Source: Aurantiochytrium sp. KH105 (Eukaryota > Sar > Bigyra > Thraustochytrida > Thraustochytriidae). Taken from it: a DNA stretch of 64,000 nucleotides. Of the stretch, positions 1 through 64,000 are shown one piece after another; the first letter of the stretch is position 1, and the number at the start of each line of letters is the position of its first letter. The stretch spans positions 189,171 through 253,170 of the forward strand of contig BGKB01000139.1 in assembly GCA_003116975.1 (NCBI GenBank), in the 5' to 3' direction. A program made the position numbers and the translations under genes. Below the pieces are notes generated by a model. The model made no database searches. It was given only the letters and a program-made list of their open reading frames with translations, and was not told the origin of the DNA.

Positions 1-3000
1 GGTCAAGGTAAGATCATCTGTCATTTCGAGAGTGGATACTTGCGAGATCGCATTATCCGAGAACGTGACACCCTCCACAAGGACACTTCCCGAGGAGCTG
101 GCGATGGACAGCTTCGAAGTTCCCGAGTGCATAATATTTGCAATGTTCGAAGTCAGCTCCAAGTCTGCAGACATGGTGAGTCCAGAAACTCCAGAAACCG
201 CCGCATTATCAAGCGTAACGCCGTCGACAATGACATTTCCCGAGCTTGAAGAGATGATCAAGTCTTCTCCCACGCCTCCAGCATGAGTGATGCGCTGCTC
301 TGTGGCGGCTCCAAACATGAGGTCCCCAGAGGCAAGCGTTAGATCTGCTGACATGGCAAGCGAGGAAACCGAGGAAATGGCATCGCCTTGGAACACAACA
401 TCCTCCACTGCAACGGTACCCGAAGAGGAAATGATCTGAAGCGAGGTGGTGCCAACGTGCTCAATCTGCGCGGTGTCGCCAGAAAGCTCCAGCGTCCCTG
501 ACATGGACTGACTTGTTACTCCATCGAGCGCACCACTGCGAATCGAGACGCCGTTGACCACGACATTGCCGCCGGAAGTGATCGCCAAATCTTGTCCCGA
601 ACCGCCCACATGAGACACGGTCTGAGAACTCGAAGACGTAAATGCGATGTCGCCCCCGTTCAGTCGAAGATTGGCCGACATGTCGAGTTGAGAGACCCCT
701 GCAACAGCAGCACCATTCACAGTGATATCTTCGAGAGAAATGCTCCCACTTGTCGATTGAATCGCAAGCGAGCTTGCTCCAGTATGTGTAATTGAAGCGG
801 CGTCCGCACCGATGCGCAGAGGCCCGTCCATATGCACTTGTGCAACGCTCGAGATGTCTGCGCCGGCAAAGGTCACATCTTCAACAGATACGGTCCCTGA
901 AGCCGAGGCGATGGCCAAGCCTGTGGCGCCAAGATGCGAAAGGCTTGCTGCATCATCCACGAGCTCGATAGTGCTTCCGACCTCGGCGCTTGATATGCCA
1001 GACACTGCACCGCCCGAGAAGACGACGTCTTCCACCCGCACGCTTCCTGAAGTTGACTCAATACGGAGCGAGGTGGCACCAGTGTGCTGAATGGTTGCGT
1101 CATCTGCAGCGAGCGTAAGGGCATTGTCGATGGCGGCGCTTTGAATGTCGCGCATAACCTGGCCATCCACGGTGATACCCTCTATAACAACGTTTCCGGC
1201 AATGCTTGTCACCGTCAGATCACTCCCTGCGTCCCCAAGATGAGTAAAGGCTTGCGCCGAAGTCGAAGTGAGCTGCACGTTGCCGGAAACTTGCACATTT
1301 TGAAGGCCTGTGAGGTCGGTGCCATCAACAGTAATTCCTTCAACGGTGACTGCGCCTGCTTGCGACAACAGATGAAGCCCCGTGGTGCCCGTGTGTCGAA
1401 GGACAGCGGCGTCCATGGACATGGTCAGCTCGTCACTCATTGTCAGTGTCGTCACAGAAGACATGGCAGAACCTGAAAAGTGAACGTTTTCAACAACAAC
1501 GTTTCCTGCCGTACTGACGAGATGGAGATCCCCGCTCGGTCCACCGCTGTGTCGAATTCGCTGCGTGGCAGAATTCTCCATGAGAATATCTGCGCTCACC
1601 GCCAAAGACCCGACGTTGGCGACGTCAGATCCAGCAAAGGTCACACCCTCCACAGCCACTGTACCTGCTGCCGAAGCGATGTTGAGACCATTTGCCCCGG
1701 CATGTTGAATGTTTGCATCATCGTTTGTAAGTTCAAGAGTCCCCGAAAGCGACGCGCTTGTGATGCCAGAAAGTGATCCTCCGCTGACCAAGACGTCCTC
1801 GATCTGAACGTCACCACTGGAGCTGTGTACATGGAGATCCCCGCTTGACCCATCGTGGCGGATTTCCTGGGTAGCATCAGCAGCAAAAAGGAGATTTCCG
1901 GTTGTCAAGGTGCCATCGCCAGGTACACTCATACTGCCAGAGGCAAAGGTGACCTCTTCAGCAATGACATTGCCATTTGTAGAGACAATCAAAAGATCCT
2001 CACTGCCGACGCCACCCTGATGCCGGATCTGCTGCGTTGTATCAGCCTCAAAGACAAGATTGCCAGCAGCAAGAACGACGTCAGTCGGAACATGGACATT
2101 GCCGTTGGCCATTGTCACGCCATCCACCTGAACATTTCCAGCTGTGGAGGCAATGAGTAGGTCCTCGCCGGGCCCGCCTTGATGCGTTAGACGCTGAGCG
2201 GCAGAGTTCGTCAAAGAGATGTCGGAAGGTAACGTGAGAGTTCCAGCGTCCAAAACAACGCCCTCGACAATGACCTCGCCTGCAGAAGAAGAAATCTCAA
2301 GCCCTTGCGTGGATTGGATGCTTGCGCTCGATACGGTCGCGTCGAATTCCACTTGCTGTAGCTGAGAGAGATTTGGTCCGGAAAAAACAACGTCTTCAAC
2401 GGAGACAGTCCCCGTGGTAGACTCGATTCGTAATGGACCCGCAGAGGTCTCGAGAGTTTGCGTATCGAGCCTGAGCGCATCATCGAGAACGAGTGCGCCG
2501 CTGTCGTACCGTAAGGCTGCGCTTGAAAGCAGACCCCCCACACCGTACACGGCAACGTATCCGTTTGGTTGCGAAGTCGCCCGAAGATCGAGGGCGGCAA
2601 ATTCATAGTTGCCTATGTCAAGATCGGCAGAGGCAGTAAGCTGCGTGACGCCAAGTATCTGAGCACCCCCAGCGACCTCGCGCCAGTTCGCGCCATCAAA
2701 AACCAACAAAACTGCGCCCCCGGGAGCAATGACGAAGTCACCGGAGGTAGCTTCTTCGTCGTTGTTCCGAATGACGAGAATCTGGCCCGCCGCAGCGCCT
2801 GCAGAGGTGATTTGGAGGTCATTGACCTCCACAGCCCCATCGCTGGAAATTTGTACAAAACTTGTATCTGCAGAGAGAACAATCGTCGCTCCTGCAGGAA
2901 CGGAGATTCCTGTGAGTATGACGTTTGCATCAGCTGTAAAGGTGCCTGAAGCCGTGATAGGAGCCCCATCCTGTGTTGCAATGGATTCAGCAGTAAGGAT

Positions 3001-5367
3001 GGGTCCGAAGCCGGGCTCAATGCTTCCTGCACGTAATGAGCCCGTTGCTGTGATATCGGCAAGATTTCCGGTAGTGAGAACGAGCCCAATTGTGATGTTG
3101 GATGGAAGCACGAGGACTGCGTCTTGGTCTTCTGGGGGACCCTCTATTCGGAAAACGACTTGGAAGTCGTCGCCGCGAGCCTGCTTAAAAATGAGCGGCT
3201 CTGTGCCGGTAATAACGGTATCAAAGCGGGCCGCATCATTATGTCCTGCGAGACCAAAGACAAGATTGCCAGGGAGATACGTTGTGCTGTCGGCATCGCG
3301 ATTATTTTCAACATGAACATCGCCTTCAGAGATAAGCTGATTTCCTGTGATACCGAGTCCGCCTTCGATGGTCAGGTTGTGTATGAGTTTGAGATGCATT
3401 TGCTCGAAGTTGAGACGCGTGAGATTGATGGCCCCGACGGTAAGATACTCGATAAAATTGGGCGGCGTGAGCTCGCGGCTAACGATGGTCGCGTTTGTGA
3501 TGTCGATTGTGTCGAGAACATTGATCCGACTTGCGTCAAGGGCCCCCTCGATGCGCGCCTCCGAGGTCAGAAGACTGCCTGCGCGAATACTGTTGTCGAG
3601 ACCAATGTCAATATCTCCAAAGCCTTCTTCAATCGTACCCGTTTGAATGCTACCTCCAACGTTGAGATTCCCATCAACGTCGGCATCGTGCGCGGCTCGC
3701 AAGAGGGAAGTTTCGACGATGGTGGCATCAGGCGTGACGCGAATCAAAGTCTCGGACCCGATCTTCGTCTGAAGTTCGTCCGAGGTTCGCACAATAGCCG
3801 CGCGATCTGTGTCGCTACTTGACGTGTTGTACGCAAGCTCGAGTGCGGCGCCTTCACTTGTGGTGCTTACTTGAACAAAAGGTCGGTCTTCGTTGACAGC
3901 GAGTGAGGGAGCGATAATCACTCGTGGTGACTCTACGGTCCCTGAAGCAGTAAGATGACTCGAGACTGTCAACGTCTCATCGGCACCGTCGCTTTCGTCG
4001 CTCTTTTCAATGACAAGAGTCGTTTTGTTTGAAAGAGCCAGAGGCCCGTCGAGCTTGGCGTCGCCCGTGATATGCAGTTGCGCCCCTGGTGTGCGGGTTC
4101 CAATACCGACTCGTCCCTCCTGAGCGGCATCACTAAGCGTAATAACGCCGTTCAGACCGGGATTGACGATGACATCGTTGCGGGCCCGGACCTCCAGCTC
4201 ACTGTCAGTCGAACGGAGATAGCCTGTGAGTCGAAAGCTGTCATCCAGCATGTGCTCGCCAAATTCCAACGCAGTGTGTGTGTTTGTGCTGGCGGCGGCA
4301 TTATTGGCAGAAGTTGGGGCAGAGGTAGTGGTCTGTAGGCTTCTACTCTTTGGGGTGACGGAAAGCCTCCAAGGTAGAGACCACTTGGACGTCGATTTTT
4401 GCTTTGGTACATTTGTCGCAGATTTCTCGCCGGTGCTTTGCTTTTGGGACTCCAGCTGGCGTCTCGCGCGACGTTGCTGTGTGGTCTCCGAACCTTCGAC
4501 TTGCTTGGTCGTGAGCCGTATTGTGCTCGAGAATGGGTCGGCGTCTCGTGCAGAAACCTCGAGCTCAACGTCTGGGCTGAGACTGTGAATTCCGATGCTC
4601 CCGTCTGGCGTCACTGTCGAGGCCTCCTGAATGAGGAGATTTGCAACATCAAATTCGATTCCGTAATACTGCCGCAACAACACCGACATGACCCACAGGA
4701 CGAAGAGGAGAGACAGTGAAAAGACAGCGCATGTGAGCACGAGACGGAGGGCGTGCTTGCGGTACCTGTAGGGGTTGTACGAGAGATCTCGTGCGGTGAG
4801 AAGCTTTTCTGCTTCTTTGTCAGGAAGAATTCGTGGCGCGCGCCCTCTACTGGCCATTCTTCGCAAGAGTGTCGCGGCTCGTGCTCCTCTCCGCTTGTCC
4901 CCAGTTTCTCTCTCGTCTTTTTTGGCCTCGCCATTCTCCTCCTCATTATCGATCGGATTGTCTCCGGTTTTGGTCTTCTCGTTGGAATTGAGGACGGCGC
5001 CCGTGCCAGCCTCGAGGAGCGCCTCTTTCAGGATCTCCTTTTCGTCCCCTACGAGATCTTTCATCTTTTTTGACCCTGCGACCGGCGACTGTTCTGCCTT
5101 TGGCCCGGGTCCATCCCAGGCCGTTGCTTGTGGCTCGACACCGACGGATGACTTTTTCCTGCCGCCAAAGATTCTGCGTTTCCCCATGCGTGACTTTGTG
5201 GCAGCATTTTTCTCGTCCGTGCTTTCTGCGGGCCGTGCCTTGGACTCATCCTTGTGTTCCTCCGTTGCCGCCTCTGCTGCTGCTGCTGCTGCTGCTGCTG
5301 CGGTGGCGTCATTTTCCGAGCCGTCCTGCGACTTGCGTCGCTCTGCCCACTGGAGATACTCGTCCAT
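1..5367 (-). CDS. Giant single-pass membrane protein with tandem beta-type repeats (3' end outside window)
   Basis: The minus-strand frame is open from the ATG at 5367 to the window edge, giving 1789 visible codons and no stop. The protein starts MDEYLQWAERR. It then has an alanine run (about residues 26-35), a charged disordered region, and one hydrophobic segment near residues 204-226 (plus 4690-4755) preceded by basic residues. This suggests a type II anchor with the long C-terminal part outside the cell or in the lumen. Two motifs follow, GSIGIHSLSPDVELEV and VGIGTRTPGAQLHITG, resembling the VGIGT-x-P-x-L-x-V-x-G element of phage tail-fibre and bacterial peptidase-S74-type proteins. From about residue 960 there are roughly 16 repeats of about 50 residues, each with a core like SSSGxVxVEGVTF. 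Upstream of the ATG the frame stays open but holds no nearby ATG. Function is unknown; a surface or scaffold role is inference. I find no close named homologue. Confidence 0.8.
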   Translation of the reverse strand, partial: MDEYLQWAERRKSQDGSENDATAAAAAAAAAEAATEEHKDESKARPAESTDEKNAATKSRMGKRRIFGGRKKSSVGVEPQATAWDGPGPKAEQSPVAGSKKMKDLVGDEKEILKEALLEAGTGAVLNSNEKTKTGDNPIDNEEENGEAKKDERETGDKRRGARAATLLRRMASRGRAPRILPDKEAEKLLTARDLSYNPYRYRKHALRLVLTCAVFSLSLLFVLWVMSVLLRQYYGIEFDVANLLIQEASTVTPDGSIGIHSLSPDVELEVSARDADPFSSTIRLTTKQVEGSETTQQRRARRQLESQKQSTGEKSATNVPKQKSTSKWSLPWRLSVTPKSRSLQTTTSAPTSANNAAASTNTHTALEFGEHMLDDSFRLTGYLRSTDSELEVRARNDVIVNPGLNGVITLSDAAQEGRVGIGTRTPGAQLHITGDAKLDGPLALSNKTTLVIEKSDESDGADETLTVSSHLTASGTVESPRVIIAPSLAVNEDRPFVQVSTTSEGAALELAYNTSSSDTDRAAIVRTSDELQTKIGSETLIRVTPDATIVETSLLRAAHDADVDGNLNVGGSIQTGTIEEGFGDIDIGLDNSIRAGSLLTSEARIEGALDASRINVLDTIDITNATIVSRELTPPNFIEYLTVGAINLTRLNFEQMHLKLIHNLTIEGGLGITGNQLISEGDVHVENNRDADSTTYLPGNLVFGLAGHNDAARFDTVITGTEPLIFKQARGDDFQVVFRIEGPPEDQDAVLVLPSNITIGLVLTTGNLADITATGSLRAGSIEPGFGPILTAESIATQDGAPITASGTFTADANVILTGISVPAGATIVLSADTSFVQISSDGAVEVNDLQITSAGAAAGQILVIRNNDEEATSGDFVIAPGGAVLLVFDGANWREVAGGAQILGVTQLTASADLDIGNYEFAALDLRATSQPNGYVAVYGVGGLLSSAALRYDSGALVLDDALRLDTQTLETSAGPLRIESTTGTVSVEDVVFSGPNLSQLQQVEFDATVSSASIQSTQGLEISSSAGEVIVEGVVLDAGTLTLPSDISLTNSAAQRLTHQGGPGEDLLIASTAGNVQVDGVTMANGNVHVPTDVVLAAGNLVFEADTTQQIRHQGGVGSEDLLIVSTNGNVIAEEVTFASGSMSVPGDGTLTTGNLLFAADATQEIRHDGSSGDLHVHSSSGDVQIEDVLVSGGSLSGITSASLSGTLELTNDDANIQHAGANGLNIASAAGTVAVEGVTFAGSDVANVGSLAVSADILMENSATQRIRHSGGPSGDLHLVSTAGNVVVENVHFSGSAMSSVTTLTMSDELTMSMDAAVLRHTGTTGLHLLSQAGAVTVEGITVDGTDLTGLQNVQVSGNVQLTSTSAQAFTHLGDAGSDLTVTSIAGNVVIEGITVDGQVMRDIQSAAIDNALTLAADDATIQHTGATSLRIESTSGSVRVEDVVFSGGAVSGISSAEVGSTIELVDDAASLSHLGATGLAIASASGTVSVEDVTFAGADISSVAQVHMDGPLRIGADAASITHTGASSLAIQSTSGSISLEDITVNGAAVAGVSQLDMSANLRLNGGDIAFTSSSSQTVSHVGGSGQDLAITSGGNVVVNGVSIRSGALDGVTSQSMSGTLELSGDTAQIEHVGTTSLQIISSSGTVAVEDVVFQGDAISSVSSLAMSADLTLASGDLMFGAATEQRITHAGGVGEDLIISSSSGNVIVDGVTLDNAAVSGVSGLTMSADLELTSNIANIMHSGTSKLSIASSSGSVLVEGVTFSDNAISQVSTLEMTDDLTLT

Positions 5368-6090
5368 AGCTCCGCTGCTTTTCCAATTCTCCCCGCTACC
5401 TTCTCCGCGCCCTTTAGCACCCTTGCGCGTCCTCCGCGCTCGCGCCCACGTGCTCGTCGCCGTCGACGTCGCCGCTGACGCCGCCGTCCGTGTCGTCGTC
5501 GGTGTCGTCGCCGCCGCGATGGACGATGCGCTCCAACGTCGCTCAACGGAAGCCGCTGGCGGCGCCTTCTCGGCCGCAGGCTCGCACCGTTCGTGCCTCG
5601 GCAGGAGCCTGGCAGCCAGCCAGCCAGCCCCTGCGTGTCGCGGGCGGCCTCGGCCTGCTCCGCGCGCTCCGCGTACGCGCCGGGCGGCCTTGGCGCTTTG
5701 CGGCTCCTCGACCTCGGTCGAGCGGGCTCATTATTTACGCGTATCGGTGGGACGCGCAACGCTTTTCACACAGTGGACCCATGCTGCTTTTACGGTTAGT
5801 CAGTTTGGGGGTAACAGGCGCAACCTTCGGAGCTTGAGGTTGGCGGGACTCGAGCTGCTTCCGGCGAGACACTTTGCCGATCGATGTCAATCAACAGCGA
5901 GCGCGCGCTCATGAGACGCCTCCCCTCCGTTCACTGGATGGACTGGCACATAGGAAAAAAACGAACCAAAGGGCTTGCTTGGGGAAAAAAGGTATACATT
6001 GCTCAGGTGCAGACAGAATTTCTTCCTTGGTTATTTTACTGAACATCAAGAGGGACGGAGAAGAGGCACTCGCCCTTGGCAAACGCAGGC
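5368..6090. other. Intergenic: 5' flank of the giant repeat gene, 3' flank of THOC7
   Basis: This is GC-rich DNA with GCCA-type short repeats around 5612-5632 and an AT-richer stretch from about 5950. It should hold the promoter of the giant repeat protein and the THOC7 3'UTR. I see no supported gene here. The arginine-rich readings are shadows of biased sequence. Confidence 0.5.
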
Positions 6091-6757
6091 CTATTGCTTG
6101 AGTGTCTGTGAGAGCTCCGCCACCGCGTGCATGAGAAGCTGGAATTGCTTGCGTCGCAAATCGAGCTGACCAAGGACGCCTTGCTCGCGATCACGAAGCG
6201 TCTGAAGTTCGGCTTCCACTTCTGCTACCGCAGCTTCAGACACAGCGCGTGGGACCTCCGTGTTGACTTGACTTGCTAACGCCTCGCACTCCTCCTTGCG
6301 TTGACGAACAAGTCTCTCATTTGCGAGTTCCTCTTGCAAGAGGGCAATGTCTTTTTCAGCGGCGTCGATCTGGGACTCTGTATTTATGTATTCGCATTGT
6401 AGAGAGGGATGGTAAGTATGAGTACGTCACAACCAAGTTTCCCTTTTGCTTGCTTGCCTGCTGATTCGATGGAGTTCACGTACGTATTTTTTCCTCGAGG
6501 TGGCCGTACTGGTTGATTTCGTCTTCGGAAAGCTTGGTGACAAGACTTGCCTTGGTGAGCTCGAGTTCGAGAAGCCCAAGCTCGCGCAGGAAGACATTGA
6601 GCGCTGACTCACTGCCCGCTGCCGTTTCTGCATGGAGTGCCAAGAAAGCTCGCGTGACTTGCGCCACAGACGGCTCTGTCGACGGGACAACCGAGTCCCT
6701 CGCCACCAGCCTCTTTTTCACCACATCTACTCGCCGCGACCAGCGATCCAGCACCAT
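6091..6757 (-). CDS. THOC7: THO complex subunit 7 (two exons)
   Basis: THOC7 is a coiled-coil subunit of the THO/TREX complex, which couples transcription to mRNA export in the nucleus. Exon 1 is 6757..6484 (ATG at 6757) and exon 2 is 6377..6091 (TAG). The intron, 6483..6378 (106 nt), starts GTACGT and ends ACAG; joining C with AG restores CAG and keeps the frame. The product is 186 aa, close to the roughly 200 aa of animal THOC7. The C-terminus LDLRRKQFQLLMHAVAELSQTL closely resembles the LELRRKQFHVLLSTIHELQQTL end of human THOC7. Residues from about 95 to the end are heptad-rich coiled coil. The N-terminal part (VDVVKKRLVARD) fits the family start. It diverges from the lipoyl-like gene at 7295. 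Confidence 0.85.
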
Positions 6758-7020
6758 ATCAAATCAGTTCAGTCCTTCCGCCGTCAGTCTCGGTCTCGTT
6801 CTCCCGCGCGAGCGCATCCGCCGTTGCTTCTCCCCTGCTCCCTTCGTCGATATTTTCGCCCTCCTCGCCATCGCTCTCGGCGTCGTCGACGCAGCATCCC
6901 GGTCAGACATCGCTCGCCGCCGGTCGTCTCGAGTCGACCGCCGCGCGACTCCGACCTCGCGCGCGCCCCCGACCTACCCTGATCCATGGCCGGGGCTCCT
7001 CCCGCGCCCTCGCCGTCGCC

Positions 7021-7057
<37 letters not shown>

Positions 7058-7294
7058 CTGCTCTGCTCCGCTCTGCTCCGCTCTGCTCTGCTCTGCTTGC
7101 TCGGCAGGGCGAGCCCCACATGCGTGCCACTTGCGCGCGGCACCTTTGAGCCGCTTGCGCGGACCCACTCGCGGAGCTCGCCACAACGGCGCGCGAGGAG
7201 GGCGCGCACGGCGGGCGGCAGACGCGGATCGGGCGCGGGCGGACGCGAGCGAGCGGGGCCCGCGAGGCGCCGGGACGCGGCGAGGGAGCGCGAG
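6758..7294. promoter_or_regulatory. Divergent promoter region, THOC7 / lipoyl-like gene
   Basis: These 537 bp separate two divergent starts. They contain a TCGCCG-type hexamer run (about 7010-7050) followed directly by TCTGC/TCCGC pentamers (about 7055-7095), a repeat type that recurs before other genes in the window. An in-frame ATG at 6986 would extend the downstream protein through this low-complexity DNA; I treat that as non-coding. No TATA element is clear. Confidence 0.4.
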
Positions 7295-8182
7295 ATGCTG
7301 GGGCGCACCGTCCGCGCGCGCGGCGCGCGCGGCGCGGCCGCGGGCATGGGCCTCTTCCGCGGCAGGCGCCAGGGCCTCACTCGCGCGGCGCGGCCGACGA
7401 CGGCGCCGGCCGCGGCGACGTGGGGCGGGCGCTGGCAAGGCGCGGCGGGCCGGCCCGGCGCGCGGTTCATGAGCGACAAAGCCAAGCTCGTGGTCGAGGG
7501 CGAGGCCGACATGACCAAGGAGAACGACGGCAAGGAGGCTGAGGACCCGGCCAAGATGTCGGGCGAAGAGCTCCTGGAACACGCCGCCAAGGTCCTCCTT
7601 CCGGACGATGGGTACGACAGCTCTAGCGTGGCCACATGGTACAAGGAGGAAGGCGACAAAATTCGGTCGTCGGAGTCTCTCGTGGAGATCGAGACGCCCG
7701 AGTTCTCGTACGATTTCCAGTCGAGCGTGTCGGGTGTCTTGGCCAAAATTGTCAAGCAGGCCGGCGCAGAGGTCAAGTCCGGCTCAGTTCTTGCCTACAT
7801 TGGCAGCACCGAAGAGGAAGCCACCGAGATCCAAGCCTACATGCAGAGCGAGGAGTACGCTGAGCTGAAGCGCGCCAAGAAACGCCGCGCCGAGGAGGCG
7901 GAAAAGGCGGAAGACGCAGACAGCAGTAGTAGCGACGAGGACGCCTCGAAAAATGGTGCGGACCAGGGCGACGAGACACACGAGGTTCGTATGTTTCTCA
8001 AGAACCTCGAAAGTGACATGAGCCGGTACACAGATGACCTCATCGAGAACGGCTTCGACTCGATCCCCGCGCTCGCGACCGTGGAGATGGAGGACCTCAC
8101 GCAATCCGGTGTCAAGAAGGGCCATGCGCGCCTCATCATGCGCGCCATTGATCAATACAATGGCAAAGAAGAAAGTAAATGA
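7295..8182 (+). CDS. Lipoyl-like domain plus SAM domain protein, probably mitochondrial, lacking the lipoyl lysine
   Basis: 295 aa starting MLGRTVRARGARG. The first roughly 60 residues are rich in Arg/Ala/Gly with no acidic residue, as in a mitochondrial presequence. Residues about 100-170 match a biotinyl/lipoyl hammerhead: VATWYKEEGDKIRSSESLVEIET, then SSVSGVLAKIVKQAGAEVKSGSVLAYIG. At the hairpin where E2 proteins have ETDKA, this protein has ETPEF (residues 133-137), so the lysine that carries lipoate is replaced by Glu136. An acidic, low-complexity linker follows, then a sterile alpha motif (about 232-295, ending GVKKGHARLIMRAIDQYN). It is not a usual 2-oxoacid dehydrogenase E2, since no E3-binding or catalytic acyltransferase domain is present. 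Function is unknown; a non-catalytic scaffold role is inference. An alternative ATG lies at 6986. Confidence 0.75.
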   Translation: MLGRTVRARGARGAAAGMGLFRGRRQGLTRAARPTTAPAAATWGGRWQGAAGRPGARFMSDKAKLVVEGEADMTKENDGKEAEDPAKMSGEELLEHAAKVLLPDDGYDSSSVATWYKEEGDKIRSSESLVEIETPEFSYDFQSSVSGVLAKIVKQAGAEVKSGSVLAYIGSTEEEATEIQAYMQSEEYAELKRAKKRRAEEAEKAEDADSSSSDEDASKNGADQGDETHEVRMFLKNLESDMSRYTDDLIENGFDSIPALATVEMEDLTQSGVKKGHARLIMRAIDQYNGKEESK

Positions 8183-8498
8183 ACGCAGGCATAGGCTACT
8201 ACGATTTATGAAGAGACTTGTAATTTCTTTTTCGAGAATCGTTCTCAGTGTGTCTTTTCTTGCGAGAACATGATAGATTCTACCTCTCTCTGATTTGATT
8301 CCACTTTTGTTACGTGCCGAGGCTTGGTGATGACAAGCCTTGCTTGCATCACCAGCACGACAAGGAAGAGAATACTACTTTTGCTGTCATAATGGAAAAT
8401 GCTTCATGGTTGAATTTCTCAATTCTTTCTTTCTTTCTTTCTCTCTCTCTCTCTCTTGTGACGAACGAATGTCAAGAATCTCGAGCCTCATTGTTTCT
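8183..8498. other. Convergent intergenic region with TTTC/TC tract
   Basis: This is the 3' flank shared by the lipoyl-like gene and the hydrolase fusion. A TTTC repeat passing into a TC repeat lies at about 8423-8456. No coding potential is seen. Confidence 0.5.
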
Positions 8499-11126
8499 TT
8501 AGTACGGGATCTTGCCGTGATGATGATGGCATCCGCACGTGAGGTGGTCACGAAAACGACCATTTTTGCCCTCCATGTACGGCCCCGAGCGATGCAAGAC
8601 CGTATTGACGGCAGGCCCAGGGACAGACGCAGCATCGAGGCGAGGCTCGCCTGCGACAAAGACCTGCGTGACTTGGGCGGACAGCAAGCACTTGGGATCC
8701 GCGGCAATGTTCTCAGAGACCACGGTGAGGTCGGCCGCGAAACCCACCTCGATGCGACCTCGCGTTCCCTCCCGACGGGCCGCAAAATTGGCGCCCAAGG
8801 TATACAGATGAAGGGCCTGAGCAAATGAAAGACTTTCGTTATCATGAAAGGAGTCTGCTTGTGCGCGATCGTGAGACGAAGGACGATAAATGGCATCATA
8901 CATGCCCAGCAATGGGGCACAACATTCCACCGGGGCATCCGAAGAGCCGCTCACCTGGACGCCAGCGTTAAGCAGTGTCTTCCATGCGTACGAGTACTTG
9001 AGCTGTTCTCCATCCACGCGCTCGTTGATCCAGCTTGCGTCTGTGGGGACAAAGGTTGGCTGCACATTTGCAATGACCCCGCCTGACGCCATTTGCGCCA
9101 CAAGGTCGGCGCCGAGAATTTGACAATGGGTAAGCACAGGGCGATCACGAAAGGTGAGCCCGGCGCTCCGAAAGGCTCGAAGCATACACTCTGCGGCATA
9201 ATCGCCAATGGCGTGTGCCTCTACACGTAAATTCTGTGCGTGTGCCTCTGCAACCATCCGATCCAACTCGGTCTGGTCGTGGACAAGAATGCCCCGGTAC
9301 GAGTCGTCTGCACTTTTCGTTGTCGACGAGCCCGTGCCCTCTTTTGCTGTTGCTCCCTCGGTCCGAGTCTGCTGACTATCCGCGTCGAGGTTACGCAAGG
9401 CTGCGGTGTTTGCACCAAGGGCACCATCCGCAAAGAGCTTGACTCGATCAATGGCAAGCATACCGCTCGAGCTGCTCCAAGGTCCACTGACTTCGCCGTG
9501 CTGAGGCGTCAGCTGGACACGAATAGGAAGCTTGCCGTCACGATCGAGGGCGCGGTATACATCCAAGGTGCCTTCGTCATTCGTCTGTACCCCCGTGAGC
9601 CCAAAGCGCAGGCACTCTTGAAGTCCCTGCGTGATAGACTTTGCAATCACCGCCGGGTTCTTTTCAACAACGTGCGCCACCACCGCTTTGACGGCGTTTT
9701 CACGGAGAATTCCGGTCGCAGTCCCCGTAGATGGGTCCGTATCGATCTCGCCACCAGGCACCGGGGCCGGATTGGTGATAGAAATGTGCGATGCCTCGAG
9801 CGCAGCAGTGTTGGCCACGAGAATGTGCAAACAGACACGCCAGAGCACGACCTTTGTGCCCTCGGGCACGACGTCGTCCAGGTCTTGGCGCGTGGGCAGA
9901 CGGCCCATGCGTTCGTGGTCCCATCCAGTTCCGACGACCCACTCGCGATCGGGGTTCTTTTTCACAAAGGCGGCCAGACGTTGCTTGAGCTCGTCGATGC
10001 TCGCGCAACCGAGAAGGTCAAGATTGCGCTTGGTTTCACCAAGTTGATACACGTGAATGTGCGCGTCTGCGAGTCCTGGAAGCACAAAGGCCCCGCCGAG
10101 ATCGTGAATGATGCTGCTTTCGTCGTCGCCAGCGTCATCGCTCGAATCTGCCCGCAACGCGACAATCTTGTTACCACGCAAGACAAGCTCTTGGCCGCGC
10201 GGAGCAAAATCATTGAGCTCCCAGGACCAGAATCGGGCGTTTCGAAGGATGCGCACCGGTTCTGACTGCGCGCGAAACCATGGCGAAGCTGACGGCAAGT
10301 AGCGCGACAGTGCAGAGGCCGCAGCTGCGAGAGAGCCAGCACCGCTTTTACCTTTGCTGCCGTCGTCGACGTCCTTTTCGCCTTGTTCAGATCCCGTACT
10401 CTTCTCTTGCGCGCGAAGGCGAGCAGGATGAGTTGGGACCTTTTCGTGCGAAAGAAATGGACCTTGAAGCGCCTTGGGTGACCAGCGCGGCAAGTGGTCG
10501 CAAAGCGCTTGCATAAAGACCTCGAAGACGACGCGTTGACCTTGGCTCGAAAGATGCAGGCCGTCGATGAGAAGGCCCCGCGGGTCCTGCTTGGCATCAA
10601 GGGCGGAAAAGATGTCGACAAAGACGACCGAAGCGTCCTCGGCAAAGGTTGCGCGACAGGCTTCAGCGTAAACACGGGTGTTCGCATACGTTCGCTCAAG
10701 CTGGCCCGTTGCCTTGGCGCCGTACTTTTGGCGCTGATGCTCGAGGCGCATGGCCTCGTTGATGGGGGGCGGGTTCATGACCACGACGTCAGCGCCGCGC
10801 TCTTGAAAGGTCTTGACGATGATTTTAAGGTTTTCGCAGTATTCATCGACAGGCACAAATTGTCTTTTGCCCGTGGCGTTTAGTACGGCGTCATTTGCGC
10901 CAGCCCACACGACCACGAGCTCGCCTTCTTTTCTCACTGGGCCGAGGTCTTCTTTGAGAAGGCTACCGAGCGCCGCCAGGAGCCACCGCGACGAGTACCC
11001 CGAGAAACCGCGCGCCACAACGTCGGCGCGCCCCGCAAACGCGGTCGCCACAAGGCCGCACCATCCCCCCGCCTCAGCGAGCCCTCGGCTCGTAAGGCTG
11101 TCTCCGACGACTGTCACGCGCTTCAT
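8499..11126 (-). CDS. Fusion of SGNH/GDSL esterase and YtcJ-type amidohydrolase
   Basis: A single 875-aa frame joins two enzymes. Residues 1-220 form an SGNH esterase like IAH1 isoamyl-acetate hydrolase: GDS at 8-10 (nucleophile Ser10), GAND at 76-79, and DGLH at 188-191 supplying catalytic Asp and His. A linker rich in Lys, Gly and Ala (about 230-290) follows. Residues 291-875 are an amidohydrolase of the YtcJ (amidohydro_3) type with HIH metal ligands at 356-358, a VKLFADGALG lysine block, EAHAIGD, THCQ and SSDAP motifs, so the metal site looks complete. The C-terminus is CGCHHHHGKIPY. The start is the first ATG (11126), just before the esterase core strand RVTVVGDS; the frame is open further upstream without an ATG. 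Substrates are unknown. It diverges from the myosin gene. Confidence 0.85.
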   Translation of the reverse strand: MKRVTVVGDSLTSRGLAEAGGWCGLVATAFAGRADVVARGFSGYSSRWLLAALGSLLKEDLGPVRKEGELVVVWAGANDAVLNATGKRQFVPVDEYCENLKIIVKTFQERGADVVVMNPPPINEAMRLEHQRQKYGAKATGQLERTYANTRVYAEACRATFAEDASVVFVDIFSALDAKQDPRGLLIDGLHLSSQGQRVVFEVFMQALCDHLPRWSPKALQGPFLSHEKVPTHPARLRAQEKSTGSEQGEKDVDDGSKGKSGAGSLAAAASALSRYLPSASPWFRAQSEPVRILRNARFWSWELNDFAPRGQELVLRGNKIVALRADSSDDAGDDESSIIHDLGGAFVLPGLADAHIHVYQLGETKRNLDLLGCASIDELKQRLAAFVKKNPDREWVVGTGWDHERMGRLPTRQDLDDVVPEGTKVVLWRVCLHILVANTAALEASHISITNPAPVPGGEIDTDPSTGTATGILRENAVKAVVAHVVEKNPAVIAKSITQGLQECLRFGLTGVQTNDEGTLDVYRALDRDGKLPIRVQLTPQHGEVSGPWSSSSGMLAIDRVKLFADGALGANTAALRNLDADSQQTRTEGATAKEGTGSSTTKSADDSYRGILVHDQTELDRMVAEAHAQNLRVEAHAIGDYAAECMLRAFRSAGLTFRDRPVLTHCQILGADLVAQMASGGVIANVQPTFVPTDASWINERVDGEQLKYSYAWKTLLNAGVQVSGSSDAPVECCAPLLGMYDAIYRPSSHDRAQADSFHDNESLSFAQALHLYTLGANFAARREGTRGRIEVGFAADLTVVSENIAADPKCLLSAQVTQVFVAGEPRLDAASVPGPAVNTVLHRSGPYMEGKNGRFRDHLTCGCHHHHGKIPY

Positions 11127-12772
11127 CTTGCTCGCTTCTTCGACGCCCCCTTTGCCGGCAAGCTTCGCGCCGAGCGCAAGAAAGGCGCCTGCGAAAGGTC
11201 GACTGCTGTTACGGGTTTGGTCGATTTGGTGCTGCCGTGTTGTTGTCGACCCAGCTCCGACTGAGACCCTGCCAAAGCCCAGGCCCAAGCCGCACGGCTT
11301 CCGTGCCGGACGCTCCACGCGGCAAACCGTCCGGGCTGTCGCGCGATGGCGGTCTGTCTGCAGCACGCGCCGCGACGAGCTCAACTCAAATCACTCCACC
11401 TCGGAAAAATCTTCGGCTGTCGCAGAACGACGGACCCCGCGAGAGAATTCGGAACGCGACCGCACGACGCCGGCGACGGGAGGATCTTGCGTGCGTGACA
11501 GCACAGACAGCCTGGGAAGTAGGTACTTGCCAAGAAGACGCGCGCGCGATCAAGACTGCACACTGGCTGCTGCTGGCTGCCACTGCTGTCTATCGTGTCA
11601 CGGCTCGCTGGCTGGCAGGGTGGCCGACGACCCGCAAAAAGATCGTCGCGGGAACCTCGGTCCGCACGACGTTGCTCAGAGACGCATTCCCTGTCACACT
11701 GATGTCGACGATCCAAATCATGAACGCACGAGACGAACGAGCGCGTGCGATCTGCAGCTGCTGTGCTGCTGCCCCGCCGCTTCTCCCCTCGCTGCAGAAC
11801 CTTTCCCGGTGCGGCCGCAAGAGATCTGACCTATCTTCGAAAAGTGAGTCGCGCTGCGTTCTCCAAGAAAGGAAACTGTGAAAAAGAGAAAATGCGACTG
11901 CTGGGTGGACTCCTTTCGCTCTGCGCATGCGCCAGAGGCCGGCTCCCCCTGCGCGCACCCTGGAGGCCCGTTGAGAGCTGCGCCTCCGCGGCGCGGACCC
12001 GAACCGTCTCTAGTTACAAGAAGAGGCGCGAGACGCCAGGATCCAAATCCAATCCATTCGACGCCCGGGGGTGGACGACCGCCTGCGCCTGCCCGCTGGC
12101 CCGCCCTCCGCCGTCGCGCGCGCGGGGAGAGCGACCGAGCGACCGAGCGAGTGAGCGCCCTCCAACCCGGCGCCGCGCGCAGTCGCGAAGCAGCGGCTGC
12201 GAGCGCGGGACCTGCTGGGCTTCGATTTCATTTCGCCCGTCGGGGGGGCGTCAGAAGCCTGCCTGCGTGCGTGCGTGCTGAGCGCGCTCTCGCCACAGCT
12301 GAGCTCACGAGCCCCCGCCCGGTGCCTGCCGCCAGGCCCGGTCTGCGCTCGTCTGGGTCCTCTTCCGCTTGGGAAGCAGCAGCAGCAGCAGAAGCAGCAG
12401 CCAATATCGCGCGACCGCGCTGCGCAGGGTCCCGGAGCAGCAGGGATTTCGCGCAAGCAAGCGAGCAAGCTAGCTTGTACGGGGCGGCGCGACAAGGCAG
12501 ATCAAGTCGCGTTTCGTCACGCCAAGACTGCCCCAATCCAGGCTCGCGAGCGGCACCTCGACGCTCGCACGCACTCGCTCAAACAGCAACGTCGAGTCGA
12601 TCTGGTGAAGCCTTGGATTCATTCCTGGGTTTGCGATTATCTAGGGTAAAGTGAGGGCCTCGTGGGTGAAAGCGAACCACAAGCGCACCCTCACGCCAAA
12701 CAGAACGGCAAGTACCCCGAGCCGCTGTAAATATTCCCGCGCGCGCTGCGTACGGGAAGGAAAGCGGAGAGC
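11127..12772. promoter_or_regulatory. Long divergent promoter region, hydrolase fusion / myosin
   Basis: 1.65 kb of GC-rich DNA between two divergent starts, with a CAG-type run (about 12378-12402) and no convincing gene. An AT-rich element, TGTAAATATTCC, lies about 45 bp before the myosin ATG and could be a core promoter site. Short open frames in several phases are Arg/Pro/Ala-rich and lack family resemblance. Confidence 0.4.
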
Positions 12773-15700
12773 ATGACGGACAATGAATGGCATTACACGG
12801 ACGCCAACGATGCCGATGTTGGGCCCGTCGCTATCTCAGAGCTCGTTCAGCAATTCAAGGCCGGAGTAATCCAACAGGAGACCTTTATCTGGCATCCCAC
12901 GCAGGTACAGGCTTGGACGCTCTTCAAAGAGCTCGATGTGAGTATTCGTCAAAAGATCAACCCGCCCAAACCCCGAGTGCCGTCAACCCGCCCTCGCCCA
13001 CCGCCCATCGCGGCGAGACCCAAGCTTCCCTCCAAGCCCTCAAACGCTGCGCCTGCATCGAACGCGCGAGCCGCTGCGCCGCGACCGGCCGATCGCCCGA
13101 CGGCGTCAGCTGCTACGGCAGCTTATCCTAGCCAGCGGACCTCATCGAGCGGGAGCGGAGGCAGCAATCTTCATCGCGCAGACTCGGGCCAGCTCACCGG
13201 ACCTGCGCTCGTCGCCGCCACCGCGGCCGCAAAGCGCCGCAGCGGCTCACAACAGCGGGCTGCAGCCCCGCAACCATTTCCACGGCAGGCTGCGCCCCCG
13301 CCCCAGCAACCTGCGCCGCAACAACCCGGCTCGAACGGGAACATGGTTGCCACGCGCCAGATGAAGCGGAACGTGTCAGCCAAGGGCAAATCACTCTTGC
13401 TCAATGCCGGACTGGCCACGACAGAGTCGGGCTGGATGGAGCGCAAGACTGCAGACGGTGTGCCATACTATCACAATGTCAGCACGGGTGCCCTCAGCTG
13501 GGACAAACCGGATGAAATGAAGGATGCGCGTGAAGTCGAAAACGAAGCCGGAACTTGGGTCTGGGTACCCGATGAGGAGGAAGGCTACTTGCCAGGTCTG
13601 CTCATGCAATCTCGGCCTGATGGTCGTTCGGTGGTTCAACTCGAGAACGGAAACGAGGTGACAACCCGCCCGGGGCAGCAGGTCTTTCCGCTGACCAAGT
13701 CGTCTCTGGCCCGCACAGAGCGCGATCTGACGCTGCTTGATAGTCTCGACGAGGGTCTCATCCTGTACAACCTCCGAGAGCGCTTCGAGAAACAGCAGCA
13801 AATTTACACGTGGATCGGCACCATTCTCATTTCCATCAACCCGTACGAGACCTTTCCCATTTATGGCGTCGAAAACATTTACACGTACAAGAATCGAGGC
13901 AACCGCATTCTCGATCCCCACGTGTACGTGGTTGCGGATGAGGCGCTCAAGCCTCTCCTCGAGTACGGCGAGAACCACTCAATTCTCATTAGCGGTGAGA
14001 GTGGCGCCGGCAAGACGTGGGCGACAAAACAGTGCTTGGCGTACTTGACAGAGGTGACTCAGCGCGGCGGCCAAGCGGAGGCCGCGCAGGGGTCCGCCGC
14101 GGTGGCCTCGGTCGAGGGCAAGATTTTGGCAGCCAACCCGATCCTGGAGGCCTTTGGTAACGCCAAGACGATTCGCAACGACAACTCGTCGCGCTTTGGC
14201 CGCTTTACCGAGATGCATTTCAAGGACTCGGGCAAAATTTCGGGCGCGCGCATCGACAACTTTTTGCTCGAAAAGAGTCGCGTGGTGCGACAAGGCAGGG
14301 GCGAGCGCAACTACCACGTCTTTTACCAGCTGCTGACCTCCAACCGCGTTTCGGAATTCGGGCTCGGGTCGATGGAGAGCTTTGCGTATCTGAACGGGTC
14401 TGGCTGCTACACCGTAGACGGCGTCGACGACCGCAACGAGTACCAAGTGCTGCTGCAGGCGTTTGAGGAAATGGGCATCTCGCAAAACGAGGTGGACTGG
14501 ATCTTTGAGCTGGTGGCCGCAATTCTGCACTTGGGCAATGCCTCGTTCGTCTCGGACGGCGGCGAGGGCTCGCAGGTGTCCTCGCAGGGGAAGTCCGTAA
14601 TGCAGTGGATCGCTCGTCTCCTGCACGTCAACGAGAAGGACCTCGAATTTGGCCTTGTGCACCGCTCGATCGAGGTGCGCGGCACCGTGACGAACATCCC
14701 ACTCAAGCCGCACGATGCCAAGGACTCTCGCGATGCCTTGTCCAAGTCGATCTACGGACAGCTCTTTGACTGGCTCGTGGAGCGCGTGAACAAGTCGCTC
14801 ACCTCGGTGGCCAGACCGTGGGCCTTTATCGGCCTGCTGGATATTTTTGGCTTTGAGATTTTTGAGCACAACTCTTTCGAGCAGCTCTGTATCAACTTTA
14901 CAAACGAAAAGCTGCAGCAGATTTTCAACCGCGACACCTTCCAGCTCGAGGAACGCCTGTATCAGAGCGAGGGCGTCGACTTTGAGCACATCAAGTACGT
15001 GGACAACCAGCCCATTCTGGACATGATTGAGAAAAAGCCTGTTGGTCTGCTTCTCATGCTGGACGATATGAACCGCATGCCGCGCTCGACGGACGAAGGC
15101 TTTGTGGCCAAGGCAGACACAAACCATAGCTCGTCGCGTTCGTACGTGTCGAGTACCATCACGCGAAAAGGCAACAAGTGCTTTACGATCAAGCACTACG
15201 CTGGTGATGTGGTGTACAATGCGGACGGTTTCCTCGCCAAGAACAAGGATCTGCTCTTCAAGGACCTCTACGACGTCATGACGGCGTCGACCTCGCCAAA
15301 GACGGCCGCCATGTTCCCAGCCATGGACAAGAACAGCCGCGCCAAGTACTCGCTCGGCGCCCAATTCCGAAAGCAGCTGGACCAGCTCATGTCGATTTTG
15401 CGCGCGACACAGACGCACTACATTCGTTGCGTCAAGCCGAACGAGGAAAAGCTGCCGAGAACCTTCAATCCGAGCCTCAGTCTCGAGCAGCTCCGTTACT
15501 CTGGTGTCTTTGAAGCGGTGCGTATTCGCAAGCAAGGCTTCCCCTTTCGCTACAAGTACGAGCGCTTCGTGGAGCGGTACAAGTGCGTGCTCTTACGCGG
15601 CACCAAGTGGGTCCCGATTGAAGGAAGGACGGCGCGCGACAAGACGCGCTTCATTCTGGATGGCACGGGCCAAGACTTTAGCGAGGTTCGCTTCGGCAAG

Positions 15701-16984
15701 ACGATGGCGCTGTACCGCGCAGAACAGCACCGTCTCTTGGAGCTGCTCCGCGCCCTAGCTTTGGAACGGGTGTGCGCCATGATTCAGGCCATCGCGCGCG
15801 GGTACATGGCCCGTCGCTTTGTGCAAAAAGTGCGTTTCGTGCAGCCCAAGTTGGAAGCAGCCATTCGCTCTCGCGACGTGGACCAGCTCAGCAAAGCGCT
15901 TGCGGAGTTCTCGCGCGTGTGCGGGCACTTTTCCTCCATGGTGGCCGACACGGGCGTGGTGGCCAAGGCGAAGCGTCTGCGCTACGCGCTTGTTGAGTGG
16001 GAAAAGGTCTCGCAGGAGCTGAACCAGGTGGTCCGTCTGGACGTGGCCAACGACGATCTTGCCTTTGAGGCGCTCAAGAACGCCGTCTGGAAGGCCGAGA
16101 CCCTGACCGACGAGCCGGGCACGGAGTGGCACATGCAAATGTATGACTACTCGAAGAATATGTTCGAGGAGCAGCGCGCTGCTCGTCTCGAGCCCAAGCT
16201 CCAGCACGCCATGGACTTGCTCGAGCGTGACGTCATGTCCGAGGTGTACTCGGAGTGCAAGAACCTTCGCTTCGAGGATCCTCGTCTGGCAGACATCGAG
16301 CGCTTCGTCGGTCTCAACGAGGAGGATCTCCTCAAGATGCAGTACAGAAAGGCCAAGAAGCTTGGCCTTGCGGAGCGCGCTCAGGACAAGGAGATTCGTA
16401 TCCGCGAGATGACGCTCGACCGCATTCCGGACCAGTTTGTCTTCGAGCAGTTCAACAACTTTCGCGATCCTGCCGAATTTGCCTCGCACTCGCTGCAGTT
16501 CTGGAAGCGCGAAGAGTTGCAACGCAACATGTTTAAGTGGCAAAAGGGGTCCATCAAGACCTCGCTCACGCAGATGGACCCTGGTCCGGCCAAGCAGGCC
16601 GTGCGTTTGCACAAGGCTATTTTGGGCTGGTGTGGTGACAAGTCGAACCCGAACCCGAATTCACTCGCTTTTGACGTCGTGCAATCGGGCATGAGTGGAC
16701 AGCCTCTTGCGGACGAGATCTACTGTCAGCTCATCAAGCAGCTTCATGAGAACCCGAACCAGCAGTCGACTTCGCAGGCTTGGAAGCTTCTTGGGGTTTG
16801 CGCGACCTACTTTCCTCCTAGCACGGACCTTGCCAATTACATTCACGTGTTTCTTCGAAATGCGGCGCCCTCGCATCTCAAGGAGGCGCTTACAAAGCAG
16901 CTCTATGACGTCGAGTACAACGGGTGCACCTCTGGCAACCCGACGGTAGACTCGATCCAGAACCAGGCCTCCAGGTGGAGCTAA
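12773..16984 (+). CDS. Unconventional myosin with N-terminal GYF-like and WW domains and a C-terminal MyTH4
   Basis: A 1403-aa actin-based motor in one exon. Residues 5-65 (EWHYTDANDADVGPVAISEL) form a GYF_2/DUF4339-like domain. A Pro/Ala/Ser-rich linker follows, then a WW domain at about 218-250 (GWMERKTADGVPYYHN, LSWDKP). The motor spans about 317-990: P-loop GESGAGKT near 407, switch I NDNSSRFGRF, switch II/relay LDIFGFEIFEHNSFEQLCINF, and HYIRCVKPNE near 881. One IQ-like segment (AMIQAIARGYMARRF, about 997-1015) is followed by a linker and a MyTH4 domain (about 1226-1390) that ends the protein; no FERM domain follows. The residue after the P-loop threonine is Trp (GKTWATK), where Glu or Val is usual. 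GYF and WW domains bind proline-rich ligands and MyTH4 binds microtubules, so a linker of actin and microtubules is plausible (inference). Confidence 0.9.
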   Translation: MTDNEWHYTDANDADVGPVAISELVQQFKAGVIQQETFIWHPTQVQAWTLFKELDVSIRQKINPPKPRVPSTRPRPPPIAARPKLPSKPSNAAPASNARAAAPRPADRPTASAATAAYPSQRTSSSGSGGSNLHRADSGQLTGPALVAATAAAKRRSGSQQRAAAPQPFPRQAAPPPQQPAPQQPGSNGNMVATRQMKRNVSAKGKSLLLNAGLATTESGWMERKTADGVPYYHNVSTGALSWDKPDEMKDAREVENEAGTWVWVPDEEEGYLPGLLMQSRPDGRSVVQLENGNEVTTRPGQQVFPLTKSSLARTERDLTLLDSLDEGLILYNLRERFEKQQQIYTWIGTILISINPYETFPIYGVENIYTYKNRGNRILDPHVYVVADEALKPLLEYGENHSILISGESGAGKTWATKQCLAYLTEVTQRGGQAEAAQGSAAVASVEGKILAANPILEAFGNAKTIRNDNSSRFGRFTEMHFKDSGKISGARIDNFLLEKSRVVRQGRGERNYHVFYQLLTSNRVSEFGLGSMESFAYLNGSGCYTVDGVDDRNEYQVLLQAFEEMGISQNEVDWIFELVAAILHLGNASFVSDGGEGSQVSSQGKSVMQWIARLLHVNEKDLEFGLVHRSIEVRGTVTNIPLKPHDAKDSRDALSKSIYGQLFDWLVERVNKSLTSVARPWAFIGLLDIFGFEIFEHNSFEQLCINFTNEKLQQIFNRDTFQLEERLYQSEGVDFEHIKYVDNQPILDMIEKKPVGLLLMLDDMNRMPRSTDEGFVAKADTNHSSSRSYVSSTITRKGNKCFTIKHYAGDVVYNADGFLAKNKDLLFKDLYDVMTASTSPKTAAMFPAMDKNSRAKYSLGAQFRKQLDQLMSILRATQTHYIRCVKPNEEKLPRTFNPSLSLEQLRYSGVFEAVRIRKQGFPFRYKYERFVERYKCVLLRGTKWVPIEGRTARDKTRFILDGTGQDFSEVRFGKTMALYRAEQHRLLELLRALALERVCAMIQAIARGYMARRFVQKVRFVQPKLEAAIRSRDVDQLSKALAEFSRVCGHFSSMVADTGVVAKAKRLRYALVEWEKVSQELNQVVRLDVANDDLAFEALKNAVWKAETLTDEPGTEWHMQMYDYSKNMFEEQRAARLEPKLQHAMDLLERDVMSEVYSECKNLRFEDPRLADIERFVGLNEEDLLKMQYRKAKKLGLAERAQDKEIRIREMTLDRIPDQFVFEQFNNFRDPAEFASHSLQFWKREELQRNMFKWQKGSIKTSLTQMDPGPAKQAVRLHKAILGWCGDKSNPNPNSLAFDVVQSGMSGQPLADEIYCQLIKQLHENPNQQSTSQAWKLLGVCATYFPPSTDLANYIHVFLRNAAPSHLKEALTKQLYDVEYNGCTSGNPTVDSIQNQASRWS

Positions 16985-17360
16985 TTATCCACCTTTTCCT
17001 TCTTCATCTACTACCCCAGGGTAGGTAGACAGACCTTGATGACGAAACGAAACGAAACGAAACGAGTTCCATCATCATTCATTCATTCATTCATTCATTC
17101 ATTCATTCATTCATGATCTTGCCTCCTTTTTATTTCCTTTCAATTTACATACGTCAACGCCGAGCACGAGCTCTTCGTCATTCTCCACACACACTCTAGA
17201 GTCACGGCGCGGCCCCGACCGAGGTTTCTCGATCAATGACGACCCAAGTTGCGCCACCTCCAGGTACTCCTTCTCTCCCTTCTCCCGTCTCCTTCCTCCC
17301 CCCTCCACCCGGGGCCCTAATCTCCCCAGACCCCCAATCGCCATCGCCCCCTCCCCCAAA
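16985..17360. other. Intergenic after myosin
   Basis: This is the myosin 3' flank. It holds two adjacent simple repeats (listed separately) and then C-rich DNA leading into the RPL9 promoter. No gene is seen. Confidence 0.5.
17043..17114. repeat. Compound microsatellite (CGAAA)n and (ATTC)n
   Basis: CGAAA units occupy 17043-17065 and ATTC units 17077-17114, within about 130 bp of the myosin stop codon, so they may lie in its 3'UTR. Confidence 0.9.
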
Positions 17361-17385
17361 CCTAACCCCTCCCTTTCCGCCGCCC

Positions 17386-17395
17386 AGGGTTAGGG
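17386..17395 (+). promoter_or_regulatory. Telo-box AGGGTTAGGG upstream of RPL9
   Basis: AGGGTTAGGG lies about 298 bp before the RPL9 ATG; a related CCTAACCC is at 17361-17368 and GTTAGG at 17461-17466. The same 10-mer, in the same orientation relative to the gene, occurs before the ubiquitin-eS30 gene. Telomere-like boxes are known promoter elements of ribosomal-protein genes in plants; a role here is inference. Confidence 0.5.
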
Positions 17396-17477
17396 CTTCC
17401 CCGACTCCGGCGCGCCCCCCTTCCGCCGCCTTCGCCGAATGACCGGCGGCCGGGGCCCCGGTTAGGTTCGCGCGGCG

Positions 17478-17572
17478 CGCAAGTGGGCTATGCGGCCGCG
17501 CGCAAGTGCGCGCGCGGCGGCGCGCAAGTGGAGCTCTCCGGCGCGCAAGTGGAGCTCTCCGCCGCGCAAGTG
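17478..17572 (+). promoter_or_regulatory. Phased array of five CGCAAGTG elements in the RPL9 promoter
   Basis: CGCAAGTG occurs at 17478, 17501, 17523, 17544 and 17565, giving spacings of 23, 22, 21 and 21 bp, close to two DNA helical turns. The last copy ends 112 bp before the RPL9 ATG. The first copy continues as GCAAGTGGGCTATG, a 14-mer also found in the array before ubiquitin-eS30. This looks like a coordinated binding-site array for a ribosomal-protein gene regulator (inference). Confidence 0.6.
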
Positions 17573-17683
17573 GCCCTCCGCCGCGCGCCCGCGCCTGCTT
17601 AGCGGGCGGCGGGAGAGGGGGAGAGAGCCATCAAAACAGAGTCGAGCAGCAGCACCGCAGGCAGCAACGCAGCAGCAGCCAGG

Positions 17684-18571
17684 ATGAAGACCATCACCGC
17701 GTCGCGGCTCGTGCCCATCCCCGAGGGCGGTACGTGCTCCCCGCGCGGAGCGAGCGCGGGTCGGAGGTCTGCGCGCAGGCAGCGCGAGAGACGGATGCGC
17801 ATGGATGGATGGATGGATGGATGGATGGACGACCGGGTGGGTCTGCGCCATTGGCTGGCTGGCCGGCGAGGCGGCGAGGCGGCCAGCCGCGCTGGACAGC
17901 TTGAGGCGACAGGCGGCCTGGGGATCCAGACGCGTGGAGGGAGAGAGAAGGAGGACAGGGACGACCCCGAGAGGCGGCGAAAGAATGGAGAAAACTAACG
18001 GAGAAACGACGCTTTTGCGACTTTTGGACGAACAACTACAGTCGAGGTGACCCTCAAGGCCCGCACGGTCATCGTCGAGGGCCCCCGCGGCAAGCTGGAG
18101 CGTGACTACTCGCACCAGAGCGTGGAGATCACCAAGGTGGAGAAGGGCGAGGAGTCCTTCATCAAGGTGGAGAAATGGCACGGCCTCAAGAAGGAGCTCG
18201 CCTGCATCCGAAGCATCTGCAGCTCCATCTCCAACATGTTCACCGGTGTCACCAAGGGCTACCGATACAAGATGCGCCTGGTGTACGCTCACTTTCCCAT
18301 TAACGCCGTCATCAACGGCAACAAGGAGGTCGAGATCCGAAACTTCCTTGGCCAGAAGAAGGTGTTCCGCGTCAACATGCGTGCCGACACCACTATCGAG
18401 AAGGGCACCGCGGTCAAGGACCAGCTCATCCTCGAGGGTAACGACATTGACGCTGTCTCGCAGTCTGCTGCCGAGATCCAGTGCAAGTGCAAGGTCCGCA
18501 ACAAGGATATCCGTAAGTTCCTCGACGGTGTGTACGTCTCTGAGAAGGGCCCCATCGAGGACGAGGAATGA
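17684..18571 (+). CDS. RPL9: Large-subunit ribosomal protein uL6 (L9), two exons
   Basis: uL6 is a structural protein of the cytosolic 60S subunit near the GTPase-associated centre. Exon 1 is 17684..17729 and exon 2 is 18042..18571. The 312-nt intron (17730..18041) begins GTACGT, has a branch-like ACTAACG at 17994-18000 and ends TACAG. Joining G with TC gives GTC and the start MKTITASRLVPIPEGVEVTL, matching the eukaryotic uL6 start. The 191-aa product has the conserved blocks GVTKGYRYKMRLVYAHFPIN, VEIRNFLG, LILEGNDID and NKDIRKFLDGVYVSEKG, and its length equals the family norm. The intron sits after codon 15, as is common in ribosomal-protein genes, and contains a GGAT microsatellite. The promoter has the CGCAAGTG array and a telo-box. 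Confidence 0.95.
17801..17829. repeat. (ATGG)n microsatellite in the RPL9 intron
   Basis: About seven ATGG units lie inside the single RPL9 intron, far from the splice sites and branch site. Confidence 0.9.
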
Positions 18572-19061
18572 TTTTGCACAACTATTGCCATCCTATTTCG
18601 TATCCATGCCGTCGTGGTGTGGTGCGGGCTTTTTTTTGATTTGATTTCTTGTTCTTGTCATTTTCTTTGCTTTCTTTTCGGCAAGAGGTGCGGCTGGTTG
18701 CCGGCCAAACATGTATGCCCGTGCTTTGTGGTCATCTGGGACCTTTGCACGTACTTTTCTCTCTCTTACTCCTCTCTCTCTCTGTTGGCACATCTCCTCT
18801 TGCCGTTGATCTTGGTGCTTGAATTCTGCTGAGAGGAGAGTAAGCTATCAAAAAAATCATCTCGCGCAAGGACAATTTTGAGACAAGTGGATGCTTTTGG
18901 GTTGTCTGTCTGACGGGGGAAAAAAGGACAAGAAAAAAAAAGATACTAGAAACGAGTGGCTATTTTGTAATGTTTCAAAGAGTTCGCGTGGACGACGGCA
19001 CATGACCCATAATCCTGTCGCTGGTTCGCGGCTCTTGTCATCGTCATCATCATCAGCATCA
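18572..19061. other. Convergent intergenic region RPL9 / RRP41
   Basis: This is the shared 3' flank of two convergent genes. It is AT-richer and pyrimidine-rich, with T and A runs (18630s, 18930s) but no coding frame with support. Confidence 0.5.
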
Positions 19062-20102
19062 TTAGTGTGCGGGAGCATCAGCGATCTCCGCGTCGGGGTC
19101 GGCACCATGGCGCTTCTTGACAGCGACAGCGACGAGCTCGCGCACCTTGCTATCAAGAACCTTGTGAATCAGCTGACAGCCAGCTTGCGCTTCGTCCAAA
19201 AGCTGCTGCAAAAGCTTTTCCGTCACACGAACCGAGCTGCTAGCCATGCGCATGGTGAGGACTTTACCTGATTTCGGAAGCAATGTCAACGAGAGCTCGG
19301 GGCCACCTGCAAGCTCCTCGACGTGATTAAGATCCAAAAGAGCAGTGTGATCAAGATAGCCAACATTGCAGCACGTTACAAAGTCCACCATGGGCACACC
19401 TGCATGAATCAGAGCTGCACTTGTGGCGTTTACGCAGGCCGCGAGTACGCCTCCGTCGGCCTGTAGAATGTGAATGGTTATGTCAATCTGTGATCCTTTA
19501 AACAGCTCCGTCTGAATGACTTGGGCAAATGTGTCCTGCACAAAGTTGGCCACGGCCAGCGATCGTCGATCACCTGTAAATCTCAAACCACATTCCAAGA
19601 CACAAGTTCAAGACGTGTCGCATCACGTTCCGCGTTAGTCCTTGTTGATCTCATATTATCTTTCCGTCAACTCCAATTCTGTTCATTTTCCAGTCAATCA
19701 CGTACCAGGTCGCCTTCGTCGTCTCTCTGTTGTGCTAAATGGAGCTTGCGATACTTCGCAGCGAACAATCGCGCGATCGTGTAGCGCTCTGTGAGTGGGC
19801 AGGCCATCGAGCCTTGTCAGTCTCAATTCTCTACTCTTGATTACACGAAATACATTCCAATGCCAAGTTTGCTCTCGTCGTCTTCGAGGACATCGGAACC
19901 ATGATACGAGTCAACAAACGTACGCGCTACGCTGCGCAACCTCGCGCGGGCCGTGGACACAGGCGAGGACCTTGGTGAGCCCCTGGTCCAACATGGCCGA
20001 TCCGTCGCAGTCTACGACGGCACCAAAGTGGCACCCTAGCTTGCGGACTTCATTGCCGCGGCGACCGTCGCCGCGCAAGCCGGAGAGCTGTACAAACTCC
20101 AT
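19062..20102 (-). CDS. RRP41: Exosome core subunit Rrp41 (three exons)
   Basis: Rrp41 (EXOSC4) is an RNase PH-fold subunit of the exosome ring that degrades and processes RNA in nucleus and cytoplasm; in eukaryotes the ring itself is usually catalytically inactive. Exons are 20102..19924, 19788..19706 and 19573..19062, 257 aa in total. Introns are 135 nt (19923..19789, GTACGT...ACAG) and 132 nt (19705..19574, GTACGT...ACAG, branch-like ACTAACG at 19639-19633). Joined sequence gives RSAALHDRAIVRCEV and FSTTERRRRRPGDRRS, which line up with ALPDRALVNCQY and FSTGERKRRPHGDRKS of human EXOSC4. QIDITIHILQADGG and LDLNHVEELAGGPEL are also conserved. The start MEFVQLSGLRGDGRR matches the family N-terminus. 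It diverges from Kintoun. Confidence 0.93.
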
Positions 20103-20519
20103 CGCGAGTGCTGCGCGTCGGGATTCTTGCTTGGTCTCCTCCTCTGGCCTGCCAGGCGGCTGGTGGTCCTCTCGGTGCGGGCTCCGTTGGCGTAATTGTT
20201 TTAGTTTTCTAACTAGTTCGAATTTTACAAAAACTAGTTATGTTACTAGTTCTGAAAGCCAACCAACTAATGGTGACAAGAGGCGGCTCAGGCTCCAACG
20301 GCGCTCAACGGAAAGAAAGAAAGAAAGAAAGCAAGCAGTCTTTGGGCTCGCTAGACGAGCTGGAGTAGGAGCAAGGGCAGGCATTGCCGCAATCTGGGAC
20401 ACTGGAGCGGGCGCCAAGAGAATCAGGAGAAGGAGCACCTCGTTCTGGCCAAGGAGGAGCCACGCAACCACGTGCTTGCTTTCTTGCTTGCTTGCTTGCT
20501 TGCTTGCTCGTGAGTGACG
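20103..20519. promoter_or_regulatory. Divergent promoter RRP41 / Kintoun
   Basis: 417 bp between two starts. It contains an AT-rich island with two AACTAGTT palindromes (20211-20218, 20232-20239) and an ACTAGT (20245-20250), a GAAA run (about 20306-20332), and a CTTG microsatellite (20476-20509) ending about 10 bp before the Kintoun ATG. No gene is seen in it. Confidence 0.45.
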
Positions 20520-22613
20520 ATGGCCTCCACGTCCGCGAAGAAAGTGGCAGAGATGCCTGACGACATGTTCAACGCGTGCGTCAAAGCGGCCATGGAAAGC
20601 GGCAAGGAAAAGCTCAAGATGACGAGTGAGGAGCAAGAACAGTTCATGAGCGCGATGAAGAAGCCAGAGTTCACCAAACTCATGAAGGAGTACATGGATG
20701 AAATCTCGGACCCGAAATACCGCGAAGAGCAAGAGACCTACCTTCGGCAGCTGGAACGGGACAACCAGGTTCCGGAAAACATGCGCCTGGCTTATCCGAA
20801 AGCCGGCTTTGTCGTCAAGGCGAAGCGGCTGGAGCAGGGCAAGGAAGCCGGCAAGATTTTCATCAACATCTGTAGTCTGGAGGAACTCGAGCCACCTTCG
20901 GCGCAGCGCGGACCCAAGGGCGTCAGCTGGAGCCTTCCATATTCGCTTGGCCCCATGCGCCATGAAAAGGACAATCGGGCCGATGCCCATCCGACCTTTG
21001 ACTTTGCGCTGCATCCGGACGTTCTGCGGCGCTGCGTCAAGGACGACCGTTTCCGCAAGATGGTGATTGACACCGCTCTTGACGCCGTCGATAAGCGCAT
21101 CGCAGACGTCATGAAAGCGGACGTTAAAATTAAACGCATTACCGCCAAAGTTCTGCAAAATGTGGCTTGCATCGGAGGCAAACCTGCGGTGATGCAGATC
21201 GGTGTGGAAAAGGGCAAAGAGAACAAGAATGAGGCCAACGCAGGCGCCAACGCAACCAAGCTTGCACAGGCAGTTGCAGCAGGGGCAGGCGTTGGGGGAA
21301 ACAAAGGTGGAGATGCATCGAAGCCTTCTGCTGCTACGGTGCCACAGTCCAAAGCAACAAAGGGAATTGAAGTGCTGTCGGAAACAGAGGCCCCTGTAAA
21401 GGAAACGGCTCCGGAGCCCCCGAGCACACAGCCCAAGTATACGCTGACTCATCGTGGCAAGCTTGACCTTGGCGACTATGTGGAAGACGAGCGACTGCAG
21501 GCCCGAGCCAGTCTCATGAAGAGAAGACCCAAGGAGCTCGTCGTACGGGTGCAGGTGCCAAACATTAAATCGGCCAAGTACCTTGATATCGAAACTTCGG
21601 AGCATCTCTTCAAGCTCAGTACCGTCGCAGGAGCGCCTGCCGAGTATCTCTTGAATTTGGACCTGCCGTATCCGGTTGACGAGGACAACGGAGCGGCCAA
21701 GTTTGACAAGACTGCGCGCTTGCTCGAGGTGGTGCTCCCCGTTCGCCCGCCTTCTGACGAAGAGATTGAGCATCACGAACGAGCTCTTCAGGAGCGTGCG
21801 GCAGCCAGACCTGCTCAGCGTACCATAGAAAGCGTACCTTCTTCGCTCGTCCAAGACGTTTCTGTCGCAAGCTCGGGCGAGGCAGAAGATGCAGGGGCTA
21901 TACTTGCGAACTCTGAAGCGACAGACCAAAAAGAGTCAAGCTCAACTTCCGAAGAGCCTCAGTGTCAGATTCAGGACCCCAAGAAAGAGGACGAAAAGTC
22001 CTCGATGAACGAAGATCTAAAGGTGGAAGAAGAAGAAGAAGAAGATGAGGAGGAGGAGGAGGATAAGACCAACAAGGGACAGGAGCGGCGTGTGCGCTGG
22101 GCCGACGAAGCGAAGGGAGGCAAAGGTGACGAGGAAAAGACCTTGAGCGAAGCAGACAAGCTCGCCGAAATTCTTGCTGCTGCGAAAGCCGCAGCAGCAT
22201 TGCCTCTCCCGCGTCTTGAAGACCATGAGGAGACCAAGGAGTCGACGCCTGCAGAAGATGCCGCCCCGCCACCGGCAGTCCCCGAATCCGAAAGCATTCA
22301 GGACCCAGATAAGGACATGGAAGACCAGCTCGAGCAGTCGAATGGTGTGGCAGATGCCAACTTCATCCCCTCAAGTGCCTTTGGAGGCGCCAAGTCCGGT
22401 TTCGTCTTCAAGCGTGACACCCAAGGTCTGGGATATTACCGTGATGTTGCTCCGGCGGTTTCGCCGGTAACGTCAACGAGGCCTGCTGAAGCGAAGCAAG
22501 ACGATCCAGTTCCTTCAGCGCCGCGGGACGAGGGTCCTGTCGTCACCGAAAAGACGCACAAGCCCAGCAGCCGTCTCGAATTGCGGAACAAGAGCATCTT
22601 TGATTTGGATTAG
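20520..22613 (+). CDS. DNAAF2: Kintoun-type axonemal dynein assembly factor (PIH1 domain)
   Basis: Kintoun (DNAAF2/PF13) works with HSP90/HSP70 in the cytoplasm to preassemble axonemal dynein arms, so its presence implies motile flagella. The 697-aa product has the family start with KPEFTKLMKEYMDEISDPKYR, a PIH1 domain (about residues 40-205, with MRLAYPKAGFVVKAK, IFINIC, SLPYSLGP and HPTFDFALHPDVLRRC), and a second CS-like domain (about 310-420, KELVVRVQVPNIKSAKYLDIE to LLEVVLPV). A long acidic, disordered C-terminus follows, ending in SGFVFKRDTQGLGYYRD and a basic tail. I chose the ATG at 20520 because its product begins with the family-typical region; a GTG two codons upstream is not a plausible start. 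Confidence 0.9.
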   Translation: MASTSAKKVAEMPDDMFNACVKAAMESGKEKLKMTSEEQEQFMSAMKKPEFTKLMKEYMDEISDPKYREEQETYLRQLERDNQVPENMRLAYPKAGFVVKAKRLEQGKEAGKIFINICSLEELEPPSAQRGPKGVSWSLPYSLGPMRHEKDNRADAHPTFDFALHPDVLRRCVKDDRFRKMVIDTALDAVDKRIADVMKADVKIKRITAKVLQNVACIGGKPAVMQIGVEKGKENKNEANAGANATKLAQAVAAGAGVGGNKGGDASKPSAATVPQSKATKGIEVLSETEAPVKETAPEPPSTQPKYTLTHRGKLDLGDYVEDERLQARASLMKRRPKELVVRVQVPNIKSAKYLDIETSEHLFKLSTVAGAPAEYLLNLDLPYPVDEDNGAAKFDKTARLLEVVLPVRPPSDEEIEHHERALQERAAARPAQRTIESVPSSLVQDVSVASSGEAEDAGAILANSEATDQKESSSTSEEPQCQIQDPKKEDEKSSMNEDLKVEEEEEEDEEEEEDKTNKGQERRVRWADEAKGGKGDEEKTLSEADKLAEILAAAKAAAALPLPRLEDHEETKESTPAEDAAPPPAVPESESIQDPDKDMEDQLEQSNGVADANFIPSSAFGGAKSGFVFKRDTQGLGYYRDVAPAVSPVTSTRPAEAKQDDPVPSAPRDEGPVVTEKTHKPSSRLELRNKSIFDLD

Positions 22614-22985
22614 GTTCTCGAGGTCAAGGGGGTTGAATAAAAAGAAAGGAAAGCTTTGAGTCCCCCCCCCCCCCCCCCCTCTTGCACTTATGAATGCATG
22701 CATCATGAACTCTGAATCTCGGTCAGACGTTTCGCAAATTGGGTTCATGGTGTGAAGGTACGCATGCAACAAGATGCGACTCGTTCGCGCAAGGAAGAAG
22801 AAAAAGTATAGAACAAAACGTAGAAGAAGGAAATTATATTCCACAAAACACTCTGCAGATAAGCATAGCGATACACATTAGAAGTCGTAGATTTGGAGAA
22901 ATGGAGAAGCTTGCTCCAGTTGTGCTTTCATGATGGCTTCCCTATTTTTTTATTTTTTTTCCAATTTCCCCTGCTCTCTTCCTTC
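22614..22985. other. Convergent intergenic region with an 18-base C run
   Basis: This is the 3' flank of Kintoun and of the thioredoxin gene. An uninterrupted run of C occupies 22662-22679. The rest is AT-richer and non-coding. Confidence 0.6.
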
Positions 22986-23573
22986 TCACTTGCAATGTTT
23001 TGCAACGAGAGCTCGAAGCTTGTCTTCGTGCGCGCCCATCAGACGATCGACTTCGCTGCCGTTCTTGAAGACCACAAAGGTGGGCATGGCCGAAACCTTG
23101 ACATCGGCAGAGACCTCATCGAGCTCGTCGACGTCAATTTCCACAAATTTGGCACTGTTCTTGGCAGCGTTGACTTCGGCGCAGAGTTCCTTAAAGACTG
23201 GTGCAATCTTCTTGCACGGCCCACACCAGTCGGCGGTGAATTTGGCCACAAAGGTGCGGCCGGCTTCGCTCGCCTTTTTGAGTTCATCCCAGTCCTCGTT
23301 GGATTCCAGAACAGCCACTTCTTTTGTAGCCTGGTCCCAGGTTGTAGAGGCATCGGAGGCCTCTGCGCTAGTGCCGTCTTCCGCCGGGTTGGCGACCATG
23401 GGCTTTTTCAATTCGCATACCCCATTCTCGCAATGGACGCCGCAGTCAGCCTCGGCACTGCTCGTTCCGTACCACCAGGTCATGATAGTCTCCTTGAAAC
23501 GTGCAAAGAAGGCCATAATGAAGGGCAGAAGCGCATACACTGGTACGCAGCATGGTCCAATGCAGATGATCAT
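22986..23573 (-). CDS. Membrane-anchored thioredoxin-domain protein
   Basis: 195 aa. The first roughly 28 residues (MIICIGPCCVPVYALLPFIM) are hydrophobic and Cys-rich and probably anchor the protein in a membrane; they recall the N-terminus of the UPF0729/C18orf32 family (MVCIPCIVIPVLLW), which is a tentative match. A Cys-containing linker (DCGVHCENGVCELKKP) follows. A thioredoxin fold occupies about residues 85-195 with the active site FTADWCGPCKKIAPVF and the cis-proline block SAMPTFVVF. Both active-site cysteines are present, so it should be an active dithiol oxidoreductase facing one side of the membrane. The four extra cysteines of the linker could interact with it (inference). The ATG at 23573 is the first in frame. 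Confidence 0.85.
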   Translation of the reverse strand: MIICIGPCCVPVYALLPFIMAFFARFKETIMTWWYGTSSAEADCGVHCENGVCELKKPMVANPAEDGTSAEASDASTTWDQATKEVAVLESNEDWDELKKASEAGRTFVAKFTADWCGPCKKIAPVFKELCAEVNAAKNSAKFVEIDVDELDEVSADVKVSAMPTFVVFKNGSEVDRLMGAHEDKLRALVAKHCK

Positions 23574-25016
23574 CGTGAGTCGCGCGCTACGCTTGTCGCC
23601 GAGTTAAGGTCTCCTCGTGCGCAAACTAAATTGCCGCTGGTCTCGCGCCGACCGACCGAGGATCAATAGCAACGACAGGTGGACAGACACGAGCAGAACC
23701 GCCCGGAGCTAGCGCCGTGTGAGGCCTTTAACGTTCGTCCTCGGCAGGAGCGTCCCCCGATCGGCACGTCGTCGCTCTCGAACGTCCGTGCTCTGCTCTG
23801 CTGGTCTGCTCTCTCTACGCGCTGGCGCGTGCTCGTCCTCGCATGCGTGCACATGCTCGTTGCGCCGTTTTCGCCACTTGTGGTCCCACTCTCTCGCAGA
23901 TGCTTGGCATAAAAACCACTCTCCCACTCTACCCCCACATTTTCCCATTAGCAAGGGGCGGAGGCCCTCGCTGATATCCCCGACGTACTGTGTTAATATG
24001 GCGACGGGTGTCTCAGCCTACCCTGCCCACAGCTGCTCAACTAACGGTCCGGCCAATAGTGAGCGCTCTCAGTCTATCTTTCACCAAGCGTTCTTTCTTC
24101 TTCATTATTATCGCCTGCGTTGAACTTGCAATGGTTGAAGGCAAGCAATGCAAGTCTGCGTCTCAACTGTGATTGACGTGGCCGACCGCGCGTCCGGCAG
24201 CGGCAGCTGCAGCGGGTACTCTGCTCGCGCTGCAGCTAGCTGGAAGCTGAGGATCTTGGTCCGCTGACCCTCCGCGACTCTCCGTCCGTTGTCGCTGCCA
24301 TTGTTGCTGCCCTTGCCTTAGCAGGAGCAGCAGGAGCAGGAGTGTTGCTGCTGCATCAGCTGCAGGGGGAGATCGGGCGTCCTGGTGTGCAGACGAGTTT
24401 CAATCCATCATTCCCCCCGGGACCTCGTCGAATTCGCCCTCGCGCTGGAGCTTGCTTGGCCCCGCTGGAAGACGGAACGGCAGCGACAGCGGGGCGAGTC
24501 ACCAGGCCTACTACCTAGCGATCGAGCTGCTGCAGCTGGACGTCTCGTTATCGCTGTCACTGCTACCGTCAAGATGGTAGCGCGCATGCGCCAGGATCGC
24601 CTCGGCGTCGCTAGGAAGGGCAGCATGGACCGATGGAAAAATCATCAGGACGGGGACGTGAATTTAGGACGGACGCTGGTCTGGCTGGGCTCGCTGGAGC
24701 CGCACGGGGGGCGGAAGAATTTCTGCTACGCGAGTTGCAGTGCGGTCTCCGAATTCGTTGACCTGGCACGGGTTGCGCGCGCGTGTCATCGATTCGACTG
24801 CGCGTCTCTGTACGATTTTTTTTTTCAAAGTCACTCTGCCACTTGATTTCCCTCATACTTGGCTACAACTGCGCCCGAGGTAGAGGCTCCATGACCTCGC
24901 GCGGCTGCGGAGCACCGTGACGTCCTCTCCGCGCGCCGCCCAAGGCTTGCTCGTCCGCTCGTACGGGAGCGCGTCGTGCCCTCGCCCGCGGCCAAATTTT
25001 CAAATTTTTCATCCCG

Positions 25017-25065
25017 CTGCTCTGCTCTGCTCTGCTCTGCTCTGCTCTGCTCTGCTCTGCTCTGC
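25017..25065. repeat. (TCTGC)n pentanucleotide repeat
   Basis: About nine near-perfect TCTGC units. The same unit, or its complement, occurs at about 7056-7095, 23798-23815, 32380-32412 and 37062-37074. Confidence 0.9.
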
Positions 25066-25321
25066 GCGGCCGCAGCACACTCTCAGTCGCGTGCCACTCG
25101 TCGCGCCGAGCCGGAAACCGAACGACGGCTGCTGTCGTCGTCCATGCCGCGGCGTCGATCGCATGCTCCGCCGTGCGACGCGCCGAATCCGCGCTTCCTC
25201 GCCCGCTCGCCGCCAATCCTCTTTGCAGGCAGTGGCAGCTGCAGCATGCGGGCTCTTCCTCTTCCCAGGCGCTCCTGGCAGCTCGGCGGCTCCACGCCAA
25301 GCCAAGCCAAGCCACTGCACT

Positions 25322-25402
25322 GCACGTCTACGTCCACGTCCACGTCCACGTCCACGTCCACGTCCACGTCCACCTCCACGTCCACGTCCACGTCCACGTC
25401 CG
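25322..25402. repeat. (CACGTC)n hexanucleotide repeat
   Basis: About 13 units of CACGTC, with single-base variants (TACGTC, CACCTC). A short version precedes the sterol-desaturase-like gene at about 54221-54246. Confidence 0.9.
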
Positions 25403-25550
25403 AGTGATGATTGTCATGCCCGAGCTCGCGACCCTTTGTGGCTTCTCGTCTCCGCGCTCAATTCCGGCAAGATCCGCGCCAACCTCGATCTCGATGGCGA
25501 TGGCCGTGGCCGATGGCGACGCCGATGGCATGTGGTGGAGCACGCACGCA

Positions 25551-25558
25551 TGCAAGCA

Positions 25559-25592
<34 letters not shown>

Positions 25593-25614
25593 GCACGCAC
25601 GCACGCACGCACGC
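25551..25614. repeat. (AAGC)n followed by (CACG)n
   Basis: AAGC units at about 25553-25590 pass directly into CACG units at about 25591-25612. Related tetranucleotide tracts occur at 20476-20509, 27448-27482, 27764-27784 and 31889-31922. Confidence 0.85.
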
Positions 25615-28077
25615 GGGCCTGGGTGGGAGAAATGCGTGCGCTGTTTTCAGCACCTGGCCAGCGAGGTGAGTCGCCGCAGTGTCAGCAGCGGCGGCGGCGC
25701 CCGGGCCCGCCTTCCTACCGACCGCACGGCTGCGACCGACCCCGGGCCGGCCGGCCGGCCAGCACGCGCGTTCGGACTGTCGTTGTCGGGGCTGTCAGCG
25801 GCCACCGCCGGCTGCAGCGGCGGCGGCGGCGGCGGGCGGCGGGCCGGGCTTGCCAGGCCACGAGGCGGCTGGACCACGGCCTCGTTCGTCTCGGCAGCTG
25901 CGTCGACCTTTTCCAACAAGCTCGAGCTCCTCTTCTTCTTCTTCTTCATCTTGTTCTTCTTCTGGGCTCGAAGCCACGCGGGAGTCTCGTGTGTCGCGGT
26001 CGCCCCTGTGCTGGCTGCAGCCATCCGCCCTCAGCCTGTCATGTCGTGCGTTGCGAGACCGAGTGTTCGACGGCGGCAGAGGCAGGGCTGCGAGGATATT
26101 CAACACGGCCAGCCATGCAAGCGAAGCGAAACCACAGGTTGCACGCAGCTCGAGTCGGCGCCCGTTCTCCCTTGCCCGAGCAACGCCGAGGCGTTGGTTG
26201 CTGCTGTTTGCAGTTGCTTGCTTGTTGACGGTGTTGCGAAATACAGTGTCGTACGCCGTCGCACCGCTGGACGGTGAAAGCTTTTCACTTGCGGTGAGCA
26301 CGAGAATGAATGACCAGCACGTCACAGTCGCGCCCCGTCGTGAGAATCTGTTTGCACTGCGCCGTGAAAAGCGGACCATCCTCCAAGAGAGCGCAGTGAG
26401 CGACTAACTTGAAGCGAAAACAGCTGCGCTGCCGCAGCCAGCCGGTCAGCCAGGCAGCCAGCCAGCCAGGCAGCCGGCCAGCCAGTCGAGCCACCCCTTG
26501 GCAGCACTCCCGGGCTTTGCAGCTGCAGCTGCAGCTGGTGCTGCTGGTGCTGCCACCCCACCAACCACCGGATTCCAGGGATCAATCAATCAATCGATGT
26601 GATGCGATCGACAGCGATCAATCTGCCGCCGAGATTGCGCAAATTAGGCGAGGCACACTGTGCTGTCCGCAGTGCAGCAGCAGCACAACATGCAAGCAGC
26701 AATCGAGGCAGGGAAGGAAGCCTCGCGTTCGTTCTCGCCTCCACGTGGCCGGCCTGTGCGGCTGCAGCTGCAGCGTCCGCGGCAGTGGCTGGTGCCGGCG
26801 GTCCATCCACCCATCGATCTCTCCGTACACCGTCGGGGAAAAAGGGCCCGCGAGGACCCGATCGCTCGCATCGCTAGCGCCTCTGCCTTTGCTTGCTTGC
26901 GGCCTTCTGCAATCCACAGCCAGGAGCAGCAAGGCAGACCTGAGAGCGCTTGCCTCCTCATATCTCACACACAGTCAGCCGCTGCCAGCAGCATCATAGC
27001 CACCCAGTCAGTCGTCAGCTCACGGTCAGCACTGGCCAGGTTTTCTCGGCAGCCACACCAGCCAGCCAGCCAGCCAGCAGCAGCCGGGCGACTGTTCAAC
27101 GCCGTCGCGAGCGCCGCGCCACCGAGAACTCGCTGCCGGCCCGCGCCGACCGGATGGGTGGCCAACTTGAATGAAGGAGGCGGGTGGCGGAGATGGGAAG
27201 ATAAAAAGAGGAAAGGAGAAATCCGCAAAAAGCTCCCAAGCCATGTTCTCATTGACTTTGCGAGACGCTTCCCGTCGGAGTGGCAGACAGGGGAATAGAA
27301 AAGGAACAAATATGAGCGGAAATGAGGACTCTGGGGCTCGGGGGTGGAGGGAGCGTCTTCCGGCGACCTCTTTGCAAGAACCAAGACCAGGACTTGGCCC
27401 AGACGAGGACGTTTGGTTGGCGTCAAAAAAATTTAATGGTGAATACAGGCTTGCCTGCTTGCTTGCTTGCTTGCTTGCTTGGTCACTCGCAGTCGACAAC
27501 CTCTGGGCCATACTTCTGCAGGCCCGTACGGCAGCCGGCCGGGTCTAGGAGGCTGGCTGCCCCTTCCTATTGCTTCTAATATTATTCTTATCAACACGAG
27601 CGACCCGGGGCCACGCGCTGGGCAATTTGCGCTGAAGCCGCACGCTGCCTCGGAACCTGCGCGACGGAGGAAGCTTGGCCAAATTGCGGAGGCTCCTGCT
27701 CGAAACTTTTGCGATTGCGGTCGCGGTCGCGGTTGAGCAAGCGCAACCAAGTAAGTAAGGAAACAAGCAAGCAAGCAAGCAAGGAAGAAAGGAAGGAAGC
27801 ACCATCAGCCGCTCGTCCGCACAAACGCAGAGCGTCTAACGTAGGGACTGCTTGTTTGCTCGTCATCATTATCAGCGGAGCAGTTGGCTGCCACAAACAA
27901 AGCAACGAGCAGATCGACGAGCAGCAAAACCAAAACCTGGTAGCCCCGGCCAAGCTTAGGCCAAGCAAGCAAGAAAGCAAGGGCCCAGTAGTTGTAGTAG
28001 CAGTAGTAGTAGCATCAAAAGACGCAAGACGCAAGAAGCAAAGGAAAAGAGAGACCAACCAAGTCAAGCCAAAGACG

Positions 28078-29931
28078 ATGGGCAAGACAGTGATCATCCC
28101 GCCATGGCGCGACATGCTGCCCTATGCCGTGGTCCGGTCCGGTGACTGGAACGGTTTCGCGCAGCTCTTCTTCGACAACGTCGGTACTATGCTGAGTCTG
28201 ATCGCCTCGCTCCAGACCGTCCTTACCGGTTTCAACGATAGCACGCTCATGTCGTACGAGGACGCGCCCGAGCTGGAGCCGTACTTCCAGCTCAAGTCCG
28301 ATATCATCTACAAGCGCATCATCCCGGGCTTTGGCTTTTCGTGCTTTTGCGGTGGATTGTTTTACGCTCTGCAGTGCATTCGCGTCAGTGCAATTCGTGG
28401 ATCGCAGGCGACCGCCCTCCCTTACGGTATCAATACGCCTGGATCTTTCGCCGTGCTCTTTAGCATCATTTCCGGCACCGTTTCCTCGTACAGCTCGGGG
28501 TGCGCGGATCTCATCACCGCGGGCACGAGCGAGGAGCTGACGCAGTTTTCTTCGTGCTGGGAAAACGCCATGGACCAGGGCTGGCGTGCCGGTGTCGTGA
28601 CGAACTTTTGCGTCGGTCTTATTTCGATGGCTCTCGCCGCCTGCTCCCGTTACCTCCTCAAGGTGACCCCGCCCCCCGCGCTCCTCACTGCGCTTTCGGG
28701 CATTGCCATTGCCTTTTTGGGTCTTACGCAGCTCGCCAACACGTACGCCGAGCCTGTGACCGGCCTCCTGCCGCTGTTTTTGATCTTCTTTCTGTACTTT
28801 GGCGATATTGATGTGCCGTACGTGCCCAAGGCGCTGATTGTGGTCGCGACCGGCGTGGTCATTGGCTGGGCCGACAGTGTCGTTACCCCGGACGGTGTCC
28901 GCGAGGCCGCCGCCAATGTAGAGTGGAACGGCCTCGAGACTGGCTTTCGCGCTCTCAGCGACTGGACCAGCGTGGGCGACTACATTGGCACCGTCTTTCC
29001 CGTTGCCATTGCTGCCGCCGCCGGTACCCTCATGAACGTGTACAGTGCCAAGATGGCCGGTGATACGTACGATGTGGTGGTGACAATGGTTTCGGATGGC
29101 TTTGGCACCGTCATTGCCGCCTTCTTTGGCTGCCCTTTCTCCACCTCCGTCTACATTGGCCACCCTGCCTACAAGAAGATGGAGGCTGGATCGTTTTACA
29201 GTACCTTTACGGGCTTTCTGCTGCTCATGCTTTCCGTCTCGGGTCTCTTTTCCATCATCGACGCCGTTGTTCCTCTCCAGGCCGTGTCGCCCATTATGTT
29301 CTTCGTCGGTATGATGATTTGCGCCGAGGCGGCCATGTCTGCAACCCCGCGTCAGCTTCCGACTGTGTTTTTTGGTCTCTTTTTCTCTCTCTCTGACTGG
29401 ACCACGCAGAACGGGTACGCGTACGGCACCACGACGCAGTTCTTTGGCTACGTGGCCATGGGCGAGGGTACGATCCTGTGCGCGCTCATTTCGACCAGTC
29501 TCGCCATCTTCATCATCGACCGTAACTACATTCCGGGTGTGATCTGGAGCGTTATTTCTGCCTTTCTCGCGGCCTTTGGCATTATTCACCAAACGGGCGC
29601 CTCTGTACAGAACTGGACTGAGCCGCAGGGCTCCGACGGGTACTGCCAGATCGACATGGTCGATGGCGAGTGCACGACGGAACGCAGCATTGCCTGTGGC
29701 ACTGACATGTGTGGTGCGGAGGGTACGACCAAGTGGCGCTTTATGACGGCTTACCTCATGATTGGTGCCGTCTGCGCCATTTTCCATTTTCTGCAGCTGC
29801 GCGGCTGGATCCCGGAGCCCATTGTTAACGAGGACGAGGAGGAATATGCTGAGGAGAATGCTCGCAAGCTCGTCTTCAAGGACGATGCCGTTGAGTCCAC
29901 GGCCGAAACGCCGGCCTCTGTGCAGCCTTAG
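28078..29931 (+). CDS. Xanthine/uracil permease-like transporter, copy 1
   Basis: A 617-aa multi-pass membrane protein with about 12 hydrophobic segments, assigned to the xanthine/uracil (NCS2-like) permeases. It has the family signatures SGDWNGFAQLFFDNVGTML, ATALPYGINTPGSF, TPPPALLTALSGIAIAFL, VFPVAIAAAAGTLMNVYSAK and CPFSTSVYIGHPAYKKMEAG. The start MGKTVIIPPWRDMLPY is at the only in-frame ATG; the frame is open upstream through repeat DNA without an ATG. A Cys-containing external loop near the end (YCQIDMVDGECTT, CGTDMCGAEGTTKWRF) precedes the last helix, and the tail is acidic. It is followed on the same strand by a close paralogue at 32732. The substrate, perhaps a nucleobase, is not settled by the sequence. 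Confidence 0.88.
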   Translation: MGKTVIIPPWRDMLPYAVVRSGDWNGFAQLFFDNVGTMLSLIASLQTVLTGFNDSTLMSYEDAPELEPYFQLKSDIIYKRIIPGFGFSCFCGGLFYALQCIRVSAIRGSQATALPYGINTPGSFAVLFSIISGTVSSYSSGCADLITAGTSEELTQFSSCWENAMDQGWRAGVVTNFCVGLISMALAACSRYLLKVTPPPALLTALSGIAIAFLGLTQLANTYAEPVTGLLPLFLIFFLYFGDIDVPYVPKALIVVATGVVIGWADSVVTPDGVREAAANVEWNGLETGFRALSDWTSVGDYIGTVFPVAIAAAAGTLMNVYSAKMAGDTYDVVVTMVSDGFGTVIAAFFGCPFSTSVYIGHPAYKKMEAGSFYSTFTGFLLLMLSVSGLFSIIDAVVPLQAVSPIMFFVGMMICAEAAMSATPRQLPTVFFGLFFSLSDWTTQNGYAYGTTTQFFGYVAMGEGTILCALISTSLAIFIIDRNYIPGVIWSVISAFLAAFGIIHQTGASVQNWTEPQGSDGYCQIDMVDGECTTERSIACGTDMCGAEGTTKWRFMTAYLMIGAVCAIFHFLQLRGWIPEPIVNEDEEEYAEENARKLVFKDDAVESTAETPASVQP

Positions 29932-31342
29932 ACGGCCGGCTGGTGCGTTCGCTGGCTAGCTTCTCGAATGAATGAGAGTCTCCAATCCATGTGTCGTGTT
30001 ATACAACAATCAACCGCTAAAGCTCCAATTGTTATTGTTTTTCAGATTCCCCATTTTGTTTGTTCTCAAGAGTGTGCTTTCTCTCGAAGCTGGTCTTGCT
30101 GTGCTTTGTCGAAGCTAACCTTGTTTTGAGGGAAAACACGCAACAGAATTGCAATCGACTGCGAACAAAACGACGGTCCTTATCTGTGCGTGGGGCCCAT
30201 GTGAATACTTTTGTCCCCGACTTTCTCTCTTTCTCACCCAACCCTCCAGGCGGCCAGTTTGGTATATGTGAGTGTTGCGAACCGTATTTGCCGGCCGGCA
30301 TGCCAGCGTCTTTTTACGCCGTGGCACGAGCCACGCGCGCACGCACGCCTACTTGATTCGCGATGGTCTCTCACGTCAGCGAGCTCCTCCTCCCAACTGC
30401 TGAAGCAAACGCGTCGCTGTGTCTGTCTGGCTTTCCCACGCGCCACATTGCCGCAACCGCCAGCACTCCCTCCAGGTGACGTCATACGACGACCCTGGGC
30501 TGGCTGGCTGGCTGGCTGCAGCTACAGCTGACCGCGTTTGTCTCGATTTGTCTTCTCTCCGCGACGGAGCCTCCTCCAACGTCTCCCTGCAGCGGTTGCG
30601 GCCTGCGGGCACTCGTGTCTGTGTCCTGGCGGAAGCCTTTCTTTTCTCTCCTGTTCTCGTGCCGCTCGCGGTGCGGCGACCAGCTAGATGACGCTGCAGC
30701 TGCAGCAAGGCTAGCCTCCTGGAATAGACCGGCAGCGTGCAACAGTAGACAGAGCGGCATGGGCAGGACTCGACTGGCCGCTTCAGGCCTGCTTGAGCGT
30801 GCGTGCGAGCGAGCGTGCGTGCGTGCGTGCGACCCGTGACGCTCTTTGTCGCTCGCCACAGCCAGCGCGAGCAGGGCCCTCCCTCCCTCCGTCTCTGGCC
30901 CGTGACGCGGCCTCGCTCGCACGCGCACGCCCAGCGTACGCGCACGCACTGCTGAGCTGAGCCGAGGCAAGCGGCTGCGGCGCAGGATGGCAGAGCACGA
31001 CAGACGCCTCGCCTCGCGTCCGCAGCAGCAGCGTTCACGCGCGATGCGACCCTCGCGTTGCCGGCAACGCCCTCCGTCTCCGGCCACGGCTGCCTGCGTA
31101 TGCGTTATGTCATCTGGCTGCGAGAGAGAGGGAGAGCCCAGCTCCGCGCCTTTGAATCGCGCCTTTCCAGTTTTCAAATCCGCGATTCTCCTCTCCTCCC
31201 CGCTCGCGCTCGCAGCGCCCGCAACAAGCGAGGCGAGGGCCCCGCCGGGAGCCGCTGCTGCTCGCGCCCCCGCCCGTGCCCGCGCGCACCTCGCACGCGC
31301 GGGCGTGCGCGTCCTCGAGAGCCTTTAGAAAAGGAAAAAGAT

Positions 31343-31343
<1 letters not shown>

Positions 31344-31382
<39 letters not shown>

Positions 31383-31383
31383 A
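31344..31383. repeat. (CAG)n trinucleotide repeat
   Basis: About 13 CAG units in non-coding DNA between the two permease genes. Confidence 0.9.
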
Positions 31384-31888
31384 GCTGTAGCTCTCCTCTC
31401 CCGCCGCTCAGCCTCAACCCTCCGGAACGCCGCCGATTGCCGCCGCTCCCTCCCTCCCTCCCTCCCTCCTCGCTCGCCGCGCCCGGCCGGCCGGCCGCCG
31501 CCAGCGCGCGCGGCGAGACCCGGGCTCGTCGCGGCGACCTGGGTCGGGTTTGCATCCTTGGCTGGATCCATCGACCGCGGCGAGGCGCGGTAGTTAGGCA
31601 GGCAGGCGGCGGGAAGCGCGCGGGTTTGAACCGAGGCAGAGCATGAACTCGAAGATAGCGCGCAGGATGCTGCAGCTGCCACTGATGGCCTTGCTCGGCG
31701 CGGCCGCGCGGGGCCGAATCAGACGCGCGGGGACGGCGCGGGCGCGTGCGACGCGGAGTCGGAGGCCCGGGAGCCGCCCTGGCCTGCCGGGCCTGGTCTG
31801 GCGGCTCTGGCCTGCCTGCCTGGCTTGAGAGAGACGAAAGAAGCGCCACCGACGCACGCACGCGCACGCCGGCCAGTGCTCGCTTCCT

Positions 31889-31922
31889 CCCGCCCGCACG
31901 CACGCACGCACGCACGCACGCA
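31889..31922. repeat. (CACG)n tetranucleotide repeat
   Basis: About seven CACG units upstream of the second permease; the same unit occurs upstream of the first at about 25591-25612. Confidence 0.85.
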
Positions 31923-32731
31923 TGCGAGCAACAGAACGCCTCGCGCTGCGTCAGAGCGCGCGAGCGCGCGAGCGACACGAGCGGCGTCCCTGGCGGTGCC
32001 GGGTCCCGCGGTCCTGGGATCCTGGAATCCCGCACATCCTACCTACATGAGGGCCGACTGCCTTCCTGCTGCGCGAGAAGGGACAGAGAACTGGGACGAG
32101 TCGCAGCCGATCTCGCCTCCGCCGCCTGGCTTGGCTTGGCCTGGCTTGGCCTGGCTCGGCCTGCCAACTCGGCTTGCCAACTCGGCCTGGTCGGCGTGGC
32201 CGCTCTTGCCTCGCGACCTTGCCTTCGAGTTCATCCAGCCAGCGACCTTGCCTTCGAGCTCAAGACTCAAGACGCTCGCTGAGCGGCGGCCGGCCGCTGC
32301 TGTCTCGCGCGGCCTCGTCTCTGGCGCCGCAGCTGCCCTCTGGAGTCGCGCTGCGGGCGCACTGGGACTGACTGTGTGCGGCAGAGCAGAGCGGAGCAGA
32401 GCAGAGCAGAGCGAGACAGCAGCCTCCGCGGGATGCGGCGACAGGACGCCTCGCTCGTCGCGACCCGACTCAAGTCAGCTCGGATGCAGAGGCAGGCAGA
32501 GACCCAAAGCGCAAACCCGGAGTCGCCCCGGCTGAGGCAACCCGGCGCAGACAGACAGACAGACAGACAGACAAACCAGACAAACAGACGTGCAACACGG
32601 CGCCGCGTCGGCAGACACGCAAGCAGACACGCACGCAAGCCAAACAAGGAGCAAGGCGCGGAGGAAACCCAAGGAGGGGATCGACCGATCAGTCGGTTGG
32701 TGAGCCTACAGAGAAAAAGAAGAACAAGAAG

Positions 32732-34753
32732 ATGGCCTTCAAGGTGGGCAACACCGTGGTGATCCCGCCATGGCGCGACATGCTGCCATACGCCAAGGTC
32801 AAGGCCGGAGACTGGAACGGGTTCTCGCAGCTTTTCTTCGACAATGTTGGCACCATGCTCGGCCTGATCGGATCCTTGGAACTCGTCCTCACCGGTTTCT
32901 ACGACTCCACCCTCATGACGTACGCGAGCGCCCCCGAACTGGAGCCCTTCTTTGACACCGTCCGGGAAATCATCTACAAGCGCGCCATTCCCGGATTCGG
33001 GTTCTCGTGCTTTTGCGGAGGCCTCTTTTACGCTCTCCAGTGCATTCGCGTCAGCACCTTGCGCGGCGAACAGGCCACGGCCATGCCCTACGGCATCAAT
33101 ACCCCGGGCTCCTTTGCAGTTCTCTTTAGCGTCATCTCCGGCACCGTCATACAGTACAGCTCGGGATGTTCAGCCCTCGTCACCACGGGGACCAGCGAGG
33201 AGCTCACTCAGTTCGCTGCATGCTGGGAAAATGCTGCCGATCAAGGCTGGCGCGCAGGCATCGTCACCAACTTTGTCGTTGGACTCATTTCAGTGGCCCT
33301 CTCCGCCTTTGCGCGCTGGCTCCTTAAAGTGACGCCCCCCCCTGCGCTCCTCACCTCGCTCTCTGGCATCGCCATTGCGTATCTGGGCCTCACGCAGCTC
33401 GCAAATACCTACGCCGAACCCATCACAGGCTTTCTTCCCCTCTTTCTCATCTTCTTTCTCTACTTTGGCGACGTCGATGTCCCCTACGTGCCCAAAGCCG
33501 TCATTGTCGTCGGCGCGGGCATCATCATTGGCTGGGCCGACAGCGTCCTCACCCCCGATGACGTCAAGACCGCTGTCGACAGCGTCGAGTGGTACGGCAT
33601 GGAAACCGGCTTCCGCGCCCTCGGCGACTGGACCAGCGTCAAGGACTACATTGGCACCGTCTTCCCCGTAGCAATCGCCGCCGCGGCAGGTACGCTCATG
33701 AACGTCTACAGTGCCAAGCTCGCCGGCGACACGTACAATGTTGAAGTCACCATGATCTCCGACGGTATCGGTACCATCATTGCCGCCTTCTTTGGATGCC
33801 CCTTTTCCACTTCTGTCTACATTGGCCATCCGGCCTACAAACTCATGGGCGCTGGATCCTTTTATAGCTCCTTTACGGGCTTTGTTCTGCTCATTCTCTC
33901 GGTTTCGGGCCTCTTTGCCCTCATTGACGCCATCGTGCCTCTCCAGGCCGTCGCGCCCATCATCTTCTTTGTCGGCATGATGATCTGTGCCGAGGCCGTG
34001 TCCTCGGCGGCGCCGCGCCAAGTCCCAGCCATCTTTTACGGTCTCTTCTTTTCCATTTCTGACTGGACCACACAGAACGGATTCGCCTACGGCACCACAA
34101 CGCAATTCTTTGGCTACGTGGGCATGGCCAAGGGCACGCTGCTCAACGCGCTCATTTCCACCAGTCTGGCCATCTTCATTATTGACCGTAACTACATCCC
34201 AGCCTTCATTTGGTGCATCATTGCTGCCTTCCTGTCGGCCTTTGGCATTATTCACCAGGTTGGAGCCGACGTTCAGGACTGGACTGCGCCGCAAGGATCC
34301 TCGGATCAGGGCGGCTATTGTCAGATTGACCCGGTCGACGGCGTCTGCACGGACCGCAGCCTCGCCTGCCTCGTCGATATGTGCGGCGCCGAGGGAACAA
34401 CAAAGTGGCGCTTCATGACGGCCTACCTCATGGTCGGCGTCGTCTGTCTCGGATTTTACGCTCTCCAGCGTTTTGGTGCTGTCGGGCCCACGCTCGCAAC
34501 GGCCGAGGAAGAGGAAGAGCTAGCCGAAAAGGGGGCGCGCGATCTCATGCACATGCCCTCGGAGAACCCTCGCAAGGGATCCGTGTCTCAGTCCGCCAAG
34601 GCTCTCGGCAACGACGACTCTACGCACTCTTCTGCATCGTCGCAGGAAAAGATCGATGACAATGACCCGTCCATCGAGCCTCATCAGTCGGAGGCAGTAG
34701 CGCAAGATGCCAAAACTGAATCAAAGGAAGAACACACTCTTTCCCAGGTTTAA
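32732..34753 (+). CDS. Xanthine/uracil permease-like transporter, copy 2
   Basis: 673 aa and collinear with copy 1 over the whole transport domain: AGDWNGFSQLFFDNVGTM, MPYGINTPGSFAVLFS, TPPPALLTSLSGIAIAYL, VFPVAIAAAAGTLMNVYSAK and CPFSTSVYIGHPAYKLMGAG are near-identical blocks. It starts MAFKVGNTVVIPPWRDMLPY, four residues longer than copy 1. The C-terminal tail is about 60 residues longer and unrelated to that of copy 1; it is rich in Ser, Glu and Asp (PSENPRKGSVSQSAKALG), suggesting different sorting or phosphorylation (inference). Same strand and order as copy 1 point to an old tandem duplication. No intron is needed. Confidence 0.88.
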   Translation: MAFKVGNTVVIPPWRDMLPYAKVKAGDWNGFSQLFFDNVGTMLGLIGSLELVLTGFYDSTLMTYASAPELEPFFDTVREIIYKRAIPGFGFSCFCGGLFYALQCIRVSTLRGEQATAMPYGINTPGSFAVLFSVISGTVIQYSSGCSALVTTGTSEELTQFAACWENAADQGWRAGIVTNFVVGLISVALSAFARWLLKVTPPPALLTSLSGIAIAYLGLTQLANTYAEPITGFLPLFLIFFLYFGDVDVPYVPKAVIVVGAGIIIGWADSVLTPDDVKTAVDSVEWYGMETGFRALGDWTSVKDYIGTVFPVAIAAAAGTLMNVYSAKLAGDTYNVEVTMISDGIGTIIAAFFGCPFSTSVYIGHPAYKLMGAGSFYSSFTGFVLLILSVSGLFALIDAIVPLQAVAPIIFFVGMMICAEAVSSAAPRQVPAIFYGLFFSISDWTTQNGFAYGTTTQFFGYVGMAKGTLLNALISTSLAIFIIDRNYIPAFIWCIIAAFLSAFGIIHQVGADVQDWTAPQGSSDQGGYCQIDPVDGVCTDRSLACLVDMCGAEGTTKWRFMTAYLMVGVVCLGFYALQRFGAVGPTLATAEEEEELAEKGARDLMHMPSENPRKGSVSQSAKALGNDDSTHSSASSQEKIDDNDPSIEPHQSEAVAQDAKTESKEEHTLSQV

Positions 34754-35364
34754 GTGCCACGTCGTCTTTCTCACATCATGTACCCGTAAAACATTTTCGC
34801 ACAATTCTTCTTTCCTTCCAGTTTGAAAAAAGATGACGGTCGCCTTGTGTTGCAGGCTCCTCGATCTCGCACCACCATGTAGACGAGGCCAGAGAAGACA
34901 ATTCGAACAACTCACACCGTACACGCAAGGTTTTCTTGTCAAGCAGAAAAAATGAGTAACAGAAAGTAAGCAATTCTCTGTTCTTGCTTGCTTGCTTGCA
35001 AAGCAAGCAGCTGTAGAAGCAAAGCAACAACTGTGTTCCTGCTGGCAAACCATGGAAAGCAAGCATTTCTCTATTTTTACTTGTGAAAACAAGTGTAGTA
35101 AAAGCTAACATTTCTCTGTTCCTGCTCGCATCACAAGTGTCCTGCTGTATTCCTGAGAAGCACTCACTCAAACGACCGCCAATACTGCAACACAAGTAGG
35201 CTAGCCATGGTAGGTCTTGCAGATCGAATCCGCACAGTACAATTTGTCAATCTCCCCATTCGTCTCTTTCTCTCTCTCTCTCTCTCTCCGCCTCATTGGC
35301 AGGCAATTCGAAGCGCGGACATCACATCATCCAAGCCGACAACGCGGAGAAAGACGAACACAGA
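34754..35364. promoter_or_regulatory. 5' flank of the AAAP transporter with an imperfect repeat
   Basis: An imperfect element of about 25-30 bp containing CATTTCTCT/CAATTCTCT followed by TGTTCCTGCT-like sequence recurs about four times between 34960 and 35135. A strong polypyrimidine tract ending in GGCAG (35270-35303) looks like a splice acceptor and could end a 5'UTR intron; no coding exon upstream fits. No gene is seen. Confidence 0.4.
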
Positions 35365-36981
35365 ATGCCGACATCGCGAGGCGCGGCGGCCGAGCGGGCC
35401 TGGCCCGCGGGGACGCGGGAAATTGGCGGAGACGCCTCGGCGTCCTCCGAGGCCGGTTGGCGGCGTCTCGACGAACAGCACCATGACGCAACTGGGGCCG
35501 TCGCCGGCGCGCTCATGGCACTTGATGAGACCCCGGCGCCCGGGGACCGTGCTTTGCAGGGCGCCTCGCACCGTGCGAGGCTCGGTAGCGCCTTGTCTGA
35601 TCCCGGTGCACGCTACATGGGACCTTGGTTTGTAGGTTTTACGCTTGTCATGTCCGTCGTGGGGACGGGTCTCCTCTCCCTGCCATCGGCGTTCCAATGC
35701 CTCGGCATCGTGCCCGGCCTTCTGGCCTTGCTCCTCGTCTCTTTGAGCATGTACTTTACGGGCGATCTCTTTGTGCGCAGTCACTTGGCCGCACAGTCGC
35801 CCTCCTGCGACTCGTACGAGGCCATGGCCTTGCAGGCGTGCAAGGTCACTTCACAATCCTGGCTGCGGCAGAGCGGCAGCGCCGTGCGCTGGATCGTCAA
35901 CATTGTCAACGCGCTAGGACTCTTTGGCGGCTGCTGCGCGTACATTGCCATCGGCAAGGAAATCTGGCCTGACCTTGAGGCCCGCATCTCCGGTCGCGAT
36001 CCAGACAGTGGCGTTGCCCCTCCGTGGTATGCTAGCACCTATTTGGTCACGGGCGTTCTCGTGGCGCTCGTTTCGCTACCCCTCAGTCTGCGTCGCAAGC
36101 TGAGCAGCTTGCGCTATAGCAGTACGCTTGGCTTCTGCTTTTCAATATACATGATTCTCATTGTCAGCGGACGTGGCATCCTCGCGCTGGTCCGCGGTCA
36201 AGGCCGGCAGCCAGATGCATGGCACCCGGCCTGTCCCGAGTTTTCGCCATGGCATGGACTCATCCTCGCCCTCAGCATCTTCAACTTTTCCTTTGTTTTT
36301 CACTTCAATGCAATTCCTCTCTTCAAATCGCTCCCCGAGCCGCATCGCAATCTCGCCACCATGCGTCGCATCATTGCCGGCTCCATTATGACATGCTTTG
36401 TACTTTACTCGATGCTCGGCATTGCCGGCTTTGCGCTTTTTGGGTCCGATGTGGAAGGCAATATTCTCAACAACTTTGATGCCTCTGACGATGGCATCAA
36501 CACGGCACGCGCCGCCATTGCCATCTGCTGTTTCCTCTGCCTCCCGCTGCTCGAGCATCCGCTGCGAGGAACGATATTGACCATGTTTAGGCTTTCGCAC
36601 AGTAGTTCGGCGCGCTGCATCGTCACGGCGACCCTCATGGCGCTGCAATTCGTTGTGGCGCTCCTCGTACCCAGCATTAAGACTGTCTTTACCGTCACGG
36701 GCGGTGGCGCCGTCGTAGGATTTTGCTACGTCTTCCCGGTATGCATTGCGCTCGTAACACTTTGGCCCAAGTCCCGCGCTGTGGACTCGGCTTCCGCATC
36801 AGCGACAGGTTCGCATGACTCCCTCGCAACACCTCTCATGGACGCCGATGTAGAGCGTTCGCCCGCCTTCAAGACGCCGAATTTTGCGCTTTCTCGCCTC
36901 GAAATCGCTCTTTGCCTTGCTGTGCTCGTGTTTTTCCCTGTGAGCGGCGGCTGGTCCGTTCTGATCAGCTTGCAAGGCTGA
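35365..36981 (+). CDS. Amino-acid/auxin permease (AAAP/SLC38-like) family transporter
   Basis: 538 aa. A disordered N-terminus of about 85 residues precedes some 11 hydrophobic segments. The first helix contains GFTLVMSVVGTGLLSLPSAF, the typical AAAP start (G-x-G-x-L-x-x-P). Helices in the middle (NIVNALGLFGGCCAYIAIGKEI) and the FVFHFNAIPLFKSLPEP block also fit the family. It probably moves neutral amino acids across the plasma or vacuolar membrane, as SLC38 and AVT proteins do; the substrate is inferred from family only. The ATG at 35365 is used because the frame upstream opens with a TTG and a likely splice acceptor rather than an ATG. It follows the permease pair on the same strand, making three transporters in a row. 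Confidence 0.85.
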   Translation: MPTSRGAAAERAWPAGTREIGGDASASSEAGWRRLDEQHHDATGAVAGALMALDETPAPGDRALQGASHRARLGSALSDPGARYMGPWFVGFTLVMSVVGTGLLSLPSAFQCLGIVPGLLALLLVSLSMYFTGDLFVRSHLAAQSPSCDSYEAMALQACKVTSQSWLRQSGSAVRWIVNIVNALGLFGGCCAYIAIGKEIWPDLEARISGRDPDSGVAPPWYASTYLVTGVLVALVSLPLSLRRKLSSLRYSSTLGFCFSIYMILIVSGRGILALVRGQGRQPDAWHPACPEFSPWHGLILALSIFNFSFVFHFNAIPLFKSLPEPHRNLATMRRIIAGSIMTCFVLYSMLGIAGFALFGSDVEGNILNNFDASDDGINTARAAIAICCFLCLPLLEHPLRGTILTMFRLSHSSSARCIVTATLMALQFVVALLVPSIKTVFTVTGGGAVVGFCYVFPVCIALVTLWPKSRAVDSASASATGSHDSLATPLMDADVERSPAFKTPNFALSRLEIALCLAVLVFFPVSGGWSVLISLQG

Positions 36982-37448
36982 AGCGAGCTCTTTTTATTAT
37001 TCTGGTGGTTATTTCTTCATTTTTCCTTTACTACAGAGTCGCGCATCTTGTTCTGTCTTTGCTCTGCTCTGCATCGGTGAGCTCTCTGGTAGCCCACTCG
37101 TCATTCACATATTTGATCTCGCACTCCGATTTTAACCTCCTATCCTTGTCAAAAGAGGACAAACGAGGCGAATCCATCAAAGCGAAGCTTCTCTGCCTTG
37201 GCGCCAGACTACGATCTGCGCCGCTCGCACGCGCTTCGTGGACGCTGCTCGAGGGAGCAAAACGCGTGTGGACAGGGTGCGTAGCAAGCCGAGGCCGCAG
37301 TTCACTCCTCCCGCCTTTCCCGCGGCTCTGCGCTATTGCGCAGTCAGAAGAGCCGCAAGGGCCAACGGCCGAGACTCGACTCGGGGGGGAGCGAGCATCT
37401 CGACGCGCGCGCTTGCGTACATAAAGCGTGCACGCTAGGCCAGCAAAG
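36982..37448. promoter_or_regulatory. Intergenic AAAP transporter / Rpn9
   Basis: 467 bp. A CTCTG pentamer pair lies near 37062-37074. A TATA-like TACATAAAG is at 37418-37426, about 25 bp before the Rpn9 ATG; if used, the 5'UTR would be very short. No gene is seen. Confidence 0.4.
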
Positions 37449-38624
37449 ATGGACTTTCTCGACCAGCAGACGAGCAAGTATGCAGACATCGGCGAGCACT
37501 ACCAGCACCTCGGTGATCTTTACTCGTCCAAGCTGTGGCACCAGCTGACCGAGGAGCTGAGCCGTCTCGTCGCGCTCAAGGAATTCAACCGTGGGCGCAA
37601 TCTCATTGACCTTTACGAGCACTTTATTTCTAAATTCGAGGGCAAGCTCAACCAGCTCAAGTTCATTCAGATCGCCTCGGTCATTGCACGTCAGTACTGC
37701 CCCACGGAGCCGCCAACGCACAGCGAAGTCGACGATGCCGTTGGCTTCATGGAGTTCCTGTGCGAGAAGCGCGCTCGTCTAGGTGAGGACGCGTATCTGG
37801 TCGCGCGCATGTCGATTGCCGAGCTCCTTGTGCAGGTAGGCGACGTCGATGCGCTCAAGGATGCGCGCAAGATTTTGGATGATGCCCAGCCCGTGCTGCA
37901 GGAGCTGGCCGGGACCGGTGCTGAGACCGTTGTGAACTCGAGCTTTTACCGTGTCTCTTGCGAGTATTACAAGGTAGCGGGCCCCGCCGACGACTTTTAC
38001 AAGAGCTGCATCCAGTTTCTTGCATACACGCCGCAGGAGACCCTCGAGCCGGACGTGCAGCAGCGTCTCGCCATGGACATGAGTCTGGCGGCTCTAGTGG
38101 GCGAGACGGTCTTTAACTTTGGTGAGGTTCTGGCCCAGCCGGTGCTGCGCGTCCTCGACAACTCGGATTCGGCATGGCTGCACCAGTTGCTCGAGGCGTT
38201 TTCCGCCGGTGACATTGAGCAGTTCTCCGAGATCATGAGCAACAACAAGAGCGCGGTGACGGCGCAGCCCGTTTTGACCGAAAATCTTGAGTTGCTGCGG
38301 CAAAAGATTGCGCTCTTGTGCCTCATGCAAACGATCTTTGTGCGACCACCCGAGGACCGTCTCATTCCTCTCAAAGAGATTGCCTATGCTACGCGTCTCG
38401 AGGATGACCAGGTCGAGTGGCTTCTCATGAAGGCCATGTCCAAGGGTCTCATCAAGGGTTCCATTGATCAGATCGACCAGACTGTGCAGATTTCCTGGCT
38501 CAAGCCGCGCGTTCTGGATCCGATGCAGCTCGAGACGCTGCGGGATAAGCTCGTGCAGTGGTCCGAAAACGTCGACAAAACTCTCGGTTTCATCGAGGGC
38601 GAGACGCCTGAACTGTTCCAATAA
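37449..38624 (+). CDS. RPN9: 26S proteasome non-ATPase subunit Rpn9 (PSMD13)
   Basis: Rpn9 is a PCI-domain subunit of the lid of the 19S regulatory particle, needed for proteasome assembly. The product is 391 aa (human PSMD13 is 376 aa). It begins MDFLDQQTSKYADIGEHY. Alpha-helical repeats fill the N-terminal half (LWHQLTEELSRLVALKEF, RGRNLIDLYEHFISKFEGK), then FYRVSCEYYKVAGPADDFYK, NFGEVLAQPVLRVLDNSDSAW and a C-terminal PCI winged helix with IPLKEIAYATRLEDDQVEWL and KGLIKGSIDQIDQTVQISW. These match the PSMD13 blocks. It is intronless and converges on ubiquitin-eS30. Confidence 0.93.
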   Translation: MDFLDQQTSKYADIGEHYQHLGDLYSSKLWHQLTEELSRLVALKEFNRGRNLIDLYEHFISKFEGKLNQLKFIQIASVIARQYCPTEPPTHSEVDDAVGFMEFLCEKRARLGEDAYLVARMSIAELLVQVGDVDALKDARKILDDAQPVLQELAGTGAETVVNSSFYRVSCEYYKVAGPADDFYKSCIQFLAYTPQETLEPDVQQRLAMDMSLAALVGETVFNFGEVLAQPVLRVLDNSDSAWLHQLLEAFSAGDIEQFSEIMSNNKSAVTAQPVLTENLELLRQKIALLCLMQTIFVRPPEDRLIPLKEIAYATRLEDDQVEWLLMKAMSKGLIKGSIDQIDQTVQISWLKPRVLDPMQLETLRDKLVQWSENVDKTLGFIEGETPELFQ

Positions 38625-38942
38625 AGCAACATCCACACTACCGAAAACTAAACCAAAAAACCACATGCACTCATTGAAACTTCTGCAATTCTTGTGTCTT
38701 CTTTGTAGGGAGAGCCTTCTTTTTACGTACCTATTCATGCTCGAGAGCAGCTTTCCACGAGACTTGGTTCTGGCGCCGATATCAGCTACAATCTTCAATC
38801 TATGCTCCTTCTTTCTGATATCATCAACAAGTGGTGACAAGGAGTATACAAGAGCAAATCCTCTCGGAAAAAAAATGAAAGGAACAGGCAAGGAGAGGTA
38901 AGGGAAGAGAAAAAGAGTGAGAGTGCACAAAGTCAAGTATAT
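38625..38942. other. Convergent intergenic region Rpn9 / ubiquitin-eS30
   Basis: 318 bp of AT-richer shared 3' flank. No coding frame is supported. Confidence 0.5.
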
Positions 38943-39970
<1,028 letters not shown>

Positions 39971-40152
39971 GGTGCTGGGGGCGCGGTGGTGCTTCGGTCT
40001 CTCCTGAGCCTGCCTCGGTCGGGTCTGCTCCGCCGCCTCTCTCCCCTTCTTCTTTCCTCCTCTCCCCTCCTCCTTTCCTCTCCTCTCCTCTCCTTTCCTC
40101 TCCTTTCCTTTCTTCCCCTGCTCCGCTCCCTCTCCGTTCCCCTCCGGAGCCG

Positions 40153-40201
40153 CACTTGCCGCCGCCCATAACCCACTTGCCGCCGCCCATAGCCCACTTG
40201 C
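40153..40201 (-). promoter_or_regulatory. Phased array of three GCAAGTG elements in the ubiquitin-eS30 promoter
   Basis: On the minus strand GCAAGTG occurs at 40201-40195, 40180-40174 and 40159-40153, exactly 21 bp apart, 183-231 bp before the ATG. The first copy continues as GCAAGTGGGCTATG, identical over 14 bases to the first element of the RPL9 array and in the same orientation relative to the gene. Confidence 0.6.
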
Positions 40202-40355
40202 ACCCACTGCTCGCCGCCCAGGGCCCCGCGCCTCCCTCCCGCGCCGCCACTGCTTGCGCCCCTTAATCGCGCCCCTATCGCCCGCCTCGCGCGCCGCCGC
40301 CTCCGCCCGCGCCCGCCTTAGCCTGTGCGCCGCCCTTGTTACGTCGGCCTTTGGT

Positions 40356-40366
40356 ACCCTAACCCT
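40356..40366 (-). promoter_or_regulatory. Telo-box AGGGTTAGGGT upstream of ubiquitin-eS30
   Basis: The minus strand reads AGGGTTAGGGT about 390 bp before the ubiquitin-eS30 ATG. The 10-base core is identical to the element before RPL9. Confidence 0.5.
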
Positions 40367-40613
40367 GGATAAAGTTAAGGCGGGACACGCGCCACCGACG
40401 GGGTAGCGTGCACGATAATGCGGCGGGGGCACGCGGAAGGTTAGACCGGGGACGGGGTGTGCGAAAAAGGGATAGACCGGGGACGGGGTGTGCGCCGGGA
40501 CTGGGGACCGAGGGGGGCGGGACCCAAACGGGTTTCACAATACAAACGAGCCCCAGGCGAGGCGGGGAAGACGCGGCGGCAGCAAGAGCAGCAGCAGCAG
40601 CAGCAGCGGGATT

Positions 40614-41633
40614 ATGTCGACGGAGGCCGCCGTCGCGGCGGTGGCGAACGTGGACCGGGAGGTCGCGAGCGGCGGCAACAGAAGGCAAGGGACGGACGAC
40701 GAAGATGATGCCGCGCGCACCAGCGTGTGGGGCAAAAACACCCTCGGCACTGGTGAGGACGGGGAGAGCGAGGAGGACGCGGAGTCGGCTCGGATCAAAG
40801 AAGACGCAAGAGCTGACGCAAGCTCGTGCTCTTCTGAAATCGACGCCCGCAGCCCGCCGTGGACGCTCATGCGAGAGGCCACGGATTCCTACGTTCGCAC
40901 AGGGATTTTCCCACCCGTGTCACCGCGTTTCCTACGATGCGCAAAGTCGGATCCCACGCTGGCCCAGAAACGCTGGGAGGACACGCTGCGGTGGCGCGCC
41001 GAAAATGACATCAACGATCTCTTGAAAACCCCACAACCCTTCTTCGAAAGGATCAAGACGCATTACCCACACCACATGCATCTACGCAGCGCCAACGGAT
41101 GCCAGGTCTACTACGAGCAGGTTGGCCGCATCAATCTCAAAGGACTGCACGCGAGCGGCGTCGGCTTTGATGACCTCGTCGACTTTTACACCTTTGAGGC
41201 CGAGTTCCTTTACACATTTTTGCTCCCTGACGAAGAAAGTCAGACCATTACTGTCATCGACTGTTCGGGGCTCACGCTTCGCAAGCTTCCGGGGGAGGCC
41301 ATGCGATTCATTCGCACTGCAAATTCAATTATGGGTGCCCACTACCCAGAGCGCGCCTTTCGTGTCTACATCATCAACGCTCCAATCTACTTTACCGTCC
41401 TTTGGCGCGCCATTTCCTCACTCATCGATCCGTCCACTCTGAAAAAGGTCAAGGTCATTCATGGCAAAGCTGCTTCGCTCAAGGCCTTGGAGGAGTTCAT
41501 CCCGCTCGAGAATATACCCAAAATGTACGGCGGTCGCTGCGAAATTCCTTTTGGCGAGTCTTCCGAGGAACACAAGCTAAGGAATCTTGTGACGCAGCTC
41601 GACGAAGCCGCAGAGCGTGACAATGACGTGTAG
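40614..41633 (+). CDS. CRAL-TRIO (Sec14-like) lipid-transfer protein
   Basis: 339 aa. After an acidic, disordered N-terminus (residues 1-80) comes a CRAL-TRIO N-terminal helical domain (about 95-145, FLRCAKSDPTLAQKRWEDTL, with WRAENDINDLL). The lipid-binding fold (about 160-320) follows with VIDCSGLTLRKLPGEAMRFI, HYPERAFRVYIINAPIYFTV and the KVKVIHG/LEEFIPLENIPKMYGG end typical of Sec14 proteins. Such proteins bind phosphatidylinositol and another lipid and present them to kinases at membranes. No other domain is present, so it is a short stand-alone Sec14-like protein. The ATG at 40614 is the first in frame; a GTG start further up is not plausible. It diverges from ubiquitin-eS30. Confidence 0.9.
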   Translation: MSTEAAVAAVANVDREVASGGNRRQGTDDEDDAARTSVWGKNTLGTGEDGESEEDAESARIKEDARADASSCSSEIDARSPPWTLMREATDSYVRTGIFPPVSPRFLRCAKSDPTLAQKRWEDTLRWRAENDINDLLKTPQPFFERIKTHYPHHMHLRSANGCQVYYEQVGRINLKGLHASGVGFDDLVDFYTFEAEFLYTFLLPDEESQTITVIDCSGLTLRKLPGEAMRFIRTANSIMGAHYPERAFRVYIINAPIYFTVLWRAISSLIDPSTLKKVKVIHGKAASLKALEEFIPLENIPKMYGGRCEIPFGESSEEHKLRNLVTQLDEAAERDNDV

Positions 41634-42062
41634 GTTTTCTCTGTTCTCTTTTCTATTATTATATTCTGTTCTTCAAAACATGTCATGCGTTTTTGCGAAA
41701 CGTCTTTCTTTAGCTTCAATCTTTTCCTCTTGCAATCCGCTGGTCTTGACCTCCTATCAAAAGGCAATAAGGTGGCCAGGTCTTCAAATGTTTACTTTGT
41801 ACCGCCAGCCAACGCAAGCACCTCGGATTCGAAACAACCCAAGGAATTCGTTTTACTCGCATTTTCGAAAGAGGAACAGGACATGATGAATGCATCCATG
41901 CATTGAAAAGTATACAAGATCAGTTTGGTTATGTTCACTCGCTCGCAGGCCACATGACCCTCTCGCCCGTCAGAAGAAAGCCAGCCAGCCATCCTGAGAG
42001 GATTGTACAAGGCCTTTTTCGTCTCTACCAAGCACATTGCTGCCTATCGCGATAGAGTGCGG
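41634..42062. other. Convergent intergenic region CRAL-TRIO / PP2C
   Basis: 429 bp of AT-richer DNA between two gene ends. No supported gene. Confidence 0.5.
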
Positions 42063-43259
42063 CTACAAGGAAGCAACCTTCATGTTGTCCAAAAGGCAAA
42101 TAGCTACCATGGAGGTGTTGTCCTGGTACTTTTGGCTCTTTCCGCGCTTGATGGCAAAGTATACGAGACTTTCCGCGGCGAGGTCGGCGCAGAATTCCAT
42201 GGGTTCCTGGCCGGGCTCTGGGTCCTCACGGCCCTCCTTGAGGGCGTCGTAGGCGTTGCGGAATCCCTTGCAAATTGGCTTGTACGACTCGCCGAGGCCC
42301 TTGGTGAGATTGTCCGAGAGGCCGTCCGAGGAAATGACAATGTACTCGACATCCGAGGGCAAGTCGATGCTGCGCGTGTCCGGATCCGCGATCACGACTC
42401 CCTCCTGGCCGCCCAACTTGGGCACCTTGTACTTGATGTCCCCGATGCTGCGCGAAATATTGAGGCCGCTGGGGAAGACGCGCAGGGGGCCCTCCTTGCG
42501 CTGGCCGCCGCGGCGCCAGAACCCGGTCCCCTCGACGACCTTGGCCTTGATCTCGCCGCCGGACTTTTCGATGCGCTCCTGCTCGCGCGCCAGGCTCGGC
42601 CGGTGCTGCGTGGTCATGGCCGTGGCCGTGCCCGCGCGGTCCAGCAGCCAGCACGGCGAGTCCCCTGTCCACGCGCAGTGCAGCTGGTTGCTCTCCAGGA
42701 TGGCGATGGTGATGGTGGTCCCCGAACGGTCCGCGGGGTCATGCTCGCAGACCCTGCGGCACCACTTGCGCTCCATCTCCATGATGGCCTTGCGCATGGC
42801 GTCGGGCCAGGAGCCGGGGGCGCGGATGAACTCGAGGCAGATCTGCGTCAGGATGCGCTGCTGCACGTACTCCTTGCAGGTCGGCCCGGCGTGCCCGTCC
42901 AGGAGGCAGACGAAGGTCCGCCTTGGGGACATGTCGATGTCGATGCAGTCCAGCCCGTTGGCCGCCGCCACCTTTTCCATGAAAGCGTTGAAGTTCGGGT
43001 CCACCGCGACGCCGTCCTCTTGCGTCGCCTTGGTGCCCTGGTGCAAGAAGCTCCCGATCACCAGGTCGTGCGCCTGAGGACTCACGCCGGGTGTGATCGA
43101 GGTCGAGGGCATTGCCGTCGTCGAGATTCCTGCGGTGGATGCACCGCCCGCTGATTCGGATGATGCATTGGCGGTAGTAGCAGCAGCAGCAGACTCACCT
43201 TCGGCCGCCGCAGCTTGGATGTCTCCTGCTCTCGACGCCGTTCTCTCAATCTCGGTCAT
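42063..43259 (-). CDS. PP2C-family (PPM) Ser/Thr protein phosphatase
   Basis: 398 aa. A low-complexity N-terminus of about 60 residues precedes a PPM catalytic domain to the C-terminus. Motifs in order: KATQEDGVAV, FVCLLDGHAG (family DGHxG), SGTTITIAIL, WTGDSPCWLL, LNISRSIGD, YIVISSDGLSD and YQDNTSMVAI. The aspartates that bind the two metal ions are all present. Variants from the consensus are GDSP for GDSR and SSDGLSD for ASDGLWD. The ATG at 43259 is the first in frame; the frame stays open about 50 codons upstream without an ATG, so a short upstream exon is possible. The target is unknown. An equally long antisense frame exists and is not considered a gene. Confidence 0.88.
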   Translation of the reverse strand: MTEIERTASRAGDIQAAAAEGESAAAATTANASSESAGGASTAGISTTAMPSTSITPGVSPQAHDLVIGSFLHQGTKATQEDGVAVDPNFNAFMEKVAAANGLDCIDIDMSPRRTFVCLLDGHAGPTCKEYVQQRILTQICLEFIRAPGSWPDAMRKAIMEMERKWCRRVCEHDPADRSGTTITIAILESNQLHCAWTGDSPCWLLDRAGTATAMTTQHRPSLAREQERIEKSGGEIKAKVVEGTGFWRRGGQRKEGPLRVFPSGLNISRSIGDIKYKVPKLGGQEGVVIADPDTRSIDLPSDVEYIVISSDGLSDNLTKGLGESYKPICKGFRNAYDALKEGREDPEPGQEPMEFCADLAAESLVYFAIKRGKSQKYQDNTSMVAICLLDNMKVASL

Positions 43260-44485
43260 CTTATCCTTCTCGAGCTCCTTGGCATGCACCGAAAGAGACG
43301 CAAGCGTGGGTTGGCTGCAAACGTATTTGATCACAACCTGGAAAGTCTTGGGTTGAGGTTTTGCCCTTCCTTTGCCCTTCCCCGCGTGGACCAAGGACCC
43401 AGACACTGCTGCTGCTGCTGCTATAACTACAACTACTCACTGCTACTACTGCCGTTGTTGCTCGTTGCCAGGGCGTCCGCGTGGCTTTCAGCTCGCAGGT
43501 TAGTTTACTTTGGTCCCGCGACTCGAGGTTGGCAGACCCACCTTGGGTGCTGCAGGAGGCGCCGCGTCCGGACCTTCTGAACCCACGTTAGCCCCGAATG
43601 AGCCGCGCAGGCGGCCGCGGCTACGACTTCCCACCAAGCGGACCTCGCCAGTACTCAGATGTCCCCGCTTGGACGCCGAAATGTCCCCGGGCGGCCAGCC
43701 AAGTCCACCTGTACAGCCCGCTCTTTTGATACGAAAAAAGCGAGGCCTGCCGCCACCGACAGACAAGCAAGCCAAACCCAAGCCCAAGCCTCACTGCGTC
43801 CGCCAATACCCTGTAAGCCACGCATTTCTCATGCCACCAGTCCTCTTCCTTCCATTGGGACGAATTCGTCCCAGTCTTGAAATCGTCCCAGTCTCATCAC
43901 TAGGAAAGAAAATTGTTTCCACGAGAATCTCGCGATCTTCGAATTGATTGCGGCTTCAACAGCGACCAATCGTAGCTGAAAAGACAACAGCGAAGATGAA
44001 TTTAGCGCATGAAAACCATGATTTACCCATCTGTCCGCCTCAGGGCACTCCTGAAAAAAAAACAAACGAACACAAACTTTCGATTGGACGAGGTGTTTCA
44101 GTCTTTACCGTCCCGTCCCGAACCTCACCGTCCTGACCCGTACCTACGACAAGCTTTGATGTAGCTCATTCGCGTACGAGTCGGCAAACAGGGCGGCTGC
44201 GATGACGGAAAAGGGAAAAGAAAGAGGAGAAACTAAAAGCATTGTCCATCGTGTTTGTTCTCGCGTAATCTGCATGTCAAATGCCGTGCATTTAGTGGAG
44301 TGCGAACGTCAAGACTTGTATATGGTAGGAAATAGTTCGTAGGTAGACCATTGCATGAAGGCATCCGTGAACAATAGTTGTGAACGGCGGAGTGACAATT
44401 TTTTGCCATGGGCTACGGTATGAAGATTGATTTACTGCTTGCCTGTCTTTAAAGCAGAGATGAGAAGAAACATTTTATTTATGAT
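43260..44485. other. Intergenic: PP2C 5' flank and EGF-protein 3' flank
   Basis: 1.2 kb with a CTG run (about 43408-43422) close to the PP2C start and AT-richer DNA after about 43800. It contains no frame with family resemblance. Confidence 0.5.
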
Positions 44486-46435
44486 TTATTCGTTGCCATA
44501 CCCGAGCGAGAGCGCGTTCTGCAGCGAGCAGGCCCAGCCCGTGTAGCCCTTGAAGCAGCGGCAGATGCCCTCCTCGCGGTCGCAGAGACCACGGCCAGAG
44601 CACTCCTCCTTCTCAGAGGTGGCATCACCACGCTGAGCAACGTCCTCATTGGCAGAAGGATCGCTCGTCGTCTCACTATCATTGGTGTCGTCACCAGTGT
44701 AAGAATCCGCAAAGAAGATGTGCGTCAAACCGCGCGTCGCATCCCATGCGTTGATCGAAGAGATCTTGGGTGAGCGGGTATTGAAGCCATCGACTTCGAG
44801 AACATCACCAACGGAGAGAAGCGCCGTAATGTCTGTGTTCGTCTCAAAGTAGTAGCTCTCCTGCTTCACAATGATATCATATGTAGTGCCGTCGCAGTCC
44901 GCGAGATCCTCGGCAACAGTGATAACCGCATCATCATCAGTAGCAGCAACGGTGAACGTTCCCCGAAGAACAGTGCCGCACGTGATCTTCACGCGTGAGT
45001 TAAGCGGGAAAGCAGCAGCATCGCCCGACGAAAGAGTGACCACCTTGGTAGCGATGTCACAGCTGTTACCGGACGAGCACGTGACTTGACTGTTAGTGGT
45101 ATCGCTAGGGTGCGTAAAGGCCATGGTGATACCGCCTGCCTCATCCTGAGTAGCGAGCTGGCGCGAGCTCGAGACGGAACTGCCAACGAGAGCCGAAAGA
45201 CGCTGCGAGTCCGTAAGGCCGCCAACGGTGACCTCGGAAGTATCCACCTCAAGGTTGGTGAGATCGCCGTACTGATTGGGGAAGGTAATCTCAAAACGAA
45301 TCGACCACATGTGCTCGACAATGTAGCACGTGGAGTCAGTGATGTCGGTGAACGATGTGTCCGTGGTGCCATCATATGTAAGAAGGGCGGTGCTGCTCAA
45401 ATAGCGAACTTTATCCTCATCCGCTGACGTTTCAGGGCACCGAACAGGCGTGGTGTCGACCGTGACTGAGTACCCATTGGTAGTCCCGGTGCCGAAGGCG
45501 TTTGATGCAATGTCGACGGTGCCGGTGATGACGTGCTCAGCATATCCAGCTGTGACGGTGACTCCGGAAAGCACGTCGTTGGGAAGCGAGTTGAGAGCAT
45601 CCGCTACAGCGTCGGTGTAAGACGAGGACATGGTGGTGTCGTAAGGGACGACGGGGATCGCGTCAGTGGTCCACTGCTTGCCGTTGTAGTCGGTGTACTT
45701 GAGGCGAAAATGGCCCGCAAAGGTGTTATCATTCGTGCCGTCATAGTCAGTGTAGATGTCAACCCACTGCTTTTCAGTGGTCTGGCCAACAGTGAGCGGA
45801 TCATCGCCATAGCCGCACTTGCGCTCGGAGCAGTCCGGACCGGAGTAGCCCGCGTCGCACACGCACGAGCGCGACATGTCCTTGTCCCAGAGATTGTAGG
45901 TGTATGAGCCCTTTTGCTGCGAGACTGTCTGGCACACGCCATGGCCGTTGCAGTCGTTCGGGCAGCTAGAGCGGCGGCAGCCAGCGCCAGTGTAGCCCTC
46001 GAAGCACTCGCACTCGCCGGTAGAGCGGTCGCAGATGCCCTGGTTCGAGCACTCCATGTAAAAGTGACCCTCATCCACGCCGGCGGCGTTGCTGAAGGCG
46101 GGCCACTGCTCCCAGGTGCCATAGGGCTCCTGCTCGTCGACGACGTAGTCGAATCCAGAAGCCGTAAATGCGTTGTCCGAATCGTAGATGGTGATATCGT
46201 CGCGGTCACCGTCCCCGTTGATGTCACCGTTGGCGTTGGTAGTCACCCACGCCCAGCTCTTGGGGCACGCACGAAGCGAGCAGTCGCCACCCACCCAGTC
46301 AACGTGGCAGGTGCAGGCATCATACCGGCCGCAAGTACCATGGCCAGAGCAAGCATTCGGGCAGGCCGCTTGGGCGGTCTCAAGAACGGCCAGGACCAGC
46401 ACGACTGCCGCGCTGATGGCCTTCATGGCGGGCAT
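44486..46435 (-). CDS. Secreted EGF-repeat protein of the SIG/Ocm1 mastigoneme type
   Basis: 649 aa with a signal peptide (MPAMKAISAAVVLVLAVLETA, cut near AQA-ACP). Three EGF-like modules lie near the N-terminus: CPNACSGHGTC, CSNQGICDRSTGECECFEG and CPNDCNGHGVC with CVCDAGYSGPDC. Next comes the block ERKCGYGDDPLTVGQ, a beta-rich middle (about residues 220-580), and a fourth EGF module at the end (CSGRGLCDREEGICRCFKG). This order fits the stramenopile family that includes diatom SIG proteins and Ochromonas mastigoneme protein Ocm1, which build or decorate the tubular hairs of the anterior flagellum. No membrane anchor is seen at the C-terminus. Family assignment is from recognition of motifs; the role in hairs is inference. 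The start at 46435 opens directly on the signal peptide. Confidence 0.82.
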   Translation of the reverse strand: MPAMKAISAAVVLVLAVLETAQAACPNACSGHGTCGRYDACTCHVDWVGGDCSLRACPKSWAWVTTNANGDINGDGDRDDITIYDSDNAFTASGFDYVVDEQEPYGTWEQWPAFSNAAGVDEGHFYMECSNQGICDRSTGECECFEGYTGAGCRRSSCPNDCNGHGVCQTVSQQKGSYTYNLWDKDMSRSCVCDAGYSGPDCSERKCGYGDDPLTVGQTTEKQWVDIYTDYDGTNDNTFAGHFRLKYTDYNGKQWTTDAIPVVPYDTTMSSSYTDAVADALNSLPNDVLSGVTVTAGYAEHVITGTVDIASNAFGTGTTNGYSVTVDTTPVRCPETSADEDKVRYLSSTALLTYDGTTDTSFTDITDSTCYIVEHMWSIRFEITFPNQYGDLTNLEVDTSEVTVGGLTDSQRLSALVGSSVSSSRQLATQDEAGGITMAFTHPSDTTNSQVTCSSGNSCDIATKVVTLSSGDAAAFPLNSRVKITCGTVLRGTFTVAATDDDAVITVAEDLADCDGTTYDIIVKQESYYFETNTDITALLSVGDVLEVDGFNTRSPKISSINAWDATRGLTHIFFADSYTGDDTNDSETTSDPSANEDVAQRGDATSEKEECSGRGLCDREEGICRCFKGYTGWACSLQNALSLGYGNE

Positions 46436-47417
46436 CTTGATAGTCGTCGCCTTTCGCAGCACTCTTTATTTCTTGGACGCACGCGCAGGCGGAGACTCGC
46501 TCCCCGCGTTCGGAAAACTTGAAAAAGGTCTCCGGTTTCCTCAAGTTGCAGGTTTGGTGATCGTTTTTGCTGCTCCTGCTGCTGCGCTGACCTGCATACC
46601 TGATGAGCTTGCTCGCTTGGCCTTGATGCGACCACGGACGAAAATGTATCGTGCACACCGCGGTCACTAGCTAAAAAATTCAGTATTTCCCTCTTGCCAA
46701 CTTTTTTTTCTCGTAGAGCACCGCTCTGTTGGAGGGAAACATTTGCCCCCCTCTTTTTGCCTACCTCGCGTCCCTGAGACTATTCAAGACGACGCCTCTG
46801 CAGTCCTCGAGCGAGGTAGAGAGGGCAGTTCAACGGAAACGGCCTCAACTCGACTCAGAGGAATCGAGAGGGGCGCTTCTCTGCAGCGAGGGCAAGAGGG
46901 AAAAGCCTCAGAGTGCCGGTACCATCGAGTTACCGTTGAACGGGCAAGTGCACAGCATGGCAGGCAGGGTTCCAACGGCGCCGCGGCGTGCGAGCAACGT
47001 ATTTCTTCTTTTCATTGACTGCGGCATAGAGACGTTGACAAGTCCGGGAAGGGGTAGCCTTTGCTCACTGTCAGTATGTGCCATCGATTTTCGGTTGGGC
47101 CGGCGCGTGAGAAAGAAATCACGAGCACGATCATTCACTGATTTACAAAAATGAAAATGCAGGGAGAGGTGCATGAAACACTTCGCGTCCCATGGGTTGC
47201 CGGGATCACCGGCATAATGTAAGTATAGGCCCTTTACGAGTGAAAAAGAGAGTTCACCGGATACATCGAAATTTGCTTGTGCGCTGAGGACGCTCTGTGT
47301 TGCTCATTGTTTTTAGATACGAGGAGCAGTCATGCTGGAAGAAGACGAGAAGCGAGGCATAATGAGGGCAAGAGAAATGATATAGTTGTCATGGGGCGTA
47401 CGTGAAATAGGGTATAG
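46436..47417. other. Intergenic: EGF-protein 5' flank and VPS9-protein 3' flank
   Basis: Nearly 1 kb without a supported frame. The part next to the EGF gene should hold its promoter; no clear element was found. Confidence 0.5.
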
Positions 47418-49214
47418 CTAGGTTTCGACCGACGACTCTGCATCAAGGGTTGGGATCGTCTGCAGCGCGGTCTGCAAGAGGGCCAGCGCATATCCGGCCT
47501 CACTGGTGAGCAAAGACTGCGCGACGCAATGCTCGAGATAGTGCGTGAGAGATGCAAGGTTGCGAGGTTGAGACCAAATAGTCGCAAAACAAAAGATGGG
47601 CAGTAAATCGTCTGCGCCAATCTCGTGCTTGCCATGCTGGCCCGCTTGGGAAATTGCGAGAGGGATTGTGCGTGAGGCCCGAACAAGAAGCCGAGCCTTG
47701 CTTGTCGGGCCGCTTCCCATTGGTGACGCTGGGTCCCAAACTTGTTTCAGAATTTCCACTACCGCCGCGTACGGTGTCTTGCAGGTGGACAAAACAAAGT
47801 CTTCGCTTGCCTGCAATCGACGCAGGAGTTCGTGAGGGTCTCCTTGCGCCACGATTCGAGCAGCAGCCTTGGCAATGCAGCGGTCTTCGGTGAGAAATTT
47901 CTCCGAGGCAGCATAGAGAGGCGCCACGACACCTCGGAAAAGAGGCGCGGCCACGGCCTCCTCGACGGCACAGCGACAGACGAGGCTAGCCTTTTCGTTG
48001 AGAGGCCGGTTCCCGGGCTGCGCGTCGAGTTGGCGCTCGTCCTCGCTCAAAGCGAGGATGGCCGTACCGAGGACTGGAAATTGTGTTATGATACACTGCG
48101 TGAGGATGCGCACAACCAAGACCACGTCAGCTAATGCTGTGGCAATGGCGTCTTCCGCCATCACGTCAAGCTTGAAATGATAAAGCAGTACCAGGATACG
48201 AACATAAGATGCGGCGACGCGACCGAGGCGAAAGCGCAAGCGTCTGTCCTGGTCGAGAACGTATAGGTGCGGAACGCCACGCAAGACCTTGTGGGCATAC
48301 TGGAGCTGGGCGTCGAGCGTGTCGTCCGAACCGCGGAGGGCAATTTGCAAAAAGGCTCGAATTTGCGGCTCATCCACCTTGGTCTCCAGTGACTGCGCAA
48401 ACTCGCGCGATATCATTTGCAGTTTGTCAAACGCGTCGGTCGGGTCCTCGGGGCGCTGCGGCAGGCCAAAGACGACGAGCAAGCCCTGCAAGGCATCGGT
48501 GCGGAGACCCTCGAGGCGAGAACTGACCATGGCCTCGAGATCTTTGTTCGAAACCATGAGCTCACGACGCGAGCCTGAAAATTGGGCGTACGCAGCCTCG
48601 AGAAGCTCGTCCGCGAGGGTACGAGCATCTGCGATGGGGACTGTGGGCCTCCACATGGAGGGCGGGCGCTGACGTTCTTGCGTTTGACGGCGGTGTGCGA
48701 TGGCGTCGGCGAAGACGGCCGCCAGGGCTTGATCTAATCTCGCCGTTGCCTCGTGTGCGTGTTTTTCCTGCAGCATTGCCACCGCTGCATCGCTCGCGCG
48801 GCGGATGTCGCGCAGGCGATCTTCGGCGCTTTGCGCTTGAGGCCGGCTCGAAGCCGCCAAGACAGTGCTCTGAAGTGCTGCTACGGTCGCGTCTACCTCT
48901 TCTTTCCCTCGAAGCAGGTCTCCGGTCGATCTATGCGCGCGAAGCGGCGGTCCAGCATTTGCTTTGCCCGTCGTCTCCTCTGCTGCCGTCTCGCCCGCAA
49001 GAGCTGCGTTTTGGAGCAGTGATGCGGCTGATCGGGGTCGGGGTTTTCTTGTTGGCCTTGGGGGCGCTGGCGCCCGTCTGTGTGCTGCTGGGCGGGCCGC
49101 TGACGAGGAGGCTAATAAATACGCGCCACTGGCGCCTTGCTGCCCGCCTTGGTCCTTGGCGTCTGTCTCGTACAGCTCATCGAAGAGCTCGGCCTCGAGG
49201 TCTTCGTCTTCCAT
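47418..49214 (-). CDS. VPS9-domain protein, probable Rab5-type GEF
   Basis: 598 aa starting MEDEDLEAELFDELYETD. The first roughly 150 residues are Ala/Pro/Arg-rich and disordered, followed by a helical region (RLRDIRRASDAAVAML). The C-terminal third matches a VPS9 domain: helical bundle from about residue 450, then GADDLLPIFCFATIWSQPRN, with LTHYLEHCV and SEAGYALALLQTALQTI. The conserved Asp and Tyr of the Rab-binding surface are present. VPS9 proteins load GTP on Rab5/Rab21/Rab22 at early endosomes. No RUN, SH2, FYVE or other accessory domain is recognised. The in-frame stretch upstream of 49214 has only a TTG, so the ATG at 49214 was chosen. Confidence 0.85.
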   Translation of the reverse strand: MEDEDLEAELFDELYETDAKDQGGQQGASGAYLLASSSAARPAAHRRAPAPPRPTRKPRPRSAASLLQNAALAGETAAEETTGKANAGPPLRAHRSTGDLLRGKEEVDATVAALQSTVLAASSRPQAQSAEDRLRDIRRASDAAVAMLQEKHAHEATARLDQALAAVFADAIAHRRQTQERQRPPSMWRPTVPIADARTLADELLEAAYAQFSGSRRELMVSNKDLEAMVSSRLEGLRTDALQGLLVVFGLPQRPEDPTDAFDKLQMISREFAQSLETKVDEPQIRAFLQIALRGSDDTLDAQLQYAHKVLRGVPHLYVLDQDRRLRFRLGRVAASYVRILVLLYHFKLDVMAEDAIATALADVVLVVRILTQCIITQFPVLGTAILALSEDERQLDAQPGNRPLNEKASLVCRCAVEEAVAAPLFRGVVAPLYAASEKFLTEDRCIAKAAARIVAQGDPHELLRRLQASEDFVLSTCKTPYAAVVEILKQVWDPASPMGSGPTSKARLLVRASRTIPLAISQAGQHGKHEIGADDLLPIFCFATIWSQPRNLASLTHYLEHCVAQSLLTSEAGYALALLQTALQTIPTLDAESSVET

Positions 49215-49755
49215 TGTGAACGATTGCGGGTTTGTGATCTTTTCTTTTGATGATTTTATTCCGTGCACGGTGTTGTTGTGTTGCCTGCGTTTATGTCGCG
49301 CGATCTTCTTGTCGAAGGTCAAGGGTCACGTCAGAGGGTGTTAAATTAAGTAGAGTCGACCTTATCAGTTGAAAGGCATCTCATCTTGGCCCACCAATGG
49401 TGAGCAAAATGTTCTTGAAGGAGACGATACCACATTTATGTACATGGCCTTGATGGCCGCCTCAGATGACACCCATATTTATTTGTTCAACTTCTTTGCG
49501 TCGCTTCTTTGCACAGAAAGAAAATGCTTGACATGGAAAATATTCACGAGTGCGTGGAACGCGCTATCTTGCCTGGCTAAAGTTCTTTTCTTTTCTTTTT
49601 TTCGGATTCTGTAGAGGAGGGATCAAGCAAAGAAATGAAAGTGATGAATAGGTAGTAGATGTGAAATAAGATCAGGAGCCCAAAGGGCGCAAAGAAAAGA
49701 ACAAAACAGAGGCAGCTAGGGCGGCGGACAAAAGAATGCTGAAACATGCGCATGC
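49215..49755. other. Intergenic: VPS9-protein 5' flank and polyQ-protein 3' flank
   Basis: 541 bp of AT-richer DNA; no supported gene or strong repeat. Confidence 0.5.
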
Positions 49756-50880
49756 TCACTTGGGCACCTTGAGGTTGTTCTCGCCATCGTTGTTCCAGTT
49801 CTCGCAAAACTGGCGAGCAATCTTGGTAAAGTTGGAGCGCGAAATGCGGTGGCCCTGCAGCTCCAGCATGCTCTCCTGCTTGGGGTTGTCGCTCTCGATA
49901 ATTTGCGTGTCCGAAAAACCACTCTCGCGAAGATGGAACTCGGCGCGATGCATGAGCGCGGACCAGATGCAGCTCCGCGGTGGCGCATTTCGGATGCTCT
50001 GTTCGTAGGCCCCAATGACGTCTTTACATGCCTGACGAATGAGGACCATGCGAATGTCCACCTCTTCCGTCAGGGCCGCGTCTTTGATCGCCTTGGCTGC
50101 AGCGGCCATGGCGGGCGAGCTCGCAGCGTCGAGACGCTGGCGTGAGCCAACGTCCGAGTCGTCGCCCGACAAGCTTTTCCGCGCCGAGGGTCGTCGCGTG
50201 AGATTCGACGAAGCTGCAGCGGCAGCGGCGGCGGCGTTCGGGGCCGTGCACATGGCAATGACGCTCGTCTCCGGGACGACGCTGTGCGAGCTTTCAAGTA
50301 CGAAGCGCACATCGTCCTCAAAAAGAACAGCTGTGCGGTGTTTAGGCTTGGCGCGCAGCGTCGATTTTTCGATGCGCTCGCGGCCGTCTGGCGCGAGTTG
50401 CTCCATGTTCGACCGCTCGAGCACGTTGAGAAACCAGATGGCATGATGAACCGTGAGAGTCGAATCTGGCGAGGGGCGCTCGCTCATGGCGTATCCCGGC
50501 GGAAAGAGATCGTCCGGTGTAACTTCGAGACTCTCATCGTCTTCCATGTCGTCATCGCCATCGCCAGCCAAAAGTTGCTGCGCTTGCTGCAACAAGAGCT
50601 GATTCTCCGCGAGGTTGTCCAGGGAGTGCATGGAGTCTCCAAAGAGTGCCTGGACCTCGTTTTGCAGGTGGTTCTGCGACGCAGGGACCGAGCTAGGGAA
50701 CTGAAAAGGATGCTGGTCATGAACCTGTTGCCCCTGTTCTTGATTATCCTGTTGCTGGTGCTGCTGCTGTTGCGTATCCGGCATGCCGGACTTTTGCAGT
50801 TGTTGCTGTTGCTGCTGCTGTTGGTCATCAATCTGGTCCAGGTCGAGACCCAGAAAGGGAGGCGGCATCGTCCCGTGCAT
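49756..50880 (-). CDS. Uncharacterised glutamine-rich protein
   Basis: 374 aa that I cannot assign. The N-terminal 70 residues are Gln-rich, with a run of eight Q followed by HQQQDNQEQGQQ. An acidic patch (GDDDMEDDESLEVTPDDLFP, about residues 107-127) comes next. Two more conserved-looking stretches are STLTVHHAIWFLNVLERSNM with HRTAVLFEDDVRFVLESSHS, and a C-terminal helical region (VDIRMVLIRQACKDVIGAYE, then ISRSNFTKIARQFCENWNN). An alanine run separates them. The make-up resembles a transcription cofactor, but no DNA-binding domain is seen; this is only an impression. The start at 50880 is the first in-frame ATG. Confidence 0.7.
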   Translation of the reverse strand: MHGTMPPPFLGLDLDQIDDQQQQQQQQLQKSGMPDTQQQQHQQQDNQEQGQQVHDQHPFQFPSSVPASQNHLQNEVQALFGDSMHSLDNLAENQLLLQQAQQLLAGDGDDDMEDDESLEVTPDDLFPPGYAMSERPSPDSTLTVHHAIWFLNVLERSNMEQLAPDGRERIEKSTLRAKPKHRTAVLFEDDVRFVLESSHSVVPETSVIAMCTAPNAAAAAAAASSNLTRRPSARKSLSGDDSDVGSRQRLDAASSPAMAAAAKAIKDAALTEEVDIRMVLIRQACKDVIGAYEQSIRNAPPRSCIWSALMHRAEFHLRESGFSDTQIIESDNPKQESMLELQGHRISRSNFTKIARQFCENWNNDGENNLKVPK

Positions 50881-50966
50881 CAGAAGCCTCACGGCCGCAG
50901 CGTCAGGGCCCGCCCGCGTTTAAGCTTCAGGTCCGAGATGAAGAAAGCGAGGCCAAGGGCCACCAC

Positions 50967-50997
<31 letters not shown>

Positions 50998-51709
50998 GCA
51001 GTGTCCACGAGCAGCACGTGCACGGGCCCCTTGACTTTCCTTGTTTGTACGTCGCACACGTCCTCCGACCTTGCGTGCGAAGCGAGGGCAGCGCGCGTGC
51101 GCGTGAGGCGCGCGCGGGGGGGGGGGGGGGATGAGCCGCGAGGGGAACAGGCGGGCTCAGAGACGCCCGCGCCGTGCTCGAGCTGCCGCGCGGCGCCGTC
51201 CGCGTCAGGGGAGCGGGCGTGACAGCGCCGATGCAAGGGCAGCGGGCACGGGCTCGCAATCTCTCTCTCCCGTGCTTGACAGTGCGCAGGAGGCGAGCGC
51301 GGGAGTAGGTACGTTGCCGAGTCCTGCGCGAAGCGGGCGAGTTGCCGCAGGCGGGCAGCGGCGAGGCGAGGGGACGCAGAACAGACGCGGCGCGATTCAG
51401 AGCCCTCGCGCAGCCGCGCAGCGAGCGACCCCGCTTGCAGGTTTGCAGCAGCACAGGCAACTCGTGCACACACCCCGGCTGCAGAAAGAAAAAATTTATT
51501 GGAAAAGTTCACATCAATCAGAAAAAGGTCTAACTAAAAAAGGGTACATATAAATCTTCATAGGCCTGGACACGCCAAAAAGCCTTCTATTATTCAAGAT
51601 GACTCGCGTGGCTTGGGGATTGTATACAGAATTCGCGATGCTTTGGCTTCTGCATACCGAGCAGAGAAAGAAGTCCAAAGTCGAGAGGCCTGTTCGCTAA
51701 ACATTGCGG
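50881..51709. other. Intergenic: polyQ-protein 5' flank and PRP18 3' flank
   Basis: 829 bp with an ACG microsatellite (50963-50995) and a run of 15 G (51116-51130). The rest is GC-rich promoter-like DNA turning AT-rich towards PRP18. A hydrophobic valine run read from the ACG repeat on the minus strand is an artefact of the repeat. Confidence 0.5.
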
Positions 51710-53342
51710 CTACTGCAGCATCTTGGACGGGTCCGCAGGATGTGTGTTTTGACGAAAAGTGAGAAGTCGCTTCAAACTCGTGAGGTACTTGCGTTGCGCT
51801 TCGTCGTTCATGACGTGTGCAACCTTGCCGGCATTGATGCGTTCACGGCCTTTGCGCTCGTGGATACCAACCATGGTCACACCAATGGGCCATGGGTCGT
51901 TGCCAATAGCGAGACGTACATACTGATCTGCAGCCTGTGGGGTTTCGAGTTTCAATAGAAAACATGTTGTCAGTACTCGTCCAAAATGCGAAGAAAAGAA
52001 AATCAAACCAGCAAAAGAGAAAGAAGGTTCGGGGACGGGCCCGTCCGACAAATGATCGACCATTGGAGATCGATCGAAAGTAAATCATGCTAGGTCGTTT
52101 GATGGATTTTTCTTTTTCTCTCGGCAGGCATCAGATTCGTGAAAACTGATAAAAATTGGTGTCACTCATGCGGTCACTCTTTGGCGACTCAGGCTTATGA
52201 TGAATTATCCTCACATGCCTACCATTAGAGAAGAAAAATACCTCAACCGACCACACCCGTTCCGGAAACAAGAACCGACGAGCTCATCGTCTCTCCAGGC
52301 GCCCACATCCCAAAAACGAAGCGCGACTTACCTGCGTGTATTCTTTCTTCATGCAAAGTTGTACCATGCGATCAACGGCCTCGAGAACTTCAGGGGCAAC
52401 CTGCTTGTTCTTGAGTAGTTTTTTCAGGGGCCGCAGGTGATCCTGCGTTTGCTTAAGGGTCTGCGCCTCCTTGCGACCCGTGACGCTCCGTCGTTGCGCA
52501 GCGTCCATCGAATTGACCTGGGCTTGCCAGTCGTCAAGATTCAACTTCATAAACGCGAGCACGCGTTTCTCGGCTGTCTTTTTGTTCACAACATCCGCAT
52601 CAGTCACGCTGCGTTCGCTGCGTCGTTTTTTGCCACTCGAAGTCCTTTCGACGGCGGGACCAGAGTCGCCCTTGCCTGCGCCGGCGCCGGCAGCGGAGGA
52701 GGACGACGAAGACAGGGAGGATAAGGCGGCGCCGGCTCCAGAGCCAGCGCCAGCGCCAGCAGCAGCGGTGGCGGCAGCGGCGGCGGTTTCGCCAGAGATA
52801 CCCTCGAGCGTCCTGGCCTCATCCTCCGCCGCCAAGAGCGCGGCTGTGGCCGCAGCAGATGCAAGCGAGGGTGCGTGTGAGCCCTTGAGCTTCATGCCCT
52901 TGTGCTCGTCCGCGCCCATATTCTGCTTTTCGAGGGCGCGAAGCCGCGCAAGTCGCGTCGCGTCCTGCTCGCCAAAGAGCGTGGCTGGCTCGCCTCGAGC
53001 GCGCAGTCTGCGCACAACTTCTTCGCGCGTCAGCTCCTGCATCTTCGCATCGGCGCCGTCAGCAGCAGCTCGCGGCGAGGCCTTCGACGACGTCAACGTC
53101 GACGCCGAGGCCTCGCCGTCGACCTCGCGGTCGCGCGCGCCATTTGGTTGGCCCTGCGCGCCGGCCGCCGCCGCCTCGCCGTCGCCGTGCTGCTCCTTCT
53201 TCTTCTTCTTCTTCATCTCCGGCGCCGCGTCCTCGCCGGCGCTCGCGGCGTCCGGACGGCCGCGCACGCGGCTCCCGCGCTGCGGCCCCCGCGCCGCGCG
53301 CGCCGCGCGCCCGTCCGCGATGAGCGCCGCGAGCGCGTCCAT
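51710..53342 (-). CDS. PRP18: Pre-mRNA-splicing factor Prp18 (two exons)
   Basis: Prp18 acts in the second step of splicing with Slu7 and U5 snRNP. Exon 1 is 53342..52332, exon 2 is 51934..51710; the 397-nt intron (52331..51935) begins GTAAGT and ends CACAG, with a branch-like TACTGAC near its 3' end. The product is 411 aa. The N-terminal half is Ala/Lys-rich with a PRP4-like (SFM) motif at about residues 100-140 (LTREEVVRRLRARGEPATLF). The Prp18 domain runs from about 250: NKKTAEKRVLAFMKLNLDDW, LRPLKKLLKNKQVAPEVL and, across the junction, KKEYTQAADQYVRLAIGNDP then WPIGVTMVGIHERKGRERI. The Prp18 core is well conserved, and the splice join restores the invariant WPIGVTMVGIHER region in frame. 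Confidence 0.93.
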
Positions 53343-54398
53343 GCTGCGTCGCAAGGCGGTTTGCTTCGCTGCGCTCGGCTCCGCTTGGCGAATAATTTTG
53401 GGGTCTCTCGATCTTAATTTTAAGGGCCGCCGACGGGCGCCTTGCACCTGCACTTGGAGTCGCTTGGCCTCGGCTTTCGAGTTCTTTCCCCCTTTCCTTC
53501 CTTCCAGTGGCAGGTCGTTGTCGAGGTCTTTCTTCCGAGTCCTGGCCGTGGAGAACTGACGGTCCCGTTTGATGGTGATCTCACGCGCTGTCAAGTTGGT
53601 TGTTCTTGGAGGGCACAGGGCAAGCAGGTTCTCCGTCCATCCACCTGGCGGGCTGGGCACGGCGGATGCGAGTGTCTAACCGGAAAGTTTTCCCGCATCG
53701 TTCAACGTGCTGCAGCTGCTGGCTGCACGACGTGCCATCTTCGGACCTGGTTGACCAGCTAGTTCTCCGTCGTTCACAAACTGTGCTGCTTAGCAATCTG
53801 GCCACCTGGCCCGACGAACGTCGGGATGGGCTTCGCACGCACGCCCCGCTTCGCAGCCCGGATCTCCCCCCTGTCGCGGCCAGCGACCCCTGCACTCCAA
53901 GCACGCCATGCGCGCGCCCTTGCTCTGCGCGGACGGCGTCTCCCGCGTCTCGCGACCATCCCGATCCTAAACCGCGGTCGCCCGAACGTGTCTCCCTCCG
54001 CGCGCTGGCTGTGGCCTTCGCCTCGCCCGGCCGCGCCGCGCCGCGCCGCTGCGGTCTTCCCGGCGCCCGTCGCGCGAGCTCGCGCCGCCCCGCGGGCTCG
54101 CGTCGCGCCGGTTCGCGCCGCGGGCGAGGCGGGCGCGCCAGATTGCGTGAACGGAAGAGAGCGCGAGAAAGGGAAGAGTACGAGGGGAGACCGCAAGCTG
54201 CCTAGGATCCCAGTCCGCGTCCCAGTCCGCGTCCACGTCCACGTCCGCAGAGCAGGGCAGGGCAGGGCAGGGCAGGGCAGGGCAGGGCAGGGCAGGGCAG
54301 GGCAGCAGCAGAACCGCAACGCGCGAGGCGAGGCGGCGAGGAGGCGCGGAGCAGACGCTGGCGAGGCGGGCGGGGAAGGCGGGAGGAAGGGGGGAGAC
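53343..54398. promoter_or_regulatory. Divergent promoter PRP18 / sterol desaturase-like gene
   Basis: 1.06 kb between two divergent starts. Just before the right-hand gene lie GTCCACGTCC units (54221-54246) and a GGGCA microsatellite (54251-54305). No supported gene. Confidence 0.45.
54251..54305. repeat. (GGGCA)n pentanucleotide repeat
   Basis: About ten near-perfect units, ending some 95 bp before the putative ATG of the sterol desaturase-like gene. Confidence 0.9.
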
Positions 54399-55426
54399 AT
54401 GGCCGACACCGCGGTGGCCGCGCCGGGGCTGCTCGGCGGGCTGCGGACCGCCGAGCAAAAGGCGGCGCTGGTGCTGGCGGCGGTCACGGTGGCGTACGGG
54501 TTCAAGAGCGCGGAGTCAGGGTGAACCGCGAGCGGGAGATTGTCGAGCATCCCAAGACCCAGCGCACGCCCAGCGCGGAAAAGGTTCAGGATCACCCCGT
54601 CGCCGCCTGGGTTCTCACCAACGCGTCCGTGTGGACCACGGTGCTGCTCAAGTTCAAGCTCGGATTCAGTCTCGAGAATGGAGACACTTTTTGGAAAGCA
54701 TTCTTCAAACAATGGGCCGGCAACGTAGTCACCGTCGACGGGTCCATGGCCATCAATTGGTTTCTCATCAACAAGGTCTACGCGCACGTGCCCTTCTTTA
54801 CCCACAAGCGCCTCAAGCAGACCTATACCGAAATCCTCATGGACTACATCAAGTGCAATACCGTCGTTAATGTCATTGGGGCCACGGTGCAAAGCTTGAT
54901 CTTTCTCTACATAAAGAACGGCAAGGTGACCGGACAAGGTGAGCCCTGGAGACCCTTGCGCTTCTTGATGCGCCTCATTTACATGCGGGCTATTGTTGAT
55001 GCAGGATTCTGGGTCGGGCATCGCTGGCTTCATCGCAAGGACGTTTACGCGTGGGCCCATCGAACACATCACGAGCACAGCGCCACCCAGCTCACCACGA
55101 ACTACCATTTCGAGTGGCACGATCTCCTCATTGAAGCTTTCATTCCCTTTATCGTTGGCGTTGCCGTTAACGACGCTTTTTTTACGCCCTTGGATGGGTT
55201 TGACATGTCGTTGCTAGGGACTTACATCTTTTGGCATGAGATCGAATCTCACGCCGGCAAGCCCATGCCCACCATGCCGCTCGTGGCACCGCTTTCCACG
55301 TGGACGCAGCGCTTCGATGACTGGAACTCGTGGTTTCACGAAGTTCACCACCGCACCCTCAAGTTCAACCTCTCTATTTCCCCATGGTTTGACTGCCTCA
55401 TGAAGACTCATCGCTGGGATCTTTAG
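54399..55426 (+). CDS. Sterol desaturase / fatty-acid hydroxylase superfamily membrane protein (5' junction uncertain)
   Basis: The body, 54521..55426, encodes an integral di-iron enzyme with the histidine clusters HRWLH, HRTHHEH and HEVHH, plus WHDLL and IFWHEIESH, as in C5-sterol desaturases, C4-methylsterol oxidases and fatty-acid hydroxylases. Hydrophobic segments precede the clusters (VVNVIGATVQSLIFLYI, IVDAGFWVG). This frame opens with GTG, and its first ATG lies too far inside. An upstream frame from ATG 54399 (MADTAVAAPGLLGGLRTAEQ) reads into TGA at 54522 and is offset by one base. A 26-nt intron (54494-54519, GTACGG...TCAG) or an 80-nt one (54494-54573) would join them; an indel is the third option. 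The substrate is not determined by the sequence. Confidence 0.75.
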
Positions 55427-55761
55427 AATCCAATCCCTTTCATTCCTCCTCACTAGGCCTACTAAACCTGAGCACGAGCATTTTTTATCCGTTCATGTCT
55501 AAAAACTTTTTTTTACTGAAATCGGAATCCGAATACGATCAAGGTGAGCTCGCTTACGAGACAAGACATTACACCTCAGAAACAAGCACACTTGCGCCCC
55601 GACCGCGGCGCGCACGGGCGATCATTGGCCGCAGCGCGCAAAGCGATCTCTAGCCTAGCCTTGCTCCGCGGGCTTTTGAGTGGGAAAACGAGGCGAGCTG
55701 TGCTGCATGACCTCACCCTACCACGACTCTCGCCACAGGGCGGCCAGAAAGAATGCCGTAC

Positions 55762-55797
<36 letters not shown>

Positions 55798-55798
55798 A

Positions 55799-55839
<41 letters not shown>

Positions 55840-56109
55840 AAAGTTGACAGCTACATTTGCTTGCATTTGTTCGACGTCGTATTCGCCGCGCTAGAGTTAA
55901 AGTCTAACTAACCATCCGATGCTCGCAGCTTTGAGATTTTTCATGGAGGCATCGAGCGTGAGGAGGCAGACAGTCTCCAGCGACCCGCCTTTCGAACACG
56001 AACACACCTTATTACCAGCATTTCAGAGCCAAACAAGTCGCGCGCACGCGAGCTGACTAGTCATGGAAGAGATGCTGTCATCAATAAACCTTACAAACCT
56101 CTCGGATCC
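55427..56109. other. Intergenic with compound trinucleotide repeat
   Basis: 683 bp between two plus-strand genes. TGC units (55764-55798) pass directly into ATG units (55799-55840). No gene is seen. Confidence 0.6.
55764..55840. repeat. (TGC)n(ATG)n compound microsatellite
   Basis: About 11 TGC units followed by about 14 ATG units in non-coding DNA. Confidence 0.95.
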
Positions 56110-58461
56110 ATGGAAAGCGTTTTACACCTGCGCGTGAAACGTGGCAATGTAAATTCGGGCCTCGATGGAGCTAGCAAAAATGGCCCAGCCGGCAACGCAA
56201 AGGACAAAATGCTCAACAACAACAACAACAACAACAGGCCTGACATGTACAGCCTCGATAAAAACGAGACTGAGAGTAATCTGCTTGTTGATCAGAAACA
56301 GAGACCCCTCTCAAAGCACACCGACATCGGAAATGATCTCACCAGGACAGCCAGCAGTCGGACTTCCGACAATGACTCTGCCACCATCACCTCCTCCCAT
56401 ATCACAGTTCCCAAATTGAGTATGAGGGCCGAGCTCTGGGCTCTCCGCCATGGCCCGAATGCACAGGACGCTCCTCACTGCGCACATAGTCTCGGCTATG
56501 ATGTAATCTTGGCCAAACTCAAGGACACCAACAAGAAAATCAATAGTGTGCGTGCAGGTGGAAGCGTCTTGGTCGAAGCGAAGCGCCATCATGCGCTAGA
56601 GTGTGCTAAATTTGCATCAACGCGCGCGGAGCAATTGGCCGAGGCGCGCAGAAACGACATGAGCGGGGAAGGCCTCAAAGGCACAAGCAGTCCGAAAGCG
56701 AACGCTGCAACGGCAAAACAAGGTGCCCTTGTTCCCGCCAGGCCGTCGGGATCCGGCGCGCGACCTCGGCTCAGCTTGCAGCGTGCATCAATTGCGAGCC
56801 ACAAGCGCAGCAGTCTTAAATCCAACGCAGTCCCGGGAGGAGGAAAGTCTATGGCAGGGTTCGCAAAAGGCCACGCCACGGTAGCTGATCGCCTTCAGGA
56901 GGGGTTTGAAGCCATTTCGCAACGAGATCGTAAAGGAAAGATTGCTGGTGAGAGAGCTGCTTCCAAGGTTCCGCATCCACCGAACGAAAAACCTTCGACA
57001 TTAATACCACACAGATTACCGAGCGGACGCTCGCGGCGGAGTTCACTCCTCGCAGCAACTGCCAGAACAGGTGGTTCGCCCGATGGACCAGGCAGAGCAA
57101 CGCAGGTGAGCAGCAAAGCAGCCCACGCTGGTTCCGGTGGCCCAAACAATCAAACGGGATATGCTGCTGACAGGACGACACCGGAAAACGGTCGTCGCAG
57201 AAGTTCCATCTTTGTCAAAGACGTCATGGACAAGGCGAAACCCCTTGGTGAATATCAGAGACGCAGGCTACCCTCGTACGTATTATGCTTTCCCCGCAGG
57301 CCCCTGAATGAAAAGAGTCCGAAGGAAGCCCTCGCCGAAGCGCTTCTTGCGGCAACGCGGGGTGCCGCCTCCGGAGTTGTGCCGGCAAATGTAGCCCGCA
57401 ATCCATTTTCTGGGGCCATTTCCTCCGACGAGACCTCGACGCCCCCTGGCACTTCTCGAGCCATTTCTCACGCGTCGCCGAGTACGAGTACTATGTTACA
57501 TAGTGCAAATATCAGTGGCGCCAAGCCAATGGGTCCTGCAGAGACTGACGCTTCACAACCCCAATCCATGCAGTCGGCGCAAGATCAGGTCGCCCTGCAA
57601 CGATTGCGTCGCCTCGAAGCGCACCATGAGCAGATCTTGAAGCGAATTCAACGATCTACGCTGCAGAGTCGCAACCTGGAGACGGCGATTGTTCAGCGTG
57701 CCAGGGAGTTTTTTGAGACCAAGTCGCAGCAGCAAGGCCGCCTCTTGCAACGCATGTCAGACGCAGACTTTGAGCGCGCAAATGAATTTCGCCGAAAGTT
57801 TATTGCGCTTGACCTCGCACTGCACCCTGAAACCGGGGAAACGCACCATGTCAGTGAGACAGCAAAGCGCAAACAAGGTTTGCGTCGGCAAGTCGACTCA
57901 CAAAAGCAACTCGAGGAAATCCGCCATACGGCCAAGGAACTACGTACCCTTCAAATTCGTCACAACATGGAAAACAGCACCTGGTTTCAAACGCTGGTGG
58001 CGGCGCGTGGCGAGTCGTCGACGCCTCTTTCCGTGCCGGAGCAAAAGCTTCTTGCTGCGCTTCGCAAGCTCATCATCGAGGGCTTTCCCTTAAGCAAGGA
58101 GCTCTTCCAGGACGTGCTGCTCCACGTCATGGACCCGCGGGATCACTACGTTGCCTCATTTCAGCGTCTTGTCACGCTAATTCGTGTCAACGTGGTCAAG
58201 ATCGACCCTGTCGAGCACGTGCGTTTTCTCGAGGAGAACAAGCTTCACGTGCCCAGGTCGCTGCGAGACTCGATCGAGAGCGCCGCGAGACAGGAGACCG
58301 CCAGTCGCGGCGTTAGCGCGGGCGTCCGCGCTGCGGCCTTTGCCATGCGCTGGAAGAGCCGCGCCAAGAGGGCCACCGCGCTCCGAGCGCTTCGCGACAG
58401 CCGCACCCAGAGCGACGACCTCGAGGAGGCACTCTCCTCCGCCCGAGACTCGTGCGAGTAG
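56110..58461 (+). CDS. Uncharacterised coiled-coil protein, 783 aa
   Basis: I do not recognise this protein. It starts MESVLHLRVKRGNVNSGLDG, has an Asn run from an AAC repeat (about residues 36-42), then about 400 mostly disordered residues rich in Ser, Ala, Arg and Gly with repeated basic-serine motifs (RRSSLLAATA, RRRSSIFVKDVMDKAK) that look like kinase sites. From about residue 490 it is helical: LRRLEAHHEQILKRIQRSTL, EFFETKSQQQGRLLQRMSDA, and a compact C-terminal region (LLAALRKLIIEGFPLSKELF, VMDPRDHYVASFQRLVTLIR, EHVRFLEENKLHVPRSLRD). The C-terminus is Arg/Ala-rich. The part from residue 490 onwards looks like the conserved domain. A role as a cytoskeletal or flagellar scaffold is only a guess. 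Confidence 0.75.
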   Translation: MESVLHLRVKRGNVNSGLDGASKNGPAGNAKDKMLNNNNNNNRPDMYSLDKNETESNLLVDQKQRPLSKHTDIGNDLTRTASSRTSDNDSATITSSHITVPKLSMRAELWALRHGPNAQDAPHCAHSLGYDVILAKLKDTNKKINSVRAGGSVLVEAKRHHALECAKFASTRAEQLAEARRNDMSGEGLKGTSSPKANAATAKQGALVPARPSGSGARPRLSLQRASIASHKRSSLKSNAVPGGGKSMAGFAKGHATVADRLQEGFEAISQRDRKGKIAGERAASKVPHPPNEKPSTLIPHRLPSGRSRRSSLLAATARTGGSPDGPGRATQVSSKAAHAGSGGPNNQTGYAADRTTPENGRRRSSIFVKDVMDKAKPLGEYQRRRLPSYVLCFPRRPLNEKSPKEALAEALLAATRGAASGVVPANVARNPFSGAISSDETSTPPGTSRAISHASPSTSTMLHSANISGAKPMGPAETDASQPQSMQSAQDQVALQRLRRLEAHHEQILKRIQRSTLQSRNLETAIVQRAREFFETKSQQQGRLLQRMSDADFERANEFRRKFIALDLALHPETGETHHVSETAKRKQGLRRQVDSQKQLEEIRHTAKELRTLQIRHNMENSTWFQTLVAARGESSTPLSVPEQKLLAALRKLIIEGFPLSKELFQDVLLHVMDPRDHYVASFQRLVTLIRVNVVKIDPVEHVRFLEENKLHVPRSLRDSIESAARQETASRGVSAGVRAAAFAMRWKSRAKRATALRALRDSRTQSDDLEEALSSARDSCE

Positions 58462-59047
58462 AGCAGCGCAGCCACTCCACACACTCGTAGTGCAGCGCAG
58501 CGCAGTCCCACACCGGGCTTCCTCAACTGCCTGCCGGCAGCCTACAGATCGCGGAGCAGCAGCTGCAGCTGCAGCTCAGCTGCACTGCACTGCACTGCAG
58601 ATAGATATCGGATCGGCCCCGAGCCGCGGGTGCGGCGTGCGGGTGCGGCAGCCTTGAGCAGGACGCGCGCCTCTCTTATTCCCCCCTTCGCTCCCGGCTT
58701 TCGTTTCCCTCTTTCCGCCTCTTCTTCCCCTTTGACCCGGCTGTCCCCGCAGCCGCCGCAGCTGCTGGTGTGCGCGCCAGACCCGCGCGCGTGCCAGCTC
58801 GTCGCAGCAGCAGGCAGGCCGCACGTGCAGCGCGAGCGAGGGCCGCCGCGCACGCGGCAGCGGCAGGGCTGCAGGCCGCGCAGACGCGCATCGAGGGCGG
58901 CGGCGGCAGCGGAGAGAGGAGCGGCTGGCCCCGGGCGCCCCTGCTCGCGCGCGGTGGAGAAGGCGAGGCGAGGCGAGGCGAGGCGCAGGTGCTCCCTCCG
59001 GGTGCAGATTAGATTGCGCGCGCGTGCGGACGGCGCTCGACGCGACC
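58462..59047. promoter_or_regulatory. 5' flank of the TVP38-like gene
   Basis: 586 bp, GC-rich, with repeated GCAGC/CTGCA units (about 58488-58600) and GGCGA units (about 58963-58985) just before the gene. No coding frame is supported. Confidence 0.4.
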
Positions 59048-59983
59048 ATGCAGCAGGCCAAGGTGGACACCGGCGCCGACGTTGCGGCGCCGGGCGCGCA
59101 TGCGAACGTGGACGCCGCGCAGAAGCGTCTCAGTAAGATCCGGGAGGAACGAGCCTCGTTTCAGCGTCAGCTCGAGGAGACGCGCAACAAAACGTGGACG
59201 AGGCTCCTCCTGGAGCGCCTCAAGGTGCTCGTGCCTGTCTTTGCCGTCCTCCTCGGAGCAGTGCTCATTGCGGGCCTGGTGCTCGAGGATGAGGTCGTCG
59301 CAGTGTTCGAGTGGGCCGAGGAGCACAAACCCGTCTCGGTCGCATACTATTCCCTTCTCATGGCACTCTGGCTCTTGCTCTTCATGTCCAAGAGCGTCTT
59401 TTCACTCGCAGGCGGCTACGTCTTCGGTTTTAGCTATGGCTTGCTCGGCTCAATTTGCGGCATGATGCTCGGTCTGATTCTCACCATCCTGCTTGTGCGC
59501 ACCGTCTTTGCGTGGTGCGGCTGGCGCCAGCGCCTTCGTTCCTGGCTCTTGGAAAATTACCTGGAGATTCGCGTTCTTAATGACTTGATGAAGACCGAAC
59601 CTGCACGAGCCATTTTTCTGGTCAAAATGAGCTTTTTCCCGACGTGGCTCAAGAGTTATTCACTGGCTGTTCTCGACGCGCCGAGCCATATTCACCTCGC
59701 CTGTCAGTTGGTATCGGGTTCGATCTACTCGGCGATATTCTGCTATCTGGGCAGCGTCGCCAGCACGATCGTAGAGGCCATCGACGGCGGATCCTCAGTG
59801 GGAGGGGGCAGCATTATTGCCAATGCATTTGGAATCCTGATGACATTCGTGGTGATTATTTACATTGGCTACAAGGTCAAGGCTGCCATTCGACAAGCCG
59901 AGGACAGATTCAACGCTGAGCTCGCAGAGGAAGAGAAAGTGGCTGAAGCAGAGGTTGCCGAGGCAACCGCGCAAGATGTCTAA
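59048..59983 (+). CDS. TVP38/TMEM64 (VTT domain) membrane protein
   Basis: 311 aa. The N-terminal 60 residues are charged and partly coiled coil (QKRLSKIREERASFQRQLEE). Five or six hydrophobic segments follow. The VTT/DedA signature is clear: SLAGGYVFGFSYGLLGSICG, MMLGLILTILLVR, then AIFLVKMSFFPTWLKSYSLA, with the final helix FGILMTFVVIIYIGYKVK and an acidic tail. Proteins of this group act in Golgi/ER membranes as lipid scramblase-like or SNARE-associated factors. The residue pattern around the re-entrant loops is kept, but the usual Pro-Phe of the second loop is Pro-Thr. The first in-frame ATG is 59048. It converges with the gene at 60255. Confidence 0.87.
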   Translation: MQQAKVDTGADVAAPGAHANVDAAQKRLSKIREERASFQRQLEETRNKTWTRLLLERLKVLVPVFAVLLGAVLIAGLVLEDEVVAVFEWAEEHKPVSVAYYSLLMALWLLLFMSKSVFSLAGGYVFGFSYGLLGSICGMMLGLILTILLVRTVFAWCGWRQRLRSWLLENYLEIRVLNDLMKTEPARAIFLVKMSFFPTWLKSYSLAVLDAPSHIHLACQLVSGSIYSAIFCYLGSVASTIVEAIDGGSSVGGGSIIANAFGILMTFVVIIYIGYKVKAAIRQAEDRFNAELAEEEKVAEAEVAEATAQDV

Positions 59984-60254
59984 TCTGCTCTCTTTTGTTC
60001 CTTTGCAGCCGAGCAAGGCGCTCATGTGTTGCGTGTGTCTGTGTGTGTTCCCATCTATCCTTCGTTAAAATTCATAAACCCCCTTTTGTCATATTCGAAA
60101 CAGTCCCCTTTCTTTCCGCCCTTGCTTCATTCACTCACGGTCAATCGCAATACGCGACTAGGCCTAGAGTGAGACAATCGAGGATTTTGTTTCCCCCCTG
60201 CCACTGCGGCCGAGAGACAGACATGACAAAGCGCCACAGTTTTCTCGTATTTTC

Positions 60255-61448
60255 TCACCCGAGCAGCGGCTGAGCGAGCGCTCGTCTCCTTGCTGTGGTT
60301 TCGTCCGTTTCGACAGAAACGCCGAGCTCCCCATCCGTCAAATTTCCATCAGGAGCCGTGAGGGCCAAAAATCGGTCTGGAGAAGCCATGAGCTCCGCAG
60401 TTGAGGCAGCTGCCGCAGATGATGGTGGCGAGATGACGCCTGCAACATCATGTTGCACTCGTGCCTCCGGAGCAACAACACGCAGACCCGCAGCACTAGC
60501 TCTAGCTCTGGCACGCGAAACGACCGGAGGTCGAGTGTGAAAATGAAGCATTGCACAAGTGGGGAGAAGCCGGCCGACAATGTCCAGCAAAACACACAAT
60601 GATGGGGAGAGCACATCAGAGAGAAGCGTGTGACCTGTGCCTGCGAGCCAGAGCTGCGTTGCTCCAAAGGCGATCCAGCCAAGAGTAAGAATCAGCACCA
60701 ACACTGTGATTCGCCGCGTCATGTCGCGCAGCAACGACATGTGAATAGGGACGCTCAGTGAAGCCCGCCATAGGTTGTAGTATGTCCAGAGGAGAACCAA
60801 ACACAACAAGGCGCTTTCCGTGGCCAACACGGTCCGCACGCCCGAGGGCAGCGAGCTGGCATCCTCCAAACGTGGCAAGGGCACCACAAGAACGGCTACT
60901 GCGCAAGCCAAGGCAGTCAGCCCGACGCAGCCGACCAAGCCAAGGCGCAGGCTCGGCCATGGCCGTAGTTGCACACTCGAGCGAACCAAATGCGCAAGCA
61001 TTAACGAAGAGGCAAGCACAAAGATGGCGTCGAGAGCTGCATCCCATCGGCGTACGTCGAGGCGTGGTAAACAGAGGACGGCCGAGCGGGGCGTCTCGCT
61101 GCCACATAGCCATGATGAGCGGAGCACGCCATTCGTCAGATCCGTCCACGCCTTGAGTGCTGCCAAAATCGCCAGAGATGCCAGCAGACTAAGCTGCAGA
61201 CTCCAGGCGGCACGCGTCAGACTCCGCGCGCGCTCAAAGCAGCGTGTCGACGCCGAAGCCCGCCGAGTTTCGGCGTGCTGAGGCTGCGAGGCATCTCGAC
61301 GAAGCCTTGCGGCCAATTGCGCGCGCCGCGGGCCCCTGGCTGCGGCGAGGCGCCACTGTCTGCGTGCAGCCACTCCGATCGCCCACGCCCACGCGCACGC
61401 CCACGCGGCGGCCTCACCGCCACGCCACGCCGCCGTGGCTATGGCCAT
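60255..61448 (-). CDS. Multi-pass membrane protein of unknown function
   Basis: 397 aa starting at ATG 61448. About seven hydrophobic segments are spread over residues 5-320: SLQLSLLASLAILAALKAW, AIFVLASSLMLAHLV, LGLVGCVGLTALACAVAV, TESALLCLVLLWTYYNLWRA, ITVLVLILTLGWIAFGATQL and LSDVLSPSLCVLLDIVGRLL. The layout and the SLLRDMTRR-type cytosolic loop recall THH1/TOM1/TOM3-like or other seven-helix proteins, but no diagnostic motif is present, so the family stays open. The tail of about 90 residues is disordered with Ser, Ala and Asp and ends ARRRALAQPLLG. The N-terminus is Arg/Ala/Trp-rich. Confidence 0.72.
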   Translation of the reverse strand: MAIATAAWRGGEAAAWACAWAWAIGVAARRQWRLAAARGPRRAQLAARLRRDASQPQHAETRRASASTRCFERARSLTRAAWSLQLSLLASLAILAALKAWTDLTNGVLRSSWLCGSETPRSAVLCLPRLDVRRWDAALDAIFVLASSLMLAHLVRSSVQLRPWPSLRLGLVGCVGLTALACAVAVLVVPLPRLEDASSLPSGVRTVLATESALLCLVLLWTYYNLWRASLSVPIHMSLLRDMTRRITVLVLILTLGWIAFGATQLWLAGTGHTLLSDVLSPSLCVLLDIVGRLLPTCAMLHFHTRPPVVSRARARASAAGLRVVAPEARVQHDVAGVISPPSSAAAASTAELMASPDRFLALTAPDGNLTDGELGVSVETDETTARRRALAQPLLG

Positions 61449-62416
61449 GGCGCTGCGCTCTCAAACTCGACAAAGAGGATGAACAAGTTTTGCTTGCCCT
61501 GGATCTCTCTCATGGTCACGGGATGGATCGCCATCGTCGAGTCCGCAGCCATTCTGCACGTCATCCTTGGAAGAAGGACCGTATTGAGTGAAAAGTGTGA
61601 TCCCAGGCGTGCTTTTGGGCTTTCATTCGACTCACCAAGACATTGTTCATCGGCAACGCCTGCAGCTTGGAATTGATAATCTGGACCTGCTTTTCTTCCT
61701 TGTCGAAAACGACGTTTCGAACATCATCTGTTTCTCGTTGGAGCAAGCCGCGGCAGCATCTTTTTCCAAACGAGAATGTAGATTCTTATGTTAATTTTTA
61801 AAGTCAGTAAGAGAATGATACCATGGTGATCCGAAGGAAGATCTGTGCAGATCCCAGATCACGCGGTCGGCGCGACATGGGGAAAAAGTTAACGCTGGAC
61901 GCAAATGCAAAGCGGTTGATGATACAACTCATCTCTAACTCTCAACATAAATGATGATAGGTCCTAGGCCCTAGGCCCTAGGCCTAGATCTGGCATCCAC
62001 GCTCATATGTGCTATGGTGCAGGCCTAAGCTTGTGCCAACTCAATTTCGAACCTGTCCATCTTTCTTGCCAGGGCTTGATATCCCAGGCTATAACTTCCG
62101 TCTTTCACGTCGAACGTGTCTTTAAAATTAAGACACATCACTTTTGCAAGCTCTCGCGCGGCTCCGGCCTACTGCTTCTGTCTCTTATGTCGCTCAAGCT
62201 GCTATCCTGGGCCTGCACCAGCGCTGTGAAACTCGTTACGGTTAGGTCGTTGTCGTGCAGAGGCGTGTGGCAAATGTATCATACTCTGCCGTGAAAGTCG
62301 AGAATGGGCGCAACAAGTGAGGTATATCCGCGCCACGCGACTTGCGTCTCTCGGGCAGCAAGCAGAGCGGCAACGAGGACATCGAGGAGGAGAAAGAAAC
62401 TAACTGGCGCGCGAAG
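61449..62416. promoter_or_regulatory. Divergent region with CCTAGGC repeats
   Basis: 968 bp between divergent starts. Four overlapping CCTAGG units lie at 61961-61990. An unassigned minus-strand frame with coding-like composition occupies 61561-61746 (see findings). A secure gene is not seen. Confidence 0.4.
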
Positions 62417-63739
62417 ATGGCCGCGACAGCGGCAGCAGCAGCGGCGGCGGCGGCGGTGGTTGGCCAGGAGGAGGAGGAAGAGGAGGCAGACATGAAGGTG
62501 ATCGCTGAGGAGTACAAGGTGTGGAAGAAGAACACGCCGTTTCTGTACGATCTGGTGCTCACGCATGCCCTGGAATGGCCCAGCCTGACGGTGCAGTGGC
62601 TGGACCGCAAGACCAAGTTCGCGGACAAAGACTACTCCGAGCAGGAGTTGCTCATGGGCACGCACACTGCCGATGGCGCCCAAAATCACCTCCTCATTGC
62701 CAGGGTGCGCTTGCCCAACGAGACCGCCAACATTGACGCCCGCAAGTACGATGACGAGCGCGGCGAGCTTGGTGGCTACGGCGGTACCGCCAGCAAGATC
62801 GAGGTCAAGGTCCGCATCAATCACGATGGAGAGGTCAACCGCGCAAGGTACATGCCGCAGGATGATTACATTGTCGGCACTAAAACAAACGCGGGTGAAG
62901 TTCACGTCTTTTACGTTCGCGATCACGAGTCAAAGCCAGCAGAGGATAGCCCCGCACAGCCAGACGTGCGTTGCGCCGGACACAACAAGGAGGGATACGG
63001 TCTGGACTGGAGCCCTCAGCGGAAGGGACACATTCTCAGCAGCTCCGATGACGGCAGCATCTGTCACTGGGATATCAACGGCAAGCCCGACGCAAAGTCC
63101 AAGGCCCTCGACCCTCTCCATTCTTATTCGGCGCACGGGGGTACTGTCGTCGGCGACGTGCAGTGGCACTGCAAACACCAAGAGCTCTTTGGATCGATTG
63201 GTGACGACGGCGCAATGTGCCTTTGGGATCTTCGCGCAAAGGACGCAAAACCGATCGCCACGGCCGCCAAAGCTCATGAAAAGGGTGTCAACACTCTTTC
63301 CTTTTCTCCTTTCAACGACTATCTATCTCTGACGGGGGGCAGCGACAAAGTCATCAAACTCTGGGATCAACGCAACCTGAACCGTCCGCTTCATGTTTTT
63401 GAGGGACACACGGATGAGATTTACAAGGTCGAGTGGGCGCCTTTCAGCGAAGCCATTATGGCTTCTTGCGGTGCTGACCGTCGTGTAATGGTCTGGGACT
63501 TGAGTCGAATCGGCGACGAGCTCAATCCGGAGGATGCTGCGGACGGTGCTCCCGAGCTTCTCTTTGTGCACGGCGGTCACACAGCCACAGTCAACGATTT
63601 TTCGTGGAACACCAACGATCCGTGGACGATTGCAAGTGTCGCAGAAGACAATGTTGTTCAGGTCTTTCAGCTTGCCGCTGCAATCTATGCGGACGACACC
63701 AAGGAAGGTACCAATCTGTCCGATGCTGACCTCGAATGA
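62417..63739 (+). CDS. MSI1: Histone-binding WD40 protein RBBP4/MSI1/CAF1-p48
   Basis: A 440-aa seven-blade WD40 protein that binds histone H4 and serves in chromatin assembly factor 1, histone acetyltransferase, deacetylase and PRC2 complexes. The N-terminus is an Ala run plus an acidic run, then the family block IAEEYKVWKKNTPFLYDLVL, with THALEWPSLTVQW, EQELLMGTHTADGAQNHLLI, IKVRINHDGEVNRARYMPQ-like sequence (here KVRINHDGEVNRARYMPQ), GHNKEGYGLDWSP, and ELLFVHGGHTATVNDFSWN near the end. These are essentially those of human RBBP4. I chose ATG 62417; the frame extends 25 codons upstream only from a TTG. Another in-frame ATG at 62492 would remove the Ala and acidic runs. Confidence 0.95.
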   Translation: MAATAAAAAAAAAVVGQEEEEEEADMKVIAEEYKVWKKNTPFLYDLVLTHALEWPSLTVQWLDRKTKFADKDYSEQELLMGTHTADGAQNHLLIARVRLPNETANIDARKYDDERGELGGYGGTASKIEVKVRINHDGEVNRARYMPQDDYIVGTKTNAGEVHVFYVRDHESKPAEDSPAQPDVRCAGHNKEGYGLDWSPQRKGHILSSSDDGSICHWDINGKPDAKSKALDPLHSYSAHGGTVVGDVQWHCKHQELFGSIGDDGAMCLWDLRAKDAKPIATAAKAHEKGVNTLSFSPFNDYLSLTGGSDKVIKLWDQRNLNRPLHVFEGHTDEIYKVEWAPFSEAIMASCGADRRVMVWDLSRIGDELNPEDAADGAPELLFVHGGHTATVNDFSWNTNDPWTIASVAEDNVVQVFQLAAAIYADDTKEGTNLSDADLE

Positions 63740-64000
63740 ATGAGCAAAGTTGGTCTTCGTCGCACAAATCCAAGATATAAAGTAACTAGCCTGTTGCATG
63801 AAACTGTTTTTACCCTTTCCAAGAAACACTTGTTGCAGCGCTCAAGTTGCATTGGGGGCGGGCGCGCTCGTCCGTTGTCTTGAGACTCTGCATTTCACAA
63901 CTCAATCGATCCACGTTTGTTTCAACGTGATACGGTTTTTTGTTTGGATATTTGTGACGTTCGCATTTGTTCATCGTCAGCACTTTTTTAACACGGAGTT
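63740..64000. other. 3' flank of RBBP4/MSI1 to window end
   Basis: 261 bp of AT-richer DNA, presumably 3'UTR and spacer; nothing further is seen. Confidence 0.5.

Follow-up and report, generated by a model that had tools for sequence, protein, structure and literature searches.

The window (here the whole 64-kb stretch of DNA under analysis) contains two rows of the word GCAAGTG, which we denote arrays A and B. Array A stands in front of the uL6 gene on the forward strand; array B, which the initial annotation of this DNA had overlooked, stands before the ubiquitin-eS30 gene on the reverse strand. The features of the two promoters are as follows.

17478..17572, + strand: array A, five copies of CGCAAGTG starting at 17478, 17501, 17523, 17544 and 17565
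17489..17492, + strand: AT-rich word TATG of array A unit 1, from comparison of the sequence with the unit profile
17684..18571, + strand: uL6 gene, ATG at 17684, exon 2 spanning ∼18044 to the stop codon at 18571
38943..39970, - strand: ubiquitin-eS30 gene, ATG at 39970, exon 2 spanning ∼39400 to the stop codon
40153..40201, - strand: array B, three GCAAGTG cores at 40201-40195, 40180-40174 and 40159-40153, spaced 21 and 21 bp

The initial annotation had reported five exact copies of CGCAAGTG in front of uL6, spaced 23, 22, 21 and 21 bp, and we re-found all five in place, with GCAAGTG cores at 17479, 17502, 17524, 17545 and 17566 (+). The last copy is separated from the uL6 ATG by 111 bases. 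The identity of the gene also held, the exon-2 frame matching the Pfam family Ribosomal_L6 with an E-value of 1.2e-22; exon 1 is short, with an intron after ∼16 codons (exon 1 and the splice sites were placed by eye). In local Markov-2 simulations, three copies within 110 bp arose in none of 15,059 runs, and two copies arose in six. Over the whole window CGCAAGTG was found 10 times against an expectation of 4.35, a number reached by one of 100 shuffles; the five copies outside array A are solitary and on the minus strand.

Array B ends 182 bp before the ubiquitin-eS30 ATG. The gene encodes a fusion with Pfam matches to ubiquitin (E-value 4.3e-33) and Ribosomal_S30 (2.2e-27) and is, like uL6, a ribosomal-protein (RP) gene; its intron directly follows ATGCAG, as judged by eye. 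A coding-potential scan of the window, trained on seven of its frames including both RP genes, yielded 27 segments, of which 25 were compared with Pfam and two low-complexity segments were left out. Among these 25, uL6 and ubiquitin-eS30 were the only RP genes. Arrays of at least three cores are confined in the window to A and B, both at RP genes, and the remaining 25 coding segments lack them (two out of two RP genes found; Fisher p = 0.003, counting coding segments as genes).

The window also holds two similar long frames in tandem on the forward strand (28051-29925 and 32681-34732), which share an IPPWRDMLPYA stretch; neither has a Pfam match at 1e-3, and their permease-like appearance is a judgement by eye only. 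On the reverse strand, a single reading frame (8502-11384) combines GDSL lipase and amidohydrolase domains.

Unit and spacing across the genome

We searched the 76.03-Mb assembly (367 contigs) for pairs of the element. Allowing up to two mismatches, GCGCAAGTG-N12-GCGCAAGTG occurred at 616 places, compared with 27 for the reversed pattern, and exact GCGCAAGTG-N{1,31}-GCGCAAGTG at 400 places, compared with 0. Inverted pairs (GCAAGTG...CACTTGC) were found at 256 places, against 14 for the reversed control, and everted pairs (CACTTGC...GCAAGTG) at 249, against one. These counts include allelic duplicates because both haplotypes seem to be present in the assembly, as near-identical places on paired contigs (e.g., C3/C19 and C5/C21) suggest. 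The exact pair at 19-23 bp spacing also occurred in viral contigs (19 stretches) and in prokaryote contigs (at least 118 stretches); by eye, these appear to be tandem repeats, coding or simple, or chance matches.

Spacing figures were taken from the first places in contig order, comprising 100 of the 400 direct, 50 of the 256 inverted and 50 of the 249 everted pairs. The initial annotation had described the copies in front of uL6 as helically phased, and this property extends well beyond that gene. Of 100 direct pairs listed, 98 are spaced 19-23 bp from core to core although 10-40 bp was allowed, with a mean of 21.26 bp and the other two pairs at 29 and 38 bp. That many copies are helically phased, genome-wide rather than at one gene, is strongly supported, and the recurrence of a fixed core every two turns or so of the helix exceeds chance. 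Measured between core centers, inverted pairs peak at 24.82 bp (45 out of 50 listed within 22-27 bp) and everted pairs at 17.62 bp (37 out of 50 within 15-20 bp), leaving five and 13 listed places, respectively, outside the peaks.

These three values can be related by a lattice model in which the center of each unit is offset by x from the center of its core, such that the inverted spacing equals the lattice distance plus 2x and the everted spacing the same distance minus 2x. Using in-peak places only, the mean of the inverted and everted peaks gives a lattice distance of 21.22 bp (95% bootstrap 21.03-21.42), and the direct pairs give an independent estimate of 21.26 bp (21.07-21.44), a difference of -0.03 bp (-0.30 to 0.24); the footprint center falls 1.80 bp (1.70-1.90) 3' of the core center, all of these bootstrap ranges being too narrow because of the allelic duplicates. 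A single orientation-free lattice of 21.2 bp explains all three spacing peaks, namely the direct one and those at 24.8 and 17.6 bp.

We then pooled footprint distances over orientations for both window promoters and 21 fetched array loci, the latter taken from the top of the listing by contig (C1 to C6) rather than drawn at random. Distances gathered at 20-23 bp (61 counts) and 40-46 bp (38 counts), with weaker clusters near 59-66, 79-82 and 101-105 bp, a few strays elsewhere, and two counts in total between 25 and 37 bp. Among the 100 listed direct pairs, none was spaced 10 or 31 bp. Spacings of one or three turns are rare, which, as an inference from the distances, speaks for packing of neighbors over mere same-face placement. 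One misfit to the lattice is an eS12 promoter (locus L004) whose seven forward cores come in groups 76 and 38 bp apart. By eye, reversed units (CGACTTGCGGCGCG) at intervals of ∼20-22 bp directly follow the last forward core of this promoter.

Within the window, the relaxed word SCAAGTS occurs at 54 sites on both strands, most of them solitary and eight within arrays A and B. Pairs at a footprint distance of 19.5-23.2 or 40-45 bp are exclusive in the window to the uL6 promoter and array B. Two looser pairs with a spacing of 19 bp, at 22372 (+) and at 8694 (-, in a coding frame), are both single pairs.

The repeated unit is bipartite, GCAAGTG-N3-AT-rich word. In 75 units from array loci, where GCAAGTG was fixed by selection of the units, a C precedes the core in 70 and GC-like bases lie further 5'; on the 3' side, three mostly G/C bases are followed by an AT-rich word, most commonly AATG, TATC or CAAA. 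The spacers of inverted pairs, made up of 3' sides, have an A+T content of 57%, 79% and 69% at positions +4 to +6 beyond the core, falling to 6%-9% at +8 to +11 (86 arms), whereas the spacers of everted pairs, made up of 5' sides, stay at 3%-12% at every position (72 arms). The rise in inverted but not everted spacers places the AT word on the 3' side of the unit.

The window arrays follow this profile in part. An AT-rich word is present in only one of the five units of array A (TATG in unit 1), the same place reading GCGC, CTCT, CTCT and CTCC in units 2-5, and in units 1 and 2 of array B (TATG, TATG and CTCC). The initial annotation had also held that the sequence between copies varies. This holds only in part: copies 3 and 4 of array A share 97% identity over 29-mers, and at other places in the genome the spacers are almost purely G/C apart from an AT-rich word in a constant position.

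Genes and upstream words at the arrays

Of the 21 fetched array loci, 18 have a coding-like segment (score of at least 15) downstream on the array strand, three of these being weak (L005, L019 and L030). As for the other three loci, a forward OPA3-like start in L028 was recognized by eye alone, and in L020 and L025 the segment is divergent. Altogether, a segment running divergently on the upstream side was seen in seven loci (L018, L020, L023, L025, L026, L028 and L030). In 11 out of 21 loci, with ATGs picked by eye, the start codon follows the last core by 55-433 bp. At these loci and in the two window promoters, the arrays stand just upstream of gene starts.

Pfam matches on the forward side comprise eS6, an eS12-type Ribosomal_L7Ae protein, eL22, CK2 alpha (best E-value 3.6e-179), CK2 beta, nicastrin, PDH E2, a UBR protein, an Hpt protein, an RPEL protein and a CoA-binding/PLP protein. 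On the divergent side we found NDUFA9, a CHCH protein, a cytochrome-b5/acyl-CoA dehydrogenase protein and a kinase. The forward segments of L005, L006, L008, L009, L013 and L022 had no Pfam match, and neither had L020. The CoA-binding/PLP protein is encoded by one frame (L023, 1900-3021, +) that joins a CoA-binding domain to a Cys/Met-metabolism PLP enzyme behind a possible mitochondrial leader. Both CK2 subunits carry arrays, beta at L021 and alpha at L027, which is notable in so small a sample. In yeast, CK2 is linked to RP transcription.

Some RP promoters carry a further, telo-box-like word upstream of the array. Exact copies of it lie at three places.

17384..17395, + strand: CCAGGGTTAGGG, a telo-box-like word 83 bp upstream of the first core in array A
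40357..40368, - strand: CCAGGGTTAGGG, a telo-box-like word 155 bp upstream of the first core in array B
1227-1238 of L029, + strand: telo-box-like word CCAGGGTTAGGG, ∼250 bp before the eL22 array

A TTAGGG/CCCTAA-type word is present in this exact form in three out of five RP promoters (uL6, ubiquitin-eS30 and eL22), and its G strand is the coding strand each time. The eS6 promoter has a partial word only (CCCTAA), and no telo-box-like word was found in the eS12 promoter. Allowing two mismatches, the window holds no copy of CCAGGGTTAGGG beyond the two at its RP promoters, and the 30 fetched loci hold, besides the eL22 copy, only two weak ones (L021 and L026). GTTAGG also occurs elsewhere than at RP genes (31593 and 62241), and TTAGGG occurs once in a non-RP locus (L013). 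We rejected the shorter AACCCTAA, for which a search of the window allowing one mismatch showed no enrichment (16 copies compared with 18.1 expected); only the longer CCAGGGTTAGGG stands out.

Candidate explanations

We read the array as a proximal promoter element of growth and housekeeping genes, a close-packed row of sites to which a putative factor would bind cooperatively, and assign this reading a probability of roughly 0.7. One sequence-specific DNA-binding protein or complex would recognize sites ∼14 bp long (GCAAGTG-N3-AT-rich word), with each bound copy occupying ∼21 bp. Bound copies would pack every 21.2 bp, equal to two helical turns, such that all lie along the same side of the helix and each touches its neighbors, and a flipped copy would keep its place in the lattice. 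The filled row could serve as an activator or as a nucleosome-excluding platform just upstream of the gene start; at RP genes, it may often be joined by the telo-box-like word upstream, with which it might co-operate.

The initial annotation had proposed a factor dedicated to the RP regulon, in which case arrays at other genes would be incidental. RP genes do appear over-represented: both of those found in the window have an array of at least three cores while its other 25 segments have none, and the 21 fetched array loci include three RP genes (if the base rate is taken as 0.5%-1%, P is 1.6e-4 to 1.2e-3). The link is not exclusive, however: 18 of these 21 loci are without an RP identification, and at CK2 alpha, CK2 beta, PDH E2, nicastrin and the UBR protein, among others, arrays are present with the GCAAGTG unit and its spacing unchanged. 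The element extends beyond RP genes, and we consider a dedicated RP factor unlikely.

Two further explanations were weighed. Without a sequence-specific factor, helix-phased AT steps in G/C-rich DNA could by themselves position or exclude a nucleosome, and the nearly G/C-only spacers, the AT words at fixed places and the spacing of about two turns are what such bend-coding DNA might look like. Bending, though, has no need of an exact word of seven to nine bases, which recurs here against 0, 14 and one places for the patterns in reverse; the distance from AA to the AT word within a unit is ∼8.5 bp rather than 10.5 bp, and the listed direct pairs lack the 10- and 31-bp spacings. We regard this explanation as improbable. 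A minisatellite, in which a 21-bp unit is duplicated locally in tandem and kept by slippage, could account for the near-identity of copies 3 and 4 of array A and for the repeated spacers at some loci (L009 and L022). Against it, spacers differ in most of the 21 loci while core and distance stay constant, the GCAAGTG core recurs at unrelated genes, and flipped units stand at the distances predicted by the lattice, which slippage would not produce. The arrays are not made up only of near-identical head-to-tail units. Tandem duplication is unlikely as their sole cause, and as a full account of the element we give it very little credence.

Returning to the packed promoter element, a bolder version holds that a eukaryotic protein forms an orientation-indifferent row with one subunit per 21.2 bp and thereby marks a growth regulon (ribosome, CK2 and mitochondria), a general regulatory factor that would act as a packed oligomer and not through single sites. 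This version is tentative, and we think it rather doubtful at present.

Known systems and significance

At S. cerevisiae RP promoters, Rap1 binds neighboring oriented tandem sites, usually about two, that form a platform for cofactors. The arrays may be likened to this arrangement by analogy, as oriented neighboring sites upstream of RP genes, but their sequence is another one and a row here can have three to seven cores rather than about two. Compared with oriented tandem sites of general factors, the arrays stand apart in their strict spacing, in the single 21.2-bp lattice that covers three orientations and in having more units.

The fungal factor Tbf1 has a role at Candida RP genes. It is described as a TTAGGG-binding factor of ascomycete yeasts, in a context in which telomere-binding factors were repeatedly co-opted at RP genes; its Candida albicans site is reported as a strict TTAGGG-N6-CCCTAA palindrome, while S. 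cerevisiae sites reportedly require neither a given orientation nor a given spacing (PMC2834713). On this description, Tbf1 is comparable with the telomere-like word only, the GCAAGTG unit being by contrast strictly spaced. In land plants, the promoters of cytoplasmic and mitochondrial RP genes are described as combining a telo-box (AAACCCT) with site II (PMC3212954). This resembles the RP promoters studied here in joining a telomere-repeat-like word to a second motif; that motif is GCCCA in plants and GCAAGTG here, and the available portions of the plant source describe no 21-bp array (PMC3212954).

A further comparison is with the PhRiboBox of Phytophthora (an oomycete), reported as a 12-nt motif that sits near the start in most RP genes. 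Its median distance from the start codon is given as 64 nt; both orientations are similarly frequent, and genes outside the RP set that act in transcription, translation or DNA replication have it too (PMC4696810). As described there, it is like the GCAAGTG element in being short, start-proximal, present in both orientations and not restricted to RP genes; it is unlike the arrays in that the available text mentions neither an array nor a fixed spacing (PMC4696810). The string 'GCAAGT' is absent from the main text of that paper, in which the consensus letters stand in a figure. Among the literature matches listed, in the openings of abstracts from a set lying mostly outside the subscription journals, no GCAAGTG array is described.

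To our knowledge, little is known of promoter grammar beyond animals, plants and fungi. The spacing rules alone yield a likely footprint of ∼21 bp centered 1.8 bp 3' of the core center; they also show that orientation makes no difference and that spacings of one or three turns are rare. Since the rules predict a footprint, the putative factor should be directly findable with a short DNA bait. The co-ordination of ribosome, CK2 and mitochondrial genes in this lineage becomes testable, and if the host is an industrial protist, the arrays could double as compact promoters.
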